Shown here: piece by piece, positions 1 through 64,000 of the stretch
Layout of the letters: the number at the start of each line of letters is the position of its first letter
How positions within the stretch are numbered: the first letter of the stretch is position 1
Position numbers and translations under genes: made by a program
Source: Haloarcula marina
GTDB taxonomy: Archaea > Halobacteriota > Halobacteria > Halobacteriales > Haloarculaceae
Assembly (NCBI RefSeq): GCF_024218775.1
Contig: NZ_CP100404.1
Span: forward strand, 3,162,001 to 3,226,000
Length of the DNA stretch: 64,000 nt
Reading direction: 5' to 3'
The notes under the pieces: generated by a model
What the model was told of the DNA's origin: nothing
Database searches by the model: none
The model's input: the letters and a program-made list of their open reading frames with translations, nothing else

Positions 1-304
1 TCAGCGCGAGTGCGACGGTGGCGAGGGCGTTGCCCGCCAATCTGTCGTCGGTCGGGTCGAAGGATAGCAGGCCGAGGTGAAACGCCGTCGAGAACCGCGC
101 GGCGAGGATGCTCCCGAGGTTGCCCGCCATCCCGATGGTGACCGGGACGAGGACGAGGAGCGAGGGGTAGCGAAGCAGCGTCGACTCGAACGTATCGAGG
201 ACGAGACCACTCCCGAGTTCGATGGCCGTCAGCACCACCAGCACGGGGAACATCCGGCGGACGATACCCCGGACGGACCACGCCGAGGACGCCACGTCAG
301 CCAC
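1..304 (-). CDS. MgtE-type divalent cation transporter half-protein (partial)
   Basis: The reading frame runs off the left edge after about 101 codons, so only the N-terminal part is present. It contains hydrophobic stretches such as FPVLVVLTAIELGSGLVL and YPSLLVLVPVTIGMAGNLGS. The second matches LLVLVPALLATRGNVYGS in the gene before it, the pattern of the MgtE/SLC41 membrane domain that moves Mg2+ or similar cations. A GTG start is chosen because it overlaps the stop of the preceding gene by a few bases; a second in-frame GTG lies at 295. The two genes look like a co-transcribed pair of half-transporters, probably assembling as a heterodimer (inference). The substrate metal cannot be read from sequence. 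Confidence 0.75.
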   Translation of the reverse strand, partial: MADVASSAWSVRGIVRRMFPVLVVLTAIELGSGLVLDTFESTLLRYPSLLVLVPVTIGMAGNLGSILAARFSTAFHLGLLSFDPTDDRLAGNALATVALAL

Positions 305-875
305 CTCCCAGCGCGAGGACGATGCGCGTCGCCGCCAGCAGCGTCGCCACGCCCACCACGTCGCCCGTCGTCGTCACAACCGGCCCGGCGAGCGTGTCCG
401 GGTTGAGGCCGCGCCGGTAGCCGACGAACACCACCGAGACGACGGCGATAGTGAGGAGGACGCCCGAGACGAACCCGGCGATCAGCGCGATACCGACGAG
501 CGTCCACAGCGACGCCGACGGCCGACCGAGCGCCAACAAGAGCGCGACGGCCAGCACCGCCGCCACGCCGCTGACGAGGACCCCGTTCGTGAGCGCCGCC
601 ACCACCGCCGCGTTCACGCGGTGGTCGGCGAGCGAGAACCGGGGTTCGACCAACCCCTGATGGAGCGCCGACCCGAGGCGCGCGCCGAGCGACCCGTAGA
701 CGTTGCCGCGGGTCGCCAACAGCGCCGGGACCAACACGAGCAGTCCCGCGACCTGTTCGAGTTCCGCGTCCATCCCCCCGAGGACGACGCCAGCGAAGAG
801 GCCGCCGACCGCGCTGAGCGTCAGCACCGGCAGCGACTCCCGGTAAGCCTCGACGGCCACCTCGCGGACGGTCAT
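297..875 (-). CDS. MgtE integral-membrane-domain protein (cation transporter half)
   Basis: This 192-residue protein is nearly all membrane: about five hydrophobic helices and no cytoplasmic N or CBS domain, so it is the MgtE membrane domain alone. LLVLVPALLATRGNVYGS (around residues 50-67) is the family's conserved helix, with PVVTTTGDVVGVATLL near the C-terminus. Such proteins conduct Mg2+ or related divalent cations across the cytoplasmic membrane. The ATG at 875 is preferred over longer in-frame starts because the family begins near TVREVAVEAYRESLPVL. The gene is divergent from surE and overlaps the next MgtE half-gene, which suggests one transcript. Confidence 0.85.
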   Translation of the reverse strand: MTVREVAVEAYRESLPVLTLSAVGGLFAGVVLGGMDAELEQVAGLLVLVPALLATRGNVYGSLGARLGSALHQGLVEPRFSLADHRVNAAVVAALTNGVLVSGVAAVLAVALLLALGRPSASLWTLVGIALIAGFVSGVLLTIAVVSVVFVGYRRGLNPDTLAGPVVTTTGDVVGVATLLAATRIVLALGGG

Positions 876-966
876 TATCGGACCGACAGGGCGCATTCGG
901 AAAAAGAGGGGTGGTCCGGCGTCCGCGACCGAAGCGTTCAGGCCCGTTCGCCCCAACCCACAGGCG

Positions 967-1833
967 ATGGACGAGCCACGGGTCCTCCTGACGAACGACG
1001 ACGGTATCGACGCCCCCGGTCTCGCGAGCCTCTACGAGGAACTCACCGCAGTCGCCGACGTGACGGTCGTCGCGCCCGCCGAGAACCAGAGCGGCGTCGG
1101 CCGGACCCGAAGCCACCGCACCACCCGCGAAGAGCACCCGTGGGGGTACGCCCTCCACGGCACGCCCGCCGACTGCGCCGCCTACGGCCTGCGCGGCCTC
1201 GACGCGGAGTTCGACCTCGTGGTCTCGGGGTGCAACCACGGCCCGAACGCCGGGAACTACGTCGTCGGACGCTCGGGGACCGTCGGGGCCTGCGTCGAGG
1301 CGGGCTTTCTGGGCGTCCCCGGCGTCGCCGTCTCCGCCTATCACTGCGAGGACTTCTTCGTCTCGCCCGCCGACTCCTACGACTTCGACCGCCCCGCCCG
1401 GGTCGCAACGGAAGTCGTCGTCCGCGCCCTTTCGGGCGGCGTCTTCGAGACGGCGGACTTCCTCAACGTCAACGTCCCCGTCGACGTGGCCGACCCCGAG
1501 ATGCGCCTGACCGAACCGCACCACGACTACGACTTACAGGTCGAACACGACACCCAGACGGCTGTCGACGAACAGGCCAACAACGGGACTGAGGGCGACA
1601 TCGCCCTCCGGGACGTGGTGTGGCCCGACACCGTCGGGTGGGAGAACCCCTTCGCCAGTGACGTTCCCTTAGGCGACCGCTACCCCGTCGGAACCGACCG
1701 CCGCGCACTGGTCGACGGCGAGGTCAGCGTCTCGCCGCTGACCGCCCCCGCCGTCGGCGTCCAGTCGAGCGCACTCGAAACGCTGGTCACCGGATTCAAC
1801 GAGAGCGGGGCCGCTCGGAAGCGAGCGGAGTAG
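967..1833 (+). CDS. surE: 5'-nucleotidase SurE
   Basis: SurE is a metal-dependent phosphatase that removes the phosphate from nucleoside 5'-monophosphates and sometimes 3'-monophosphates or short polyphosphate. The N-terminal LLTNDDGIDAPG supplies the metal-binding Asp-Asp pair. VVAPAENQSGVG and VVSGCNHGPNAGNYVVGRSG are the other conserved active-site blocks (SGxNxGxN type; here SGCNHGPN). At 288 residues it is slightly longer than bacterial SurE (about 250), the extra being an acidic C-terminal half. It is transcribed away from the MgtE pair with a short divergent promoter region. No partner function is suggested by its neighbours. Confidence 0.93.
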   Translation: MDEPRVLLTNDDGIDAPGLASLYEELTAVADVTVVAPAENQSGVGRTRSHRTTREEHPWGYALHGTPADCAAYGLRGLDAEFDLVVSGCNHGPNAGNYVVGRSGTVGACVEAGFLGVPGVAVSAYHCEDFFVSPADSYDFDRPARVATEVVVRALSGGVFETADFLNVNVPVDVADPEMRLTEPHHDYDLQVEHDTQTAVDEQANNGTEGDIALRDVVWPDTVGWENPFASDVPLGDRYPVGTDRRALVDGEVSVSPLTAPAVGVQSSALETLVTGFNESGAARKRAE

Positions 1834-1940
1834 CGGGGGTCCGCAGGAACCTGGGACAGCGATGCGACGAGCGTCGCGACCCACAGCGTAGTAGCGGCCC
1901 CGGCGGAGCGGCGACCGACCCGCGAGCGGCCCGTCGGGCG

Positions 1941-1950
1941 ATTATTTACC
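1941..1950 (+). promoter_or_regulatory. TATA-like box for the YihY/BrkB gene
   Basis: The AT-rich attatttacc stands out in GC-rich DNA and is centred about 28 bases before the ATG at 1973. That is the spacing expected for a leaderless archaeal transcript and it supports the chosen start. Confidence 0.55.
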
Positions 1951-1972
1951 AGCGGGTGACATACTGACGCAC

Positions 1973-3034
1973 ATGCGCGTCAGTCGTGCCCGCGTCGAGG
2001 AAGTGTTGTTGGCAATCGTCCACGAAGTCAGAGCGGAGAAGGTGACCTTCCTCGCGGGGTCTATCGCCTACCACGCGTTTCTCTCGATACTCCCCCTGTT
2101 GTTGCTGTTGCTCGCCGTCCTCCAGCGAACGGAGAATCTCGCTCTCAGGGACTCTATCGTCGGTATCATGCAGTTGGTGCTGACCCAACAGGCCAGCGAC
2201 GTCATCCAGCAGGGACTGACCGAGGCCGACGCATCCATCTCCATCCTCGGCATCGTCATCCTCGTCTGGGGGGCGCTCCGCATCTTCCGCGGCCTCGATA
2301 CGGCCTTCTCGGACATCTACGAGACCGAACGCTCGAACACCTTCCTCGACCAACTCAGCGACGGCATCCTCCTGCTCGTGACCGTCGGCATCGCCATCAT
2401 CGCCGCCAGCCTCGTCGGGAACGCCATCTCCCTCGACGGCGACGGACTCCTGACGACGCTCTTGCGGGGCGCGCTCACCACCGCCGGACTGTTCGTCGTC
2501 TTCTATCCGATGTACTACATCTTCCCCGACACCGACTGCTCGCTCGTCGAAGTCGTCCCCGGAACGGTCTTCGCCGCCGTCGGTATCGCCGTCGCGCAAG
2601 TCCTCTTCACGACGTTCAAAGCCGGGAGCGCGGGCGGGAACCTCGTCGCCAGCATCGTCCTCCTGCTGACGTGGCTGTACGTCGTCGGCCTCGTCATCCT
2701 GCTGGGCGTCGCCATCAACGCCGTCCTCTCGAACCGCTCGGGGGACGTGGACATCGACCCGGTGTTGGGCGGCGTCCCGCGGCGGAAAGGCGACGGCCTG
2801 ACCACCGTCGACCGGAAGGCGCTCCTGACGGATTTAGACGAACTGGCGACGCTGCTGCGCGAACGCGACGACCCAATGACGGTTCGCGTCGCTGGCGAGG
2901 AGTTCGAAATCGCCTCGCCGGAGACGGCCCGCATCGAGTCCTCGACGGCGGTCTTCGGCCTCGACGACTCGGTGGGGCTGACGCTGCGCTGGTGGCCCGA
3001 TACGGACGCCTCACAGCGCGACGACGAGGAGTGA
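1973..3034 (+). CDS. YihY/virulence factor BrkB family membrane protein
   Basis: A 353-residue polytopic membrane protein of the YihY/BrkB (UPF0761) family. Around residues 25-40 it has the family's FLAGSIAYHAFLSILPLLLLLL helix, in which the invariant Tyr-His-Ala-Phe motif lies. Further helices follow around residues 85-105, 125-145, 165-180, 195-215 and 225-250. The last 100 residues are soluble and acidic, a common haloarchaeal extension. The molecular role of the family is unsettled; the names ribonuclease BN and transporter are both historical. It stands alone, with an AT-rich promoter 28 bases upstream. Confidence 0.85.
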   Translation: MRVSRARVEEVLLAIVHEVRAEKVTFLAGSIAYHAFLSILPLLLLLLAVLQRTENLALRDSIVGIMQLVLTQQASDVIQQGLTEADASISILGIVILVWGALRIFRGLDTAFSDIYETERSNTFLDQLSDGILLLVTVGIAIIAASLVGNAISLDGDGLLTTLLRGALTTAGLFVVFYPMYYIFPDTDCSLVEVVPGTVFAAVGIAVAQVLFTTFKAGSAGGNLVASIVLLLTWLYVVGLVILLGVAINAVLSNRSGDVDIDPVLGGVPRRKGDGLTTVDRKALLTDLDELATLLRERDDPMTVRVAGEEFEIASPETARIESSTAVFGLDDSVGLTLRWWPDTDASQRDDEE

Positions 3035-3077
3035 GAGTCGCCGAGTGACGAACTCCGCGGCCCCGGCGACTCGGCGA

Positions 3078-3476
3078 CTACGCCGTCCGGTCGCTACAGA
3101 CCAGCACCGGCCGCTCTGTTCCGAGGACGACCTGTTGGGTGACGCTCCCGAACAGCGCCTTCCCCGCCGGTGAGCGCTTGCGGCCGCCGACCACGAGGAG
3201 GTCGGCGTCGAACTCGTCGGCGACTGCCAACAGTTCCGCTGCTGGTTCCCCGGTCCGCCCTTCGAGCGAGACGGCGATACCGGCGTCTTCGAGAATCTCG
3301 CGCGCCCGTCGAACCGAACCCACCTGCGTCACGGTGGCGGCCTCGGGGTTGTCTTCGAAATCGTGGACCAGCGTGACGTGCGTCGCCTCGCAGTCGAGGG
3401 GCATCTCGACCAGTTCCGTCGCCTGTGCGCGCGCTCGGTTCTCGTTGCGGTCGATGCCGACGACTATCTCGTACAT
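3078..3476 (-). CDS. Universal stress protein (UspA family)
   Basis: A compact 132-residue single-domain Usp. It opens with the beta strand YEIVVGIDRNEN and ends with the ATP-binding signature GGRKRSPAGKALFGSVTQ followed by RPVLVC, matching G-2x-G-9x-G(S/T). This predicts a nucleotide-binding cytoplasmic homodimer. The usual function is stress tolerance by an undefined mechanism. It is convergent with the YihY gene (43 bases apart), and a short spacer separates its 5' end from the srp54 terminus. A second Usp of different subtype lies at 55.1 kb. Confidence 0.9.
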   Translation of the reverse strand: MYEIVVGIDRNENRARAQATELVEMPLDCEATHVTLVHDFEDNPEAATVTQVGSVRRAREILEDAGIAVSLEGRTGEPAAELLAVADEFDADLLVVGGRKRSPAGKALFGSVTQQVVLGTERPVLVCSDRTA

Positions 3477-3530
3477 ACAGGCCAGTCACGTCGCAGAACC
3501 AAAGTCACGACACCGATAATGGTCGGGTCC

Positions 3531-4937
3531 TCAGTCGCCGAACGGCCCCATCCCGCCGCCGCCCATCCCGCCCATGCCGCCGCCACCGCCGCCGCCCTGC
3601 TGCATCTTCTTCATCATCCGCTCCATGTCGCCGTCGCCCATCCCCTGGAACTGCTTGAGCATCTGGTCCATCTGCTTGTGTTGCTGGAGCAGTTCGCGCA
3701 CGCGCTCCTCGGGCTTGCCGGACCCGCGGGCGATGCGCTCGGTTCGAGATTGGCCGACGACGCGCGGATTTTCGAGTTCCTCTTCGGTCATCGACTCCAT
3801 GATGACCTCGAAGTCGCGCATCCGCTCTTGGGTCACGTCCATCGCGTTGTCGGGCAGTTGGTCCATCAGCCCCCCGCCGAGGCCGGGAATCATGTCCATC
3901 ACCTGGTCGAGCGGCCCCATGTTGTTCATCGCCTCCATCTGCTTGCGCATGTCTTTCAGGGTGAACTGCCCCTCCAGCATGTCCTCGGGGTCCCAGTCTT
4001 CCTCGTCCTCGCCCGTCTCGTGCATCGCCCGCTCGACGCGTTCGGTGAGTTGCTTCAGGTCCCCCATCCCGAGCAGTCGGGAGATGAAGCCCGACGGCTC
4101 GAAACGCTCGATGTCCTTGACCGTCTCACCGGCCCCGAGGAAGGCGATGGTCGAGTCCGTCTCGTCGACGGCGGCGAGTGCCCCGCCACCCTTCGCCGTC
4201 CCGTCGAGTTTCGTGATGACCACGCCGTCGATGCCGATGGCCTCCTGGAAGTCCGCGGCCTGACTCTTCGCGCTCTGGCCCATCGCGGCGTCCAGCACGA
4301 GGAGGTTCCGGTCCGGTTGGACCTCCTGTTCGATGCGCTCTATCTGCTCGATGAGTTCCGCGTTCAGGCCGTCACGCCCCGCCGTGTCGACGATGCGCAC
4401 GTCGGCGTTCTCCGTCGCCGCCAGCCCCTCGCGGGCGATTTTCACCGGGTCGTCCTCGTCGGGGTCGCCGTAGAAGTCCACCTCGGCGCGCTCGGCCATC
4501 TCTTTCGATTGGTCGTACGCGCCGGGGCGGTCGGTGTCGGTCTGGATGATGGCCGGTCGCAGGCCCTTCGTCGAGAACCACCACGCCATCTTCGCCGCCG
4601 TCGTCGTCTTCCCCGACCCGTACAGGCCCGCGAGCATGATGGTCTGTTCTTCCAGCGGGAGGTCCGTCGACTCGCCGACGAGGTCGACGAGTTCCTCGTA
4701 GACGATGCGGAGCACCCAGTCCCGCGGCGTCGTCCCGGCGGGCGGGTCCTCGTCGAGCGCGCGCGTCTTGATGTTCGAAGAGAGCTCTTGGACGAGCGAA
4801 ACGTCGACGTCGGCTTGTAGTAGCGACCGCTGAATCTCCTTGACGATGTCCTCGATGTCCTCCTCGGAGATGCGGGACTTCCCCCTGAGGTCGTCGAGCG
4901 TCCCCCGGAGAGAACTGCCCAAATCGTCGAGTACCAT
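3531..4937 (-). CDS. srp54: Signal recognition particle 54 kDa protein
   Basis: SRP54 is the GTPase that, bound to 7S RNA, recognises signal sequences on nascent chains and docks them to FtsY (also in this window at 10.3 kb). The N domain starts [17 protein letters not shown]. The G domain carries the P-loop [17 protein letters not shown], then VDTAGRD and [13 protein letters not shown]. The C-terminal M domain is methionine-rich ([20 protein letters not shown]) and ends in a Gly/Met tail. The start at 4937 is chosen because MVLDDLG is the family N-terminus. The frame stays open far upstream, but that extension crosses the oppositely oriented permease and cupin genes. Length is 468 residues, normal for archaea. 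Confidence 0.97.
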
Positions 4938-5030
4938 TGTTGTGCCGGGGTACGCGACCGCACCGTAAAGGCTTGTTGTCAGCATCGGCGTGACGAAAGG
5001 GACAAGACCGCCAGTCCGTTGGTGTCGACA

Positions 5031-5936
5031 ATGGCCGTCCTCGGACAACTCGGGTACATGCTCGCCTTCCTCGCCGCTGGCGTGGGCCTGCGCCGCGTCG
5101 GCGTCTTGGACGACGAGCGGACGGACCTGCTGACCGCGCTGGCCTTCTACGTCGCCCTGCCCGCGCTCGTGTTCGCCTCGACGTACGGGCGACCGCTCGG
5201 CGAACTCGTCTCGCCCGCCCTGCTGATCGGCTTTTGGGCGGTCCTCGCGTCGACGGTCGGTCTCAGTTGGCTCCTCAACCGCGGCCGCGGCGACGCCCGC
5301 AAGAGCGTCGCCGTCGTCCAGTCCTACCACGGCAACATGGGCTTTCTCGGCCTGCCGCTGGTGGCCGCGACGCTGGGCGGGGACGCCGCCGCCGTCGCCA
5401 GCGTCATCCTCGGCGTGGGTTCGCTGAGCTTCGTCTTCATCACCGTCTTCCTCTTGATTCGGCTGAACGACAGCGACGCGTCGCTCGTGGGCGAACTCCG
5501 CGAACTGCTGACCAACCCGGTGTTGCTGGCGCTGGCGGCCGGTATCGGTGCATCGCTCGCGGGCGTCGGCGTTCCGGCGGCGGTGCTGGCTGGGATGGAC
5601 GCCCTCTCCGCACTCGCGCTCCCCCTCGCCCTGCTCTGTATCGGCGGGACGCTCGATACGGACCTCTCGCTCGGGTCGGTTCGGGAGAGCGCCAGCATCG
5701 TCGCGCTCAAGGTGGTGTGGATGCCCGCGCTGGCGTGGGCCGTCTTCTCCGCACTCGGACTCGGACCGACGGCGCTGGCCGCCGCCGTCGTCATGCTCGG
5801 CGTCCCAACCGCCGTCTCGACGTACGTCTACACGAACGAACTCGGTGGCGACGCCGCCTTCGCCTCGCTCAACGTCTTCGTGACGACGGTAGCCTCGCTC
5901 GGAACGCTCTCCGTGCTCGTCTGGCTGTTCGGCTGA
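5031..5936 (+). CDS. AEC family transporter (auxin efflux carrier type permease)
   Basis: A 301-residue protein with about ten membrane helices and the inverted-repeat layout of the AEC superfamily. Conserved features are the first helix [32 protein letters not shown], the central [15 protein letters not shown] block, and [16 protein letters not shown] near the end. Members export or import small organic anions; the substrate is unknown here. The ATG at 5031 is preferred over upstream TTG/GTG codons. It is divergent from srp54 and followed by a cupin and KDPG aldolase on the same strand, but those have their own promoter boxes, so co-transcription is not required. Confidence 0.85.
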
Positions 5937-5940
5937 CCGC

Positions 5941-5953
5941 ACGCTTTTGCCCC
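5941..5953 (+). promoter_or_regulatory. Promoter element acgcttttgcccc before the cupin gene
   Basis: A 13-base element beginning 32 bases upstream of the cupin ATG, its T-run centred near -28. The identical 13 bases occur at the same distance before the KDPG aldolase gene, so this is probably the TATA/BRE-equivalent region of both. Identity was seen by eye; function is inferred. Confidence 0.5.
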
Positions 5954-5972
5954 GCGGGACCGCCTCCTCGCT

Positions 5973-6353
5973 ATGGGCTACCACCACATCGACCCCGAGG
6001 ACCTCCCCGAGACAGCGGACTACCCGTGTGACCGCCGCGGTATCGCCGATGCCGCCGAACTCCACGCGCTCCACGCCGCCACCTACGAGATGGCCCCCGG
6101 CGAGCAGTTGCCCCGGAGTTACCACTACCACCAGCAACGCGAGGAACTGTTCTACGTCCTCACCGGCACGCTCCACGTCGAGACGCCCGAGGAGGAGTTC
6201 GTCGTCCCCGCCGACGAGGTGTTCGTCGCCGAACCCGAGAGCCCACACCGGGCGTTCACCCCCGCCGACGCCGACGGCCCGACGAAGGTGCTCGGCGTCG
6301 GCGCGCCGAAGACGGACATCGCGCTGCCGTACGACCCGGACAGCGAGGACTAA
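5973..6353 (+). CDS. Cupin-domain protein
   Basis: A small single-cupin protein of 126 residues. The first cupin motif is [16 protein letters not shown], giving a His-X-His and a Glu as likely metal ligands. The second is [17 protein letters not shown], where the His completes the site. The fold is a metal-binding beta barrel. Members serve as sugar isomerases, dioxygenases or sensors, and nothing here decides between these. Its position directly before KDPG aldolase, with an identical promoter element, hints at a link to sugar metabolism (inference). The ATG sits 32 bases after the start of its promoter element, consistent with a leaderless message. Confidence 0.85.
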
Positions 6354-6365
6354 CGCCTTTCACCT

Positions 6366-6378
6366 ACGCTTTTGCCCC
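6366..6378 (+). promoter_or_regulatory. Promoter element acgcttttgcccc before the KDPG aldolase gene
   Basis: Exact copy of the element before the cupin gene, beginning 33 bases before the aldolase ATG. A related acgctttt box (near 23229) precedes sufU, so this is likely a general promoter type in this genome, not a private operator. Confidence 0.5.
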
Positions 6379-6398
6379 CTGCCCGCGCACGGCCACGT

Positions 6399-7049
6399 AT
6401 GACGAGCAAACAGGCAGTTCAGCAGGGACTCATCGACAGCGGCGTCACCGCCGTCCTCCGCGGCATCCCCGAGGAGAAGATGGTCGACGTAGCGAAGGCC
6501 ATCCACGAGGGCGGCGTCACGGCGCTGGAACTCACCGCCGACGCCAAGCGGTGTTCGGACATGATTGCCGCCGTCGACAAGGAACTGGAAGGCACGGACG
6601 CCATCATCGGCGCTGGCACCGTGATGGACGCCGCCGCCGCGCGCAACGTCATCGAGGCCGGGGCGGAGTTCGTCCTCGCGCCGAACCTCAACGAGGACGT
6701 CATCGACGTGTGCAACCGCGAGGGTGTCGTCGTCGTCCCCGGCGTCATGACGCCCAGCGAGGCCGCCGACGCGATGGAGGCGGGCGCAGACATCCTGAAG
6801 ATGTTCCCGGCCTCCACCGTCGGCCCGGGCCACATCGGCGCGCTCCAGGGACCGCTCGGCGACATCCCCATCATGCCGACCGGCGGCGTCTCCGTCGACA
6901 ACGTCGCAGAGTACTTCGACGCCGGTGCCGTCGCCGTCGGCGCTGGCTCCGCCCTCGTCGACTACGAGGCCATCGAGAACGACGACATGGACCAAGTGCG
7001 CGAGAGCGCCGCCGCGTTCGTCGAGGCCGTCGAGGCCGCGAGAGAGTAG
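6399..7049 (+). CDS. eda: 2-dehydro-3-deoxy-6-phosphogluconate (KDPG) aldolase
   Basis: A 216-residue class I aldolase of the bacterial Eda type. It splits KDPG into pyruvate and glyceraldehyde 3-phosphate, the last specific step of the semi-phosphorylative Entner-Doudoroff route used by haloarchaea. Conserved blocks are GVTAVLRG (the Arg binds substrate), GGVTALELTAD with the catalytic Glu, IIGAGTVMD, FVLAPNLNEDV, DILKMFPASTVGPGHI with the Schiff-base Lys, and PTGGVSVDN. The ATG at 6399 is chosen by family N-terminus and by promoter spacing; earlier in-frame codons are ignored. Dehydrogenases of a sugar-oxidation locus lie at 57-63 kb in the same window. Confidence 0.93.
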   Translation: MTSKQAVQQGLIDSGVTAVLRGIPEEKMVDVAKAIHEGGVTALELTADAKRCSDMIAAVDKELEGTDAIIGAGTVMDAAAARNVIEAGAEFVLAPNLNEDVIDVCNREGVVVVPGVMTPSEAADAMEAGADILKMFPASTVGPGHIGALQGPLGDIPIMPTGGVSVDNVAEYFDAGAVAVGAGSALVDYEAIENDDMDQVRESAAAFVEAVEAARE

Positions 7050-7358
7050 CGAGGGGCGCGCGACTGCGAGGAGCGCGGTCCTCGGTGGAGCGGGGAGCGC
7101 AAGCGACCCGCGGAACGACAGCGAGGGTCTGAGCGGAGCGAGGACCCTCGACGGAACGCCGACGACCCCCGTTTTTCTCGACGCACACCGCGAGCGATAG
7201 CGCCGCCGAAGAGTCGCCGAAACAAGCAAAACAATTATGAAATAGTATTTCACAAATAATCGTATGCGAACGAGTGGCGCGGTGATTGGGGTGGACGGGG
7301 GACAGTGGTGGGAACACACGTGGGGTGGCCGTGACCGGCCGGACGGGCGGGGTCGCCG
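7050..7358. other. Intergenic region before the transducer-like gene
   Basis: 309 bases without a convincing gene. The first 170 are GC-rich with repetitive gagcg-type sequence. The rest, about 7210-7265, is markedly AT-rich and holds the palindrome listed separately. No tRNA or small ORF with haloarchaeal codon bias was recognised. Confidence 0.6.
7238..7252. promoter_or_regulatory. Palindrome TGAAAT-AGT-ATTTCA in an AT-rich block
   Basis: Perfect 6-base arms around a 3-base centre, inside the only AT-rich stretch upstream of the transducer-like gene and about 107 bases before its ATG. It may be a regulator site or an upstream promoter giving a leadered message. The function is not shown by sequence. 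Confidence 0.35.
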
Positions 7359-9203
7359 ATGAGCGACGACGGCCTCCTCGGCCTCGTGCGCACGGCGACG
7401 CCGAACGTCGTCCGCCGGAGTTTCGCGCTGAAGTTCTTCATCGCGCTCCTGTGTATCGGCCTGTTGGTGGGGAGCGTCGGCGCACTGGGCACCCAACAGA
7501 TGACCGCCGAGTTCGAGCAACAGGTACTGGACGAACACGCGACGACGGCCAAGCAGGAGGCCGACAGCCTGGCGAACTGGAACCGGCAGAACTCGCGATT
7601 CGCGGAGACGATGGCGCGTTCCCAACCGGTGCGGGCCGGGAACGTCTCGGCGATGCAGCGGCGTTTCGACCGGGAGATGCGCGAGCGTAACTTCGACGCC
7701 GACGACCAACCGAACCTCCACTACGTCGACACCGGGACGGGCGTCGTCGCCGCCTCGACGAAGTCGAACTATCGCGGGGAGTCCGTCGACATCCTGAACG
7801 AGACGGTCCAATCGGCGCTCGATACCGGGTCGGCAACGGTCATCACCGACGCCTACACCGACACGCCGACGCTCGAATCGCCGCAACCGCGAATCGCCTA
7901 CGTCACGCCGGTCGGCCCCAGTACGGACGCCGTCGTGGTCTACACCGTCCCGTTGCAGATGCGCACCGGGACGCTCTCGGGGACGGGGACGAGCACCAGC
8001 ATGGTCGTCGGCGGAGACAATCAGGTCCTCTTTCACGAACTGAACAACGACCTGTTGCGCACGCCGTACGGCGAGGACAACGGCGCGCCCGCCGCCGCCC
8101 GCGAGTCCGGCCCCGCGGACCCCGGCGCACTGCGGGCCGGACCGGCCCACGGCGCGCTGAACGGCACGGCGAGCATGGCCGGGCAGGAGTACGTCGTCGG
8201 CTACGCGCAGGTGCTCGACACCGACTGGGTCGTCCTCGTCCACACCGACATCGAGACGGCCTACGGGACCGTCCGGAGCGTCGCGAACCGCGGCCTCGTC
8301 GCGACGGCACTGGGTATCGCCGCCATCGGCGCTATCGGGGCCGTCCTCGGCCGCAACACCGCCAACGCACTGAGTCGCCTCACCAAGAAGACCGAAGCGA
8401 TGCAACGGGGCGACCTCGACGTGGAGATACGCTCGGGACGGGTCGACACCGTCGGCCGCCTCCACGACGGGTTTGCGGCGATGCGCGACTCGCTACAGGA
8501 CCGCATCGACGAGGCCGAACGCGAGCGCAAACGCGCCGAAGTCTCGCGCGAGGAGGTCATCGAGACGAACGCCTACCTGCAAGAGACCGCGGCGACCTAC
8601 TCCGAGGTGATGGAACGGGCCGCCGCTGGCGACCTCACCCAGCGGATGGCGACCGACGGCGAACACGACGCGATGGACGCCATCGCGGGCGACTTCAACG
8701 AGATGATTACCGAACTGGAGAAGACCACCGGCCAACTGAAGCGCTTCGCCGAACAGGTCGAGGAGTCCGGGACCGTCGTCGGAAGCAGCGCCGCGAGCGT
8801 CAAGGACGCCGCCGAACAAGTGGCCGAGTCCGTCCAGACAATCTCCGACGACGCCCACGTCCAGCGCGAGAACCTCCAGCGCGCGACCGAATCCGTCGAC
8901 GCGGCCGTCGCCGCCCTCGACGACGGCGACGTGGCGGCCGCCCGCGACGAACTCGACTCCGTCGCCGGGACGCTCACCGAGGTGGCCGACGCCACCGAAC
9001 ACACGATGGCCGAGGCCGAGAACGTCGCCGGGGCGGCCGAGGAACAGGCCGCCGAACTCAACGAGGTAAGCCGCCGCGCGGACGAACTCGTGCGCTACGT
9101 CAGGCCGCTCCACGACGTGTTAGACCGGTTCGAGACCGAGTCCGAACACCAGTTCGTCTTCACCGGCGGGCCGTCGCTCGGCGAGGGCGAACGCGACGAC
9201 TGA
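7359..9203 (+). CDS. Transducer-like membrane protein with double HAMP, no CheA-contact tip
   Basis: 614 residues arranged like a haloarchaeal transducer: helix 1 around residues 20-45, a large extracytoplasmic domain to about 300, helix 2 around 305-330, then two HAMP-like units (about 336-395 and 414-465) and a coiled coil. Methyl-accepting proteins normally continue through a kinase-control hairpin resembling [21 protein letters not shown]. No such block is visible; the coiled coil is short and ends in a soluble acidic tail with HQFVFTGGPS. It therefore probably senses an extracellular signal without activating CheA by itself. It could modulate other transducers, or be a degenerate one. 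No che gene lies beside it; a CheF paralogue is 11 kb away. Confidence 0.8.
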   Translation: MSDDGLLGLVRTATPNVVRRSFALKFFIALLCIGLLVGSVGALGTQQMTAEFEQQVLDEHATTAKQEADSLANWNRQNSRFAETMARSQPVRAGNVSAMQRRFDREMRERNFDADDQPNLHYVDTGTGVVAASTKSNYRGESVDILNETVQSALDTGSATVITDAYTDTPTLESPQPRIAYVTPVGPSTDAVVVYTVPLQMRTGTLSGTGTSTSMVVGGDNQVLFHELNNDLLRTPYGEDNGAPAAARESGPADPGALRAGPAHGALNGTASMAGQEYVVGYAQVLDTDWVVLVHTDIETAYGTVRSVANRGLVATALGIAAIGAIGAVLGRNTANALSRLTKKTEAMQRGDLDVEIRSGRVDTVGRLHDGFAAMRDSLQDRIDEAERERKRAEVSREEVIETNAYLQETAATYSEVMERAAAGDLTQRMATDGEHDAMDAIAGDFNEMITELEKTTGQLKRFAEQVEESGTVVGSSAASVKDAAEQVAESVQTISDDAHVQRENLQRATESVDAAVAALDDGDVAAARDELDSVAGTLTEVADATEHTMAEAENVAGAAEEQAAELNEVSRRADELVRYVRPLHDVLDRFETESEHQFVFTGGPSLGEGERDD

Positions 9204-9240
9204 GACGGACGCCGCCCGGGCCGAGTCCGGAGCGACCGCG

Positions 9241-10143
9241 TCAGTTCGAGGCCGTCGTCGTCGTCTCGGTACCCGCTTCGGTACCGCTTCCAGTCCCCGT
9301 CTCCGTGCCCATCCCCTCCGGCGCGGCGTCCGTCGCCACGACGAGTCGCGCGCCGGGTTGGTCGCCGCTGGGTTCGAGATACCCCGCCGCGAAGACGCTG
9401 TGGACCGCTCGGTCGGTCAGGCTGATTTCGAACGCGCCGACCGGGTCGGCGTCGTTGCTCTCGTTGTCGGGCCGCAGTTGGAGTTCGGCGGTGTCGGCCG
9501 GAACGGTCGCGTACTCGGACGCCTCGCCGAAGGCGAGACCGTCCGCGAGCACCGCGTCACCGGCGGTCACGTCGACCGCTGGCGCGTCGGGTATCGCGTG
9601 CACCGCCCGAGCGCGGGCGCTCCCGCTCTCGGCCAGTTCGCTCTCGCCCGCGATGAGCGAGACGCCGAACGACTGGTTCTCGCCCGACACCTCGCCGATA
9701 GCGGCGGCCGTCTGTCGCCCGCTCTCGACCGGAACGGTCTCGTCGAACACCGCCTCGTCCCCGCCCGTCGGCGTGATGGTGACCTGATACTCGCCCGGCG
9801 AGAGCGTGAGGTAGTCGCTCACGGCACCGAACGGCACGTCCGACAGCACCGTCTCGCCGTCGACGGCCACGTCGACGTTCGGGGCGTCCGGCGAGAGGTG
9901 CGCGACCCGCAGCAGCGCGTCGCCCGAGGCCGTGGTCGTCTCGGACTCCGTCTCTGCCTCGGTCTCGGTCTCCGTCTCGGTTTCCGTGCCCGTTTCCGTC
10001 TCGGTCGGCGACAACATGTCGGTCTCCGCCGTGCCGTTCGCGCCGCCCGCGCCGCCGTCCCCGCCGCCGCATCCGGCGAGTGCTGCGAGTGCGCCGCCGG
10101 TCAGTGTCAGTACGCGTCGTCGGGTCTTCGATTGCTGTTGCAT
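9241..10143 (-). CDS. Secreted lipoprotein with two DUF4397 domains
   Basis: A 300-residue exported protein. The N-terminus has a twin-arginine-type signal (KTRRRVLTLTGGALAAL) followed by a lipobox, LAALAGCGG, whose Cys would be lipidated and hold the protein at the outer face of the membrane. A Thr/Glu linker of TETE repeats follows, then two tandem copies of DUF4397: one beginning LLRVAHLSPDAPNVDVAVDG and one ARAVHAIPDAPAVDVTAGD. Both share the (A/H)xxPDAPxVDV signature. The C-terminus is again a low-complexity Glu/Thr/Gly tail. The function of DUF4397 is unknown; beta-sandwich cell-surface adhesion or binding is a reasonable guess. Confidence 0.85.
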   Translation of the reverse strand: MQQQSKTRRRVLTLTGGALAALAGCGGGDGGAGGANGTAETDMLSPTETETGTETETETETEAETESETTTASGDALLRVAHLSPDAPNVDVAVDGETVLSDVPFGAVSDYLTLSPGEYQVTITPTGGDEAVFDETVPVESGRQTAAAIGEVSGENQSFGVSLIAGESELAESGSARARAVHAIPDAPAVDVTAGDAVLADGLAFGEASEYATVPADTAELQLRPDNESNDADPVGAFEISLTDRAVHSVFAAGYLEPSGDQPGARLVVATDAAPEGMGTETGTGSGTEAGTETTTTASN

Positions 10144-10318
10144 CGTCCGGCCCGAATTGCCTCTCGGACATTAGCAGTCGGTGGCTATCGGGCCGCCGCG
10201 TGGCTTACTAGTCAGCGATGTCGCCGCGAGAAAAACGGACGAAATCGAGTCGGTTCGGGGAGCAACGCGGCGAACCTGTCGCGAGTAAGAGCGGCTTGTG
10301 TGCGACGGCGAGACGGGG

Positions 10319-11572
10319 CTACTCCGCGAACAGGCTGTCGACGATTTCCTCGGGGTCGAACGGTTCGAGGTCGTCGTAGTCCTGTCCGGTGCCGAGGAAC
10401 AGAATCGGCTTGCCGGTGACGTGGGCCACCGAAATCGCCGCACCGCCCTGCGGGTCCGCGTCCGCCTTCGTCAGCACCGCGCCGTCTATCTCGGCCGCGT
10501 CGTCGAACTCGCGGGCGCGGTTGACCGCGTCCTGTCCCGCGACGGCCTCGTCGACGAAGATAGTCATATCCGGGTCGATGTTGCGGTCTATCTTCTCCAG
10601 TTGGGCCATCAGGTCGTCGGAGGTGTGCAGACGGCCCGCCGTGTCGCCGAGCACCACGTCCACGTCGTTGGCCTTCGCGTACTCGACGGCGTCGTAGATG
10701 ACCGCCGTCGGGTCCGAGCCCTGTTCGTGGGTGATAATCTTCTTCCCGAGGTTCTCGGCGTGTTTCTGGAGTTGCTCGTTCGCGCCCGCGCGATAGGTGT
10801 CGCCGTTGGCGAGCACCGTCGACAGGCCACGCTCCTCGAAGTAACGGGCGAGTTTGGCGATGGTCGTCGTCTTCCCGACGCCGTTGACACCGGTGAAGAC
10901 GATGACGACGGGCGACTCGGCCTGCTGGACGCGCTCGTCGAAGTCGAACTGACCGACGCTGATGACGTCGTACAGCGCCTCGCGAAGCGCGTCTCGGACG
11001 AGGCTCCCGGTGCTGGAGAGGCGGCGGCGGGTCTGTCCGGTGAGGTTCTCCTTGACGCCGTCGAGAATCTCGTTGGCGACGCTCATCTCCACGTCGCTGG
11101 ACAGCAGCGCCAGTTCGAGGTCGTCGAGGTGCTTCTCTAAGTCCTCCTCCTCGATGACCGTCTTCCCGGTCGCCACGATTTTGGCCCGCTCGGTCAAACT
11201 GCGACCGCCGGTGTCCTCGTCGCTTTCGTCGACCTCCTCGGTCTCACCGTCGTCTTCTACCGACGCCTCGTCCGAGTCGACGCCGCCCGGCGGTTCTTCG
11301 ACCGCCGTGTCGGTGTCAGCGGCGGTCTCCGGGGACGCCACAGCCTCGGCTGTCGGTTCGACCGTCTCTTCGCCGGGGCCACCTTCGGGCGTGTGCTCGT
11401 CTGCGTCCGCCGCTTCGGACGCCGCCACCGGTTCCTCGGTGGGTTCGTCCGTGGATTCCGCGTCCGCGTCCGCGTCCGTGTCGGTGGCTTCCTCTTCGAC
11501 GGCTTCCTCGTCGACGTCTTCCTCGACGTCGCTGGTGAACCCGCTGAGTTTGTCCTTCAGTCCGTCGAACAT
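10319..11572 (-). CDS. ftsY: Signal recognition particle receptor FtsY
   Basis: The SRP receptor GTPase, partner of SRP54 at the membrane. Residues 1 to about 125 are a highly acidic, low-complexity region (Glu, Asp, Thr, Val rich) that replaces the membrane-associating A domain. The N and G domains follow, with P-loop GVNGVGKTTTIAKLARYF, the DTAGRLHTSDDLM block, and TKADADPQGGAAISVAH near the C-terminus. Length is 417 residues. It is the third gene of a minus-strand cluster LX protein - prefoldin alpha - ftsY, 13 bases after the prefoldin stop. This order is conserved in haloarchaea and links translation, folding and targeting. Confidence 0.97.
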   Translation of the reverse strand: MFDGLKDKLSGFTSDVEEDVDEEAVEEEATDTDADADAESTDEPTEEPVAASEAADADEHTPEGGPGEETVEPTAEAVASPETAADTDTAVEEPPGGVDSDEASVEDDGETEEVDESDEDTGGRSLTERAKIVATGKTVIEEEDLEKHLDDLELALLSSDVEMSVANEILDGVKENLTGQTRRRLSSTGSLVRDALREALYDVISVGQFDFDERVQQAESPVVIVFTGVNGVGKTTTIAKLARYFEERGLSTVLANGDTYRAGANEQLQKHAENLGKKIITHEQGSDPTAVIYDAVEYAKANDVDVVLGDTAGRLHTSDDLMAQLEKIDRNIDPDMTIFVDEAVAGQDAVNRAREFDDAAEIDGAVLTKADADPQGGAAISVAHVTGKPILFLGTGQDYDDLEPFDPEEIVDSLFAE

Positions 11573-11585
11573 TGGGACCTAGCGA

Positions 11586-12053
11586 TTACTCGTCGTCAGC
11601 CTGCTCTTCTTGCTGCTGTTGCATCATCTGCTGCATCTGCTGCTGTTGCATCTGCTGCGCCTGCTGTTCGAGTTCCTCCTTCTCGGTCTCGACGTCGGCG
11701 ATTTCCGACTGGAGGTCCTCGATTCGGTCGTCCAGCGTGTCCTTCTTCGTCTCCAGCGAGCTAACGGCGCCCTCCTGGTCGCGTTCCGCGGCGTAGCCGC
11801 CGCCCAGCGAGACGACGACTTCGTCGATGTCGTCGACCGTGGCGCGGATGTAGGCGTCGCCGCCGACCGGAACCTGCACCGTCGACCCGCTCTCGAGCGT
11901 CTCGATGGCCTCGATGGCCTCGTCGGCCTCGGTCTTCTCCTGACGGAGGTTCTCGATTTCGTTCTCGATGGCCTCTATCTCCTGGTCCATCTGCTCGATT
12001 TCCTGCGAAATCTGCTGCATCTGACCGCCGCCGCCGCCACCGCCGCCCATCAT
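11586..12053 (-). CDS. pfdA: Prefoldin alpha subunit
   Basis: A 155-residue subunit of the hexameric chaperone prefoldin, which holds unfolded proteins for the thermosome. Both ends are long coiled coils (SQEIEQMDQEIEAIENEIEN near the start, EKEELEQQAQQMQQQQMQQM near the end), joined by the beta-hairpin core SGSTVQVPVGGDAYIRATV. The N-terminus is a Gly run and the C-terminus a Gln/Met run, both common in haloarchaeal versions. The start codon overlaps the LX gene's stop, so the two are translationally coupled. Confidence 0.95.
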   Translation of the reverse strand: MMGGGGGGGGQMQQISQEIEQMDQEIEAIENEIENLRQEKTEADEAIEAIETLESGSTVQVPVGGDAYIRATVDDIDEVVVSLGGGYAAERDQEGAVSSLETKKDTLDDRIEDLQSEIADVETEKEELEQQAQQMQQQQMQQMMQQQQEEQADDE

Positions 12054-12223
12054 GCTGCCACCTCCTCGATGCTGATCTGGGTGCGCTTGAGGTTGTGCTG
12101 GGAACCGAGGTTGCTCAGGACGCGCTCCTCGGCGACGTTCTCGTTCGGTGCCTCGACCGATGTCTCGAACTCCTGGGGCCCGTCGCGGGCCGGGAAGCTA
12201 CCGCGGACAGTGTACGTACTCAT
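12050..12223 (-). CDS. rplX: 50S ribosomal protein LX (eL20/L18a)
   Basis: A 57-residue ribosomal protein beginning MSTYTVRGSFPARDGPQEFE and ending LKRTQISIEEVAA, the typical short archaeal form of L20e/L18a. It binds the large subunit near the stalk base. The ATG at 12223 is chosen because STYTVRG is the family N-terminus. It is first in the LX-pfdA-ftsY cluster and shares a 4-base overlap with pfdA. Confidence 0.93.
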   Translation of the reverse strand: MSTYTVRGSFPARDGPQEFETSVEAPNENVAEERVLSNLGSQHNLKRTQISIEEVAA

Positions 12224-12297
12224 ACTTTCGGGTGCGTGCAGGACAGGGAAGTATCTTCCCTTTCGGCCTCTTTCGACGGCCGCGACGGCCCCGCCGC

Positions 12298-12307
12298 GTT
12301 TTATATC
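12298..12307 (+). promoter_or_regulatory. TATA box supporting a GTG start
   Basis: The sequence gttttatatc is centred about 30 bases before the GTG at 12333. It favours a leaderless message starting at that GTG instead of an internal ATG. Confidence 0.55.
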
Positions 12308-12332
12308 GACGGCGCGCCTCGACGGAGTACGT

Positions 12333-12701
12333 GTGAGTTCTGACCCGCGGCCCGACGCCCCCGAAACGACGCCCACGCGATTCCCGGGCGAGCGGATGCT
12401 CTCGGAGTCACACGCCGTGCTGTGGTCGGTCGTCATCCTCGCGTCGCTGTTCGACGTGGTGACGACGATGGTCGGCCTCGAACGCGGTCTGGGCGAGGGC
12501 AACGTCGTCGCCCGGGCGTTCATCCAGACGTACGGCGCGTCGGGCATCGGCCTGCTGAAGTTTAGCGCCCTGCTGCTGGTCGTCCTCTGCTGGGCGTGGT
12601 TCGACGACGGCGACCGCCGGGCGACGGCCGTCCTCGTCGGGTTCGCCGTCGTCTCGCTCGTCGTCGTCGCGCTGAACGCGCTGACGCTGGCCTCGCTGTG
12701 A
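12333..12701 (+). CDS. Small membrane protein (DUF5658-like)
   Basis: 122 residues with three predicted membrane helices: around residues 28-47 (AVLWSVVILASLFDVVTTMV), 70-88 (GIGLLKFSALLLVVLCWAW) and 96-117. The first helix ends in a DVVTTMVGLERGxGEGN-type stretch typical of the haloarchaeal DUF5658 family. Function is unknown. The GTG start is chosen from the TATA box 30 bases upstream; the next in-frame ATG would begin just before helix 1 and is a weaker alternative. It diverges from the LX gene. Confidence 0.75.
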   Translation: MSSDPRPDAPETTPTRFPGERMLSESHAVLWSVVILASLFDVVTTMVGLERGLGEGNVVARAFIQTYGASGIGLLKFSALLLVVLCWAWFDDGDRRATAVLVGFAVVSLVVVALNALTLASL

Positions 12702-12702
12702 C

Positions 12703-12831
12703 TCACCCGTCCCCTGTCGTCGGCGCGGAAATCATGTCGCCGCCGCACTCCGGGCACGACGTGCGGAGGACGTTCGTGGTGTACCCGCACTTCCGGCAGA
12801 CGAGCGCGTGTTCGGATTCTTGCTGTGGCAT
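12703..12831 (-). CDS. Small zinc-ribbon protein (rubrerythrin-like domain type)
   Basis: A 42-residue protein with two knuckles, LVCRKCGY and TSCPECGGD, 15 residues apart: four cysteines for one zinc. The C-terminus reads MISAPTTGDG. It resembles the many haloarchaeal zinc-finger microproteins often annotated rubrerythrin-like. Functions of a few concern motility, biofilm or stress regulation; none can be assigned here. It was found by reading the gap on the minus strand. The start is the only ATG before the first CxxC, and the gene is convergent with the DUF5658-like gene, one base apart. Confidence 0.8.
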   Translation of the reverse strand: MPQQESEHALVCRKCGYTTNVLRTSCPECGGDMISAPTTGDG

Positions 12832-12927
12832 ACGTGACCGTTGGTCGCGTTTCCTAATAACAGTTGACACGATAGGCGTCGCGTGACCGGCCGGTGTCGT
12901 TTAGCCGGACCTCGCCGTAGTCTCGGT

Positions 12928-13089
12928 ATGGCGACGACCCACCAGTGTCTCTGCGGTGCGACGCTGCGTTACCGACAGGACCTGCGGAAGGACACGAGCG
13001 GGACGACCCGGAGGTGGCAGTGCAAAGACTGCGGGACGCTCGTCCCGGGTATCGTCGGCGAGCGCCTCAGCCACCAGCACCCGGTTTGA
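12928..13089 (+). CDS. Small zinc-ribbon protein
   Basis: A 53-residue basic protein, MATTHQCLCGATLRYRQDL..., with a CxC pair near the start (QCLCG) and a CxxC pair at QCKDCGTLVPGI, enough for one zinc ribbon. It ends RLSHQHPV. The family is a haloarchaeal microprotein group of unknown role, possibly nucleic-acid binding given its many Arg/Lys residues (inference). It is divergent from the preceding zinc-ribbon gene, giving two such genes side by side, and convergent with the aIF6 gene. Confidence 0.75.
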   Translation: MATTHQCLCGATLRYRQDLRKDTSGTTRRWQCKDCGTLVPGIVGERLSHQHPV

Positions 13090-13123
13090 GCGGGCGAAAC
13101 GTCGGAAAACGGAAGCCGAGTCG

Positions 13124-13789
13124 TCAGTCGATGTAGCCGAGCGCCGCGTCGATGCGGCCCAGTTCCGGCCCGGAGGTGTCGGTGCCGCAGACGTAGCCGA
13201 AGTCGTTGGCGACGAGGCCGGACCCGACAAGCGGGCCGCCGTAGTTGACCGTGCCGATGTCGGCGGGCACGTCCAGCAGGTCTTCGAGGGCGTCGAGTTC
13301 GCCGTCGGTCGCCTTCGGGTGACAGAGCACGCCGCTGTTGGTGGCGACAGCGGCGGTCCCGACGGTGTTGACACCGGCGATGACGCCACGTTCGACGGGG
13401 ACGCCGAGGCCGTCGCGGACCGCCTGAACGGCCTCCCGGGAGAGGTCCGGGTGGACGTACGCGCCCGAGTCGTTACAGCAGACGATGTTCCCGGCGGCGT
13501 TGAGGCGGCCGGGCAACTTCGTCACCGAAACGTCGACGGCGTCTCGGATGCGCTCGATTTCGGCGTCGCGGACCCGCGAGGTGACCAGCAGACCGTTCTC
13601 GTTGCCGGTCGCCAGTGCGCCGACGGTGCCGGAGTGGCCGATGGTCGTCGGAATCACCGGCACTTCGAGTTCGTCGGCGAGGTCGTTCTGCAGCGATTCG
13701 TCTAGGTCTGGGCGAACCAGCACGCAGTCGTCGGTCGCACGGGCGAAGACACCGACGTACGACGACCCGGAAAACGCCGCGCGGAGCAA
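13124..13789 (-). CDS. eif6: Translation initiation factor 6 (aIF6)
   Basis: aIF6 binds the 50S subunit at the L14/L24 face and prevents premature association with 30S. The 221 residues show the pentein repeat pattern, five times roughly 45 residues. Examples are [51 protein letters not shown] and [13 protein letters not shown], plus the C-terminal [20 protein letters not shown]. It is last in the L39e-L31e-aIF6 operon, two bases after L31e, an arrangement common in archaea. Confidence 0.96.
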
Positions 13790-13791
13790 CG

Positions 13792-14070
13792 TTATTCTGC
13801 CGTCTCGGCTTCGACGACGGCCTCGCCCTCTTCCTCGAAGCGGGCGGCGCGCACGCGAAGCTTACTCGGGGGCTTCGAGCGGCCCTTGGCCCACGTCGTC
13901 TCGTTGATGGAGGGGTCGATGCGGACGGCGGACTCGTCGACCGAGAAATGCTTCGCGAGGTGCTCGCGAACGAGTTTGATGGCCTTGTCGGCGCGCTCGT
14001 GTTTCGGTTCGGCTCGAGCGTCGCGGAGCGGGATGGTGACGACGCGCTCCTCGAAATCACTCGCGGACAT
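13792..14070 (-). CDS. rpl31e: 50S ribosomal protein L31e
   Basis: A 92-residue ribosomal protein starting [20 protein letters not shown] and containing [20 protein letters not shown] and [19 protein letters not shown], the family core. L31e lies near the peptide exit tunnel. The C-terminal tail is acidic ([14 protein letters not shown]), a halophile feature. Its start overlaps the L39e stop by one base, and aIF6 follows directly. Confidence 0.96.
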
Positions 14071-14222
14071 TATTCGTCGGTGTCGTTACGCCGCCAGTGG
14101 CGTCGCTTGGGGTTGCGCTGCACTTCCCGGTCGGTCTTGAGCATGACCCACGCCGGGACGCGGCTGTTCTGGTTGTCGAGTTTGGCCAGACGCTTCTTCT
14201 TGGCCTTCGACTTCTTACTCAT
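14070..14222 (-). CDS. rpl39e: 50S ribosomal protein L39e
   Basis: The 50-residue sequence begins [20 protein letters not shown] and continues [30 protein letters not shown], the full L39e pattern. It is strongly basic, unlike most proteins here, as expected for a protein buried in rRNA at the exit tunnel. The TAA stop overlaps the first base of the L31e start. An AT-rich TTTAAG stretch about 30 bases upstream of the ATG is the likely promoter of the L39e-L31e-aIF6 operon. Confidence 0.96.
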
Positions 14223-14361
14223 GGTGTCCCGAGTGTTCCGCGCCACGACTTAAATTCCTTCCTTTTCGGGCCGCCCGCGAGCGATACCGCGTCGCTGTGG
14301 CATTATCAGGGCTTGTAAGCGGGCGCGTAGAATTAAGTGCGAAAATTCGCGAGGTCAGATA

Positions 14362-14880
14362 ATGAAACGTCGGTCGGTACTGCGGACACTGGGGACGGGG
14401 ATGACGGCCATCGGCGGTGGCTGTCTGGGTGGGATGGGTGGCGAAGTCATCGTGAGCGTCCAGCAGGACGTGACGGTGCAACCGGGCGAGGCCCGGATAT
14501 GGGAGGAGATTCCGGACCTCTCCGACACCGGCGGGGCCATCGAATACATCGTCCGCTCGGAGACGGCCTTCGACGTGTACTTCTTCGCCGACGAGTCGGC
14601 GTTCGCCCAGTACGACGCCTACATCAAAGGTCGGGACCCCGACGAGACGCCGCCGGGCCACGCGAAGTTCAGCCAGACGGCGCTCCCGACCGATGACGGC
14701 GACCTCTACGAGGCGGCGACGACGGACGGCGGCAATCGCGAGTCCGTCGACGCGACTGGGCCGTACTACTTCGCCGTCGACCACTCGAACTACCGGATGG
14801 AGACCCGCGTCGAAGAGTTCGACGACCCGTTGACGGCGTTCGTCGACCTGAAGGTCATCCGCAATCGCTCGCCGTTCTAG
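14362..14880 (+). CDS. Exported haloarchaeal protein of unknown function
   Basis: 172 residues. The N-terminus KRRSVLRTLGTGMTAIGGGCLGG has a twin-arginine-like start and a possible lipobox Cys, so export with or without lipid anchoring is likely. The mature part has acidic, beta-rich character (VIVSVQQDVTVQPGEARIWE, GPYYFAVDHSNYRMETRVEEF), a pattern seen in small secreted beta-sandwich domains. No family was recognised. Its stop TAG shares the CTAG tetranucleotide with the stop of the convergent ZIP gene, so the two 3' ends overlap. Confidence 0.65.
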   Translation: MKRRSVLRTLGTGMTAIGGGCLGGMGGEVIVSVQQDVTVQPGEARIWEEIPDLSDTGGAIEYIVRSETAFDVYFFADESAFAQYDAYIKGRDPDETPPGHAKFSQTALPTDDGDLYEAATTDGGNRESVDATGPYYFAVDHSNYRMETRVEEFDDPLTAFVDLKVIRNRSPF

Positions 14881-15689
14881 ATGAACGCCAGCGGCACCAT
14901 CGCCAGCGCACCGGTGATGCCACCGGCGAGCAGTTCGCGCTTCCCGCCGCCAGCCAGCCCTTCGCCGTATTCGAGCGCCTCGGGGACGAACTCCGTCGCG
15001 ACGAGGTACACCATCGCCCCGGCGGCGAAGCCGAATCCGAAGGGGAGGAACGCCCTCGCGAGCGTGACGAAGTAGTAGGCGATGACCGCCCCCAGCGGTT
15101 GGGGGAGCGAGGAGAAGACGGCCCACCAGACCATCCGCCACTCGCTGACGCCGAGCGACCGAAGCGGGATGGCGATGGCCGTCCCTTCCGGGACGTTGTG
15201 GATGGAGATGGCGATGGTCATGAACACCGCGAGTAGCGGCACGGCCGTCCCCGCGATGACGAGCGTCTCGCCCGCCGACGCCCCCTCCAGTCCGAGTTCG
15301 GCGAAGGAGACGCCGACGGCCACGCCCTCGGGGAAACTGTGGACCGTCAGGATGCCGAGGATGAGCAGGAGTTTCTTGAAGTCCGCCCGCTCGAACTGCT
15401 TGGGGTTGTGGTCGTAGTTGTCGAGGACCCGGTCCGCCCCTTCGACGAGGAGGACGCCAGCGAGGACCCCCGGCACGAGGAGCACCGCGCCGCCGTAGGC
15501 CAGTCCCTCCCGGACGAGGCCGAACAGCGACGCCGCGACCATGATACCCGACGCGAGTCCCCACAGCACGACGTTCCACCGGTCGGAGAACTCCTCGACC
15601 AGAAAGAACGGTATCGCACCCAACCCCGTCGCGAGCGCCGTCAACAGCCCCGCGACGAAGACGAACGCGACGTTCTCGAAGACGACCAT
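14877..15689 (-). CDS. ZIP family metal transporter
   Basis: A 270-residue ZIP protein with about eight helices. The metal-binding helix IV reads LTVHSFPEGVAVGVSFAEL and helix V reads ISIHNVPEGTAIAIPL; the His and Glu residues form the binuclear metal site. The short loop after helix III has DNYDHNPKQFERAD. Family members move Zn2+, Fe2+ or Mn2+ into the cytoplasm, and selectivity cannot be set here. No regulatory gene is next to it; the 160-base divergent spacer to the next plus-strand gene is AT-rich. Confidence 0.9.
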   Translation of the reverse strand: MVVFENVAFVFVAGLLTALATGLGAIPFFLVEEFSDRWNVVLWGLASGIMVAASLFGLVREGLAYGGAVLLVPGVLAGVLLVEGADRVLDNYDHNPKQFERADFKKLLLILGILTVHSFPEGVAVGVSFAELGLEGASAGETLVIAGTAVPLLAVFMTIAISIHNVPEGTAIAIPLRSLGVSEWRMVWWAVFSSLPQPLGAVIAYYFVTLARAFLPFGFGFAAGAMVYLVATEFVPEALEYGEGLAGGGKRELLAGGITGALAMVPLAFI

Positions 15690-15850
15690 GCCAGCGCTAT
15701 GCCGCAGAGACGGTTAACAATTATCACTTTCCTGATTGTTTTTCGGACGGCCTAAACGGCGTACCGTCTTCTAGGCTCATTATACACTTCCGCAGTAGAC
15801 TGGACTATATGCAGAAAACACTTATACACAATTTCCGCATTTTGTTATCT

Positions 15851-16129
15851 ATGTCTGTTGAAACTGCGAGTAAAGTAGTCGATTCCTACACTGTAGCCGC
15901 CAAAGAGTGCGAAGATGCCGAACTCGAACTCGTCCACCACACGACCGGGAAGACGTACGATGTCGTCGACTACGCCGACCCGATACTCGAAGCGAAGTTC
16001 AAAGGTCACGGAACTGGTAGTTCCGTCCGCGTCGACCTCGCGCCGGTCGAGACGGACGACGGCGACGACCTGTGGATGGTCACCCGCCTCCTGCCGGGCG
16101 GCCCGCCGCGGACCGGCCTCGCTCGCTAA
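15851..16129 (+). CDS. Small uncharacterised haloarchaeal protein
   Basis: 92 residues, MSVETASKVVDSYTVAAKEC..., containing HHTTGKTYDVVDYADPILEAKF and ending DLWMVTRLLPGGPPRTGLAR. No known domain was recognised; it is soluble and acidic. The ATG at 15851 is preferred over an earlier in-frame ATG because the AT-rich cacttatacac lies about 25 bases before it. It is convergent with thpR with no spacer, the two stops abutting. Confidence 0.7.
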   Translation: MSVETASKVVDSYTVAAKECEDAELELVHHTTGKTYDVVDYADPILEAKFKGHGTGSSVRVDLAPVETDDGDDLWMVTRLLPGGPPRTGLAR

Positions 16130-16690
16130 TCACAGCGACACCGACGCGAGCGTCGTGTACTCCGGGCCGTCGTCGCCCAAGACGCTCTCGGTGAGTCGGA
16201 TTTCCTCGACTCGAAGCGCCCCCACGTCGGGGTCCTCGTTCTCCACGAGTTTCTGTACCCGTTCTTTCCCGCCAGCATGGTCCATCCGTCCGATGGTCGC
16301 GTGCGGCGTGAACTCGTGGTCTTCCGCGTCGAACCCCAGTTCGACAGTCCGCGCCTCGATTGCCTCGTGGAGCGCCCCTAGTTCGGCGTCGCCGTGGCCC
16401 TCGCGAACGCCAACCCAGACGACGCTGATGTAGTCGAGCGACGGGAACACGCCGAGGCCGCCGAAGCGGGCCTCGAACGGGGCGACGCCGCTCTCGTCGA
16501 CGGCCGCTTCGAGCGCGGACACCACGTCGTCGACGCGGTCCGGGTCGGTGTCACCGAGGAACTTCAGCGTGACGTGCGTCTGTTCGGGGTCGGTGAATCG
16601 GAGGCCCGAGACGCCCTCGAATCGGTCTTGGACGGCCCGGACTTCGTCGCCGAGGCCGTCCAAGTCGACGCTGACGAACAGTCGTTTCAT
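16130..16690 (-). CDS. thpR: RNA 2',3'-cyclic phosphodiesterase (2'-5' RNA ligase family)
   Basis: A 186-residue member of the 2H phosphoesterase superfamily that opens 2',3'-cyclic phosphates at RNA ends. The two catalytic HxTx motifs are present: THVTLKFLGD (around residue 40) and FTPHATIGRMDH (around residue 132). The N-terminus MKRLFVSVDLDGLGDE fixes the start at 16690. It may act in tRNA or RNA end repair with RtcA, which is also in this window at 53.5 kb; that link is inference. Confidence 0.93.
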   Translation of the reverse strand: MKRLFVSVDLDGLGDEVRAVQDRFEGVSGLRFTDPEQTHVTLKFLGDTDPDRVDDVVSALEAAVDESGVAPFEARFGGLGVFPSLDYISVVWVGVREGHGDAELGALHEAIEARTVELGFDAEDHEFTPHATIGRMDHAGGKERVQKLVENEDPDVGALRVEEIRLTESVLGDDGPEYTTLASVSL

Positions 16691-16764
16691 ACCCGAAGTA
16701 GGGTCGTCGCGTACTTGGCTGTTCGCGGCCGGACCGTGTTGTACGTGGTGGGGAAACGACACGT

Positions 16765-16975
16765 ATGGACGACGACGCTCCCCTCCACCGGACGGTCCAC
16801 CGCTCGACCGCTATCCTCGTCGCCACCGTCGGTCTCGCGACGTTCGCCCTCGCCAACCCCAGGCAGACAGCACTACGGCCTCATCGTGGCCGCGACGGCA
16901 CTGCTGTATCTCGGTGTGTCGCTCCTCGAGTCGGCGTTCGACGCGGACCACGGGGAACGAGAGGGCGTCGAGTGA
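16765..16975 (+). pseudogene. Small two-helix membrane protein, frame broken by one extra C
   Basis: The ATG at 16765 opens a frame MDDDAPLHRTVHRSTAILVATVGLATFALANP whose single helix is normal. After the CCCC run at 16857-16860 the frame degenerates into Arg-rich shadow sequence. In the +1 frame the sequence continues sensibly as GRQHYGLIVAATALLYLGVSLLESAF and ends in an acidic tail before TGA at 16973-16975. Removing one C gives an intact protein of about 69 residues with two helices. This is either a recent frameshift or a base error in the homopolymer. The function of the family is unknown. Confidence 0.6.
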
Positions 16976-17020
16976 GTCCGGGACGTAGCCCTTAACCGGC
17001 CTGACCGACAATCCGAGGGT

Positions 17021-17800
17021 ATGACAGACCGCGAGCCCGAGGACCACAAGTTCTCTGAGGGACAGGGGTTCGACGACCCCTACGACGGGTTCGACCTCGA
17101 ACCGCCGGAGTTCGAGGTGGACACCGACAAGGTCGACCCCGTCGACTCCCGGGTCGTCACCGACATGCTGGACCGCCGGAACATCCCGGCCGACGCCGTC
17201 GACCCCGAGCAACTGCTCGACGTGGGACTGGAGTACATGCACATCAACCGCCACGAACAGGCCGCCGAGACGTTCGAGCGCGTGGCCCAGTACACCGACG
17301 ACGAACGCCTGAAGCAGGAGGCGTGGACGAACAAGGGCGCGGCCCACGCCGAACTCGAAGAGTGGGACGCCGCTATCGGCGCGTACAAAGAGGCGCTGAA
17401 AGACATGGAGGGCGGCGAAGCGCAACACGCCTCGGAGCGAGCGAGCGGTGAAACCGCGAGCACCGAGCACGCCGCCACCGCCGAGACGAACCTCGCCTAC
17501 GCCCTCTGGGAGTCCGGCCGGACCGAACAGGCGCTGGAACACGCCGAACGCGCCGTCGAAATCGACCCCCGATTCGCCCAAGCGTGGTACAACCGCGGCT
17601 TCTTCCTCTCGGAACGCGGCCTCGCCGAAGACGCCGTCGAGGCGTTCGACAACGCCATCCGACTCGGCTTCCGGAACGCCGACGTGCTCGAGGAGAAGGC
17701 CCGCGCGCTCGAAGAGATGGGCGAGTACGACCGCGCCGAGGAACTGGCCGACGAAGTCGAGGAGATGCGACAGAACGCGGAAGAGCAGCTGCTCGAATGA
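17021..17800 (+). CDS. Tetratricopeptide repeat protein
   Basis: 259 residues. The first 65 are acidic and unstructured-looking. From about residue 68 there are helical TPR units: LLDVGLEYMHINRHEQAAET, AWTNKGAAHAELEEWDAAIG, TNLAYALWESGRTEQALEHA, AWYNRGFFLSERGLAEDAVE and LEEKARALEEMGEYDRAEEL. An insert of Glu/Ala/Ser-rich sequence separates units two and three. It is probably a cytoplasmic scaffold for protein-protein contacts. Its stop overlaps the start of the DUF424 gene (ATGA), so the two are translationally coupled. Confidence 0.88.
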   Translation: MTDREPEDHKFSEGQGFDDPYDGFDLEPPEFEVDTDKVDPVDSRVVTDMLDRRNIPADAVDPEQLLDVGLEYMHINRHEQAAETFERVAQYTDDERLKQEAWTNKGAAHAELEEWDAAIGAYKEALKDMEGGEAQHASERASGETASTEHAATAETNLAYALWESGRTEQALEHAERAVEIDPRFAQAWYNRGFFLSERGLAEDAVEAFDNAIRLGFRNADVLEEKARALEEMGEYDRAEELADEVEEMRQNAEEQLLE

Positions 17801-18087
17801 TACTCAACGAACGCGAGACCGAAGAGGGCCTGCTCGTCTCCGTCTGCGACCCGGACGTGATGGGCGAGACGTTCGAGGACGGCCCAGTCTCGCTGACCGT
17901 CGAGGAGGGGTTTTACGGCGGCGACAGCGTCTCCGAAGAGGAAGTCGTCGACAGCCTCGCTCGGTGTAGCGTCGCCAACATCGTCGGCGAAGACAGCGTC
18001 GACGTGGCTATCGAACACGGGTTCGTCGACGAGGCCAACGTCCTAGACGTCGACGGGACGCGCCACGCGCAACTGCTCTGGCTCTGA
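17797..18087 (+). CDS. DUF424 domain protein
   Basis: A 96-residue archaeal protein of the DUF424 (COG2412) family: VCDPDVMGETFEDGPVSLTV, EEGFYGGDSVSEEEVVDSL and NIVGEDSVDVAIEHGFVDEA are the conserved blocks. The family is nearly universal in archaea and often sits near translation genes. A role in translation or RNA is suspected but unproven. It overlaps the TPR gene by four bases. It is convergent with the CBM6-like gene, with abutting stops. Confidence 0.88.
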   Translation: MILNERETEEGLLVSVCDPDVMGETFEDGPVSLTVEEGFYGGDSVSEEEVVDSLARCSVANIVGEDSVDVAIEHGFVDEANVLDVDGTRHAQLLWL

Positions 18088-18615
18088 TCACTCGATTCGG
18101 ATTCGGTCCAGTTTCCAGCCGCCTTCGAGGACGACCAGTCGGATCAGTCCGAAGCCCCGTTCTAACTCGACGCTCGTGGTGAGTTCCGCCCACTCGTCCC
18201 AGCCACCGGTCGGTTCGAACGCGACGCGGGTCTGTGGCTCGCGGTCGACGGCGATACCCACCACGCCGCCACCGAACCCGTCGGCCGCGGCGACCCGGAG
18301 CGTCAGGTCGTGTGGTCCCGACTCGCGGGTGTCGACGGCGTAGGTCAGCCACTCGTCGGTGACCAGCAGGTCCAGGCCACCGTCGCGTGTGAGCGGCGTG
18401 TCGTCGTGTCGCCAGCGCCCGTCGTGATGATAGATGCGGTAGTTCCCGACCGGAAACGTCCCCGGAATCTCGTGGTCCTGGATGCCCGGGTGTTCGTGTG
18501 CACCGATTCGGCGGCCGTGCCACTCGTGGCACCGCTCCTGCTCGTAAGGGTCGTCCTGCACGTCGGGCGTGGCCCGGGTAACCGGTCCTTGTTCACCAAT
18601 ATCGTAGTCACCCAT
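18088..18615 (-). CDS. CBM6-like carbohydrate-binding domain protein
   Basis: A 175-residue protein without a visible signal peptide. The C-terminal 130 residues match the CBM6/CBM36 jelly roll: WLTYAVDTRESGPHDLTLRV, then AADGFGGGVVGIAVD, PTGGWDEWAELTTSVELERG and GGWKLDRIRIE. The aromatic Trp/Trp pair in GGWDEW normally stacks on sugar. The N-terminal portion (GRRIGAHEHPGIQDHEIPG) resembles linkers found in larger glycoside hydrolases. With no secretion signal it would act inside the cell, unusual for a CBM. The start at 18615 is favoured; an upstream ATG at 18663 is possible. It diverges from sufS. Confidence 0.72.
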   Translation of the reverse strand: MGDYDIGEQGPVTRATPDVQDDPYEQERCHEWHGRRIGAHEHPGIQDHEIPGTFPVGNYRIYHHDGRWRHDDTPLTRDGGLDLLVTDEWLTYAVDTRESGPHDLTLRVAAADGFGGGVVGIAVDREPQTRVAFEPTGGWDEWAELTTSVELERGFGLIRLVVLEGGWKLDRIRIE

Positions 18616-18751
18616 ATGCCATTTGCTCACTGAGTACTGGCTTTGTTTTAGCCAGGCTAACACGGCGGTAAACGGCGGCTACCAGCCGCTCTGTGACGGA
18701 GGTTCGACCGAACCGAAGGAAAGTTCCCCATCCAGCCCGTGTGCTCCGACA

Positions 18752-19999
18752 ATGGGACAGACCGACATCGAACCCCTCGACGTCGAGGGTCTCCGGGAGG
18801 ACTTCCCCATCCTCCAGCGCGAATTCGGCGGGGAGCAAGTCGTCTATCTCGACAACGCGGCGACGACCCAAACGCCGGAACCCGTCGTCGAGTGCATCGC
18901 CGACTACTACCGGACGACCAACGCGAACGTCCACCGCGGCCTCCACCAACTGAGCCAAGAGGCCAGTATCGCCTACGAGGACGCCCACGACCGCGTCGCC
19001 GAGTTCGTCGGCGCGTCGGGCGAGCGCGAGGAAATCGTCTTCACGAAGAACACCACCGAGAGCGAGAACCTCGTCGCCTACGCGTGGGGCCTGAACGAAC
19101 TCGGCCCCGAGGACGAAGTCGTCCTCACCGAGATGGAACACCACGCCTCGCTGGTGACGTGGCAGCAGATCGCGAAGAAGGCCGGCGCGACCTGTCGGTT
19201 CATCCGCGTACAGGAGGACGGCACGCTGGACATGGACCACGCGCGCGAACTAATCGGCGACGACACGGCGATGGTCAGCGTCGTCCACGTCTCGAACACG
19301 CTCGGGACGGTGAACCCCGTCTCGGAACTCGCGGACATCGCCCACGACCACGACGCCTACATCTTCGTCGACGGCGCGCAATCGGTCCCGAACCGTCCCG
19401 TCGACGTGGAGGCCATCGACGCCGACTTCCTCGCGTTCTCGGGGCACAAGATGGCCGGCCCGACCGGCATCGGCGTCCTCTACGGCAAGAAACACCTCTT
19501 AGAGGAGATGGAGCCGTACCTGTACGGCGGCGAGATGATAAAGAAAGTCACCTTCGAGGAGTCGAAGTGGAACGACCTGCCGTGGAAGTTCGAAGCCGGG
19601 ACGCCGCCCATCTGTCAGGGCATCGCGCTCGCGGAGGCCTGTGACTATCTGGACGACATCGGGATGGCGAACATCCAGCGCCACGAGAACGAACTCGCAC
19701 AGTACGCGATGGAGCGACTGGCCGACGAGGGCGACGTGGAGATGTACGGCCCGCCCGTCGGCGAGGAGCGCGGCGGTCTGGTCGCGTTCAACCTCGAATC
19801 GGTCCACGCCCACGACCTCTCCTCTATCCTGAACGACTCGGCGGTGGCGATTCGGGCCGGTGACCACTGCACGCAGCCACTGCACGACAAGTTGGGCGTG
19901 GCGGCGTCGGCGCGCGCCTCCTTCTACATCTACAACACGCGCGAGGAAGTCGACAAGTTGGTCGACGCCATCGACGACGCCCGCCAGTTGTTCGCGTAG
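18752..19999 (+). CDS. sufS: Cysteine desulfurase SufS
   Basis: A PLP enzyme that takes sulfur from cysteine as a persulfide for Fe-S cluster assembly. The PLP lysine lies in AFSGHKMAGPTGIGVLYGKK (Lys233) and the persulfide Cys in IRAGDHCTQPLHDKLGV (Cys373). DNAATTQTP and EMEHHASLVTWQQI are further hallmarks. At 415 residues it is full length for group II (SufS). The canonical second His before the catalytic Cys is replaced by Asp (GDHC). The matching scaffold SufU is 3.3 kb downstream on the same strand. Confidence 0.96.
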   Translation: MGQTDIEPLDVEGLREDFPILQREFGGEQVVYLDNAATTQTPEPVVECIADYYRTTNANVHRGLHQLSQEASIAYEDAHDRVAEFVGASGEREEIVFTKNTTESENLVAYAWGLNELGPEDEVVLTEMEHHASLVTWQQIAKKAGATCRFIRVQEDGTLDMDHARELIGDDTAMVSVVHVSNTLGTVNPVSELADIAHDHDAYIFVDGAQSVPNRPVDVEAIDADFLAFSGHKMAGPTGIGVLYGKKHLLEEMEPYLYGGEMIKKVTFEESKWNDLPWKFEAGTPPICQGIALAEACDYLDDIGMANIQRHENELAQYAMERLADEGDVEMYGPPVGEERGGLVAFNLESVHAHDLSSILNDSAVAIRAGDHCTQPLHDKLGVAASARASFYIYNTREEVDKLVDAIDDARQLFA

Positions 20000-20126
20000 C
20001 GCGGTTCCGAGCGAGTCGTCGCCGTTTTCGCTCACATTTTTGCGGTAAGCGCGAAGGACTCGTTAGCGTTCTACCGCGGTGGTCAACCGCCACTCGCTCC
20101 GTTCGTGGCCGTCCCGCCCCGTTTCA

Positions 20127-20175
20127 ATTGTTGATATTTCGTTCAGTATATTTATCATATAGAACATTCAACAAT
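20127..20175. promoter_or_regulatory. Inverted repeat around the TATA box of the CheF-like gene
   Basis: The arms attgttga (20127-20134) and tcaacaat (20168-20175) are exact reverse complements, separated by 33 bases that hold the AT-rich tatatttatcatat. The right arm ends ten bases before the ATG at 20186. This geometry suits a dimeric regulator covering the promoter, or a hairpin at the start of a short leader. Confidence 0.5.
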
Positions 20176-20185
20176 CTGTCGAGAA

Positions 20186-21094
20186 ATGTCGGACGCGATA
20201 GATATCTCGGCGACCGTCTTCTGCCCCGCGCTCGGTCCGGACCCGCTCGTGGCGGACCTCTCGCTGCGGAGCGACGCCCTCGTCGTCGAGAACGACGCGT
20301 TCGTCGGCGAAATCGACCTCGGGAACGTGTTCGACGTCAAACTCGGCGCACGGCCGCAGGCGGCACCGTCGAGCTTCAACACCCCCGTGCTGACCGTCGG
20401 GTTCGAACGCGACGGGCGACGGCGAGTGCTGTTCGTCACTACCGACTCGGAGACCCTGACCTCGTTCGGCGGCCTTCTGTACCGACGACTCCTCGACGGG
20501 AAGGAAGTCGCCGTCCGCCACCCCGCCGAGGTCGGTGGGCGGGTGACCGACGCGACGTTCGATATCGGCCGTCTGCACGTCGTTCCGGAACGGGTCGGCT
20601 GTACGCAAATAGCGACGCCGTTCGACCTCAAACTGGAGGACATCGTCGATTTCTGGCGCGCCACCGAGGAGTTGCTCGGCGACCGGCAGTCGGTCATCCA
20701 CATCCAATACGTCCGAAACGGCGTGGCGGTGTCGCTCGATTTGGCGCTGAATCCGCCCCGCGTCCAGCACCTCCTTGGCCGCCACCTCCAGCGGCGATAC
20801 GTCGAGACCAGACGCGAGATACGGCGGTTGGACGTGCCGCCCGTGGCTATTCGCGCGCTCGTCCGACTGTACTCGCGCCGCGGCCGGGCAACGGCGGCGT
20901 CGCTGGTCGAGCGCGAATCGGTATCGGCCCGCGCGCTGGTCGACGGCCTCCGCCGCCGGGAGTTGGTCGAAGCCGTCGACGGCGAGGTGGCGCTGACCTC
21001 CCGCGGGTGGATTCTCGTCACCGAGTGCGTGAGCGACACCGGCCCCAGCGCCGCCGTCGACGGCCCGCGACGGTCGACCGGGCAGACGGACTGA
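20186..21094 (+). CDS. cheF: CheF-family taxis protein (paralogue)
   Basis: A 302-residue member of the archaeal CheF family (DUF439), which links the chemotaxis proteins CheY, CheD and CheC to the archaellum motor. Matching blocks are LLYRRLLDGKEVAVRHPAEV with the GGRVTDA turn, IKLEDIV-like DLKLEDIVDFWRATEELLGD, and LGRHLQRRYVETRREIRRLD. A winged-helix-like C-terminal part follows (IRALVRLYSRRGRATAASLV, LVDGLRRRELVEAVDG). It is Arg-rich and diverged compared with cluster-encoded CheF. No che or arl gene is adjacent, so it may be an accessory adaptor with its own regulation; see the inverted repeat over its promoter. Confidence 0.75.
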   Translation: MSDAIDISATVFCPALGPDPLVADLSLRSDALVVENDAFVGEIDLGNVFDVKLGARPQAAPSSFNTPVLTVGFERDGRRRVLFVTTDSETLTSFGGLLYRRLLDGKEVAVRHPAEVGGRVTDATFDIGRLHVVPERVGCTQIATPFDLKLEDIVDFWRATEELLGDRQSVIHIQYVRNGVAVSLDLALNPPRVQHLLGRHLQRRYVETRREIRRLDVPPVAIRALVRLYSRRGRATAASLVERESVSARALVDGLRRRELVEAVDGEVALTSRGWILVTECVSDTGPSAAVDGPRRSTGQTD

Positions 21095-21168
21095 GGGCGA
21101 CCCGCTCTCGTTCCGGCGACCCTGACCGCCGCCCGACCTTTGAAACGGCCGACCCGCGAACCGTCGGT

Positions 21169-22173
21169 ATGGCACTCGACGACATCGACTTGGAGTACGT
21201 CCGACTCGGCGAGACGGGACTGTCCGTCAGCGAACTCGCCTTCGGGACGTGGCGGTTCGGCCGCGAGGCCGACGACGGAACCGTCGAAATCGACCGCGAG
21301 CGCGCCCACGAACTGCTCGACGCGTACGAGACGGCTGGCGGGCGCTTCATCGACACCGCCGACGTGTACGGCGGCGGCGACAGCGAGCGCTGGATAGGCG
21401 AATGGCTGGCCGACAGGGACCGCGAGGAGTACGTGCTGGCCTCGAAAATCTACTGGCCGACGCGCGAGGACGACCCGAACGGCCGGGGCCTCGGCCGCAA
21501 GCACATCCGGCGCAACATCGACCTGATGCTCGATAGGTTGGGGACGGAGTATCTGGACGTGCTGTACATCCACCGCTGGGACGAGGCCACGCCCGCCCGC
21601 GAACTGATGCGGACCCTCACCGGCCTCGTCGACGAGGGCAAGGTGAACTACCTCGGCGCGTCGACGTTCGTCCCGAACGCGTGGCGGGTCGCGCAGGCGA
21701 ACGAACTCGCCGAGCGCGAGGGACTGGAGCAGTTCACCGTCTCACAACCGCGCTACAACCTCGTCAACCGCGAAGTCGAGGGCGATTACCTCGACATGTG
21801 CGACCACTACGGCCTCGGCGTCTGCCCGTGGAGTCCGCTGGCACAGGGGATGCTCACCGGGAAGTACGACCGCGAGGACCGCACGGCCGACTCGGCGGCG
21901 GGCCGCAGCGACGACTGGAAGGACGCCTACCTCACCGACGAGAACTTCGCCGTCCTCGACGAGGTGCAGGCCGTCGCCGACGCAGAGGACGCGACGCCCG
22001 CGCAGGTGGCTATCGCGTGGCTCTCACACCACGACAGCGTGGCCGTCCCACTGCTGGGCGCGCGCACCGTCGACCAACTCGAAGAGAACCTCGGTGCGGC
22101 GGCCGTCGACCTCTCCGACGACCAGTTCGAGCGACTGAACGAGGCGAAGGGCGGCCCCTACGACGACATCTGA
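21169..22173 (+). CDS. Aldo/keto reductase
   Basis: A 334-residue NADPH-dependent oxidoreductase with the TIM-barrel AKR pattern. The catalytic Tyr lies in FIDTADVYGGGDSERWIGEW and the Lys in VLASKIYWPTRED. The active-site His is in LDVLYIHRWDEATP, and cofactor binding is around VAVPLLGARTVDQLEENLGA. It groups with the YhdN/Kv-beta-like AKRs that reduce aldehydes or sugars. The substrate is unknown. The ATG at 21169 is the family start; the open frame continues upstream through the CheF gene only as shadow. Confidence 0.92.
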   Translation: MALDDIDLEYVRLGETGLSVSELAFGTWRFGREADDGTVEIDRERAHELLDAYETAGGRFIDTADVYGGGDSERWIGEWLADRDREEYVLASKIYWPTREDDPNGRGLGRKHIRRNIDLMLDRLGTEYLDVLYIHRWDEATPARELMRTLTGLVDEGKVNYLGASTFVPNAWRVAQANELAEREGLEQFTVSQPRYNLVNREVEGDYLDMCDHYGLGVCPWSPLAQGMLTGKYDREDRTADSAAGRSDDWKDAYLTDENFAVLDEVQAVADAEDATPAQVAIAWLSHHDSVAVPLLGARTVDQLEENLGAAAVDLSDDQFERLNEAKGGPYDDI

Positions 22174-22246
22174 GTCAGCCTCGACCGCTCGGACGACCAC
22201 TCCGGCCGAGCGAAGCGCGGTCCTACGGCGATACCTGGCCGCTGGC

Positions 22247-23095
22247 TCAGGTCCCGCCCCACTGCCACTGGCTCCGCTCGATGGCCTCGTCGAGACTCTC
22301 CAGACTCGCTTCGAACGGGTCCAGGTCGCGGTCCGTGTACTCGGCCACGATGGTGTGGGCGTGTTCGAGCACGTCGCGGACCTGTTCGTAGGTCTGCTCG
22401 GCCCCCTCGTCGTCCACGTCGACGGTGTCCACGACAGCTTCGGCGTGGCTCCGGAGTCGGACGGCGACGTCGGCGGCGACGGGTTCCATCGCGGCTCTCA
22501 GTCGGTCTTCGGCCGCGTCGTCGTACCGGGTGGCCGCTTCGTCGGCCGCTTTCAGATGTGACCGAACCCGGTTCCCGACGCGCCAGATGTCGTCGTACGT
22601 CCCGTTCTCGTCGCCGTACGCCCGCAACATCTCTCGGGCGTCGTCCAGTTCCCCGCGCAGGTCGCGCCAGCGCCGGGCGGTCCGGTCGAGGTACGCCGCC
22701 ACCGCCTCGACGTCGCCGCCCGCCGGTCGGAAGGAGACGCGCTCGTCGCTCGTCTCGACCGAGAGCGAACGCCGCAAGAGCGACTCCCTATGTTCGACTG
22801 CGGTGACCGCGGCAAGCGACAGGTCGCTGTCCGGGGTCGAGCGGTCGCCGTCGACGACGAAGCAGACGCGGCGGTCCGACACCAGCGCGAAGGCGTAGCC
22901 GTCGTCGTCGGGCGTCAGCGTCTCGGTGCGGTCGGCGACGGTGCGTTCGAACCCCCGCGTACTCCACAGGGCGTACTCGGCGGATTCGTCGTCGTCGAGC
23001 AACGCGCCCAAGCCGTTCACCGTCTCCTCGTCGGGCGCGTCGTCGCCATCGCCGGACAGCGCCCGTCTCGACGCGTCGCGCACTCGGTCGAACAT
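22247..23095 (-). CDS. Haloarchaeal protein with PH-like N-domain and helical C-domain
   Basis: 282 residues and no recognised named family. The first 125 residues look like a beta-rich PH/GRAM-type module (ESAEYALWSTRGFERTV, AFALVSDRRVCFVVDG, LAAVTAVEHRESLLRRSLSV). The rest is alpha-helical and acidic with probable coiled coil (YLDRTARRWRDLRGELDDAR, EQTYEQVRDVLEHAHTIVAE). No signal peptide or membrane helix is present. The start at 23095 follows from a sensible MFDRVRDASRRALSGDG N-terminus. It is divergent from sufU. Confidence 0.65.
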   Translation of the reverse strand: MFDRVRDASRRALSGDGDDAPDEETVNGLGALLDDDESAEYALWSTRGFERTVADRTETLTPDDDGYAFALVSDRRVCFVVDGDRSTPDSDLSLAAVTAVEHRESLLRRSLSVETSDERVSFRPAGGDVEAVAAYLDRTARRWRDLRGELDDAREMLRAYGDENGTYDDIWRVGNRVRSHLKAADEAATRYDDAAEDRLRAAMEPVAADVAVRLRSHAEAVVDTVDVDDEGAEQTYEQVRDVLEHAHTIVAEYTDRDLDPFEASLESLDEAIERSQWQWGGT

Positions 23096-23264
23096 ACCGG
23101 TTGCTACACGCTCGGGCGAGAGCGACCTATAACCACCCCCGCCCATGTGAGGGTGTGCCGTCCGACCGGTAGGTACCCGCGGCTGACCGGCGCTCGTCGG
23201 CATCGCCCAGTCACCGCCTGCCTCGGAACGCTTTTCCGGGCGACGGCCCTATCACTGTCCAACA

Positions 23265-23693
23265 ATGGGTATCGGCGGCTCCGACATGTACCGGCAGCAG
23301 ATCCTCGACCACTACAAGAACCCCCGGAACACGGGGTCCATCGAGGACCCGACGTTCACCCACATCGGCGAGAACCCGATGTGCGGCGACGAGATTCGGA
23401 TGGACGTGGTGCTCTCCGAGGACGAAGAGACTATCGAACGCGTCGCCTTCGAGGGCGACGGCTGTGCTATCTCCCAAGCGTCCGCGTCGATGCTGACGGA
23501 GCGCCTCCACGGGATGTCCGTCGAGGAACTTGCGGCGATGGACCGCGACGACATCGTCGACATGCTGGGCGTCGACATCTCGCCGATGCGAATCAAGTGT
23601 GCCGTCCTCGCCGAGAAAGTCGCACAGGACGGGGCCGAGATTTACTTCGGCGAGAAGGACCTCGACAAGACGACCACCGAAGACGACGACTGA
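23265..23693 (+). CDS. sufU: Iron-sulfur cluster assembly scaffold SufU
   Basis: A 142-residue IscU/SufU-type protein that accepts sulfur from SufS and builds or relays Fe-S clusters. The three Cys ligands are in GENPMCGDEIRMDV, EGDGCAISQASASML and PMRIKCAVLAEKV. The Asp following the first Cys-Gly is conserved. The insertion between the second and third Cys (RLHGMSVEELAAMDRDDIVD) is typical of the SufU subtype. A promoter-like acgcttttccggg starts 36 bases before the ATG. With SufS upstream it forms a split SUF pair; SufBCD are not in this window. Confidence 0.93.
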   Translation: MGIGGSDMYRQQILDHYKNPRNTGSIEDPTFTHIGENPMCGDEIRMDVVLSEDEETIERVAFEGDGCAISQASASMLTERLHGMSVEELAAMDRDDIVDMLGVDISPMRIKCAVLAEKVAQDGAEIYFGEKDLDKTTTEDDD

Positions 23694-23729
23694 CCGAAGA
23701 CGTATTTTCGCGGCCCGCTTCGACCGAGT

Positions 23730-24500
23730 ATGAGCGACGGCAACGAATGGGACCCGGACGACTACGACGACGACCACGGCTTCGTCCACGAGTACGGCGA
23801 GGACCTGTTGACACTGCTCGACCCGGAACCCGGCCAGCGGATTCTCGACCTCGGCTGTGGAACCGGGCACCTGACGGCCGCTATCGCCGACAGCGGGGCC
23901 GACGTGCTCGGCATCGACGCCGCTCCGGAGATGGTCGAGCGAGCGCGCGAGGAGTACCCCGACTGTCGGTTCGAACACGCAGACGCCCGCGAGTACGCGC
24001 CCGAGGCCCCCTTCGACGCCGTCTTCTCGAACGCCGCGCTGCACTGGATTCCCGGCGACGACCACGACGCCGTCCTCGAAACGGTCGCGGACGCCCTGAC
24101 CGACGACGGCCGTTTCGTCGCGGAGTTCGGCGGGCGCGGCAACGTCGCGCGAATCGTCGCCGCCCTCGACGCGGAACTCGGCGAGCGAGGCTACGACGTG
24201 GCCACGCCGTGGTACTTCCCGAGCGTCGGCGAGTACGCGCCGCGACTCGAAGCCCACGGGATGGAAGTGACGTTCGCGCGCCTGTTCGACCGCCCGGTAG
24301 AACTGGAAGACGGCCCCGACGGCCTGCGCAACTGGGTCGGGATGTTCGGCGACGAGTTCTTCGCGGACGTCGACGAGACAGAACGCGAAGCGGTGCTGGA
24401 CGGCGTCGAGGACCGCCTGCGCGAACCGCTGTTCGACGCCGCGACGGAGACGTGGACCGCCGACTACCGCCGGATTCGGTTCGTCGCCGAACGCCGGTGA
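23730..24500 (+). CDS. Class I SAM-dependent methyltransferase
   Basis: 256 residues of Rossmann-type methyltransferase. Motif I is ILDLGCGTGHLTAAIADSGA, motif II VLGIDAAPEMVERAREEYPD, the acidic adenine loop FEHADAREYAPE, and the post-motif FDAVFSNAALHWIPGDDHDA. The last resembles trans-aconitate methyltransferase (Tam) and related small-molecule enzymes. The C-terminal half (SVGEYAPRLEAHGMEVTFAR) forms the lid. The substrate is not predictable. It begins 36 bases after sufU and may be read from the same message. Confidence 0.88.
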   Translation: MSDGNEWDPDDYDDDHGFVHEYGEDLLTLLDPEPGQRILDLGCGTGHLTAAIADSGADVLGIDAAPEMVERAREEYPDCRFEHADAREYAPEAPFDAVFSNAALHWIPGDDHDAVLETVADALTDDGRFVAEFGGRGNVARIVAALDAELGERGYDVATPWYFPSVGEYAPRLEAHGMEVTFARLFDRPVELEDGPDGLRNWVGMFGDEFFADVDETEREAVLDGVEDRLREPLFDAATETWTADYRRIRFVAERR

Positions 24501-24537
24501 GCGCGACTCTCATCCGCCGTGGCCGCGTAAACCGGGT

Positions 24538-24996
24538 ATGTCCATCCCCGACGACGTGGCCGCGCTCATCGCGGACGCCCCGCTGAGCGCCCACCTCGCG
24601 ACGAGCGTCGACGACCGACCGCACGTCGCGCCCGTCTGGTACGTCTACGAGGGCGGCGACGCCTACCGCGCCGCGAGCGACGCCGAGACGGTCCGAGACG
24701 ACCGCCTGTGGGTACTCACCGGCGGGAAGAAACTCGAAAACGTCCGGCGGAACCCGCGGGTCGCCGTCTCCATCGAACGGGCCGACGAATCCGGCGTCGA
24801 CTGGGCGGTCCAACTGCTCGGGACGGCCCGCGAGTCTGACGACGACGCCCGAATCGCGGCCGTCGAAGCGGCGATGACGGAGATATATCGAGACGGGACC
24901 GCAAGCGACGGCGGCGAGGACGCCGACCCGCCCGGCGAGTGGGCGCTGCTGGGGATTCGGGTCGGGACTGCGACGGTCCAGCGCTACGACGAGTAG
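24538..24996 (+). CDS. Pyridoxamine 5'-phosphate oxidase-like flavoprotein
   Basis: A 152-residue split-barrel protein. LSAHLATSVDDRPHVAPVWY and GDAYRAASDAETVR form the FMN/F420-binding beta strands, and KKLENVRRNPRVAVSIERAD is a family hallmark. Such proteins bind FMN, heme or F420 and reduce small molecules; no substrate can be named. Its last 13 bases overlap the 3' end of the convergent histidine kinase gene. Confidence 0.85.
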   Translation: MSIPDDVAALIADAPLSAHLATSVDDRPHVAPVWYVYEGGDAYRAASDAETVRDDRLWVLTGGKKLENVRRNPRVAVSIERADESGVDWAVQLLGTARESDDDARIAAVEAAMTEIYRDGTASDGGEDADPPGEWALLGIRVGTATVQRYDE

Positions 24997-26741
24997 AGCC
25001 CAGTCACCTCGAAGCGGGCCCCGCCGCTCTCGCTCTCGGTGGCGGCGATGCGCCAGCCGTGTGCCTCGACGATACGTTGAACGATGCCGAGACCGTATCC
25101 CGTGCTGTCCTCGGTGTGGGTCACGCCGAACTCGAACACGGAGTCGCGCTTCGCCGGGGGGATACCCGGCCCGTCGTCAGCGACGTAGAATCCACCCTCG
25201 AAATCGCCGACCGTCACCGTCACGGCGTCGCTGTCGTCGGTCCGTGGCTGGCTGTTCGTGGCACCGTGTTCCGCGGCGCCGTCGGCGGCCGGTCGCTCGT
25301 TCGTCGACCCGTGCTCGACGGCGTTTCCGAACAGGTTTTCGAAGACCTGCTGGAGGCGTTCGGGGTCAGCCAGCACGGACAGGTTCGTCTCGACGTCGAG
25401 CGTCGCGTCCTCCGTCTCCACCGCGTCCCACGCCGCTCGGCAGCACGATTCGAGGTCGACTTCGGCCTTCTCGTCGATGGTCTGGCCCTCCCGTGCCAGT
25501 TCGAGGAGGTCCGAGAGCATCGACTCCATACGGCCGATGGCGTCGGTTGCCTCCTCCAAGTGCGAGAGGTCGCCGGTCTCGTGGGCCATCCTCACGTGGC
25601 CGTCGATGACCTGCAACGGGTTCCGAAGGTCGTGGCTCACGACGCCGGTGAACTCCTCGAGACGCTTGTTCTGGTTCTCCAGCGCTCGTTCCCGGGCCTT
25701 CCGCTCGGTCACGTCCCGCAGGACGACGACGTACCCCTGGACGCTGTCGTACCGGTCCCGAATCGGTGTCGTCCGAACGTCGTAGGTCACCGTCGAGAGG
25801 CGGTCGCTGTGCTGTCTGAGGGTCGTCACCTCCGTCGGTTCCACGCGCACGCCGCCATCCGTCGGCGCGATGACGTCGCCGAGTCCGGGGATGCCCACGT
25901 CCGAGAGCGTCGGGTCGTCGAGTGCGCCGAGGTAGGGCGCTGCCGCCGCGTTTTGGTCGATGACCCGTCCCGTGCCGTCGACGACGAACACCGGGTCGCG
26001 CATCTCATCGAGGAGCGTATCGGCCGCCATCGGCGTGACGTCGAGGAAGTCGTACCGGAACAGCGCGACGCCGACCCCGGCGGCCTGTGCAACGAACAAC
26101 ACCGGCGTCAGGTCGAGACGCGGGTGCGGCGAGATACCCGCGAAGAACGCGACGTTCGCGAGCGCGACGGCCGACGTCCCTGCGAAGATGAGCCCTGTCT
26201 GTTTCCGATAGAGGTTGCGGCTCTGGACAAACAGGCGCCCGAGCAACAGGAAGGTCACCGACAGGAGCGCGTAGACGACGGCGAGTTCGAGGTACGCGAG
26301 GGGACCGAACACCTCGTACGGGAGGCGGACGACGCCGTACTGAGCGACGCCGCGAGTGGTGTAGACCAGTTCGCCGGGATTCAACACGTACAGGAGCGCG
26401 TACACGGCCGTCTGTGCGCCGAGCAGACGGCCCACGATGGGCGGGACCCACGTACTGTCCCCGGTGTACTCGACGACGAACTGGAACCAGATGACGGCGG
26501 CTGAGACTCCGGTGAAGGCGACGAACGGGCCCAACAGCAAGGCGAACGCGTCCGTCGGACTGAGCAACTCGAGGAGCGTCAACAGCGCCCACGTTCCGTC
26601 GGCGGCCATCAGGAGCGAGAACCACCCCGAGACCGGATGCCGAGTCCGCCTGCGGGCGTACCACGCGAACCCGAAACTGGTGACCACGGCGACGGCGATG
26701 AGCACCACCACTACCACGCTCACCGTCGCTGGTCTGAGCAT
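24984..26741 (-). CDS. Sensor histidine kinase with 7TM N-terminus and PAS domain
   Basis: 585 residues. The first 230 hold seven membrane helices of the histidine-kinase 7TM sensor type. A PAS-like domain follows (MRDPVFVVDGTGRVIDQNAA to VLRDVTERKARERA). The HisKA motif FTGVVSHDLRNPLQVIDGHV contains the phospho-accepting His near residue 360. The ATPase domain has N-box NLFGNAVEHG, G1 VADDGPGIP and G2 STGYGLGIVQRI. A 25-residue low-complexity insert sits in the ATP lid region. No response regulator is adjacent, as often in haloarchaea, so the partner is unknown. Confidence 0.9.
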   Translation of the reverse strand: MLRPATVSVVVVVLIAVAVVTSFGFAWYARRRTRHPVSGWFSLLMAADGTWALLTLLELLSPTDAFALLLGPFVAFTGVSAAVIWFQFVVEYTGDSTWVPPIVGRLLGAQTAVYALLYVLNPGELVYTTRGVAQYGVVRLPYEVFGPLAYLELAVVYALLSVTFLLLGRLFVQSRNLYRKQTGLIFAGTSAVALANVAFFAGISPHPRLDLTPVLFVAQAAGVGVALFRYDFLDVTPMAADTLLDEMRDPVFVVDGTGRVIDQNAAAAPYLGALDDPTLSDVGIPGLGDVIAPTDGGVRVEPTEVTTLRQHSDRLSTVTYDVRTTPIRDRYDSVQGYVVVLRDVTERKARERALENQNKRLEEFTGVVSHDLRNPLQVIDGHVRMAHETGDLSHLEEATDAIGRMESMLSDLLELAREGQTIDEKAEVDLESCCRAAWDAVETEDATLDVETNLSVLADPERLQQVFENLFGNAVEHGSTNERPAADGAAEHGATNSQPRTDDSDAVTVTVGDFEGGFYVADDGPGIPPAKRDSVFEFGVTHTEDSTGYGLGIVQRIVEAHGWRIAATESESGGARFEVTGLYSS

Positions 26742-26926
26742 ACTCCCGATACAACACTCGTCCCTAAACAGTTATGCCACCGTTATCACGACTGAGAGCG
26801 AGGCGAGTGTCGGGCGTGGAGGCTCCATTGAAACCGTCAGGGATTGAGCGGAGTGGCGTACCGAATCCGGAAGGTGGAATCAGCAAGTCTCCGTCCTTGG
26901 TTGCAGACTCGCCGGTATGAACTGCG
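26742..26926. other. Intergenic spacer at the edge of a lower-GC stretch
   Basis: 185 bases upstream of the kinase and downstream of the TFS-like gene. Composition drops relative to flanking DNA. A single cattgaaaccgtcagggattgag string recalls the end of a CRISPR repeat but is not repeated, and no ORF is convincing. Confidence 0.4.
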
Positions 26927-27244
26927 TCAGGACTCGCGCCACTTGTGGCCGCACTCGACGCAGGTGAACAGCCGAACCTCGTAGGAACCGCCCGGTTTCG
27001 GCATCATCTCGTAGTAGGCCCGGTCGCTGTCGCAGTCGTCCGCCGGACACGGCTCCTGCACCGTCTCGGAGGAGTCCTTGGTCGCGTCGGCCACGGTCGG
27101 TGCTCCGTCGTCCCGCTGCCCATCCTGGGTCGCCATCGCCGCTTCAGCTTGCGAGTCCCGCGGCTCCTCGTGCTCACAGGAGCGACACACCCACGTGTCC
27201 TCCTCCGTGTGCATAATCGAACCACACTCGTCACAAAATTGCAT
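26927..27244 (-). CDS. TFS/RpoM-like zinc-ribbon protein lacking the acidic hairpin
   Basis: A 105-residue two-ribbon protein of the archaeal TFS type, the TFIIS-like RNA polymerase cleavage factor. Ribbon one is MQFCDECGSIMHTEEDTWVC then RSCEHEEPR; ribbon two is CPADDCDSDRAYYE then LFTCVECGHKWRES. In active TFS, the hairpin of ribbon two carries a Q-T-R-S-A-D-E-P-type sequence whose Asp-Glu enters the polymerase active site. Here that place reads MMPKPGGSYEVR, without the Asp-Glu pair. So it probably binds polymerase without stimulating cleavage, or binds something else. A normal tfs would be expected elsewhere. ATG 27244 is fixed by the first Cys motif. Confidence 0.78.
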   Translation of the reverse strand: MQFCDECGSIMHTEEDTWVCRSCEHEEPRDSQAEAAMATQDGQRDDGAPTVADATKDSSETVQEPCPADDCDSDRAYYEMMPKPGGSYEVRLFTCVECGHKWRES

Positions 27245-27527
27245 ATACCACACGGAGACACGATTGTCGGATATATGTGTTAATTTCCGATTCGTCGTGG
27301 ATTTCGGGCACCGTCTCGTGCCGACTGAACTGGTCTCACGAGACAGCGCCGGTTCTCGGTGTGCGACGTGTTGCATACGCGGCTCGTCTGCAGCAGTTCC
27401 GTTAGGAGCTACTCAGTGGTTGTCAGTAACGACGTGCCCGATACAGCGGATGTAGCCAGCACACTGTCGTCTGTGGTTCCAACTGAGAACCGTTACATGG
27501 ACGGCCGGAAATCGATGTAGCGTCAGG
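27245..27527. other. Intergenic region with one copy of a dispersed repeat
   Basis: 283 bases without an ORF of haloarchaeal codon character. It holds tcagtaacgacgtgcccgat and the following bases (27423-27463), a sequence largely repeated at 28679-28719. The first 60 bases are AT-rich and carry the promoter of the TFS-like gene. Confidence 0.5.
27423..27463. repeat. Dispersed repeat copy A
   Basis: About 41 bases with a core gtgcccgatacag shared exactly with copy B, and further similarity on each side (roughly 80 percent by eye). Both copies lie between genes in the low-GC stretch. They could be remnants of a mobile element or a dispersed intergenic repeat family. Confidence 0.45.
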
Positions 27528-27824
27528 TCACTCTACATCGAGCGTGTCCAGGGCCTCGCCGAAGGTCGTCACCGGGACCACGTCGGCCTCGTGATCTTGT
27601 AGGAGCGGCGGCCCGAGCAGCGACGTCAGGCTCTCAAACGTGTCCGCTTCGACCATCAAGTAGAACGTGTGTTCATTCGGCGCAACGAACGAACTCTGGA
27701 CGGTGACGCCTTGAGATCCATCGGCGTCCTCCATCCGGGCGACCAGTTCGCTCGCCTTCCCTTCGTGTTCATCCCGGGCCCAGCAGTTCTCGGGGCTGTG
27801 GGTCAGACTGACATGGAATAACAT
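27528..27824 (-). CDS. Small haloarchaeal protein, dimeric alpha-beta barrel-like (DUF3303-like)
   Basis: 98 residues beginning MLFHVSLTHSPENCWARDEH. The pattern LFHVxLTHxPENCWAR, FVAPNEHTFYLMVEADTFES and LLGPPLLQDHEADVVPVTTF recurs in many haloarchaeal and bacterial small proteins. It looks like a ferredoxin-like fold that dimerises. Its function is unknown; the match to DUF3303 is from memory of the pattern and is tentative. The start at 27824 gives the usual N-terminus; the longer in-frame start adds an uncharacteristic 15 residues. Confidence 0.65.
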   Translation of the reverse strand: MLFHVSLTHSPENCWARDEHEGKASELVARMEDADGSQGVTVQSSFVAPNEHTFYLMVEADTFESLTSLLGPPLLQDHEADVVPVTTFGEALDTLDVE

Positions 27825-27960
27825 CGGCACTACATACAGGGAATTAACGTCATTTTGTAATAGACCCACTTCACCTCAGTAAGATGAACGTACGAAATAT
27901 GCGAGCAGTATCTTCAAACTGAACCGCTCTCTCCTCATGGTTTCAAGCAGCATCAAGAAG

Positions 27961-27977
27961 GAAAATCGACGATTTTC
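27961..27977. terminator. Perfect 17-base palindrome just after a stop codon
   Basis: gaaaatcg and cgattttc are exact reverse complements around a single A. The palindrome begins one base beyond the stop of the minus-strand membrane gene. Read on that strand, the 3' arm ends in a short A/T-rich tail, so it could end transcription. It could equally be a protein site. Confidence 0.4.
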
Positions 27978-27978
27978 G

Positions 27979-28488
27979 TCAGTTCGATCCCTGCTCCCGT
28001 GGTTCAGTCATCGCCGACCGCGAGCGATCACGGCTCAGGACGTACCCGAAGACGGCACCCAGGAGGATACCGTAGACGAGGTGGGTCACGAAGCCGATTG
28101 GCACGATGAACGGAACCGGGAGCGGTCCCAAGCCGACGGCGTTCGCCCAGATTGGCAGGACGACGCCAGCGGCGACCAACTCCAGGACGATACCGTAGGC
28201 GGCGCCCAGCCCGATCATCCCCAGAAGCCCGTACTCACGGAGTGAGGTCCTGGTGACGATCGCGGCGAAGACCAGGGCGAAGACGACACTGTGGACGAGG
28301 TGGGCGATCCACCCCATCGCTACCGTCGGCTGGCCGTAGAGCCCGCCAACCAGGGGCATCGCGTTCATAACGAAGTGCATTATCAGGCCCATGCCGATAC
28401 CGGCGACGAGCCCGCCAGCGACCGCGCTGCTCCACGTCCGCGTGGACGACATGGTGGGGCTGGCGGTTTCGACGGTTGTAGAACTCAT
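27979..28488 (-). CDS. Four-helix membrane protein of unknown function
   Basis: 169 residues with helices at about 22-44 (VAGGLVAGIGMGLIMHFVMN), 58-78 (GWIAHLVHSVVFALVFAAIV), 88-108 and 125-150 (FIVPIGFVTHLVYGILLGAV). Each helix pair carries a His (MHF, HLVH, THLVYG) placed as in small archaeal membrane families resembling DUF6789. A structural or transport role is possible. The N-terminus is Ser/Thr rich and cytoplasmic. It lies in the low-GC accessory stretch between the dispersed repeats. Confidence 0.7.
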   Translation of the reverse strand: MSSTTVETASPTMSSTRTWSSAVAGGLVAGIGMGLIMHFVMNAMPLVGGLYGQPTVAMGWIAHLVHSVVFALVFAAIVTRTSLREYGLLGMIGLGAAYGIVLELVAAGVVLPIWANAVGLGPLPVPFIVPIGFVTHLVYGILLGAVFGYVLSRDRSRSAMTEPREQGSN

Positions 28489-28914
28489 TGGTCATACACC
28501 GATTGTATATACGTCATACGAGGTGAAAAACTCATATTGCCGCATACGTCCGGGGCCTGAGAATGAGACGTGGCTCAACAGATGATGGGAGCCTAACTGA
28601 ACTCGGCCAGATATGTTGGCACCGCAAGAGATACGCGTGCTGTATACAGCACCGCCTCATCAACCTACTCGATTCCTATCAGTGACGGTGTGCCCGATAC
28701 AGAGGCTGAATGCAGCACCGGTTGCATGTTGATTTCACGTTGATTCGACTGAATCAGCCGGTGTTGTGTGTGGCGTCGTCACCGTGGTGAATTCTTCAAG
28801 ATGCATCTGGTATTGATTCTTGGGTCGAGAGTGTATCATCCGGGTACTGTGGCGTCGTGAGCACGATGCAATCCGCAGCAGACCTTTACAAGCTGGACGC
28901 AAACGGTACAGACA
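28489..28914. other. 426-base intergenic region, low GC
   Basis: No frame has the codon bias of a real gene. It holds dispersed repeat copy B. An imperfect hairpin region follows near 28714-28770 (gcaccgg...ccggtg enclosing tgattc-gact-gaatca). At the right end, ctttacaag is about 27 bases before the Bat-type gene and is its likely TATA box. Confidence 0.5.
28679..28719. repeat. Dispersed repeat copy B
   Basis: Matches copy A across tcagtgacggtgtgcccgat and the following acag.gg.tg stretch. A nearby gctgtatacagcacc (28640-28654) and a weaker gctattcagcac (30300-30311) may belong to the same family. Confidence 0.45.
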
Positions 28915-29571
28915 ATGGCTACTGAGGCGACGTTCACGGTTCCGTCAGACCAGTTTCCCTTGGGGACAGTGTTCGACCAACTGCCGAACGTGAGGGTCGA
29001 ACTGGAGCGAATCGTCCCCGCACAGAACGTGGTGATTCCCTACTTCTGGGTGCGGGGAACCGAAGTCACCGACATCGAGGGCGAGTTCACCGAGCACCCG
29101 GGCGTGAAGAGCATTCGGCTAGTCGACTCTGTCGATGACGAGTACTTGTTACGCGTCGAGTGGGCGATAGACTACGACGACGTGCTAACTGTACTGGCGG
29201 AGACAGGGGTTCCACTGATCGAGGCCATCGGGACAAACCACCAGTGGACATTCGAGGTTCGCGGTGATGACCGAAGTGACATCGTTGACTTTCAACGACG
29301 CTGTCGAGAGCTGGACATCCCGATCACGATGACGGCACTGCACGCACTCACGCCGGTTGAGACGACAACCGAAGCCGGCCTCACTGACACCCAGCTAGAG
29401 GCGCTGGTACTTGCCTACCAGCGAGGGTACTATGAGTCCCCCCGCCAGGTCACGTTGGAAGCCCTCGGCGAGGAACTCGGCATCTCACAGCAGGCCGTCG
29501 GCTCCCGCCTCCGTGGGGGAATCAAACACGTCCTCGGGAGCACACTCTCAGCCCTTACAGTCCAATCCTGA
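28915..29571 (+). CDS. Bat-type helix-turn-helix regulator
   Basis: A 218-residue haloarchaeal transcription regulator of the bacterio-opsin-activator (Bat/HTH_10) group. The first 150 residues are the conserved domain that precedes the HTH (VRVELERIVPAQNVVIPYFW, EYLLRVEWAIDYDDVLTVLA, HQWTFEVRGDD). The C-terminus is the HTH: LTDTQLEALVLAYQRGYYES with VTLEALGEELGISQQAVGSRLRGG. No PAS or GAF sensor is fused, so the input is unknown. It directly precedes the 16-base tandem repeats and the DUF7344 gene, and may control them (inference). Confidence 0.88.
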   Translation: MATEATFTVPSDQFPLGTVFDQLPNVRVELERIVPAQNVVIPYFWVRGTEVTDIEGEFTEHPGVKSIRLVDSVDDEYLLRVEWAIDYDDVLTVLAETGVPLIEAIGTNHQWTFEVRGDDRSDIVDFQRRCRELDIPITMTALHALTPVETTTEAGLTDTQLEALVLAYQRGYYESPRQVTLEALGEELGISQQAVGSRLRGGIKHVLGSTLSALTVQS

Positions 29572-29587
29572 GTGGGTACGTAAGCCA

Positions 29588-29696
29588 GGGTTGTGTATGA
29601 AAAGGGTTGTGTATGAAAAGGGTTGTGTATGAAAAGGGTTGTGTATGAAACGGGTTGTGTATGAAACGGGAGGTAAGAACGGGTTGTGTATGAAAA
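29588..29696. repeat. 16-base tandem repeats (five contiguous plus one spaced)
   Basis: Units are gggttgtgtatgaaaa (29588, 29604, 29620), gggttgtgtatgaaac (29636, 29652), then a 13-base spacer gggaggtaagaac, then a sixth unit at 29681. Because 16 is not a multiple of 3, each unit's ATG falls in a new frame; an internal ATG reads MKRVVYEKGCV then stops on the ATGA two units later. Sixteen bases is about 1.5 helical turns, so units would alternate DNA faces. The array ends eight bases before the ATG at 29704. Confidence 0.9.
29669..29674 (+). promoter_or_regulatory. Shine-Dalgarno-like ggaggt inside the repeat spacer
   Basis: This lies 11 bases before the GTG at 29686 and 15 before the ATG at 29690. 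It is one of few clear ribosome sites in a window dominated by leaderless genes, and it makes the GTG at 29686 a credible alternative start for the DUF7344 gene. Confidence 0.4.
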
Positions 29697-29703
29697 AGGT
29701 AAG

Positions 29704-30096
29704 ATGATTGTCGTCGTTCGTCTGTATGTGGATATGGCGAGTAAGGGGCCTCTCACCTTCGACTCGGTACTCGACCTGTGTCGGCATCGGTATCGGCGGA
29801 TCGTCCTCGGGACGCTCGTTGAAGACCGGCGGTCTGTAACGATCGACGACCTTACCGAAGTCGTCCTCAAGTACAATCACGATACGACAATTGCAGCGGC
29901 GTCTGAGAACGTACGAACCGATATTCGCCTCTCACTCCATCACGTTCACCTCCCGAAGTTGGCCTCGGGAGGACTCATAACGTATGATCCAGAGCGACAG
30001 TTCGTGGAACCAACCGCGCAACTCGATCAAGTACAGTCGACCCTGTCTACGGTTCTCGGTGCCGAGCCCACACTCGAACCAGTACTCGAACGTTAG
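29704..30096 (+). CDS. DUF7344 winged-helix domain protein
   Basis: 130 residues holding the haloarchaeal DUF7344 winged-helix pattern: LDLCRHRYRRIVLGTLVEDR, then SVTIDDLTEVVLKYNHDT, and RLSLHHVHLPKLASGGLITY (the LYHxHLPKLxxxG core). Such domains are usually predicted DNA-binding regulators. The start is uncertain: GTG 29686, ATG 29704 and ATG 29734 are all in frame. The C-terminus after residue 105 (QSTLSTVLGAEPTLEPVLER) is short and variable. It follows the Bat-type gene on the same strand, separated by the tandem repeats. Confidence 0.72.
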   Translation: MIVVVRLYVDMASKGPLTFDSVLDLCRHRYRRIVLGTLVEDRRSVTIDDLTEVVLKYNHDTTIAAASENVRTDIRLSLHHVHLPKLASGGLITYDPERQFVEPTAQLDQVQSTLSTVLGAEPTLEPVLER

Positions 30097-30357
30097 CGTC
30101 GACAACCGCTCCCCATTCTCGCTCAGTACAAAATCGCTGCATCGAGAAGACGAAGACAACGAACAAGACACATTCGTACACGCGGCTGAGGCAGCGTAGA
30201 TTGAGTAAAACAGACGAGCGCGGATTGCAGAATGTATCCTCTGTATCGAACGATTCAGTCGGCTCGTTTTCGGCTACCCGCTGGTGACCGATACGCGCCC
30301 GCTATTCAGCACTGACGCTGGGACCTATCCCCGCTCGAAGGTTTCGGCGAGGCCGCC

Positions 30358-32382
30358 CTACGCCAGGAAGACGTGTCGCGGCCGGTCGGCCAGCACGTCC
30401 CGGCCCCAACTCACCGTGTCCGAGAAGGCGTCGGAGCGGAAGAACGCCATCGCGTCCTCCTTGCTGTCCCACTGACTGGCGATGAACATGTCGTTCGCGT
30501 CGTCGACGTTCGCCAGCAGTGCCGTCTCCCGGTGGCCGTCCATGTCGGCCAACAGGCCGCCGACGGTGTCGAACTTCTCGACGAACTCCTCGCGGTACTC
30601 CGGTTTGACGGTGTAGAACATCCCCATCGTCCCGAAGCCGTCGCCCTCGCCCTGCCGGTGCACCACCTCGGGCAGGTCCGTGAGGTACTCGCTGGCCGTT
30701 TCAGCGGCGTCCTCGGTGTCCCACAGCGAAGCGACGGCGGTGGTGTCCGAGTCGGCGTCGCGGTACACCGTCGTCCGGACGTGCGTATCGTAGCGGTCGA
30801 ACGCGCTCCGGAGGTCGGCCACCTCCTCGGCGAGTGCGTCGGCGTCGGCCCGCGAGTAGACGACCAGCGCGTACACGTCCTCGCCGTGCGGTTGTCCGGC
30901 GTAGACGCCCTCGGATTCGAGTTGCTCGCGGATGGACTGCGAGGAGGCGGCCGCCTCGCCGCCGTTTCCTCCCGACTCGTCAGCGCCGTCGTCGGCCGCG
31001 CCCAACTGCCCGCCCAGTTGCTCCTCGACCCCGTCAACGTCGCTGAGGAACCCGGCCGCCGTCTCGGCGGCCTCCTTGGCCGTCCAGATGCTGACGAGGT
31101 AGGTCTGCCCGCTCTGTGCGCGGACGGTGGTCGTGACGTGGCGGTCGTAGTGGTCGAAACTGTTCCCGAGTTCCTCCACATCGTCGACGATGTCCTCGGC
31201 GTCGGCCGACGAGTGGAAAATCAGCGCGTAGTCGCCCGCGTCGTAGGCGTTCCCCTCGTGGAGGCCGAGGCGACCGACTCGCTGGACGGCGTCGTCTACC
31301 TCCTCGAAGTCACCGGACACGTCCGGGCGGCCGCCGCCCGAACTCGATTCAGTGCCCCCGGGAGACGGATGGTCGTCGGCGGAGGGGTGGTCGCCGCTGG
31401 CGCTGTCGCCGCCGTGTGGGTGGTCACCTTCGCCCGCGTTGCCGGGGTGCGGGCCGCCGCGTTCGTCGGCGTCGCCACCGTGGGCGTGTCCCGCACCGGC
31501 CTCGCCGTGCGCGTGGGCGGCGGCCGTCTCAGCGTGGTCCGGTACCTCGGCGTGCCCGCCCGCCTGCGCGGCCGTCTCGACGGCCCGGTCGTCGGTGGGG
31601 ACCCGCTGGCCCGCCAGCACCGCGGGGAGGTCCGTCGGGTCGAACCGCCGTCCGACGTAGAACGGCCCGAACTCGGCGAACTGCGACGTGGAGGGGTCGA
31701 ACCGCATCTCCGTCAGCAGTTCCTTGATGTTCGTCATGTCCTCACTCCAGAGCGTGATGCCCCACTCCCAGTCGTCGAAGCCGATAGACCCGCAAATCAT
31801 CTGGTTCACGTCGCCGCCGTAGCCCCGGCCGATGTCGCCGTGGCGCTTGATGTGGGCCGCTCGCTCCTCGAAGGACGTGTCGTACCAGTTCTGGTCCGGG
31901 TCGCGACGCTTGCTCATCGGGTAGAAACAGACGAACTCCTCGTCGGGAACGTCGGGGTGGAGACGCGCCTGAATGTACTGCGCGAGACCCGAATCGTCGT
32001 CCACCTCGCCGTCGAAGTACTCGCGGGATTTCTCGGTGTAGCCCGACGCCTCCGTGACCGAGACGTACGAGAACGCGCGCTCGGTGAACGCCGCGAGTTC
32101 CGTCTGCTCGAAGTGTCGCTCGGCCGCATCGAGGTCGCCCATCGTCGGCCGGAGGTGGAGAATCATGAGGTCCGCCTTGTGGCCGAGGACGGTGTAGACA
32201 GCGGTCTGTCCCTCCTCGGCGTCTTCGAGGGCCTCGTAGGCCGAGAAGAAGTCGATGCCCTCGGAGAGCGCCCGGTCGCGGACGCGCGAGGGGGCCTCGC
32301 GCCACGCGTCCCAGTCGATGCGCCGACAGTCGTGCAGCACGTACCAGCCCTCCTCCGTCTGCGGGGGCTTGCGTTGGTCCAT
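30358..32382 (-). CDS. pitA: PitA: HemQ/chlorite-dismutase-like protein with extra C-terminal modules
   Basis: 674 residues. The first 255 are a chlorite-dismutase/HemQ fold; CFYPMSKRRDPDQNWYDTSF and KRHGDIGRGYGGDVNQMICG carry the YPMSKRR..NWY and heme-His regions of coproheme decarboxylases. A His/Gly/Asp-rich linker follows (about 260-355, with HAHGEAGAGHAHGGD), suited to metal binding. Then come two related 100-residue units (about 358-455 and 480-577, sharing Y/V-AL-I/V-x-HSSAD/YSRAD and FD-RYD-THV patterns) and a C-terminal antibiotic-biosynthesis-monooxygenase domain (from FGTMGMFYTVKPEYREEF). The known Haloferax PitA has one Cld and one monooxygenase domain; this one is longer. The hemC-cobA-hemD genes lie 4 kb away. 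Confidence 0.88.
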   Translation of the reverse strand: MDQRKPPQTEEGWYVLHDCRRIDWDAWREAPSRVRDRALSEGIDFFSAYEALEDAEEGQTAVYTVLGHKADLMILHLRPTMGDLDAAERHFEQTELAAFTERAFSYVSVTEASGYTEKSREYFDGEVDDDSGLAQYIQARLHPDVPDEEFVCFYPMSKRRDPDQNWYDTSFEERAAHIKRHGDIGRGYGGDVNQMICGSIGFDDWEWGITLWSEDMTNIKELLTEMRFDPSTSQFAEFGPFYVGRRFDPTDLPAVLAGQRVPTDDRAVETAAQAGGHAEVPDHAETAAAHAHGEAGAGHAHGGDADERGGPHPGNAGEGDHPHGGDSASGDHPSADDHPSPGGTESSSGGGRPDVSGDFEEVDDAVQRVGRLGLHEGNAYDAGDYALIFHSSADAEDIVDDVEELGNSFDHYDRHVTTTVRAQSGQTYLVSIWTAKEAAETAAGFLSDVDGVEEQLGGQLGAADDGADESGGNGGEAAASSQSIREQLESEGVYAGQPHGEDVYALVVYSRADADALAEEVADLRSAFDRYDTHVRTTVYRDADSDTTAVASLWDTEDAAETASEYLTDLPEVVHRQGEGDGFGTMGMFYTVKPEYREEFVEKFDTVGGLLADMDGHRETALLANVDDANDMFIASQWDSKEDAMAFFRSDAFSDTVSWGRDVLADRPRHVFLA

Positions 32383-32431
32383 GTCGGCGGTTACGGTTCG
32401 ACGGTAAGGAAACTTCCCATCTCCCCGGCGG

Positions 32432-32752
32432 CTACTCGTCGACGCCGAAGATGCGGTGCAGTTGGGACTCGATTTCGGCAACGAACTCCGACAGGACGGT
32501 CTCGAACTTCTCGTCGTCGACGATGACCGCGGTGAGTCGGTCCCGCGGGTTCTCGGGCAGTTCGACGCGGAAGCCCTCGCCCTCGTCGTAGAACGGTTCG
32601 GACTCGTTGAGCACCTGCTGGTCGATGGCGTGTACCAACTCCGAGTCGTACTCGTCGTTCAGCACCTCGAAGGCCTGTTTGTACGCCTTCTGGAGTTCCG
32701 GGAAGTAGTTCGCGTACTTGTCCTCGAACTGCTCGGGGTCGAAGTCGGTCAT
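32432..32752 (-). CDS. DUF5783 family protein
   Basis: A 106-residue acidic cytoplasmic protein starting MTDFDPEQFEDKYANYFPEL and ending LHRIFGVDE. LQKAYKQAFEVLNDEYDSEL and LVHAIDQQVLNESEPFYDEG are the conserved stretches of this haloarchaeal family. It is mostly helical and has no known function. It sits 49 bases upstream of pitA on the same strand, which suggests co-expression. Confidence 0.75.
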   Translation of the reverse strand: MTDFDPEQFEDKYANYFPELQKAYKQAFEVLNDEYDSELVHAIDQQVLNESEPFYDEGEGFRVELPENPRDRLTAVIVDDEKFETVLSEFVAEIESQLHRIFGVDE

Positions 32753-32801
32753 TGGCGAGGGCTAGACGGCGGGGGATAAAGATTGACCGGACTCGCGTCG
32801 C

Positions 32802-33035
32802 TCAGGGCCGCGTCGTCCGGGCGTCTCGCTTCGGGAGATAGACGACGAGGTAGGTCACGAACGCGATGCCGAAGATACCGGCCAAGACGACGTAGACGCG
32901 AACGTCGAGTCCCGCGAGGATAGCGAGAATCTCTTCGATAGTCGCTCTGGGGTCCGCGAACCCGAACGTCTCGGTGTACGCCAGTAGCCCGGCGAGACAG
33001 ACGAGGACGATGTCGAACAGCAACCGCCGGTCCAT
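32802..33035 (-). CDS. Small two-helix membrane protein
   Basis: 77 residues with helices at about 4-22 (LLFDIVLVCLAGLLAYTETF) and 45-67 (VRVYVVLAGIFGIAFVTYLV), and a basic C-terminus PKRDARTTRP that should face the cytoplasm. No family was recognised. It lies between DUF5783 and the RecJ-like gene on the same strand. Confidence 0.65.
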   Translation of the reverse strand: MDRRLLFDIVLVCLAGLLAYTETFGFADPRATIEEILAILAGLDVRVYVVLAGIFGIAFVTYLVVYLPKRDARTTRP

Positions 33036-33098
33036 CGTATCGTCTGCTCATGGGTGAGGCCGCCGTATAGCTCTTTTTGCCAGTCCGCTGAAGCCTCC

Positions 33099-34559
33099 TC
33101 ACGTCAGTTGCTCGGCCACCACGTCGTCGGCGGCCTCGATGAACGCCGCCTCCTCGCCAGCGGGGATGGTCGCACCCGCGGCGATGTCGTGGCCGCCGCC
33201 GTCGCCGCCCACCGACTGCGACGCCTCGCGCATCACCACCGAGAGGTCGACGCCGCGGCCCACCAGCGGGCCGGTCGCCCGCGAGGACACCTTCGTCTCG
33301 CCGTCGGCGTCGGCGAAGGCGATGATAGGTTTGTCGGCGTCGACGCCGTCCGTGCCGAGAGCCATCCCCGCGACGATGCCGACGATGGTCTCTCTGATGG
33401 CGCTCCCGGCCTCGAAGTACTGGACGTGCTCGGACTGGGTGACGCCCCGGTCTCTGACGAGGTCCAGCCCTTCCGAGAGGTTCCGGCGGTGGTTCGCCAG
33501 CAGTTTCCGGGCCTGTTCCAGCGGGGCGTCTCGCTCGCCGAGGCACACCGCCAGTCCCACGTCGGCCCGTTCGTAGCGGGCGGTGGCGTTGAGCAGCGTC
33601 GAGAACTCGCTGGCGTCCCGCAGTTCCGTCCCGGTCGGTTCGGCGGTGAGCGTGTACGTCGTCCCGACGAGCGACTGTATCTTGTCGGCGGGGACGCCAC
33701 GCGTGACCGCCCGCTGGACCAGCGCGCTCGCCACCGTCTGTCGCTCGTCGTCGGTCAGGTCGGCCCACGTGCGCCACTCGCCCTGTCGTTTCAGGTCCAA
33801 CCCGAGTTCCTCGAGGAAGCGCGTCGCGCCCGCTTGGTCGTTAGAGATGCCCGGAATCGGGACCTCCGTCGCGTATTCGAGCAGTTTCGGGAGCGGGCGG
33901 GTCTGCTTGCCGTACAGCGAGAGGTCCGTCCCCTCCTCGAGTACGTCGGCCTCGATGCCCTCCGCGACGAGGTTCGCGTTCGCGCCGACGAGTTCGCCGC
34001 CGACGGCCTGCATGTCGCCCACGGCCCCGACGACGGCCAGCGCCGCCAAGTCGCGGTTGTCGACGCCCTCCGATTCGAGCGCGCGGGCGAGGACGTAGGC
34101 CGCGCCCGCGCCCGACAGTTCCGACGCCCCGTTGACGCCGACGAGCAGGGGGTTACAGTGGTACGCGAAGTCCGCGTAGCCATCCGTGTCCTCGATTGCG
34201 TCGGGGTGGCAGTCCTCGGGGGCCGAGGGTTGGTGGTGGTCGGCGATGACCGCCTCGAAGTCGCCCGCCGCGACGTGTTCGGAGATAGCGTCCAACTGGC
34301 CGGACCCGAAGTCGGTGAACAGCACCGTCTCGAAGTCGCGGGCGGCGATGCTGGCGATTTCGTCGGCGTCCAGTTGCTTTTTGAACACCGTCTCGACGGC
34401 GATACCGGCCCGCGTGAGCATCGTCGTCGCGATGGCGGCGCTGGTCAGGCCGTCGGCGTCGATGTGGGAGGCCAGGAGGACGCGGTCGGCGGCCCGCAAT
34501 CGGTCGGCACACGCCGTCGCGCGGTCGGCCAACTCGGGAACGGGGCCGGGTGTACTCAT
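33099..34559 (-). CDS. DHH-family phosphoesterase, RecJ-like
   Basis: 486 residues of the archaeal RecJ/GAN-related DHH family, which hydrolyses single-stranded nucleic acid ends or acts with the replication complex. The DHH domain has VLLASHIDADGLTSAAIATT (motif I), DFGSGQLDAI, and EAVIADHHQPSAPEDCHPDA (motif III). The DHHA1 domain at the C-terminus ends with SVGGDGGGHDIAAGATIPAG. Haloarchaea carry several paralogues, so exact activity (5'-3' exonuclease or nanoRNase) is not decided. The start at 34559 is chosen because STPGPVPELADRA is a sensible N-terminus and the longer frame adds only nine residues. Confidence 0.9.
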   Translation of the reverse strand: MSTPGPVPELADRATACADRLRAADRVLLASHIDADGLTSAAIATTMLTRAGIAVETVFKKQLDADEIASIAARDFETVLFTDFGSGQLDAISEHVAAGDFEAVIADHHQPSAPEDCHPDAIEDTDGYADFAYHCNPLLVGVNGASELSGAGAAYVLARALESEGVDNRDLAALAVVGAVGDMQAVGGELVGANANLVAEGIEADVLEEGTDLSLYGKQTRPLPKLLEYATEVPIPGISNDQAGATRFLEELGLDLKRQGEWRTWADLTDDERQTVASALVQRAVTRGVPADKIQSLVGTTYTLTAEPTGTELRDASEFSTLLNATARYERADVGLAVCLGERDAPLEQARKLLANHRRNLSEGLDLVRDRGVTQSEHVQYFEAGSAIRETIVGIVAGMALGTDGVDADKPIIAFADADGETKVSSRATGPLVGRGVDLSVVMREASQSVGGDGGGHDIAAGATIPAGEEAAFIEAADDVVAEQLT

Positions 34560-34604
34560 CGTGGCGGGGTAGGTGCGCCCCGGCATAAAAACCTTCAGTC
34601 GCGG

Positions 34605-35117
34605 TCACGCGACCTGCCGCTGTCGATAGACCGTCAGGGTCTTGCCGTCGTACTCGACGGTCGTCTCGATGGTTATCCAGCCGTCGGCCCGCTCGACGGC
34701 CAGCGTCTGGCCGAGCGAGAGGGCGACGCGCTGGGTCGCGGTGTGGGCCTCGCCCGCGCCGAGGGACCCGACCCACTCGTAGCCCGACCACACCTCGCTG
34801 CCGTCGGTTCCCCGCCCCGCGTAGATGGTCGCAGTGACCCCCACTTCCGTCGCCGGGACCGCCTGTTCGTTCCGGAGCGTCGAGGTCACGTCGCGGCAGG
34901 TCCGGCCGCACTGCGTTATCCGGTCAATCCGGAGCGTAAACGGCGGCGGCCCCGGTGTCGGCGTCTCGACCCGGGGTGATTCAGCACCGTCGCTGGTCGG
35001 CGGGGCCGTTTCCCCACCGCTTGCGAACGGACCGACGCCGACGATGAACGCCGTGCCCGCGCCGACTGCGGCGAGAACGACCACGAGGACGGCGGCGTCT
35101 CGACGGCTCACTGCCAC
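34605..35117 (-). CDS. Membrane-anchored haloarchaeal protein of unknown function
   Basis: 170 residues with one N-terminal helix ([24 protein letters not shown]) and an extracytoplasmic domain after a Pro/Thr linker. The domain has a paired-Cys loop (ITQCGRTCRDVTSTLRNEQA) and an Ig-like beta pattern (ATEVGVTATIYAGRGTDGSE, VYRQRQVA). No function is known. It is 45 bases upstream of the RecJ-like gene on the same strand. Confidence 0.7.
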   Translation of the reverse strand: MAVSRRDAAVLVVVLAAVGAGTAFIVGVGPFASGGETAPPTSDGAESPRVETPTPGPPPFTLRIDRITQCGRTCRDVTSTLRNEQAVPATEVGVTATIYAGRGTDGSEVWSGYEWVGSLGAGEAHTATQRVALSLGQTLAVERADGWITIETTVEYDGKTLTVYRQRQVA

Positions 35118-35319
35118 GACCGGACGACTCCCGAGAGCGACGTGCGCATACCCTCCGTAGGGCGACCCCAGAAATAAACCCCGGTAGCACCCCCGACCGG
35201 TCGGCGGCCCGCCGAACCGCCGATGGTGTTATCTGATTGTCACTCGTAGCCTGTGGCATGTTCTCCGCGAGACGTTGCAGTGCGGCCCAGGCGTTCGAGT
35301 GTCCCAGCGAGGAATCCCG

Positions 35320-36045
35320 ATGAGTCTGTTCGGCCGCCTCGGATTCGCCATCCGAGCGAGACTGAACGCGCTGTTGAACCGCGCGGCAGACCCTTCGGCG
35401 GAGTTGGACTACTCCTACGAGGAGTTGCGCGACGAACTCCAGCGGGTGACCCGCGGCATCGCCGACGTGACGACCCAGAAGAAGCGACTGGAGATTCACC
35501 GGCGGCGGTTGCGCGAGAACGTCGAGAAGTACGACGGGCAGGCCCGGGAAGCCATGCAAGAGGACCGCGAGGACCTCGCGCGACGGGCGTTGGCGAAGAA
35601 ACAGACCCACGTGAGTCAGATAACCGAACTGACCGAACAAATCGACGCCCTACAGGGGACACAGGACCGCCTCGTCGGGAAGCGGGCCGAACTCAGTAGT
35701 CAGATAGAGCAGTTCCGGACGAAGAAAGAGACGATGAAGGCCCGCTACGAGGCCGCCGAGGCCTCGGCCCGCGTCTCCGAGGCCTTCACCGGCGTCGGCG
35801 ACACGATGGCCGACGTACACCGCTCTATCGAGCGTGCGACCGAGCGGACCGAGCGCATGGAGGCCCGTGCCGCCGCCCTCGAAGAACTCGAAGCCAGCGG
35901 CGAACTGGAGTCCGTCTTGGACGAGGGCGACGACGTGGAACGGGAACTCGACCGCCTCTCGAACGAACGGGCCGTCGAGTACGAACTGGAGACGCTCCGG
36001 GCAGAGGTCGAGGAAGACGAGAAGACTGCGGAAGCGGCCGACTGA
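35320..36045 (+). CDS. PspA/IM30-like coiled-coil protein
   Basis: 241 residues, almost all predicted coiled coil, beginning MSLFGRLGFAIRARLNALLN with the amphipathic N-terminal helix of PspA/IM30. DPSAELDYSYEELRDELQRV is the conserved early segment. Homologues protect membranes by forming ESCRT-III-like polymers, and a membrane-stress role is likely here. It ends in an acidic tail. No PspF/PspB-type partner is nearby. It is convergent with hemD. Confidence 0.85.
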   Translation: MSLFGRLGFAIRARLNALLNRAADPSAELDYSYEELRDELQRVTRGIADVTTQKKRLEIHRRRLRENVEKYDGQAREAMQEDREDLARRALAKKQTHVSQITELTEQIDALQGTQDRLVGKRAELSSQIEQFRTKKETMKARYEAAEASARVSEAFTGVGDTMADVHRSIERATERTERMEARAAALEELEASGELESVLDEGDDVERELDRLSNERAVEYELETLRAEVEEDEKTAEAAD

Positions 36046-36050
36046 CCCGT

Positions 36051-36803
36051 TCAGTCGTGGTACGTCGGGGCCGCTCCCTCGACGACTTCGCAGGCCAGCG
36101 TCTCGAAGTCCGCGCGCTCCGGGACGACATCGACCGAGATGCCCGCGTTCTCAGCTGTTTCCTTCGTGGGTTCTCCGATAGCGCCGACGGTCGCCGCTTG
36201 CAGGCCTTCGATCGCTTCCGTCCGAATACCCTGGTCGGCCGCCGCCGCGAGGAAATGTCGCACCGTCAACGACGAAGTGAACAGCGCCGCGTCCAGTTCC
36301 CCGTTGGCCGCGAGTGCCGCCGACTCGCCGGACCCTTCGGGCCGAACGAGACGGTAGAGGATGGTCTCGTGGACGTACGCGCCCGCCGCTTCGAGGCCGT
36401 CGGTCAGGACCGCCGACCCGTGGTCGGAGCGGGCGACTTCGACACGAGCGCCCGCGACCTCGTCTTCGAGTCGTTCGACCAACCCCGTGGAGGAGAACTC
36501 CTCGGGCACCACGTCGACAGTGTAGCCCGCTTCCCGGAGCGAGGCGGCCGTGGCATCGCCGATAGCGCAGACGGTCGCGCCGTTCGGCGACCATCCCGCC
36601 TCGGCGGCGAGTTCCACGCCCGTCTTGCTCGTCAGGACGACGTAGTCGGCGTCCGTTCGAGGCGTCGCGTCGGCCGGTTCGACGGCGAGCATCGGGTCTG
36701 GAACCGGGTCGGCCCCGAGCGATTCGAGCAGTTCGACGGCCGCCGCCAGTCGCTCGTCGTCGGGCCGGAACGCCGCCACGCGGAGTCGCGGTTCTTCGCG
36801 CAT
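36051..36803 (-). CDS. hemD: Uroporphyrinogen-III synthase
   Basis: A 250-residue HemD that cyclises hydroxymethylbilane with inversion of ring D. The family is poorly conserved, but two alternating Rossmann-like lobes are recognisable: RVAAFRPDDERLAAAVELLE, YVVLTSKTGVELAAEAGWSP, VEVARSDHGSAVLTDGLEAA, LDAALFTSSLTVRHFLAAAA and LQAATVGAIGEPTKETAENA. The last is the most diagnostic (IGxxTxxxA). It is third in the hemC-cobA-hemD operon, its ATG overlapping the cobA stop. A GTG three bases earlier is possible. Confidence 0.9.
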   Translation of the reverse strand: MREEPRLRVAAFRPDDERLAAAVELLESLGADPVPDPMLAVEPADATPRTDADYVVLTSKTGVELAAEAGWSPNGATVCAIGDATAASLREAGYTVDVVPEEFSSTGLVERLEDEVAGARVEVARSDHGSAVLTDGLEAAGAYVHETILYRLVRPEGSGESAALAANGELDAALFTSSLTVRHFLAAAADQGIRTEAIEGLQAATVGAIGEPTKETAENAGISVDVVPERADFETLACEVVEGAAPTYHD

Positions 36804-37564
36804 CACGACCCCTCTAAGAACTCCACGACCTTTGCGCGCTCGCCCGCTACCGCACCGATGACGGTGATTGCGGGCGGTTCGATGCCTTCCTCGTCCCGAA
36901 CGTCGACGATAGTCTCAAGCGTCCCCGTGGCGACTCGCTGGTCGGGCCACGTCGCCCGTTCGACGAGGGCGACGGGCGTCTCGGGGTCCATCCCCGCCTC
37001 CCGGAGTGCGGCGGTGTAGTCCGGCAGTTTGCCGACGCCCATCAGGACGACGATGGTCCCGCCGGTGTCGGCGAGCGCCTGCCAGTCGACGGCCGACTCC
37101 GCTTTCGTGGGGTCCTCGTGACCGGTGACGAACGACACCGACGAGACGTGGTCGCGGTGGGTGACGGGGATGCCCGCCACCTCCGGCCCCGCGATGGCGC
37201 TCGTGATTCCCGGGACGACTTCGAACGGAATCTCGTTCTCGGCGAGGTGGACCATCTCCTCGCCCCCGCGGCCGAACACCGTCGGGTCGCCGCCCTTGAG
37301 TCGAACGACCGTCTTGCCTTCGTGGGCGAGTTCGACGAGGCGGGCATTCGTGTACTCCTGCGGCGTCCACTCGCCACCGGCGCGCTTGCCCACGTCCTCG
37401 CGCTTCGCCTCGGGGATGAGCCCGAGAATCTCCGGCCCCGGGAGTTTGTCGTGGAGGACCACGTCGGCCGACTCCAGCAGGCGCTTGGCCTTCACCGTCA
37501 GCAGGTCCGGGTCGCCGGGGCCGGACCCGACGAGGTACACCTTGCCGACCGTCTCGTCGCTCAT
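36803..37564 (-). CDS. cobA: Uroporphyrinogen-III C-methyltransferase (SUMT)
   Basis: 253 residues. SUMT adds two methyl groups from SAM to uroporphyrinogen III to give precorrin-2, the branch point to siroheme, cobalamin and, in archaea, heme. Motifs: VYLVGSGPGDPDLLTVKAKR, ADVVLHDKLPGPEILGLIP, VRLKGGDPTVFGRGGEEMVH and FEVVPGITSAIAGPEVAGIP, all family hallmarks. It overlaps hemC upstream and hemD downstream by four bases each, so the three enzymes are translationally coupled. Confidence 0.96.
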   Translation of the reverse strand: MSDETVGKVYLVGSGPGDPDLLTVKAKRLLESADVVLHDKLPGPEILGLIPEAKREDVGKRAGGEWTPQEYTNARLVELAHEGKTVVRLKGGDPTVFGRGGEEMVHLAENEIPFEVVPGITSAIAGPEVAGIPVTHRDHVSSVSFVTGHEDPTKAESAVDWQALADTGGTIVVLMGVGKLPDYTAALREAGMDPETPVALVERATWPDQRVATGTLETIVDVRDEEGIEPPAITVIGAVAGERAKVVEFLEGS

Positions 37565-38718
37565 GGCTCGTCCTCCTCGCCTTCCTCGCGAGCGGTCGCG
37601 GCGTCGTCGTCGGCCGCCCCGGCGTCGCGTTTGGCTTCGGCGACGAGGTCGGCCGCGCCCTCGTCGGCCAGTTCCGCCGCGAGGTCGACCGCCGCGTCGA
37701 CGTGCCGTTCGACCGGGAGGTCCCGAGTCGCGGTCACTTCCTCGTCGCCGTCGCGCGAGAGGACGCGAACGGTCGTGTGGACGACGCCGCCCTCCACCGT
37801 CGCGTACGCGCCGATAGGCGCGACACAGCCACCGCCAAGTTCGGCGAGAATCGTCCGTTCGACGGTCGTCTCGACGCGCGTTCGCGGGTGGTCGATGCGG
37901 TCGTTGATGTCGTCGGCGACCTCGCCGTCGAGCGCCGTGACCGCCAGCGCGCCCTGTCCCGGCGCGGGGACGAACGTCTCGGGGTCCAACTCTGTGGCGG
38001 CGACGTGGTGGCTCAGCCCCGACCGGTCGAGGCCCGCCTTCGCGAGGACGATGGCGTCGTACTCCGTCTCGTCGTCTCGGCCGAGCGCGCGGCGCTCCAG
38101 TTCCGAGAGGCCGTTGAACCATGCTTCCACGTCCTCGTCGTAGGGGAACTCGTAGTCGCTGTCCGCCTCGCCAGCGTGTTCCTTCCGTTCCTGTTCGGCC
38201 TCGTGGCGCTCCTGATGTTCGCGCTGGAGCGACGGCGCGAGCAGTTTCTCGACGCGCGTGTCGACGTTCCCGCGGAGCGGTTCGACGACGAGGTCCGGCC
38301 GTTCGGCGAGTAACTGAGCGCGCCGTCGGAGACTGGACGTGCCGACGACTGCGCCCTCCGGGAGGTCCGCCAGCGCCGTCCCGTCCGGCGTCACGAGAGC
38401 GTCACCCGGCGCGGCCCGTTCGGGGACGCCAGCGACCACGAGGTTGTCGGGTCGCTCGGTCGGCATGTCCTTCATCGAGTGGACCGCGGCGTCGAGTTCG
38501 CCGTCCATGACCTTCTCGTCGAGGCTCCGGACGAACGCGCCGGTCTTGCCTAACCGGTGGATGAGTTCGTCTCGAATCTGGTCGCCCGTCGTCTCGACTT
38601 CCGTGAGTTCGACCGTCCGCCGACGGCTGGCGAGGCTGTCCCGCACCGTCGCCGCCTGTCGCAGGGCGAGGTCGGACCCCCGTGTCGCAAGCCGGAGCGT
38701 GTCCGCGCGCGTAGTCAT
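37561..38718 (-). CDS. hemC: Hydroxymethylbilane synthase (porphobilinogen deaminase)
   Basis: HemC joins four porphobilinogens on its dipyrromethane cofactor. LRLATRGSDLALRQAATVRD, HSMKDMPTERPDNLVVAGVP, VVGTSSLRRRAQLLAERPDL and AELGGGCVAPIGAYATVEG (cofactor Cys) are all present. At 385 residues it exceeds bacterial HemC (about 310). The excess is a charged insert of about 45 residues (from LQREHQERHEAEQERKEHAG to the WFNGL segment) after the NVDTRVEKL helix, plus an acidic tail. It is first of the hemC-cobA-hemD operon. Confidence 0.96.
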   Translation of the reverse strand: MTTRADTLRLATRGSDLALRQAATVRDSLASRRRTVELTEVETTGDQIRDELIHRLGKTGAFVRSLDEKVMDGELDAAVHSMKDMPTERPDNLVVAGVPERAAPGDALVTPDGTALADLPEGAVVGTSSLRRRAQLLAERPDLVVEPLRGNVDTRVEKLLAPSLQREHQERHEAEQERKEHAGEADSDYEFPYDEDVEAWFNGLSELERRALGRDDETEYDAIVLAKAGLDRSGLSHHVAATELDPETFVPAPGQGALAVTALDGEVADDINDRIDHPRTRVETTVERTILAELGGGCVAPIGAYATVEGGVVHTTVRVLSRDGDEEVTATRDLPVERHVDAAVDLAAELADEGAADLVAEAKRDAGAADDDAATAREEGEEDEP

Positions 38719-38904
38719 ACGTGACTCTTGGCCCGGCCGCCGTGAAAAGCACATCACTTCCGTCGCCCGCGAGAGTCTGAAAAGGTTGTTTGGATAGATA
38801 CCCACACATTTAACGCCCGTAATTCCGTACCTCGACACTATTCACGACAATGTGGGGGCAACAAGCAGCGCGCGGACGACGGGGGAGTGCGGAGTGGGTG
38901 ACCG

Positions 38905-41900
38905 ATGCGCCGACGTGAGTTCCTCGCCGGGACGGCGGGCGTCGGCGCGATGGCGCTGGCGGGAACGGGGGCGGGCGCGGGCGTCCCGAACGAACATCCC
39001 GGCCCGCCGCGGTTCCTGACCGTCGGCGAGGCAATCGACTACGAGTTGTGGCAGGGCGGCGTCCCGCCGGAACCGGTCCAGCGCGACGACCTCGCGCCCC
39101 GGATTCCGAACCCGGACAGCGCACACGGGTCCTACGCCGACGCGCCAGCGGACTCCGCGTACTCCTGGTCGCTCGCCTCGAAGCCCGCCGGAAGCACCGC
39201 CACGATAGACGCGGGGACCGACGCCGCGTGGGGCGACCCGGACAACGACGACGACGTCATCGAGTTCGCACCCGACGTGGCGGGCGAGTACCGCCTCCAG
39301 TTGCAGGTCGACGGTGGCGCGAAAACCTACGAGCAACTGGTCCGGGCGTTTCCGACCCCCAGCGACGGGTCCACGCCACCCCGGATTCGGCTGGACGGGA
39401 CCTACGACGCCGGAGCGAACGAGTACACCCTGACAGCGACGCCCGCGGCCGCACCGAACGGGAGCGCCGACGACGACGGCCTCACGGTCGAGATATACCG
39501 CGACGACCGGACCAGCGACACCGATTCACAGCGTCGGGTCGCCAGCGGTACCGGAACGACGACCCACACCGTCGACGCCGCCAACGTCACGGGAACCGTC
39601 CGATTCCACGCGGTTGCCTACGACGGCACAGACGGGCACAGCGTCGTCGACACACTGCATCTCGACTCGGGGAGCGTCGAGCGGTGGAACGACCCGCCAG
39701 AGTGGGTCGAAAACGCCACCGTCTACGAGATATTCACGCGGTCGTGGGCGGGCGACGACGCCCAGCAGACGACCTTCTCGTACCTCGAATCGCGCGTCCC
39801 CTACCTCGCCGACGACCTGGGGGTCGACGCGGTGTGGCTGACCCCAATCGTCGCGGCGACGAGCACCGACCCCGGGTACGGCGGTGGCGGCCACCACGGC
39901 TACGACACGGAGAACTACTTCGAGACCGCGAGCGACCTCGGAACGCTCGCCGAGTACGAGTCGTTCGTCCAGGCCTGCCACGACAACGGTCTCAAGGTCG
40001 TCTTCGACTTGGTCGGCAACCACGTCTCGGACCAGCACGACCTGTACCGGAACGGGGCCGCGACCGACGACCCGTACGGCGACTGGTTCAAGCGCGACGC
40101 GAACGGGGACGTCGACGCCTACTTCGGGTGGACGAGTCTGAAGAACCTCGACTACGGCAACCCCGCCGTGCGAGAACACCTCCTCGCCGTCGTCGACCAG
40201 TGGGCCCCCATCGTCGACGGGTTCCGCTGTGACGTGGCCTACGGCGTCCCGCACGGCTTCTGGAAGGAGGTCCGCGAGCGAGTCAGGGCAGTCGACACTG
40301 ACTTCCTCATGCTGGACGAGACGATTCCGGCCTCTCCCGAGTACTCCGAGGGCGAGTTCGGGATGCATTTCGGGACGGCCCTCCACTACACGCTGCGAGA
40401 CATCGCGCGCGGAGACGCCGCCCCGACAGCACTGCTCGACACCGTCGAGAAACGGCGTGACTCGGGCTTTCCCGACTCGGCGGGCTTCCTGCAGTACCTC
40501 GGGAATCACGACGAGGGCCGCTTTCTCGACGTGGGGACCGCGTCACAGCAACGGGCCGCGGCCGCCGCGACGTTCACCCTGCCTGGCACACCGATGGTGT
40601 ACTACGGCGAAGAGATTCTGCTGAATCGGGGCGGCGAGTACGACGACGAGGCCCGGGAACCGATGCAGTGGAGCGGTCTGTCGACCACCCAGCAGGCGAA
40701 CCGGCAGTTCTACCGGAACCTCATCGACCTGCGGAGCGGCGAGAACGCGAAGCCATCGCTACAGTCCGACGCCGACTTCCGCCCGGTATACTACGAGAGC
40801 GACAGCGCCGACGTGGTCGCCTACGGCCGCGAGACGGGCGGCGACGCCGCCGTCGTCGTCCTCAACTTCGGTGCCGAGAGCGCGTCGGTCGACCTGCGAA
40901 GTACGGTGGGGACGACCGACCGAATCTCGGGGAAGGGCGTCGGGTCGACGAGCGACGGGACGACCACCGTCACCGTCGACGACGCCCTCGTCCTCGACGC
41001 GACGCCGCCGCTCCTCGGCGACCGACTCGCTCGCTGGCGCGACGAGACGAGCGACGACTACGGCCCTGGAACCTATCGCTACCCGACCGGGAGCGGGGTC
41101 TACGACGGCGCGTTCGACCTCACGGGCTTCGAGATATACGACCGCGGCAAGGACTACGTCTTCCTGTTCGAACTCGCGGGCGGCGTTCAGAACCCCGACG
41201 GGGCGGGCGCGGGGTTCTCCGCGCAGTTCCCGCAGGTGTACCTCGACACCGGGAGCGGAGCGACCAGTACGGCGGGTCGGCCCGGACTCAACGTCGGGTT
41301 CGCGTCGGCGTACGACCGACGCGTCGTCGCCGACGGCTACACCGACGGGAGCGGGGTCACCAACGCCGTCGAAGCGGCCGACGGAAGCGTCGTCTCCGAG
41401 TCGGTCACCGCAGCGACCTACCCGAGCATCGGAACCGGCGCAATCGGCGTCACCGCGCCCAAGAGTTCGCTGGGCGACCTGACGGACGCGATGGTCGTGC
41501 CGGTCCTACTCGGGAGCGGCGACGGCCCCGGCCGCGTCCGCCCCGTCGACAGAGCACGCTCCACCACCCACTTCGGCGGCGGCGCAGACGACGCGACAGA
41601 CACGAACGTCCTCGACGCGATACAACCGCGCGGGACCCGGCAGTCCTCCGCGCTGAACGACGGCGGGTCGCTCGAACTGCTCTCCGTGCGCCGCGGGATG
41701 CGCCACGCGACGGCGGGCGGCCGACTCCTCGCGGAGTGGGACGACCCGACCGGCGACGACGACGGGCCCGGCGGGTACACCTACCCCACCGACGAGGCGT
41801 TCTACGACGGCGCGTTCGACCTGACGAACGTGGCCATCTACGAGACGAGCGAGCGCTACAAGTTCGTGTTCACCGTCGCCGAGGGCTTCGAGAACCCGTT

Positions 41901-42537
41901 CGGCGGGAGCGGCGGATTCAGCCTCCAGTACCCGCACCTGTACGTCCACGACCCCGAGGGGAGCGGCGGCGCGACGGCGAGTTCCGGCGGCCGGAACGTC
42001 ACCTTCGAGAGGCCGTTCCACTACCGAATCGCGGCCGACGGCTTCCGCGGCGGCGAAGTCGTCGACGGGGGCGGAACCGAACTGAGCGGTGACGTGAGCG
42101 CCACGGCCCACGAGTCCTTCGAAGGTATCGTCGTCGACGCGCCGAAGTCGCCCATCGGCGACATCTCGGAGATGGACGTGGCGCCGCTCCTGTTCGGCGA
42201 GGACAGCGGCGGCATCCGAGGCGTGGCCGCCAGCAGCGGCGAGTACACCTTCGGCGGCGGGAGCGACGGCGACACCGACCCGCACGTCGTCGACATGGTG
42301 ACGCCCGGCGACACCGACCAGTCGGCGGCGCTGTCCTACGACAGCAGGACGCGGGCGACGATACCGTACGTCGCCGTCGACGAGACGGACCCCGTCGTGG
42401 CCGCCGTCGCTGGCGACGACGGCGAGATGTCGCTCGCGGACATCGCGGAGGCCCGCGAACACTGGGAATCCGGCGAACCGCTGAACGGCCAGCGAATCGA
42501 CTATCGGACGCTTCGCCGCCTGTTGGAGGAGCGCTGA
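38905..42537 (+). CDS. Secreted GH13 alpha-amylase-like enzyme with two glucodextranase-C-type domains
   Basis: 1210 residues with a Tat signal (RRREFLAGTAGVGAMALAGT). An Ig-like region lies at about 100-255. The GH13 barrel spans about 265-700: VYEIFTRSWAGDD, nucleophile Asp443 in VDGFRCDVAYGVP, acid/base Glu472 in FLMLDETIPASPE, and Asp536 in YLGNHDEGRFLD. Two tandem 220-residue domains follow, each opening YDGAFDLTxxxIY and containing FSAQFPQVYLDTGSG or FSLQYPHLYVHDPEG, typical of glucodextranase C / surface-glycan binding. The last 40 residues (GEMSLADIAEAREHWESGEP) look dockerin-like. It should hydrolyse external alpha-glucans. The next gene starts immediately at its stop. Confidence 0.9.
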   Translation: MRRREFLAGTAGVGAMALAGTGAGAGVPNEHPGPPRFLTVGEAIDYELWQGGVPPEPVQRDDLAPRIPNPDSAHGSYADAPADSAYSWSLASKPAGSTATIDAGTDAAWGDPDNDDDVIEFAPDVAGEYRLQLQVDGGAKTYEQLVRAFPTPSDGSTPPRIRLDGTYDAGANEYTLTATPAAAPNGSADDDGLTVEIYRDDRTSDTDSQRRVASGTGTTTHTVDAANVTGTVRFHAVAYDGTDGHSVVDTLHLDSGSVERWNDPPEWVENATVYEIFTRSWAGDDAQQTTFSYLESRVPYLADDLGVDAVWLTPIVAATSTDPGYGGGGHHGYDTENYFETASDLGTLAEYESFVQACHDNGLKVVFDLVGNHVSDQHDLYRNGAATDDPYGDWFKRDANGDVDAYFGWTSLKNLDYGNPAVREHLLAVVDQWAPIVDGFRCDVAYGVPHGFWKEVRERVRAVDTDFLMLDETIPASPEYSEGEFGMHFGTALHYTLRDIARGDAAPTALLDTVEKRRDSGFPDSAGFLQYLGNHDEGRFLDVGTASQQRAAAAATFTLPGTPMVYYGEEILLNRGGEYDDEAREPMQWSGLSTTQQANRQFYRNLIDLRSGENAKPSLQSDADFRPVYYESDSADVVAYGRETGGDAAVVVLNFGAESASVDLRSTVGTTDRISGKGVGSTSDGTTTVTVDDALVLDATPPLLGDRLARWRDETSDDYGPGTYRYPTGSGVYDGAFDLTGFEIYDRGKDYVFLFELAGGVQNPDGAGAGFSAQFPQVYLDTGSGATSTAGRPGLNVGFASAYDRRVVADGYTDGSGVTNAVEAADGSVVSESVTAATYPSIGTGAIGVTAPKSSLGDLTDAMVVPVLLGSGDGPGRVRPVDRARSTTHFGGGADDATDTNVLDAIQPRGTRQSSALNDGGSLELLSVRRGMRHATAGGRLLAEWDDPTGDDDGPGGYTYPTDEAFYDGAFDLTNVAIYETSERYKFVFTVAEGFENPFGGSGGFSLQYPHLYVHDPEGSGGATASSGGRNVTFERPFHYRIAADGFRGGEVVDGGGTELSGDVSATAHESFEGIVVDAPKSPIGDISEMDVAPLLFGEDSGGIRGVAASSGEYTFGGGSDGDTDPHVVDMVTPGDTDQSAALSYDSRTRATIPYVAVDETDPVVAAVAGDDGEMSLADIAEAREHWESGEPLNGQRIDYRTLRRLLEER

Positions 42538-44232
42538 ATGGTCGAGCACAGCGGAGTCGCGGTCTTCGTCCTCGCCGTCGCGGTCCTCCTCGTCACCGCG
42601 CCGCTGGCCGCCGGGACCGGTGCCGCCGGATGGAGCAGTTTCGCGGGCGACGACCAGAACACCGGCACGGCCGCCGGACTGGGAACGCTCGGGGAGACGA
42701 CCGTCAGCTGGCAGGACTCGCCCGGCGGCGACGTGGTCGGGAGCGCCGTGATACACAAGGGAGAGGCCATCGTCGCCAGCGGGTCCACCGTCGTCGCCAA
42801 CTCCCTTGACGACGGGACCCGGCAGTGGTCCGCCGACGCGGGCGGGCAGGTGTACGGGTCGCTCGCAGTCGCCCACGGCGTCGTGTTCGCCACGACGGCG
42901 GACGGCGTGACGGCGTTCGACGCGACCGACGGGAGCCAGCGGTGGACCCGCTCGCTGTCCGGCGACGTGTTCGGCTCGCCGACTACTCACGAAGGCACCA
43001 TTTATCTCGGGAGCAACGACGGGACGCTGTACGCCCTGACCACCGAGAGCGGGGCGACGCGGTGGACCTACGACGCCGGGACGGCCCTCTCGACGGGCGC
43101 GCCCGCCGTCTCCGACGGCCGCGTCTACGTGGGCGACCGTTCGGGAACGCTCCACGCCGTCGCGGCAGGTAGCGGGACCGGCGACTGGACGCGGTCGGTC
43201 GCGGACGAGAAACTCTCCTCGCCCGTTGTCGCCGACGGCGCGGTGTACGTCGGGGCCGCCGACGGCACGGTAGCCGCCGTCGACGCTGGCGAGTCGACCG
43301 GCGAGCGGTGGGGGCGGACGCTCGGCGACGCGGTGCTGTACCCGCCGGTCGTGACCGGGGACGAGGTGTACGCCGCGACGGCCGCCGGTGACGTGGTCGC
43401 ACTCGACGATTCGTCTGGCGGCGCGACGACGTGGACCGCCGAAGTGCCCGCGACGGGCGTCACCGGCGTCTCGCTGGCGCTCCACGGGGACACCCTCGTC
43501 GCCGCGACGGACGCCGGTTCGGTCCACGGTATCGACACCGACGGCACCGTCGCGTGGAGTACGGAAGTCGGTGGAACTGCCGTGTCCCCGCCTGCGCTCG
43601 CGTCGGGAACCGTCGTCGTCGGGACCGACGACGGCGGCGTGTACGCCCTCACCGGGCGCACGTCCGCGGCGGAGACGGGGACCGGAACGGCGACGACGAC
43701 AGAGACCGCGACAGCGGCGGCAACCGCGACGGTCACGGCAACCGCGACGGAGACGACGACTGCGACGGCCACCGCAACCGCGACCCCAAGTGAGGATACC
43801 GGTGACAGTAGCGACGATAGCGGCAGTAGTAACACCGATAGCGACGACGTTGGTGGCGACGCCGGGGGAGGCGGTGGCTTCGTACCCGCAGGGGACACTG
43901 CTGCGTCGACGCCGGCGGCGACCGAGACACCGACGACGACAGCCACGCAGACGCCGACTCCGGCCGTGACGCCGACGGCAGTTCCGACGACAGCGGCGAC
44001 CGAAGCGGTCACTACGGTGACGGAGACGGCCACGGCGACGCCGACGGCCACCGTCGTCCGGACCGTCGCCACGACGCAGTCGGCCGAATCAACCACCGTG
44101 GAACCCACCGCACGCGAGACGACGACGCCCACTCCGGCACCGCCGACCACCGCCGCCGACGGTCCCGGATTCACCGTCGGCGCGGCACTGCTCGCCGTTC
44201 TCCTGAGTCTCGCATTCGCCGGGCGGCGTTAG
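42538..44232 (+). CDS. PQQ-like beta-propeller surface protein with PGF-CTERM anchor
   Basis: 564 residues. A Sec signal (VAVFVLAVAVLLVTAPLAAG) is followed by about eight propeller blades, each with a W-S/T-R/Y-x-TW-like and G-x-V-Y-V/L-G pattern (VYGSLAVAHGVVFATTADGV, TIYLGSNDGTLYALTTESGA, RVYVGDRSGTLHAVAAGSGT). A long Thr/Ala/Pro stalk covers about 380-535. The end DGPGFTVGAALLAVLLSLAF with GRR is a PGF-CTERM archaeosortase signal, so the protein is cut and lipid-anchored at the surface. ATG directly abuts the amylase TGA, implying coupled expression; it may bind glucan or stabilise the enzyme (inference). Confidence 0.9.
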   Translation: MVEHSGVAVFVLAVAVLLVTAPLAAGTGAAGWSSFAGDDQNTGTAAGLGTLGETTVSWQDSPGGDVVGSAVIHKGEAIVASGSTVVANSLDDGTRQWSADAGGQVYGSLAVAHGVVFATTADGVTAFDATDGSQRWTRSLSGDVFGSPTTHEGTIYLGSNDGTLYALTTESGATRWTYDAGTALSTGAPAVSDGRVYVGDRSGTLHAVAAGSGTGDWTRSVADEKLSSPVVADGAVYVGAADGTVAAVDAGESTGERWGRTLGDAVLYPPVVTGDEVYAATAAGDVVALDDSSGGATTWTAEVPATGVTGVSLALHGDTLVAATDAGSVHGIDTDGTVAWSTEVGGTAVSPPALASGTVVVGTDDGGVYALTGRTSAAETGTGTATTTETATAAATATVTATATETTTATATATATPSEDTGDSSDDSGSSNTDSDDVGGDAGGGGGFVPAGDTAASTPAATETPTTTATQTPTPAVTPTAVPTTAATEAVTTVTETATATPTATVVRTVATTQSAESTTVEPTARETTTPTPAPPTTAADGPGFTVGAALLAVLLSLAFAGRR

Positions 44233-44233
44233 C

Positions 44234-44779
44234 TCACCACGGTTCGTTCTTCAGGCCCGCGACGTAGGCGACGACGTTCGTCACGACGTGTAACAGTGGC
44301 GTGACGACTAGAATCGCGACCAGCACCGGAAGCGTGAACGTCTGCACGAACCACGCCGGCGCGAGGACGAACGCGCAGGCCAGCGCCCCGACGACGAAGT
44401 CCAGTTGGTCGAGGCCGGGGAAGGCCGCGCCGCGTTCGCGGCCGCTCCGTCGCTTGAGGAACGACGCGCCGATGTCACCGAGCATCGCCCCGAACGCCAG
44501 TCCGACCCCCGCCAACAGCGGAAACTCGGAAAGCGGACGGCCGACGACGCCGCTCGCGACGCCAGCGACGGCCGACAGGCCCACCGCCACGGCCGTCCCG
44601 GCGAGCGTCCCGGCGAGCGTCCCGCGCCACGTCTTGCCGTCGCCGAGGACGCGACGCCCGCCCATCGTCCGGCCGCCGTCTATCGGTCGACCGCCGCCAG
44701 CCAGTACGGCCGCGTTGTTGGGCACGTACGCAGGTAGCATCACCCAGATAGCCGTCACGAGGACCCCAAATACGTCCAT
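44234..44779 (-). CDS. carS: CDP-archaeol synthase
   Basis: A 181-residue integral membrane cytidylyltransferase that converts digeranylgeranylglyceryl phosphate and CTP into CDP-archaeol for polar ether lipids. Conserved parts are [40 protein letters not shown] and [20 protein letters not shown] with [13 protein letters not shown]. Five helices are predicted. It is divergent from the proline dehydrogenase gene and convergent with the propeller gene. Confidence 0.95.
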
Positions 44780-44891
44780 ATCCGCCGCCTCACGCGCCGA
44801 CGGCTTAATCGGTGTGGCTTCCGGCGGACACAGCGACGGACAGCGTATACTCGGAGCAACCTTCTTGCCGCACGGACGGCAAATATTACCT

Positions 44892-45728
44892 ATGTTGCCG
44901 CCAGTCGCCAGTCGGTTCGTCGCCGGTGAGTCAGCCGCGACGGTCCTCGAACACGCCCGACAGTGCAACGAGGACGGTATCGGCGTCATCTGCAACCGAC
45001 TCGGCGAACACTACCACGACCGCGCCCCCGCCGACGCCGACGCGGCGGCCTACGAGCGACTCGCCGCCGACATCGGCGCGAGCGACCTTCGCGCGTGTCT
45101 CTCGGTCAAACCCTCCCAGTTGGGCCTCCTCGTCGACGAGGACGTGTTTCGCGAGAACCTCGCGCGGGTGGTCGCGGCCGGGGCCGACCACGGCGTCTTC
45201 GTCTGGATGGATATGGAGGACCACACGACGACGGACCCGACGCTGGACGCGTTCGAGCACCACGCCCGCGAACGGGGTGGCGGCGTCGGCCTCTGTCTGC
45301 AGGCGAACCTCCGTCGAACGGCCGACGACCTGCGACGACTGGCCGACTGCCCCGGTAAGGTCCGACTCGTCAAGGGAGCGTACGACCCGCCGAACGACAT
45401 CGCGTACCCCACCCAGTCGCGGGTGAACGAGGCGTACCGCGCCGACCTCGAATACGTGTTCCGCGAGTACGACGGCGGCATCGCCGTCGGCAGCCACGAC
45501 CCCGAGATGCTGACGCTGGCGGCCGACCTCCACACGAAGTACGGGACGCCCTACGAGGTCCAGATGCTCATGGGCGTGCGCGAGACTGCCCAGCGCGACC
45601 TCGCGAGCGTCTGCGACGTGTGGCAGTACGCGCCCTACGGGTCGTCGTGGCCAGCCTACTTCTGGCGACGGGTCCTCGAACGGAAGGAGAACGCCCTGTT
45701 CGCGCTTCGGGCGCTCGCCAGCGGGTGA
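44892..45728 (+). CDS. Proline dehydrogenase
   Basis: A 278-residue FAD-dependent PRODH barrel that oxidises proline to pyrroline-5-carboxylate. Motifs: [79 protein letters not shown] and [36 protein letters not shown] near the end is the characteristic Y-xx-RRxxER-type substrate-binding helix. It is monofunctional, with no P5C dehydrogenase fused or adjacent. Confidence 0.92.
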
Positions 45729-45768
45729 AAAGGGAAGGGCTGATAATCCGTCGCCGTCAGGACTCGGT

Positions 45769-46425
45769 ATGGCCTCGTCCTCGTCGTGGAAGCGGGACTT
45801 CGCGAGCGGCCTCATCATCCTGTTGCCCTTCATCGTCACCCTCTACGTCATCGTCTACCTCTACGGCATTCTGGCGTCTGCGGCGTTTTTCATCCCGGCC
45901 ATCGACTCCGAACTGCTGATGACCCTCGGCGTGCCAGCGGAGTTCGCCACCGCCCGCACCGTCGAGTTCGCGCGAGTGTTCATCGCCCTAATTCTGTTCA
46001 TCCTCATCGTCTTCTCCGTCGGGTACCTGATGCGGACGGCGTTCGGCGACTTCGTCGAACGTACCCTCGACGACGCGATGAACCAAGTGCCCGGCCTCCG
46101 CGTGGTGTACAACGCCTCGAAAATGGCGGTCGAAACCGCCGTCTCGGGCACCGAAGAACTCCAGAAACCCGTCAAACTCGAAGTGTGGGACGGCCTCCGC
46201 ATGACGGCGTTCAAAACCGGACAGACCACCGACGACGGCCGCGAAGTCCTCTTCCTGCCGACGGCCCCGAACATCACCACCGGCTACGTCATCGAAGTGA
46301 AACCGGACGACTACGAGGAGACGGACGAACGGGTCGAAGAAGCCCTGACGCGCATCCTGAGCGCCGGATTCGGCGACAACAACAAAGGCGAACAGCCGAT
46401 TCCCATCGGCGGCGACGAGGATTAG
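45769..46425 (+). CDS. DUF502 membrane protein
   Basis: 218 residues with two or three N-terminal helices (FASGLIILLPFIVTLYVIVY, VFIALILFILIVFSVGYLMR) and a soluble C-terminal domain. PGLRVVYNASKMAVETAVSG and VLFLPTAPNITTGYVIEVK are DUF502 hallmarks. Function is unproven; plants and bacteria have homologues (LCV-like). It stands 40 bases after proline dehydrogenase on the same strand and converges with ilvE. Confidence 0.9.
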   Translation: MASSSSWKRDFASGLIILLPFIVTLYVIVYLYGILASAAFFIPAIDSELLMTLGVPAEFATARTVEFARVFIALILFILIVFSVGYLMRTAFGDFVERTLDDAMNQVPGLRVVYNASKMAVETAVSGTEELQKPVKLEVWDGLRMTAFKTGQTTDDGREVLFLPTAPNITTGYVIEVKPDDYEETDERVEEALTRILSAGFGDNNKGEQPIPIGGDED

Positions 46426-46426
46426 G

Positions 46427-47365
46427 TCAGACGTAGCGGAACCACTCTTCGCGCTCGCCGGCCTCCAGTAAGTCGAAGAAGGCCGTCTGGAGTTCGTCGG
46501 TCACCGGTCCCTTCGTTCCGGCCCCGATTTCGTTGTCGTCGACGCTCCGAATCGGCGTCACCTCGGCGGCCGTGCCCGTGAAGAACAGTTCGTCGGCAGT
46601 GTACAGTTCGCCCCGCGAGATTGTCGCCTCGTCGTGGACGGTGTAGCCGCGCTCCTCGGCGAGTTCGATGGCCGTCTGTCGGGTAATCCCATCGAGGATG
46701 GATTCGGCGAGGCCGGTGGTGTAAATCTCGCCGTCGCGGACGAGGAAGATGTTTTCGCCCGGCCCCTCGGCGACGTTGCCCTCCTTGTTGAGGACGATGG
46801 CCTCGGTGTAGCCGTTGCTCTTCGCCTCCAGCGACGCGAGGACGCTGTTGACGTACGTGCCGGTGGTCTTGGCGTTGGTCGGAATCTGGCTGGAGGCGTA
46901 CTTTCGCCACGAGGAGACGGCCACGTCCACACCGTCCTCCAAGGCCTCTTCGCCGAGATACGCGCCCCACGGCCAGACGGCGAGGCCGACCTGCACCGGA
47001 GACTGGCCGGGGTTCAGACCGAGCGGTCCGTAGCCGTAGAAGGCGATTGGGCGGATGTAACAGGACTGCAAGCCCTCGCGGCGGATGAGTTCCTCCGTCG
47101 CCTCGGTGAGTTCGTCTTTCTCGAAGGGAATCTCGATGTCGTAGACTTCGGCGGAGTCGTAGAAGCGGTCTAAGTGTTCTTCCCAGCGGAAGATGGCCGG
47201 ACCTTCCGCCGTCTCGTAGCACCGGACGCCCTCGAAGACGCCCGTGCCGTAGTGCAGCGCGTGGGTCAGGAGGTGGACCTGTGCGTCCTCGAAGTCGACG
47301 AACTCGCCGTCGAGCCAAATCTCGTCGACGCCCTCGAACATCTCGGGACGGCCGCGCTCGCTCAT
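46427..47365 (-). CDS. ilvE: Branched-chain amino acid aminotransferase
   Basis: A 312-residue fold-type IV PLP enzyme for the last step of Val, Leu and Ile synthesis. The PLP Lys lies in SQIPTNAKTTGTYVNSVLAS. HALHYGTGVFEGVRCYETAE, EAIVLNKEGNVAEGPGENIF and ELFFTGTAAEVTPIRSVDD are diagnostic of IlvE (the last for the phosphate cup). The start at 47365 is used; a GTG nine bases earlier is in frame. A strong hairpin lies about 105 bases upstream, between it and the next gene. Confidence 0.95.
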   Translation of the reverse strand: MSERGRPEMFEGVDEIWLDGEFVDFEDAQVHLLTHALHYGTGVFEGVRCYETAEGPAIFRWEEHLDRFYDSAEVYDIEIPFEKDELTEATEELIRREGLQSCYIRPIAFYGYGPLGLNPGQSPVQVGLAVWPWGAYLGEEALEDGVDVAVSSWRKYASSQIPTNAKTTGTYVNSVLASLEAKSNGYTEAIVLNKEGNVAEGPGENIFLVRDGEIYTTGLAESILDGITRQTAIELAEERGYTVHDEATISRGELYTADELFFTGTAAEVTPIRSVDDNEIGAGTKGPVTDELQTAFFDLLEAGEREEWFRYV

Positions 47366-47470
47366 CGTCCCCACCGCCCTGCCGTTGCGTGACTGGCGTC
47401 GATACCGACGGGTGCCTCGTCGTGTGTCATATCTACCCCATTGAAGTCCTTCGTTAAGAGTGTTGACGGT

Positions 47471-47503
47471 CCGTGGCGGCGGTTCACACTCCCGCCGCCA
47501 CGG
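47471..47503 (-). terminator. GC-rich hairpin, perfect 12-base stem, 9-base loop
   Basis: ccgtggcggcgg (47471-47482) pairs exactly with ccgccgccacgg (47492-47503) around ttcacactc; t47470 and a47504 extend the stem to 13. It lies 50 bases beyond the stop of the acidic-tail gene and upstream of ilvE on the same strand. No U-run follows on the minus strand, so it may be an RNA-stabilising 3' structure or a pause or processing site instead of a classical terminator. Confidence 0.55.
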
Positions 47504-47553
47504 AGGCGCGATGCAGCAGGGTGGCGATAGCGTACTCGCCGACAGTCCACGAG

Positions 47554-48723
47554 TCAGTCGTCATCATCTTCGTCTTCGTCTCCATCGTCGCTGTCGTCAT
47601 CATCTTCGTCTTCGTCTCCATCGTCGCTGTCGTCATCATCTTCGTCTTCGTCTCCATCGTCGCTGTCGTCATCATCTTCGTCTTCGTCTCCATCGTCGCT
47701 GTCGTCATCATCTTCGCCTTCGTCATCGTCGTCACTGTCGTCATCATCTTCGTCTGCCTCCCCATCGTCGTCGTCCGAATCGGTATCGCCGTCGCCGTCG
47801 TCACGTTCGTCGCCTTCGTCGTCGGACTCCTCCGACGGTTCGACGACGAATATTCCCTCCTCGTTCTCGTCCCCGGGCGTCTGCGCCTCCGCCCCGTCGT
47901 CAGTCGCGAACGGGTCGGCCGCCGACTCGCCGCTCTCGTTGGTCAGGAGCGCCTGACAGGAGGCCGTCGAAATCGTCAGCGACGCGTTGCGGTCCAGCGC
48001 CGTGCGGTCGTAGCGCTCGACGCCGTTGCCGGACGCGTTCGAGAGCAGTTGCCACCGGTCGACGCGGCCGTCGTAGTACCGCCCGAACAGCGCGGCCCGT
48101 TCGTTGAACGCCGGGTCGACCGTGACGGTGAACTCGTCGCCGAGGCCGGTGTAGACGCCGCCGTCAGTCGCGCCGTCCTGCCACGTCCAGTCGACGCGGG
48201 CCTCGCTCCCGTTGGTCGCCCAGCGGTCGTTGTTCCCCGGCGCGCGGTACTGGTCGTCTCTGACCGTCCACGTGCCGTTTTCGGGGAGGCCGCTGATGGC
48301 GAACGAGGCGGCCCCGCCGGTGGAGTTGGCGTTGCCCTCGTTCCCGTGGACGAAGACGACGCTCAGCGTGTCGTCCGCGCGCGTGGCCGTCCCGTTCGTG
48401 TCCGCGTAGAGGAACGCGAGACTCGTGTTCGCTCGCTGAAGGTCGGTCGTCCCTTCGGACCCGTAGGCCGACCCCGTCGTGTTGACGGAGGGATTGTCGG
48501 GGAAGGGGTTGCGGTAGTCGTAGAAGCGAAGCGCCGATTCGTCGCCGGTGACGGGCGTCACCTGCCCACAGCGGTCGCCGTTGACCGCAGTGTAGGTGGG
48601 CGTCTCGGCCGCCGTCTGCGGAGCGGCGACGCCGACCAACAGCGCCGTCGTGAGGGCCACGGCGACGACGAGAGCACCGAGTCGGACGACGCCGCCCCGG
48701 AGCGACGGAGAGTCGAACGTCAT
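47554..48723 (-). CDS. Secreted haloarchaeal protein with repetitive acidic tail (paralogue 1)
   Basis: 389 residues. A Sec-type signal (LGALVVAVALTTALLVGVAA) is followed by an extracellular domain of about 230 residues (YDYRNPFPDNPSVNTTGSAY, LQRANTSLAFLYADTNGTAT, FVHGNEGNANSTGG, NERAALFGRYYDGRVDRWQL) with two Cys that could form a disulfide and many N-x-S/T sites. The last 90 residues are Asp/Glu/Ser repeats from a 36-base minisatellite (SDDGDEDEDDDD times four or more). There is no PGF-CTERM or other anchor. It lies beside paralogue 2; function unknown. Confidence 0.82.
   Translation of the reverse strand: MTFDSPSLRGGVVRLGALVVAVALTTALLVGVAAPQTAAETPTYTAVNGDRCGQVTPVTGDESALRFYDYRNPFPDNPSVNTTGSAYGSEGTTDLQRANTSLAFLYADTNGTATRADDTLSVVFVHGNEGNANSTGGAASFAISGLPENGTWTVRDDQYRAPGNNDRWATNGSEARVDWTWQDGATDGGVYTGLGDEFTVTVDPAFNERAALFGRYYDGRVDRWQLLSNASGNGVERYDRTALDRNASLTISTASCQALLTNESGESAADPFATDDGAEAQTPGDENEEGIFVVEPSEESDDEGDERDDGDGDTDSDDDDGEADEDDDDSDDDDEGEDDDDSDDGDEDEDDDDSDDGDEDEDDDDSDDGDEDEDDDDSDDGDEDEDDDD
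47557..47700. repeat. 36-base minisatellite, four perfect copies plus degenerate ones
   Basis: The unit gtcgtcatcatcttcgtctt + cgtctccatcgtcgct repeats exactly at 47557, 47593, 47629 and 47665. Two diverged copies extend it to about 47772. It codes on the minus strand for 12-residue acidic blocks and keeps frame, so copy number can vary without breaking the gene. Confidence 0.95.
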
Positions 48724-48860
48724 ACCGGCCACAATCAGGAATTGACGTTTGTTATGGCGGGCGTATCGCGACGCCCGCGCGGACGGTCCTCGGTAGGCCA
48801 ACCGTTGTCGGCGGGTTTCGTCCGCCCGCGCTCGGAATCCCGTTCAGGCGCTCCCGACCC

Positions 48861-49922
48861 TCACTCGGTCTCGTTCGCCGATTCGTTGGCTGGCGTCTCC
48901 GTCGCCGGGACGCTCTCGGGGTCGAGGATGTCGCTCTCGTTTTCGGTGCCGGTCTCCGCTGCGGTTTCCGTCTCGGTCGGCGTCGCCGACGGCGTCGACG
49001 TGCCGTTCTCGGCCGACTCGTTCGGGTTCGATTCGTTCTCGCTCGGCGTGCCGAAGAGGTCCGACTCGTTCACCGAGAGACCGTCGGCATCCGTCTGCTG
49101 ACTGGCGTTCCCGCGCAGGTCCGCGCAGGACTGCGTAGTGATGACCATCGGTTCGGTCATGTTGAGTTGCGTGCGCGTCACGTCGGCGCTCTCGTTTTCG
49201 GTCGCGTTCGACACCACTTCCCAGCGGTCGACCGTGCCGTTGAAGTACTGGCCGAACAGCGCCGCTCGCTCGTTGAACGCCGGGCGAACGGTGACGGTGG
49301 CGTTGTCGGTCATGCCTTCGTACGCGCCGCCGTCGGTGGCGGCGTCGCCCCACGTCCAGTCGACGCGACTCCGGTTGGCGTCGACGAACCACGCGTCGTA
49401 GTTCGACTCACCCTCGTAGTCGTCGTCTCTGACGGCCCACGTCCCGTTCTCGGGGAGGCCGGTGATGTTGAACGAGGCTGACCCGCCCGCGGACGCGTCG
49501 TTACCCTCGTTGCCGTGGACGAACACGAGGCTCAGCGTGTCGTCGGCGGTGTCGGCCGTCCCGTTCGTGTCCGCGTACAGGAACACGATGCTCGTGTTGG
49601 CCCGCTGGAGGTCGGTCGTCCCCTCAGAGCCGTAGGCTTCCCCCGTCGTGTTGGCGTAGGGGTTGTCCGGAATCGGGATGCGGTAATCGTAGAACGTCCG
49701 GACGGACTCGTTGCCCCGAATCGGTGCCATCGGTGTACACTGCTCGCCCTGTACCGCGACGTAGGACTGGTTTCCGGCGACTTGGCTGGCGTTGCCCGCC
49801 TGATTGCCAGAGGTCTGTGCGCCGACGACGCCGGAGAACGGGACGGCGACGACGGCGAGGACGATTGCTATCGTCGCGAGTCGCCGTCCCGGACCAGCGT
49901 CCGAGTTGGAAGTCGATTCCAT
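48861..49922 (-). CDS. Secreted haloarchaeal protein (paralogue 2)
   Basis: 353 residues, with a signal RRLATIAIVLAVVAVPFSGV and the same extracellular domain as paralogue 1: YDYRIPIPDNPYANTTGEAY, LQRANTSIVFLYADTNGTAD, LVFVHGNEGNDASAGGSASF, NERAALFGQYFNGTVDRWEV. Its tail is different: Asn/Glu/Ser/Thr rich with many glycosylation sequons and no acidic minisatellite. The conserved pair of Cys (GEQCTPM and SCADL) is kept. The two genes look like a tandem duplication with diverged C-termini. Start 49922 gives MESTSNSDAGPGRR before the signal helix. Confidence 0.82.
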   Translation of the reverse strand: MESTSNSDAGPGRRLATIAIVLAVVAVPFSGVVGAQTSGNQAGNASQVAGNQSYVAVQGEQCTPMAPIRGNESVRTFYDYRIPIPDNPYANTTGEAYGSEGTTDLQRANTSIVFLYADTNGTADTADDTLSLVFVHGNEGNDASAGGSASFNITGLPENGTWAVRDDDYEGESNYDAWFVDANRSRVDWTWGDAATDGGAYEGMTDNATVTVRPAFNERAALFGQYFNGTVDRWEVVSNATENESADVTRTQLNMTEPMVITTQSCADLRGNASQQTDADGLSVNESDLFGTPSENESNPNESAENGTSTPSATPTETETAAETGTENESDILDPESVPATETPANESANETE

Positions 49923-50024
49923 ATCGGCCCACCGCTCCTGAGAGCGCATTTGTTATACCGAGGGTAGCGAAGCGTAAGCCCGGAGAACCCGACGGAGCGA
50001 ACGCGAAAGCCCGACTTATCCGAT

Positions 50025-50678
50025 TCAGCGGAGCGCAGAAACGAGACTCGCGCCCTCGACGTACACCAGTCCCTGCCGGTCGGCGTACGACCGGGCGGCC
50101 GCCGGGGAGAGCGCGGCCCCGGTTTCGTCGTCGAGCATCTCGCAGACGACGGCGGCGGGCGGTTGGTCGGCCGCGGCGGCGAGGGCGACACCGAACTCGG
50201 TGTGGCCCTCGCGGTCGGCCAAGAGGTCCGGCGCGGCCCGGAGCAAGTGGACGTGGCCGGGCGAGCGGAAGTCGGCGGCGAACGCCTCGGAGTCCGGGTC
50301 GGCGGCGGCCGCGCCGAGTTCGCGGATGGTCAGCGCGCGGTCCTCGTCGGTGATACCGGTGAACGTCTCGCGGTGGTTCACCGTAATCGAGAACGAGGAG
50401 CGCTCGTCGTAGCCGAGTTCGTGGTCGGCCGCCGTCGGGTGTTCGAGCACCTCCTGCATGAACGGGAGTTCGAGTTCGTCGGCGACGGCGTCCGAGAGAG
50501 CGAGACAGACGAGGCCGCCCGCGTCGTTGCGCATCCGAGCGACGGCCCCGGCGTCGACGCTCGCCGCGGGGTAGACGATGTCCGTCTCGCCCTCGCGGTC
50601 GGCGGCGTCGTGAATCAACACGGGTTCGCCGCGGGCGAAAGCGGCGACGGCGTCGGCCTTCGCCTCACTCCGAGACAT
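50025..50678 (-). CDS. ribB: 3,4-dihydroxy-2-butanone-4-phosphate synthase
   Basis: A 217-residue RibB that makes the four-carbon riboflavin precursor from ribulose 5-phosphate. The active-site loop is [72 protein letters not shown] and [17 protein letters not shown] are all family motifs. It overlaps rbkR by 14 bases and is the second gene of the riboflavin operon. Confidence 0.95.
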
Positions 50679-51363
50679 GGACAGTCACCTCGTCGCCGTC
50701 TGCCAGTTCGAGCACGTCGCGGAGTTTCTCCGGTGCGATGACCTCCAGTTGTTCCTCGCCGTGGTGGGTCCGTTCGGGCGCGATGACGTGGGCGGGTTCG
50801 TACTCGCCGTCGCCGCTCTCGACGGACACCGGGTAGCAGTACGCCGGGCCGTAGGTGCGTTCGTCGTCCTCCCAGCCCTCGATGGTGACCGGTTCCAGCG
50901 CGCCGAGTCGCGCGCGCTTACGGACGCTGTCCTCGGTGAGTTCGACGTTCAACGTTCCCGCGTAGGGTTCGTACCCCAGTCGGTCGATGAACTGCTCCAT
51001 GTAGCCCGGAAGCGTGATGTAGTGTCGCCCCTCGCCCATGCCCGAGGTGACGATGCCGCGCAGGTCGACGCTGGCGTCGGTCTCGAAGATACGACGGTAG
51101 TCAGCGTATTCGGACTGCAGTCGGTGTTCGCCAGCCGCGGTGATGCGGACGTCCTGCCCGTCGCTGACCATCGTCCGTTCGAGGAGTCCGGCGTCGTCGA
51201 GGCGCTGGAGGCGTCGGGACGCCGTCTGGTTCGACGCGTCCAGTCGCGCTGCCAACTCCCCGCAGGAGACGCGGGTCGGTTCGTCCAACGCCCCGTCGAG
51301 CGCGAGCAGTTTCAGCGTCGCGAGTTCGTCGCGACCCACCGCCTGTCCCGTTGACTCAGCCAT
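50665..51363 (-). CDS. rbkR: RbkR: HTH regulator fused to CTP-dependent riboflavin kinase
   Basis: 232 residues in two parts. The N-terminal winged helix ([40 protein letters not shown]) would bind operators of riboflavin genes. The C-terminal archaeal kinase makes FMN from riboflavin and CTP ([56 protein letters not shown]). This matches the known archaeal RbkR, whose DNA binding is controlled by FMN/riboflavin. It heads the rbkR-ribB pair, so autoregulation is expected. The AT-rich gcttatcc about 28 bases upstream of ATG 51363 is its likely TATA box. Confidence 0.93.
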
Positions 51364-51829
51364 GGGCCGACCTATGCGGCCGATTCGGATAAGCATACCG
51401 AACGTGAGATGCATTCCAGAACTGGAACGGTGGAGAACGGAGCGGCAGTTGTTCCGTATCGTCCCTGCGGACGCCAGCGGTGTCAGTCTTTGCGTTTCCG
51501 ACTGTAGACAGGTGATGCCCATCGATAGCGCCGTATTTCGTCCGATATTCAGATATTGTCGAGCTTAGTTCATATCTAACGCCATATTTGACATAGATAG
51601 TAATAAAGAACGCCAATATGTCCACATATATCGGTTGAGCTTGTTTTTATATCTGTGAAATCGCCATCAAACATGCAGATATGCATATATGGAGGTAGTA
51701 AATAGGGAGATTTTACAGTCGCGTACAGAACTCGCACATTCCCGAGTAGGTTGTGCCGAAATACACACATCACGAACTCAATGGAGGCAGACTATTCCAG
51801 CGGCGAACGGTCCGCTCGACTGCAGAACT
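51364..51829. other. 466-base intergenic region with a strongly AT-rich core
   Basis: No convincing gene. From about 51540 to 51720 the DNA is far more AT-rich than anything nearby. It contains a diverged direct repeat (gagcttagttcatatct at 51561, gagcttgtttttatatct at 51636) and a palindrome atatgcatat (51679-51688). A short frame from 51689 is open but has poor codon bias. It could hold a small RNA, a binding region, or the remnant of foreign DNA. Confidence 0.5.
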
Positions 51830-52003
51830 ATGGCCCTCGACAGCATCTGTTCACACGTGGCGACGCCGACCTTCGGGTACATCGTCGCCGCAGGCCTCGA
51901 ACAGGCAATTCACTACGTCGAGTCGGTGTGGTTCGACGCGGCCGTGTTCGCGTATCTGGTCGACCGCGACGGCGGTAATCGGCGGCCACCGGCGAGCGCG
52001 TAG
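51830..52003 (+). CDS. Small hypothetical protein
   Basis: 57 residues, MALDSICSHVATPTFGYIVA..., ending RDGGNRRPPASA. Its codons have the high-GC third positions of real genes here, whereas the open frame upstream does not. This is why the ATG at 51830 is chosen. One moderately hydrophobic stretch (FGYIVAAGLEQAIHYV) is visible but no domain. It may be part of a haloarchaeal small-protein family or a degraded gene. Confidence 0.4.
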   Translation: MALDSICSHVATPTFGYIVAAGLEQAIHYVESVWFDAAVFAYLVDRDGGNRRPPASA

Positions 52004-52043
52004 TTGCAGGAACGCTAACATATCGTGTGGTCGTACCTCCGGT

Positions 52044-52679
52044 ATGGCATCGACAGACACGCTCGTCTCGATACCGGTCGACGGCGTCGAACTCGAAGGC
52101 GAACTCGTGATTCCACCCGAAGCCAGGGGTATCGTCGTCTTCGCCCACGGAAGCGGGAGCAGTCGAAAGAGCCCCCGCAACACCTTCGTCGCGGAGGTGT
52201 TGGCGCGACACGGCCTCGGGACGCTCCTGTTCGACCTGCTGACCGAGGCGGAGGATCAGACCCGCGAGACCCGCTTCGACATCGACCTGCTCACCGAGCG
52301 ACTGCTCGCGGCGACGGAGTGGCTTCGTGAGCGACCCGACACCGAAACCCTGTCCCTCGGCTACTTCGGCGCGAGTACCGGCGCGGCCGCGGCGCTCCGG
52401 GCCGCCGCCCGGCGCGACGACGTGGCCGCCGTCGTCTCGCGAGGTGGCCGGGTCGACCTCGCGAGCGAGCAGTTGCCCGCGGTGGCCGCCGCGACGCTGT
52501 TCGTCGTCGGCGGCGCGGACACGCAGGTGCTGGCGCTCAACCGCGAGGCGTACGCGGCGTTGTCCGGACCGAAGGACCTGCAGGTCGTCGCGGGGGCGGG
52601 CCACCTCTTCGACGGCCCCGGTGAACTGGAAGCGGTGGCCGACCTCGCGGCGTCGTGGTTCGAGCGCCAGCTGGGGTGA
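52044..52679 (+). CDS. Dienelactone hydrolase-like alpha/beta hydrolase
   Basis: A 211-residue alpha/beta-hydrolase. The oxyanion strand is GIVVFAHGSGSSRKSPRNTF. The nucleophile position reads LGYFGASTGAAAALRAAARR, where Ser in G-A-S-T-G is the likely catalytic residue. The acid is near FVVGGADTQVLALN and the His near VVAGAGHLFDGPGELEAV. Similar proteins are annotated phosphoribosyltransferase-associated hydrolases or dienelactone hydrolases. The substrate is unknown. ctaacatat about 27 bases upstream is the likely promoter. Confidence 0.85.
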   Translation: MASTDTLVSIPVDGVELEGELVIPPEARGIVVFAHGSGSSRKSPRNTFVAEVLARHGLGTLLFDLLTEAEDQTRETRFDIDLLTERLLAATEWLRERPDTETLSLGYFGASTGAAAALRAAARRDDVAAVVSRGGRVDLASEQLPAVAAATLFVVGGADTQVLALNREAYAALSGPKDLQVVAGAGHLFDGPGELEAVADLAASWFERQLG

Positions 52680-52743
52680 GAGCCTTCCAGAGACCGGTCG
52701 GATGGCCCAATCGTTCTTGATGCGTGCCCGCGTAGGGACAGGT

Positions 52744-53160
52744 ATGGCAGCGAGCGACAGAACGCAACTCCGGCGCGTCCGCGAACAACTCGACGGCTGG
52801 ACTTACGCGGCACGCGACAGCGCCTACGCCGACCTCTTCGAGGGGGCGTCCGCGGTACTGACCGACGAGGAACTCGCCCTCCTCGACAGAATCGACGCCG
52901 ACATGGTCCGGCGGACCGGCGACGGCCTCTGGAACGCCGACGAGTACGGCATCGTCACCGCGGGCGGTGCCGACGACGGTCCCGCCGTCGTCTGTATCGC
53001 CCATCCGGAGATTCCCTACGACGGCTATCGCGGCGAGGAGAGCCTGGACGAACCGACCCGCGAGCAACTCAACGACGTGCTCTGGGACTACGCCGAGCGA
53101 GTGACGCGCTACCTCCAGACCGAACTCGACGCGTTCTTCGATCAGATGGAGCGGGGCTGA
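52744..53160 (+). CDS. Haloarchaeal protein of unknown function
   Basis: 138 residues: helical N-terminus (RTQLRRVREQLDGWTYAARD), then FEGASAVLTDEELALLDRID and a conserved-looking GPAVVCIAHPEIPYDGYRGE. The C-terminal helix is LDEPTREQLNDVLWDYAERV. No named family was recognised. It is cytoplasmic and acidic, and lies 64 bases after the hydrolase on the same strand. Confidence 0.65.
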   Translation: MAASDRTQLRRVREQLDGWTYAARDSAYADLFEGASAVLTDEELALLDRIDADMVRRTGDGLWNADEYGIVTAGGADDGPAVVCIAHPEIPYDGYRGEESLDEPTREQLNDVLWDYAERVTRYLQTELDAFFDQMERG

Positions 53161-53223
53161 GGCGGTTCTGGAACCGCTGTCGCCGGGCGAGGAACTGTCA
53201 GCGACGCGGTCCACTCGCCGACC

Positions 53224-53520
53224 ATGACGGACCTCCCCGACCCGAAGTTCGTCGGCTTGGAGGGCGAGTACTATCACGCGCGCTTTCGCGACCCTGACGA
53301 GTTCAGCGAGATTCGGACGCCCGATTGGGCCACGAACGTCGCCACGGACGGCGCCCCGGGGAGCAAAATCCGCACCGGGCGACGGAGCGGGAGCGACGAG
53401 TGGGTCCTCCGATCGGTCCTGATTCCGAACGCCGCCGGGAGACCGAACGCACGGTCGCAGGCCCGGACCATCCTCGGAAAATCGAGACGTGACTCACCGC
53501 GAGACGGCGGGATGGGGTGA
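53224..53520 (+). CDS. Haloarchaeal protein of unknown function, 3' overlap with rtcA
   Basis: 98 residues, MTDLPDPKFVGLEGEYYHAR..., with FSEIRTPDWATNVATDGAPG and SDEWVLRSVLIPNAAGRPNA. The first 80 residues look like a conserved haloarchaeal small protein. The last nine codons lie in 27 bases antisense to the rtcA terminus and read SRRDSPRDGGMG-like sequence, so the original stop may have been lost. No domain function is known. Confidence 0.6.
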   Translation: MTDLPDPKFVGLEGEYYHARFRDPDEFSEIRTPDWATNVATDGAPGSKIRTGRRSGSDEWVLRSVLIPNAAGRPNARSQARTILGKSRRDSPRDGGMG

Positions 53521-54531
53521 CGCCTCGACCACCGCCGGACCGTCCTCACCGCCGACGATTCCGATATCCGCACCGAACCGCCGTAACACGTCGAGATTGG
53601 TCCGCACGTGCGACGTGACCCGTGGGACGCGGAGGCGGCCGCCCGCCAGCGCGAGGAACACGAGCAACTGGTCGCCCATGTGCTCGTCGACCGGCGCGCC
53701 GTTCTCGTGGGCCGTCAGAAATCGGTCGACCGCCCCGTCGGCGACGGCCTCCGACGTGCGGCCGCGTTCGCCGAGCGCGTCGACGCCGAGACGCGTTCCC
53801 TCGTAGACGCCACAGAGCAGGAGCGACGACCCCGCCGAGTGCGTCTCGGCGTACTCGACGGCGCGGACCTCGGCCGAGAAACCGGCGGCGGCGAGGCGGT
53901 CGCTCGCCTGCGTCGCCTGTCGGGCGGCCACCGAGCGGTCTTCGAGGACCGCCGCGGCCTTCGAGTAGATGTCGACCCGGTCCAGTGCGCCGCGGTCGGT
54001 GAGTTCGACCGGTGCGAGCGACGAGTCGCCGGTACTGAGCGTCGCCCGCCCGCCGCCAGCGGGGTAATAACCCGTTCGGCCGAGCGAAATCCGGGCGTCG
54101 ACGCCGAAACGAGCGAGCAGTGGCAGTTTCACGTGGCGGTAGTACGCGACGGTCGGTGCCCACTTCACGTCGGTCCCGCCGGTCGCGGTGAGCGCGTACG
54201 GGCCGTCGTCGAGGACCGCAATCGGTAACAGCGTATCGAACAGGAGCGTCACGCTGCCCGCCGTCGCCACGGCCGCCGTCAGTGTTCGCGTGCGCGACGC
54301 GCCAGGTCGGAACGTCAGCGTCGGCGACCCGAGTTCGGCACCGCGAACCGTGGCCTCACAGCACTCGGCGGCGAGCGTCACGGCCGCGAGGTGCTGTGGC
54401 CGGAGGCCCGGCGTCGGCCGCGCGCCGCGAACGTGGTCGATGCGAAACGGCGTGTCCGTGACGACGGCCAGACTCAGCGCGGTTCGGAGGAGTTGCCCGC
54501 CGCCTTCGGTTCCGTCGATGCGGAGCGTCAC
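53494..54531 (-). CDS. rtcA: RNA 3'-terminal phosphate cyclase
   Basis: A 345-residue RtcA that converts RNA 3'-phosphates to 2',3'-cyclic ends with ATP. IDGTEGGGQLLRTALSLAVV, ARPTPGLRPQHLAAVTLAAE, GYYPAGGGRATLSTG and APVDEHMGDQLLVFLALAGG are hallmarks; the His (about residue 284) in the last forms the adenylate intermediate. The GTG start at 54531 is preferred: family members begin T/V-L-R-I-D-G, and an AT-rich agctatag lies about 35 bases upstream. A GTG at 54561 adds only ten residues. ThpR (16 kb) acts on the product class, but the genes are not linked. Confidence 0.93.
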   Translation of the reverse strand: MTLRIDGTEGGGQLLRTALSLAVVTDTPFRIDHVRGARPTPGLRPQHLAAVTLAAECCEATVRGAELGSPTLTFRPGASRTRTLTAAVATAGSVTLLFDTLLPIAVLDDGPYALTATGGTDVKWAPTVAYYRHVKLPLLARFGVDARISLGRTGYYPAGGGRATLSTGDSSLAPVELTDRGALDRVDIYSKAAAVLEDRSVAARQATQASDRLAAAGFSAEVRAVEYAETHSAGSSLLLCGVYEGTRLGVDALGERGRTSEAVADGAVDRFLTAHENGAPVDEHMGDQLLVFLALAGGRLRVPRVTSHVRTNLDVLRRFGADIGIVGGEDGPAVVEASPHPAVSR

Positions 54532-54629
54532 GAGTCGCGTGCCGGTTGGGCCGGGACGCACCTATAGCTAGCCCGTCTGGCGGAAAGCGGCGGTACCCGC
54601 GACGGACGACGCCGATACGACGGGGTTAC

Positions 54630-54703
54630 CGCGACGGTATCGGCCCTATTACGATAACACGCGTACGTCCGTTAGGTTTCGATAGGATGCCGTTACCGTC
54701 GCG
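54630..54703. other. 15-base inverted repeat with 44-base loop
   Basis: cgcgacggtatcggc (54630-54644) and gccgttaccgtcgcg (54689-54703) are reverse complements with one mismatch. The element occupies most of the 186-base spacer between the rtcA start and the next minus-strand gene. It could be a transcription terminator for that gene or a structured element in the rtcA leader. Confidence 0.5.
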
Positions 54704-54717
54704 ACCACCCACCGCGC

Positions 54718-55032
54718 TCAGTCGTACTCCATCCGCTGTAGGTCGTACCGGTAGGTCCGTCCGTCCGTCTTGACCACCAGACGGTAGCCCTCCGCCGTCT
54801 GTTCGAGCCTATCGAAGTGGTGGCCGAGGTTCCCCGGATTGAGTGACGGCGACTGCTCGTCGAGGCCGAAAAACAGCGTCGCCGTCGGGTGGCGCACCTC
54901 GTCGACCTGTCGCACTTCGACAGCGAGGAGCGTCCCCCGGTCCCGAATATCGACGTTCCCCGTGAGTTCCCACGTGTGGTCGCGGTACCGCACCTGCTTC
55001 TTGCCGAGTTCGGCTAACTGTGTCTCGACCAT
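54718..55032 (-). CDS. Small haloarchaeal protein of unknown function
   Basis: 104 residues, VETQLAELGKKQVRYRDHTW at the start and TYRYDLQRMEYD at the end. The sequence alternates strands (LLAVEVRQVDEVRHPTATLF, GYRLVVKTDGRTYRYDL), suggesting a beta-barrel or beta-sandwich. No family name was recognised. The start at 55032 is divergent from the second UspA gene. Confidence 0.68.
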   Translation of the reverse strand: MVETQLAELGKKQVRYRDHTWELTGNVDIRDRGTLLAVEVRQVDEVRHPTATLFFGLDEQSPSLNPGNLGHHFDRLEQTAEGYRLVVKTDGRTYRYDLQRMEYD

Positions 55033-55128
55033 ACACCTGACTTATCGTTGACACCATATCCGCTTTTCGGCGGCGACTCCTCGGACCGGCGGAAGCGTAT
55101 TTGTGTCACCGCTTCGAACGGTAGTGTG

Positions 55129-55548
55129 ATGAGCCAGTACGAGACGATTCTCGTCCCCACCGACGGTAGCGAACACGCAGAGAAGGCGGCAGAAGTCGCG
55201 TTCCGCCTAGCCGAGGAGAACGACGCCGTCGTCCACACCCTCTTCGTCGTCGACACGCACCTCTACGGCGAACCCGCGTTGGGGAGCGTCGCGATGTTCA
55301 TCGACGAACTCGACACGGAAGGGTCCGACCTCCTCTCGGAACTGGTCGGCCGCGCCAACGAACGCGGTATCGTCGTCGAACGAGCGGTCAGACACGGCGA
55401 ACCCGCCGAACTCATCGTCGACTACGCCGACGAAATCGAGGCAGACCTCCTCGTGATGGGTCATCAGGGCCACTCGCACCGCCGACAGCGAGGCAGTATC
55501 GTCGAGCGAGTCTTGGACGACACCGACCGCCACGTCCTCGTCATCTGA
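55129..55548 (+). CDS. Universal stress protein (UspA family, second copy)
   Basis: 139 residues: YETILVPTDGSEHAEKAAEV opens the domain and LLVMGHQGHSHRRQRGSIVE carries the nucleotide-binding loop (G-x-x-G ... G-S), with DTDRHVLVI as final strand. It belongs to a different subgroup from the 3.1-kb copy (loop length and HQGHS). A cytoplasmic ATP-binding dimer is likely. It converges with twy1 across a 263-base region. Confidence 0.9.
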   Translation: MSQYETILVPTDGSEHAEKAAEVAFRLAEENDAVVHTLFVVDTHLYGEPALGSVAMFIDELDTEGSDLLSELVGRANERGIVVERAVRHGEPAELIVDYADEIEADLLVMGHQGHSHRRQRGSIVERVLDDTDRHVLVI

Positions 55549-55811
55549 GAGTTTTCAGAGAGTCGCTGTTCGTTCCGGACGCACCCGTGTGCGACGGTCC
55601 AGAGAGCGGTGTGACCGTCTCCGGTATTTCGGTTCGAATCCGACAGTCAGTGCCATAAATACGCTGTTTTCAGTGACATATACCCGCAAGTACAGACAAT
55701 ACTGGCGAATATACCCGCATAAACTGCTTCCTTCGCCACAAGGCCGGACTGCGGTGAGTGCGTCCAGAGCACGACGGCTTCCAGCGAGGCGGACGCGCCG
55801 ACCGACCGTAC
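55549..55811. other. Convergent intergenic region with hairpin and direct repeat
   Basis: 263 bases between the ends of uspA and twy1. gacggtc/gaccgtc (55593-55599 and 55613-55619) form a hairpin. ggttcgaatccgac (55631 on) resembles a tRNA T-arm, but no acceptor or anticodon stem can be folded. An AT-rich part holds atatacccgca twice (55678 and 55709, 31 bases apart). No gene recognised. Confidence 0.5.
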
Positions 55812-56792
55812 TCAGTACTCGACTAGCGCGTCGCGCTCCCAGAACTCGCTTCCCTTCTCCAGTTTCGGAACCCACGTGTTCTTTTCGCGGGCGAGCATCG
55901 CCACGCGGGACTCCTCGACTTCCTTGAGCGTGCCGTGGTCGGGGAGGTACGCGCCCATCTCCTCGGTGAACGCCCGGACTTCCTCGTGGCTGGGCATCGA
56001 GTCGCGGTCAAGCCGACCCCGCGAGTGGCCGACGTGCATGTACGCCTTCATCTCGACGAAGTCGGCGTCCGCCCGGTCGCACATCGCCGCGTACCACTCC
56101 GGATGATGCATGTTGTGGTCCTTGACGAGCGTCGTTCGAATGACCGTCCGCGTCTCGTCTTTCTCGGCGAGGACGTCGAGAGTGTCTATCAGCGAGTCCC
56201 ACGCGTCGTCCTCGACGGCTTTCACCGTCTCGTCGAAGGTCCCTCTGTCGGGCGCGTCGACGGAGACGTACAGTTGCGTCGGGTCGCACTCGGCGAGCAT
56301 CTCCGGATTGGTCCCGTTCGAGACGAGGAACGTGGTGATGTCCCGGTCGTGGAACTCCTCGATGAGTTCCGGGAGGTAGGGGTACAGCGTCGGTTCGCCG
56401 TCCAGCGAGATGGCGACGTGACGCGGTTCCATCGCCTGTTCGAACACCTCGCGGGGCACCTCCTCGTTGCCGCCGAATCCCGAGAGGAGGCGTTTCTGGA
56501 GTTCCACGGAGGCGTCGGCGACGGCCGCCGGGTCGTCCCACTCCACGTCGCCGAGTTCGTAGGCGTGGCCCGCGTGGTCGCGCCAGCAGAAGACGCAGCG
56601 CTCGTTGCACTTGACGACCGGCGTCATCTGGATACAGCGGTGGGACTCGATGCCGTAGAAGATGTACTTATAGCACTTCCCCTCCCCGCGGAGAGCGTTT
56701 TTCGTCCAGCCACAGGTCTGGGCCGCGGTGTGGTTCTCGCTGTGGTAGGCCGGGTCCGAGACCTGTTTCGGACCGTCGTCGGACTCGCTCAT
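55812..56792 (-). CDS. twy1: 4-demethylwyosine synthase TYW1
   Basis: A 326-residue radical-SAM enzyme that builds the tricyclic base of wyosine at G37 of tRNA-Phe from pyruvate. The SAM cluster is in VVKCNERCVFCWRDHAGHAY (CxxxCxxC). The N-terminal Cys pair (QTCGWTKNALRGEGKCYKYI) and RHVAISLDGEPTLYPYLPEL, FLVSNGTNPEMLAECDPTQL and THVGHSR-like YMHVGHSRGRLDRDSMPSHE are family features. The start at 56792 (MSESDDGPKQVSDPAYHSEN) is the family N-terminus; the open frame extends further only as shadow of the divergent SDR. Confidence 0.95.
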   Translation of the reverse strand: MSESDDGPKQVSDPAYHSENHTAAQTCGWTKNALRGEGKCYKYIFYGIESHRCIQMTPVVKCNERCVFCWRDHAGHAYELGDVEWDDPAAVADASVELQKRLLSGFGGNEEVPREVFEQAMEPRHVAISLDGEPTLYPYLPELIEEFHDRDITTFLVSNGTNPEMLAECDPTQLYVSVDAPDRGTFDETVKAVEDDAWDSLIDTLDVLAEKDETRTVIRTTLVKDHNMHHPEWYAAMCDRADADFVEMKAYMHVGHSRGRLDRDSMPSHEEVRAFTEEMGAYLPDHGTLKEVEESRVAMLAREKNTWVPKLEKGSEFWERDALVEY

Positions 56793-57063
56793 TGGGACTT
56801 CATCGCAGTCCAGTCTCAAACAACCTTTCGTCTGAGCGGGGATAGCGAACGGCGACAGAGAGACCGGGGAGAACGGGCCGTTTCGGCGGGCTACGAGACG
56901 GGGTCGACATTCGGACGAGAGGCTATCTTCAAGACCGCATTTTTGTATGTAGATAGCCCAAATATGTGAACGTATTCGCCAATACGGACATTCGTACGGA
57001 CGCTCTGTCGCTCCGGTCCCGTGTGGGGAAACGCATTTGTTCGACGGTGCCTTCAGCGGGAGC

Positions 57064-57825
57064 ATGGCGGAACGACCGACCCGTATGGAGGAGCCACTGG
57101 AGGGCCAGACAGCCGTCGTCACCGGCGCGAGTTCCGGTATCGGGGCCGCGACGGCGCGCGTCCTCGCCGAAGACGGCGCGGACCTGACTATCGCGGCTCG
57201 CCGCGAGGCGCGACTGGAATCGCTGGCCGAGGAGATACGCGAGGCGACGGACAGCGACGTCGCCGTCGTCCCGACGGACGTGACCGACTCCGAGGCCGTC
57301 GCGGCGCTCGTCGAGGCCACCGTCGACCGGTTCGGCGGCCTCGACATCGCGGTGTGTAACGCTGGCCTCGCCGTCGACGAACCCGTCAGCGAACTCACCG
57401 ACGACGAGTATCGCCTGATGACCGGGGTCAACGTCGACGGGATGTTCTACACCGCCCGCGAATCAATCCCGCACCTGGTCGAGTCCGAGGGCCATCTCGT
57501 CTTCCTCGGGAGCATGTCCGGGAACCACCCGCGACCGGCCAATCCGGTCTACGCCGCGACGAAGTGGTGGACGCGCGGGTTCGCCATCAGCCTGCAGGCC
57601 AGCATCGGCGAGGACGGCGTCGCCGTCTCCTGTATCAATCCGACGGAAGTCCGCACGGAGTTCGGGTCCGAGAGCGGGACCCCCTCCGAGGAGACGTTCG
57701 AGCCCGGCGAGGTGACCGAACCCATCGAAGTGGCCGACGCCATCGCCTACGCCGTCCGCCAGCAGCCGCCGAACTCGGTGACCTCGCTGGACCTGTACCG
57801 GCGGGATAAGCTCTCGCACTTCTGA
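57064..57825 (+). CDS. Short-chain dehydrogenase/reductase
   Basis: 253 residues. The NAD(P)-binding motif is AVVTGASSGIGAATARVLAE, then CNAGLAVDEPVSELTDDEY. The active site is LGSMSGNHPRPANPVYAATK, with Ser, Tyr and Lys in order. AARREARLES after beta 2 suggests NADP. It is the first gene of the sugar-oxidation region. acgcatttg about 30 bases before the ATG is the likely promoter. The substrate is unknown; a 2-keto or sugar-alcohol role would fit its neighbours. Confidence 0.88.
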   Translation: MAERPTRMEEPLEGQTAVVTGASSGIGAATARVLAEDGADLTIAARREARLESLAEEIREATDSDVAVVPTDVTDSEAVAALVEATVDRFGGLDIAVCNAGLAVDEPVSELTDDEYRLMTGVNVDGMFYTARESIPHLVESEGHLVFLGSMSGNHPRPANPVYAATKWWTRGFAISLQASIGEDGVAVSCINPTEVRTEFGSESGTPSEETFEPGEVTEPIEVADAIAYAVRQQPPNSVTSLDLYRRDKLSHF

Positions 57826-57850
57826 AAACCGGCGGCCTCGTCCCGATTCA

Positions 57851-58825
57851 CTAGAGCGTCACCGGACCGCCCGCGTCCGCGCTCTCGTAGAGTGCGTCGA
57901 TAATCGACATGATGGCGACGCTCTCGGTGCGGTCGATTCGCGGCGTCTCGCCGGCCTCGACGCAGTCGGCGAAGTGCTCGACCTCTAGCCGGTAGTGGTC
58001 GGTCGGGTCGAACCGCTCGGTCATCGTCTCGTCGCCGTCGCTGTAGGTCAGTTGCGTCCCGTTGTCGACGCCGATGTCGAAGGTCGGTTCCGCCCGTAGC
58101 CACCCGTCTGTCGTCTCGACGCGGTAGTACTGCGTGAGGGGCGTCTCGAACCCGGACTGGACGCGGGCCGTCGCACCGCCCTCGTACTCCAGAATCCCCG
58201 TCATCTCGGTGTCGACCCCGCAGTCGCGCCCGTCGTTGGTCACGCCGTAGACGCGTTCGGGGTCCCCGAGGAAGAGTCGGGCCGCGCTGATAGCGTAACA
58301 ACCCACGTCCATGACGCTCCCGCCGTCTAAGGCCGGGTCCAGTCGGATGTCCTCGGCCCCGTCGGGCATCCGGAACGTGAACGTCGACGTGACGTTGCGG
58401 ACCTCGCCGAGTTCGGTGTCGACTATCTCGACCGCTCGCTCTGTCAACGGGTGGAACCGGTACATGAACGCCTCCATGAGGACGACGTCGCGGTCCTCGC
58501 AGTAGTCGAACACGGCGGCCGTCTCCTCGGCGCTGCCCGTGAGCGGTTTCTCACAGAGGACGTGCAGGCCCGCGTCGGCGGCCCGTCGAATCCACTCGGC
58601 GTGAAGGCCGTTCGGGAGCGGGATGTACACCGCGTCGAGGCTGTCGTCCGCGAGCAACGCGTCGTAGCTCCCGTAGGCAGTCGGCGCGTCGAATCGGTCT
58701 GCGACCGCCTGCGCCCGCGACGCGTCTCTGGAGGCGATAGCCCCGAACTCGTGGTCGCTCGCGACGATACCCGGGATGACGGAGTCGATACCGATATCGG
58801 CAGTGCTGATGACACCGAAGCGCAT
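57851..58825 (-). CDS. Gfo/Idh/MocA family dehydrogenase
   Basis: A 324-residue two-domain oxidoreductase. The Rossmann start is MRFGVISTADIGIDSVIPGI, the hallmark EKP in LHVLCEKPLTGSAEETA, and the catalytic region GGSVMDVGCYAISAARLFLG. ADAxxxxPxNGLH-type and MEAFMYRFHPLTERAVEIVD blocks link it to xylose, glucose-fructose or inositol dehydrogenases. NADP use is typical for this set. It is transcribed toward the SDR gene (convergent, 26 bases apart) and downstream of an IclR-type gene on the same strand. Confidence 0.88.
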   Translation of the reverse strand: MRFGVISTADIGIDSVIPGIVASDHEFGAIASRDASRAQAVADRFDAPTAYGSYDALLADDSLDAVYIPLPNGLHAEWIRRAADAGLHVLCEKPLTGSAEETAAVFDYCEDRDVVLMEAFMYRFHPLTERAVEIVDTELGEVRNVTSTFTFRMPDGAEDIRLDPALDGGSVMDVGCYAISAARLFLGDPERVYGVTNDGRDCGVDTEMTGILEYEGGATARVQSGFETPLTQYYRVETTDGWLRAEPTFDIGVDNGTQLTYSDGDETMTERFDPTDHYRLEVEHFADCVEAGETPRIDRTESVAIMSIIDALYESADAGGPVTL

Positions 58826-59132
58826 ACTCGGAACGCGAGCGACGGCCGAATAAGTGTAGCGGTCGTTCGACTGCCACGAGAGACCACCCTGGTTCACCGC
58901 TACGAAACGGCGGAGGTGATACACGCACTACTGGTATCTCCGTCGCGCGAAAGTGCAACGGGCAGGCGGAGGGTCTGCGAGGCTGAATCGCCGTCTCGCC
59001 CCGTCAGTGTGGCCGTCATTCGCCCGTTCAGCGGGCCACCGACCGTTCACCGCTGGTGAACGGGGCGCGGCAGTGGAGCGCCGCGGTATCGCCCCGTTCA
59101 CGCGGTCCCACGCGGCGGGTACCCGGCGAGTC
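58826..59132. other. 307-base intergenic region with repeated cgttcac motifs
   Basis: No gene seen. It contains cgcccgttcagcggg (about 59021), the perfect palindrome listed separately, and ccccgttcacgcgg (about 59094). The region serves as the 5' end of the Gfo/Idh/MocA gene and the 3' end of the IclR gene. Confidence 0.5.
59043..59063. promoter_or_regulatory. Palindrome CCGTTCACC-GCT-GGTGAACGG
   Basis: Perfect 9-base arms around a 3-base centre, 218 bases before the Gfo/Idh/MocA start and 70 bases beyond the iclR stop. It could be an operator for the local IclR-type regulator (GTTCAC half-sites recur on both sides) or a terminator hairpin for iclR. Confidence 0.45.
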
Positions 59133-59903
59133 CTACGAGTACGTGAAATTGAGTTCGATGACGTTCGCGACTTCCAGCACCTTCTGCGGGAGGTCTTCGC
59201 GGAACCGGTCGCCGCGAAACCGGTTCGTCGGTCCCGCGACGCTGATGGCCCCGATGATGTCGTCGCTGTTGTCGAGGACGGGCGCGGCGACACAGCGGAG
59301 GCCGTTGAGGCGCTCCTCGTCGTCGAACGCGACGCCTCGCTCCCGGATGGCATCGAGCGTCTCGTCCAGTTCCGCGCGACTGTTGATAGACTGTTCGGTG
59401 TTCTCGGTCAGTCCGTGCCGGTCGACGATTTCGTCGACGCGTTCGACGGGGAGATACGCGAGCACCGCCTTGCCCAGCGCCGTCGTGTGAAGCGGCACGC
59501 GGGTTCCGACGTGGGCTTTCACTCGGACCGCGCGCTCACCGTACGAGCGGTACAGATAGGAGCCGAGACCGTGTTCTTCGACCAGAATGTTGGCGAGTTC
59601 GCCGGTCTCGTCTGCCAACCGGTCGACCTCCGGTTTGGCTATCTGGAACAGCTTCCGCTCGTGGCGCGAGAACGCCCCCAGTTCGAGAAACCGGAGGCCG
59701 ACGCGGTACTCGGTTCCGTCCTTGACGATGTACTCCTCCTGTTCGAGCGTACTGAGGTAGTTGTGGACCGTGCTCTTGGGCAGGTCGAGGTGCCGTGCCA
59801 GCTCCGTCACCCGGGCGCCGCCCAACTCTTTCAACCCGTTGAGGATGTCGAACGTCGTTCCGACAGATTTGACCGGGTTTTGCGCTGTGCTCGCCATACT
59901 CAT
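59133..59903 (-). CDS. IclR family transcriptional regulator
   Basis: 256 residues. The winged helix is VTELARHLDLPKSTVHNYLS with TLEQEEYIVKDGTEYRVGLR. The effector domain has FLELGAFSRHERKLFQIAKP, RVPLHTTALGKAVLAYLP, AFDDEERLNGLRCVAAPVL and IIGAISVAGPTNRF. Haloarchaeal IclR proteins of this type control sugar catabolism (for example XacR for pentoses). Its location amid dehydrogenases suggests the same. A second in-frame ATG lies two codons downstream. Confidence 0.9.
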   Translation of the reverse strand: MSMASTAQNPVKSVGTTFDILNGLKELGGARVTELARHLDLPKSTVHNYLSTLEQEEYIVKDGTEYRVGLRFLELGAFSRHERKLFQIAKPEVDRLADETGELANILVEEHGLGSYLYRSYGERAVRVKAHVGTRVPLHTTALGKAVLAYLPVERVDEIVDRHGLTENTEQSINSRAELDETLDAIRERGVAFDDEERLNGLRCVAAPVLDNSDDIIGAISVAGPTNRFRGDRFREDLPQKVLEVANVIELNFTYS

Positions 59904-60008
59904 ACCTCGGGACAGACCTACAAAAAATTGATTTTTTCCGTAGTTTCACCAGTGTGGGAAAAATCCCTGTCGCGCCATCTGAGCGGTCCGTTCGCTGCGC
60001 TCCCGGCC
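59904..60008. promoter_or_regulatory. iclR promoter region with AT-rich inverted repeats
   Basis: Contains aaaaaattgatttttt and gggaaaaatccc, two short inverted repeats within about 40 bases upstream of iclR and downstream of gfo6. This is a likely place for autoregulation. Confidence 0.4.
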
Positions 60009-61079
60009 TCAGAGTTCGACCACGTCGCCGCTCTCTGCGGCCCGGTGGATGGCGCGAATCGTCCGCATATCCTGCAGTCCGTGGCGGCCGTCGGCGACTA
60101 TCTCCCCGTCGGTGAGCACGCGGTCCGCGAAGAAGTCGAACTCCTCGCGCATCTCTCGCTGGGAGTCGAACGCCTCGTGGGACACCGTCGCCGTCATCTC
60201 GCCGCGCGCGAGGTGCATCGTACACTGGCCGTGGAACGCCGGGCGGAGGTCGATTTGCCCCGCCGTCCCCGTAATCTTGAGTTGCGTGTCCTCGTGGGCG
60301 CGCTGACTGTCGGTCGTGACCATCTTCACGCCGTCTTCGAGGGTGAGCAACGCCCCCGAGCGCTCGTCCGGCACGTCCTCGAACGCCTCGTGGTGCGAAC
60401 TCATCTGCGACTGCACCGCGACCGGGTCCCGGTCCAGGATGAACCGCGTCGTGTTGAGCGAGTAGATGCCGAGGTCCATCACCGACGTTCCGTAGCCCGA
60501 CAGGTCCGGGTCCAGTCGCCACTGGTCGTGGTCGGGAATCATCTGCAACAGCGGTTGACTGTTGTTGCCGTAGACGGATACCGGGTCGCCGATGAAGCCG
60601 TCGGCTACCAGTTCCTTCGCGCGCCTGACGGCGGGGTCTGTCTGCATCCGGTAGGCAATCATCAGCGGTACGTCCGCGCTCTCGGCGGCCTCGACCATCC
60701 GTTCGGCCCGTTCGACGGTCGACTCCATGGGCTTCTCACAGAGGACGGCCTTGCCGTGTGCGGCCGCGCTCTCGACGTATTCGAGGTGATAGGCGTTCGG
60801 TGTCCCCACGTAGATAGCGTCGTACGCGTCGGTGGCCGCGCCGTCGTGGAACTCGTCGTAGCTGATGCCGTGGTCGACGCCGTTCTCGTCGGCCAGGCGC
60901 TGTGCTTTCTCCGACGAACTGCTCACGAGCGTCGTCACCTCGCCGAGGTCCGACTCCTGAATAGCCGGGAGCGCGAGGTCGATAGTCCACCAGCCGAGAC
61001 CCAGGAGCGCGTACCGGACCGTGCCGTCGGTAGTCGTCTGCCAATCGCGGTCGTCGTAGCTGTCGAGCCAATCTTTCAT
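60009..61079 (-). CDS. gfo6: D-xylose 1-dehydrogenase-like Gfo/Idh/MocA enzyme
   Basis: 356 residues closely following the haloarchaeal NADP-dependent xylose dehydrogenase pattern: DDRDWQTTTDGTVRYALLGL, WWTIDLALPAIQESDLGEVT, VGTPNAYHLEYVESAAAHGK, AVLCEKPMESTVERAERMVE and DQWRLDPDLSGYGTSVMDLG. The EKP and the GxSVMDLGIY region hold the active site. It oxidises an aldopentose or related sugar to the lactone, the first step of an oxidative pathway. Its own promoter-like gattttact lies about 29 bases upstream. Substrate could differ from xylose, since the downstream pathway genes are not in view. Confidence 0.85.
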   Translation of the reverse strand: MKDWLDSYDDRDWQTTTDGTVRYALLGLGWWTIDLALPAIQESDLGEVTTLVSSSSEKAQRLADENGVDHGISYDEFHDGAATDAYDAIYVGTPNAYHLEYVESAAAHGKAVLCEKPMESTVERAERMVEAAESADVPLMIAYRMQTDPAVRRAKELVADGFIGDPVSVYGNNSQPLLQMIPDHDQWRLDPDLSGYGTSVMDLGIYSLNTTRFILDRDPVAVQSQMSSHHEAFEDVPDERSGALLTLEDGVKMVTTDSQRAHEDTQLKITGTAGQIDLRPAFHGQCTMHLARGEMTATVSHEAFDSQREMREEFDFFADRVLTDGEIVADGRHGLQDMRTIRAIHRAAESGDVVEL

Positions 61080-61158
61080 CGCTACAGGCTACCGGGGACA
61101 CGAAGTAAAATCTTCGTCAAATAGTCAGTTCTCGGAGATATTGTTCGGGTTACCCAGA

Positions 61159-62202
61159 TCAGTCGTACAGCGCCGACACGTCGAACACCGGCTTGCAGGT
61201 TTCGCCCGCGACGAACGCCTCGAAGGCCTCGTCGGCGTCCAGTAGCGAGAAGCGGTCGTCGATGAACGTCTCGGCGTCCACGTCGCCGCTGTCGATGAGG
61301 CGGAGCGAGCGGTCGAAGTCGTCGTACATCGACGCGTACGAGCACTGGAGGTCGATTTCCGACCGGACCAGCGGGGAGTACGGCATCGTCGTCTCGCCGG
61401 TCTGTCCGACGAGCACTATCTGGCCGCCCTTCCGGACCTCGTCGACGGCGGAGGGGAGTCCCGAGGGGTGGCCCGTCGTATCGAAGACGACGTCGTAGCC
61501 CACGCCGTCGGTGACCGCCTCGCGGCGCGCTTCCACGTCCGCCTCGGCGACGTTGAGCGTCTCGAAGCCGAGTTCCTCGGCCAGCGGAAGCCGGTACTGC
61601 GCGTCCTGTCCGACGCCGGAGACCACCACGGTCCCGCCCTGTGCGTCGGCAATCTGGGCCGTCAGGAGGCCGATTGGGCCGGGTCCCTCGACCAGGACGC
61701 GGTCACCCGCCGTGACCCGGGAGTTCTCGATGACCGCCCGGGCCGCGATGCTCGTCGGTTCCACCATCGCGGCGTGTTGCTGTTCGACGCTGTCGGGCAC
61801 CGGGTGGAGCGCGTCCTCGGGAACGGCGACGAACTGCTCGTACGCCCCGTCGTGGTCGACGCCCGTGATGACCGCGTTCTGACAGACGTTCGACTCCCCG
61901 ATTTCGCACTGATAGCAGTCTCCACAGCCCCGAATCGGCCGTTCGACGACCCGGTCGCCCACGTCGAACTTCGTCACGTTCTCGCCCACTTCGACCACGC
62001 GGCCCGAGTATTCGTGCCCGATGACCGTCGGGAGGTCCATCCGTTCGAACGCCGATTCGAACTCGTAGATACCGGCGTCGCTCCCGCAGAGTCCCGCGTA
62101 GTCCACCTCGACGAGCGCCTCGTCGGCGGCGGGCGACGGTCGGGAACGGTCGACGAACTCCATAGCGCCGTGACTACGGCGCACTTTCGCTAGTCCACGC
62201 AT
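61159..62202 (-). CDS. Zinc-dependent medium-chain sugar/polyol dehydrogenase
   Basis: A 347-residue MDR enzyme. The catalytic zinc site is YAGLCGSDAGIYEFES and TVIGHEYSGRVVEVGENVT. The structural zinc has four Cys in RGCGDCYQCEIGESNVCQNA. Cofactor binding is VLVEGPGPIGLLTAQIADAQ. The layout resembles sorbitol, threonine or galactitol-phosphate dehydrogenases. It neighbours gfo6 and diverges from the second SDR. An AT-rich acaataattct lies about 28 bases upstream. Start 62202 gives MRGLAKVRRSHGAMEFVDRS. Confidence 0.9.
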   Translation of the reverse strand: MRGLAKVRRSHGAMEFVDRSRPSPAADEALVEVDYAGLCGSDAGIYEFESAFERMDLPTVIGHEYSGRVVEVGENVTKFDVGDRVVERPIRGCGDCYQCEIGESNVCQNAVITGVDHDGAYEQFVAVPEDALHPVPDSVEQQHAAMVEPTSIAARAVIENSRVTAGDRVLVEGPGPIGLLTAQIADAQGGTVVVSGVGQDAQYRLPLAEELGFETLNVAEADVEARREAVTDGVGYDVVFDTTGHPSGLPSAVDEVRKGGQIVLVGQTGETTMPYSPLVRSEIDLQCSYASMYDDFDRSLRLIDSGDVDAETFIDDRFSLLDADEAFEAFVAGETCKPVFDVSALYD

Positions 62203-62302
62203 ACGTCTCAGCAGTCGTTCGAGGACAATAATTCTATGGTTGTCGTCACGGCGTTTCGCGGCCTCCGCAAGCGTCAAATAGACACGCCGAGACACGGCCA
62301 GT
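62203..62302. promoter_or_regulatory. Divergent promoter region
   Basis: 100 bases between two divergent dehydrogenase genes. agaattattgt (minus strand, near 62230) and gtcaaatagac (plus strand, near 62276) sit about 27-29 bases from their respective starts and are the likely TATA boxes. Confidence 0.5.
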
Positions 62303-63076
62303 ATGGTTTCCTACGAGCACACGCCAGTGACCGTTGCGGATAAACGCGCAGTGGTCGTCGGCGGCACGAGCGGTATCGGACAGGCAATCGCCCTCGGGTT
62401 CGCGGCAGAGGGGGCCGACGTTATCGCCACCAGTCGCCGAGAGAGCGCCGTCGAGGAGACGGCGGCGGCTATCGAGGCACACGGCGCGGACACCGCCCGC
62501 GTCACCTGCGACGTGACCGAGATGGACACGCTCGAACGCGTCCGCGAGACGGCCGTCGAGGAGTTGGGCGGTATCGACGTGGTCGTCGCCTCGCAGGGCG
62601 CTATCTCGCGGGAGACGGTCCGCGACATCAGCGACGAGGACTGGGACTTCGTCACCGACGTGGCGCTGGACGGGGTCCGCCGGGTCACGCAGGCGATGGT
62701 CCCGGCGATGGACGACGGCGGCGCTATCGTCAACATCTCCTCGCTCGCCGCCAGACTCGCCATGGCGGACCTGCCTGCCTACGCGGCGGCGAAAGGCGGC
62801 GTCGAAGCCTTCACGCGCGCGTCGGCGAAGGAACTCGCACCAGACGTTCGAGCGAACGCTATCGCGCCCGGGTTCGTCATCACGCCCCAGAACGCCGAGA
62901 CGTACGCCGAAGGGACCGAGAAGCGAGCGAAAATCGACGACCGAGCGCCGCTGGGACGAGTCGCCGAGCGAGAGGAGATAGTCGGCGCCGCCGTCTATCT
63001 GGCGAGCGACGCCGCCTCCTACGTCACGGGCGAGGTGCTGACCGTCGACGGCGGCTTCTCGGACAGCGCACTCTGA
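62303..63076 (+). CDS. Short-chain dehydrogenase/reductase (second)
   Basis: 257 residues. AVVVGGTSGIGQAIALGFAA binds the cofactor. ASQGAISRETVRDISDEDW replaces the usual NNAG with ASQG, and ISSLAARLAMADLPAYAAAK supplies Ser, Tyr, Lys. The end GEVLTVDGGFSDSAL is the classical-SDR terminus. TSRRESAVEE suggests NADP preference. It groups with 3-oxoacyl-ACP/gluconate-type SDRs; in this locus a sugar or sugar-acid substrate is more likely. Confidence 0.88.
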   Translation: MVSYEHTPVTVADKRAVVVGGTSGIGQAIALGFAAEGADVIATSRRESAVEETAAAIEAHGADTARVTCDVTEMDTLERVRETAVEELGGIDVVVASQGAISRETVRDISDEDWDFVTDVALDGVRRVTQAMVPAMDDGGAIVNISSLAARLAMADLPAYAAAKGGVEAFTRASAKELAPDVRANAIAPGFVITPQNAETYAEGTEKRAKIDDRAPLGRVAEREEIVGAAVYLASDAASYVTGEVLTVDGGFSDSAL

Positions 63077-63095
63077 GCGGAAAACGTGGGCTTCG

Positions 63096-64000
63096 TTAGA
63101 TGCGAAGCGCCTGTGGGTCGATTTCCAGTTGCCGGGCGTGGAGCGCCTCGCCGCTGGCCGTATCGAAGACGTGAATCGCCTCCTCCGGGATACGGACTCT
63201 CACGGACTCGTTCTCTTCCACCCCGCGCCGTCCCTCGGTGATGGCGACGAGGTCCTCCGTCCCCGTCGTCTCGCCCGGGAACTCCAGGTGGACGACGTTC
63301 TCGTTACCCATCGGTTCGACGACGGTGGCGGTCATCTCGAACTCGTGTGCCGGGTCGCCCCCGCCGTTCGTCCCGTCGAGTATCGACACGTCTTCCGGAC
63401 GGACGCCGAGGATGATGTCGTCGGCGTCGCCGATGTCGTCGTTGACGGCCGCGGAGAACGGATACTCGATTCGGTCGCTGACGAACGACGCGCCCTCTCG
63501 TCGCCCCGGGAGGAAGTTCATCGCGGGTTCGCCGATGAACTCGGCCACGAAGAGGTTGTTGGGTTCGTGGTACAGTTCCAGCGGTCGGCCGACCTGTTGG
63601 AGTTCGCCGTCGTTCATCACGGCGATGCGGTCGGACATCGTCATCGCTTCCGTCTGGTCGTGCGTGACGTACACCGTCGTCACGTCGAGTTGTGACTGCA
63701 GTTGCTGGAGTTCGGTCCGCATCTCCGCCCGCAGTTTCGCGTCCAAGTTGCTGAGCGGTTCGTCCATCAGGAACACGTCCGGGTCGCGGACGATAGCACG
63801 TCCCAGCGCGACCCGTTGCTGTTGCCCGCCCGAGAGTTCGCCAGGCTTGCGGTCAAGCAAGTCCTCGATGCCCATCATCGTCGCCGCCTCGGTGATGCGC
63901 TCGTCGATGGCGGCGTCCGAGAGGTCGGTGGACTCCTCGAGTCCGAACGACATGTTGCCGCGGGCGGTCAGGTGGGGGTACAGCGCGTAGGACTGGAACA
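63096..64000 (-). CDS. ABC transporter ATP-binding protein, MalK/UgpC type (partial)
   Basis: The frame continues past the right edge, so the Walker A motif is out of view. Visible parts are the Q-loop region FQSYALYPHLTARGNM, signature LSGGQQQRVALGRAIVRDPD, Walker B VFLMDEPLSNLD and the switch His in VYVTHDQTEAMTMSDRIAVM. The C-terminal TOBE/regulatory domain (from about FIGEPAMNFLPGRR) is the MalK/UgpC/XacK type that powers sugar uptake. It probably serves a sugar ABC importer encoded to the right, supplying this catabolic locus. Confidence 0.93.
   Translation of the reverse strand, partial: FQSYALYPHLTARGNMSFGLEESTDLSDAAIDERITEAATMMGIEDLLDRKPGELSGGQQQRVALGRAIVRDPDVFLMDEPLSNLDAKLRAEMRTELQQLQSQLDVTTVYVTHDQTEAMTMSDRIAVMNDGELQQVGRPLELYHEPNNLFVAEFIGEPAMNFLPGRREGASFVSDRIEYPFSAAVNDDIGDADDIILGVRPEDVSILDGTNGGGDPAHEFEMTATVVEPMGNENVVHLEFPGETTGTEDLVAITEGRRGVEENESVRVRIPEEAIHVFDTASGEALHARQLEIDPQALRI

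Follow-up and report, generated by a model that had tools for sequence, protein, structure and literature searches.

Tandem multiplication of a predicted operator behind a Bat-type regulator gene in Haloarcula marina

Between a Bat-type regulator gene (hereafter bat) and a DUF7344 gene of Haloarcula marina lies a tandem array of five contiguous 16-bp units and a sixth, spaced one, and comparison with related loci indicates that the array probably consists of tandem copies of the operator through which the neighbouring Bat/HTH_10 regulator acts. It is also possible, although we advance it with distinctly less confidence, that operator number (1 to 26) acts as an evolutionary tuning knob of a horizontally spreading regulator-operator cassette, which would make the array the extreme case of a rule across the family, by which HTH_10 regulators have a palindromic operator right behind their own gene.

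The array and its flanking genes

The window analysed is a 64,000-nt stretch of contig NZ_CP100404.1, at 3.16-3.23 Mb on the main replicon. Numbered from the first letter of the window, the relevant features are as follows.

28915-29571, + strand: Bat-type regulator gene, 218 aa (PF15915, E 4e-15; PF04967, E 7e-16)
29581-29585, + strand: TATA-position element of the first copy, a degenerate TAAGC at -10 to -6 from TTG, a placement fixed in 60 loci
29588-29603, + strand: operator unit 1 (predicted), GGGTTGTGTATGAAAA
29604-29619, + strand: operator unit 2 (from the sequence, Tandem Repeats Finder and genome search, as for units 3 to 5)
29620-29635, + strand: operator unit 3
29636-29651, + strand: operator unit 4, with an AAAC end
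29652-29667, + strand: operator unit 5, with an AAAC end
29668-29680, + strand: spacer of 13 bp, GGGAGGTAAGAAC, containing ggaggt and the TATA-position element TAAGA (29674-29678)
29681-29696, + strand: operator unit 6, promoter-proximal, GGGTTGTGTATGAAAA
29705-29707, + strand: conserved TGA (column conservation in 60 loci), predicted transcription start region
29734-30096, + strand: DUF7344 gene, ~120 aa, presumed target (PF24035, E 1e-16; start from ortholog ATG alignment)

The existence of the array is confirmed, and the original prediction of five contiguous units plus one spaced unit, flanked by the Bat-type gene (5′) and the DUF7344 gene (3′), can be read directly in the sequence. The contiguous stretch (29588-29667) consists of three copies of GGGTTGTGTATGAAAA and two of GGGTTGTGTATGAAAC. 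Tandem Repeats Finder gave the array a score of 165, making it the second-highest locus of the window, and a 15-mer search allowing up to three mismatches returned seven matches in the window, versus 0.29 expected. The genome-wide search for the repeat that had been proposed at the outset located the exact 15-mer at the array alone. The start at 29588 is as first reported, but the array ends at 29696 rather than at 29703, and the DUF7344 start that had been placed just after it is instead ATG 29734, the start conserved in an alignment with orthologs; GTG 29686 and ATG 29704 are in frame with DUF7344 but are not conserved as starts.

The array-adjacent protein has the architecture that defines the Bat/HTH_10 family, a BAT domain (PF15915, residues 3-150) followed by a C-terminal HTH_10 domain (PF04967, residues 156-205). 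A domain search detected in it no PAS or GAF sensor domains above cut-off, of the kind found in Halobacterium Bat; NarO and DmsR are likewise devoid of them (PMC11218638). The source genome contains 26 BAT-domain matches, and no relatives of bat were found among viral contigs. For DUF7344, nothing was found in the open-access literature. At one related locus (L022), the gene after bat encodes a protein that fuses HTH_10 with DUF7344, and another locus (L062) encodes a close homolog; judged from its domain composition, this fusion is a sign of a functional tie between the two families.

A promoter element that accompanies bat

The sequence after the stop codon was read at orthologous and paralogous bat loci, taken from plasmids, from one genome per species and from the genus. 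Of the 60 bat orthologs (57-100% identity), which span many haloarchaeal genera, nearly all are followed, behind the stop codon, by an element, mostly in a single copy, that has a fixed geometry: a TATA box, 5 bp, the quasi-palindrome TTGTATACNNAAAA centred on TA (TTGnnTAnnCAA), 7 bp and a conserved TGA. Relative to TTG, the TATA box occupies -10 to -6 and the TGA +21 to +23. An archaeal transcript is expected to start ~32 nt past its TATA box, and the TGA lies at about that distance, so that transcription is predicted to start there. The TGA at 29705-29707 occupies the same place with respect to the last copy of the array, at +21 to +23 from its TTG and ~32 nt past the TATA position.

Since a strict regular expression recovered only 20 of 59 loci, a 39-nt profile was used and scanned over both strands of each whole fetched locus (mostly ~8.6 kb). 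In leave-one-out scans, the post-bat site ranked first in 58 of the 59 loci, usually more than 20 bits ahead, and the best other site per locus scored far below it in nearly all of them. In the source genome, the best match to the model is unit 6 (G000:C1:3191673-3191708, E 1.2e-4), and there are no other matches at E<=1. A further match outside the array was found in Halogeometricum limi, behind a second bat paralog. In the 8.6-kb locus of Halorubrum sp. JWXQ-INN 858 (L031), the TATA-operator profile matches strongly at one more place, at 36.6 versus 46.4 bits for the post-bat site; this is possibly a second target or a second module. No prior description of the element was found in the open-access literature.

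Two other roles for the element were considered and rejected. An autoregulatory operator would be expected at bat's own promoter, and the element is absent from the 170 bp upstream of bat at all loci. A regulon of dispersed sites in the source genome was set aside on counts of one-mismatch matches, 8+3 with the array copies included versus 6+2 for the reversed pattern, and on the lack of other model matches at E<=1.

The gene downstream of the element varies. DUF7344 is the commonest, and a response regulator, a four-transmembrane (4TM) histidine kinase, a GCS2 ligase or a small Cys-rich protein may be encoded there instead. As the element is kept despite these changes, bat is its constant partner. 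Moreover, many BAT/HTH_10 paralogs (~37-52% identity) have a TTnnnTAnnnAA-type palindrome after their stop codon, usually behind a TATA-like box, although an evident element is missing after the stop in some distant paralogs. Given the constant link to bat, the fixed promoter geometry and the palindromes of the paralogs, the element most likely serves the neighbouring Bat regulator as its operator, and TTGTGTATGAAAA is probably the sequence that Bat would bind. What is found at these loci is what would be expected of an operator, namely a conserved quasi-palindrome at a fixed promoter position and linked to a regulator gene. The proposal that the upstream Bat protein has a multi-site operator in the repeats thus gains comparative support, in that a TATA-linked quasi-palindrome tracks orthologous bat whatever gene follows.

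The paralog palindromes found right behind the stop codon are 12 bp long and include TTACATAGTCAA, TTGCTATAGCAA, TTGTTCGAACAA and CTGTATAGTAAG (L245-L260 and other loci, including G000:C1:1138675-1139304); at two loci (L243 and L257), the gene that follows was shown to be HalOD1. The recognition helix and the site covary, with SQQAV accompanying TTG.. sites and SRQA accompanying TTAC.. sites. All 18 sites paired with helix SRLRGG have GA at positions 8-9, as against 3/41 sites with other helices. This association is confounded by phylogeny, comprising 1-3 independent pairs only and not reaching significance, and it was ruled out as independent proof.

Arrays in other genomes and their history

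At least two close copies of the element were found in 5 of 552 haloarchaeal genomes, in each case directly behind bat and ahead of a DUF7344 gene. These five genomes, which belong to three families, are listed below.

Source genome: 6 copies; 16-bp period, plus a 29-bp period from the spacer and unit 6
Genus-mate: 2 copies; 17 bp
Halogeometricum limi (L027): 2 copies; 29 bp
Natrinema caseinilyticum (L014), on a plasmid: 4 copies; 29 bp
G085: 26 copies; 28 bp

The comparison of copy number called for by the original prediction shows that it differs between related loci. For example, the Natrinema and Halogeometricum limi loci are 98.5% identical across ~2.9 kb, yet they carry 4 versus 2 copies, and the source genome and its genus-mate, with flanks 93-94% identical, carry 6 versus 2. 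Such identity of the Natrinema and Halogeometricum loci across families suggests that the bat-DUF7344 cassette was recently transferred horizontally. In the 26-copy array of G085, the 13-nt core TTGTATATGAAAA is intact in 25 copies, and variants fall mostly in the spacer.

In single-copy relatives, the TATA position is mostly TTAAA or TATAAA, as against TAAGC at unit 1, and it is degenerate at most array copies (TAAGC, TAAGA, TAAGT or GAAGG). The spacer GGGAGGTAAGAAC is similar to the GGGAGTAAGTAC that separates the 29-bp units of Natrinema and Halogeometricum limi. Because the spacer and unit 6 together form a 29-bp period resembling the Natrinema unit, the simplest history would be that the TATA segment and operator were duplicated ancestrally and that units were then gained and lost. 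A single origin of the arrays was not rejected by a tree test (p-AU 0.66), and the likelihood was higher with the arrays held together; as one clade fits, fully independent origins are not claimed.

Predicted action, alternatives and known systems

In the proposed mechanism, the ancestral form would have had one site, arranged as TATA box, 5 bp, TTGTATACNNAAAA, 7 bp and TGA, and Bat, probably as a dimer because the site is quasi-palindromic, would bind there between the TATA box and the transcription start of the gene beside bat. Bound Bat would most likely repress this neighbour by blocking the recruitment of RNA polymerase. In one lineage, a segment of ~29 bp (TATA segment and operator) would have been duplicated, after which gain or loss of 16-29-bp units would have shifted the operator count to 2, 2, 4, 6 and 26. 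With additional copies, local occupancy may increase, and the DUF7344 gene may come under tighter or graded control. With periods of 16, 17, 28 and 29 bp, the sites are spread over the faces of the helix rather than aligned on one; such spacings are not those of an array optimised for cooperativity on one face, and crowding or local concentration is the more plausible effect.

Repression is favoured by the position of the site. For archaeal TrmB-type regulators, binding downstream of the TATA box hinders RNA polymerase recruitment and represses, while binding upstream activates (PMC10817205, PMC4158304). The site of the single-copy relatives lies between the TATA box and the start predicted from spacing, and, read by this analogy, it suggests that Bat represses the neighbouring gene. 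The same regulator and sites could instead constitute an upstream activating element. Its copies ahead of the proximal start would help a weak TATA to recruit TBP/TFB, and the extra ones would offset the decay of that TATA. The described Bat-type regulators (Bat, NarO and DmsR) are activators (PMC11218638, PMC7824242), which, like the degenerate TATA positions of the array promoters, speaks for activation, and NarO does both, with nar activated and dms repressed (PMC10062603). The sole site of the single-copy relatives, however, lies where binding by other archaeal regulators represses, and activation by the array seems rather unlikely to us. On a par with it in likelihood is the proposal that one copy is a functional operator and the rest a neutral minisatellite, produced by slippage or recombination and devoid of regulatory effect. 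The copies are indeed near-identical and labile in number, and other short tandem arrays occur in haloarchaeal DNA (two in the 494 kb searched, each comprising at least 3.5 near-identical copies). Neutrality fits less well with multiplication of the element at this locus only among the 552 genomes, with the retention of at least two copies by all five array genomes in three families, and with the nearly unchanged core of the G085 copies.

Two further explanations fare worse. In place of Bat, the winged-helix-like DUF7344 protein encoded downstream could conceivably bind the element and repress its own gene; that gene is the commonest neighbour and adjoins the element, and the downstream protein of L022 is an HTH_10-DUF7344 fusion. 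The element is nevertheless kept, behind bat, where a response regulator, histidine kinase, GCS2 enzyme or Cys-rich protein follows, and binding by DUF7344 is accordingly quite improbable. Least probable by far, and barely credible, is the phase-variable translational switch that the original prediction had also raised, in which unit number would select the upstream ATG in frame with DUF7344. The units do contain the ATG/TGA overlap described, their length of 16 is not divisible by 3, and species differ in how many they carry. All six ORFs from array ATGs, however, are only 5-20 codons long and stop at or before 29705, with none entering DUF7344, and ATG is present in just 8 of 60 sites. The predicted transcript, moreover, starts past the last unit. 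Nor does ggaggt suit the Shine-Dalgarno role once suggested for it, as it sits in a decayed TATA segment, ahead of the predicted transcript start and ~60 nt before ATG 29734.

Taking the unit as a predicted Bat operator, the locus can be compared with several known systems. Bat, NarO and DmsR of haloarchaea share the HTH_10 DNA-binding domain with the array-adjacent protein, which also has a BAT domain, but they act on distant or several promoters, whereas the array-adjacent Bat would have one dedicated site at the neighbouring gene. Denitrification promoters of H. mediterranei contain a 12-bp semi-palindrome, CGAAYATDKTYG, whose regulator is unproven (PMC10062603, PMC11218638); the predicted site here differs in sequence (TTGTATACNNAAAA versus CGAAYATDKTYG), lies between the TATA box and the predicted start and is tandemly multiplied. 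Regulators of the TrmB, TrmBL1, Tgr and MDR1 type also use a palindromic site beside the TATA box, the position of which sets activation or repression (PMC4158304, PMC10817205), but their protein family is unrelated, and tandem arrays of whole sites were not found reported for them in the open-access literature. Local regulator-operator modules are likewise compact, with a regulator gene, an operator and a presumed target; here, the regulator's own promoter lacks a site, and the arrangement is therefore not classical autoregulation, while different genomes have different target genes behind the conserved operator. Finally, copy-number tandem repeats in promoters similarly differ in unit number between close relatives, but in the present case every unit amounts to an entire predicted binding site for a regulator, and the variation is known between genomes. 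Regulator-operator modules as such are already known, but for the Bat family no description of whole operators naturally arrayed in tandem was found in the open-access literature.

To our knowledge, HTH_10 regulators are numerous in haloarchaea and the binding site is known for few of them. A conserved palindrome just behind the regulator gene would allow the DNA specificity of many such proteins to be predicted directly from sequence. If operator number does act as a tuning knob, the count of tandem operators would set the cassette's output on the neighbouring gene. The arrays of 2, 2, 4, 6 and 26 predicted operators at one promoter provide a natural series for relating operator number to archaeal transcription.

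Two other loci of the window were recorded in passing. On the minus strand at 30358-32391, a chlorite-dismutase-family domain is fused to an antibiotic-biosynthesis-monooxygenase (ABM) domain through a long, His- and Asp-rich linker. At 47557-47770, a 36-bp repeat is present in 5.9 copies, and its minus strand codes for an acidic DDDSDDGDEDED repeat at the C-terminal end of a protein.
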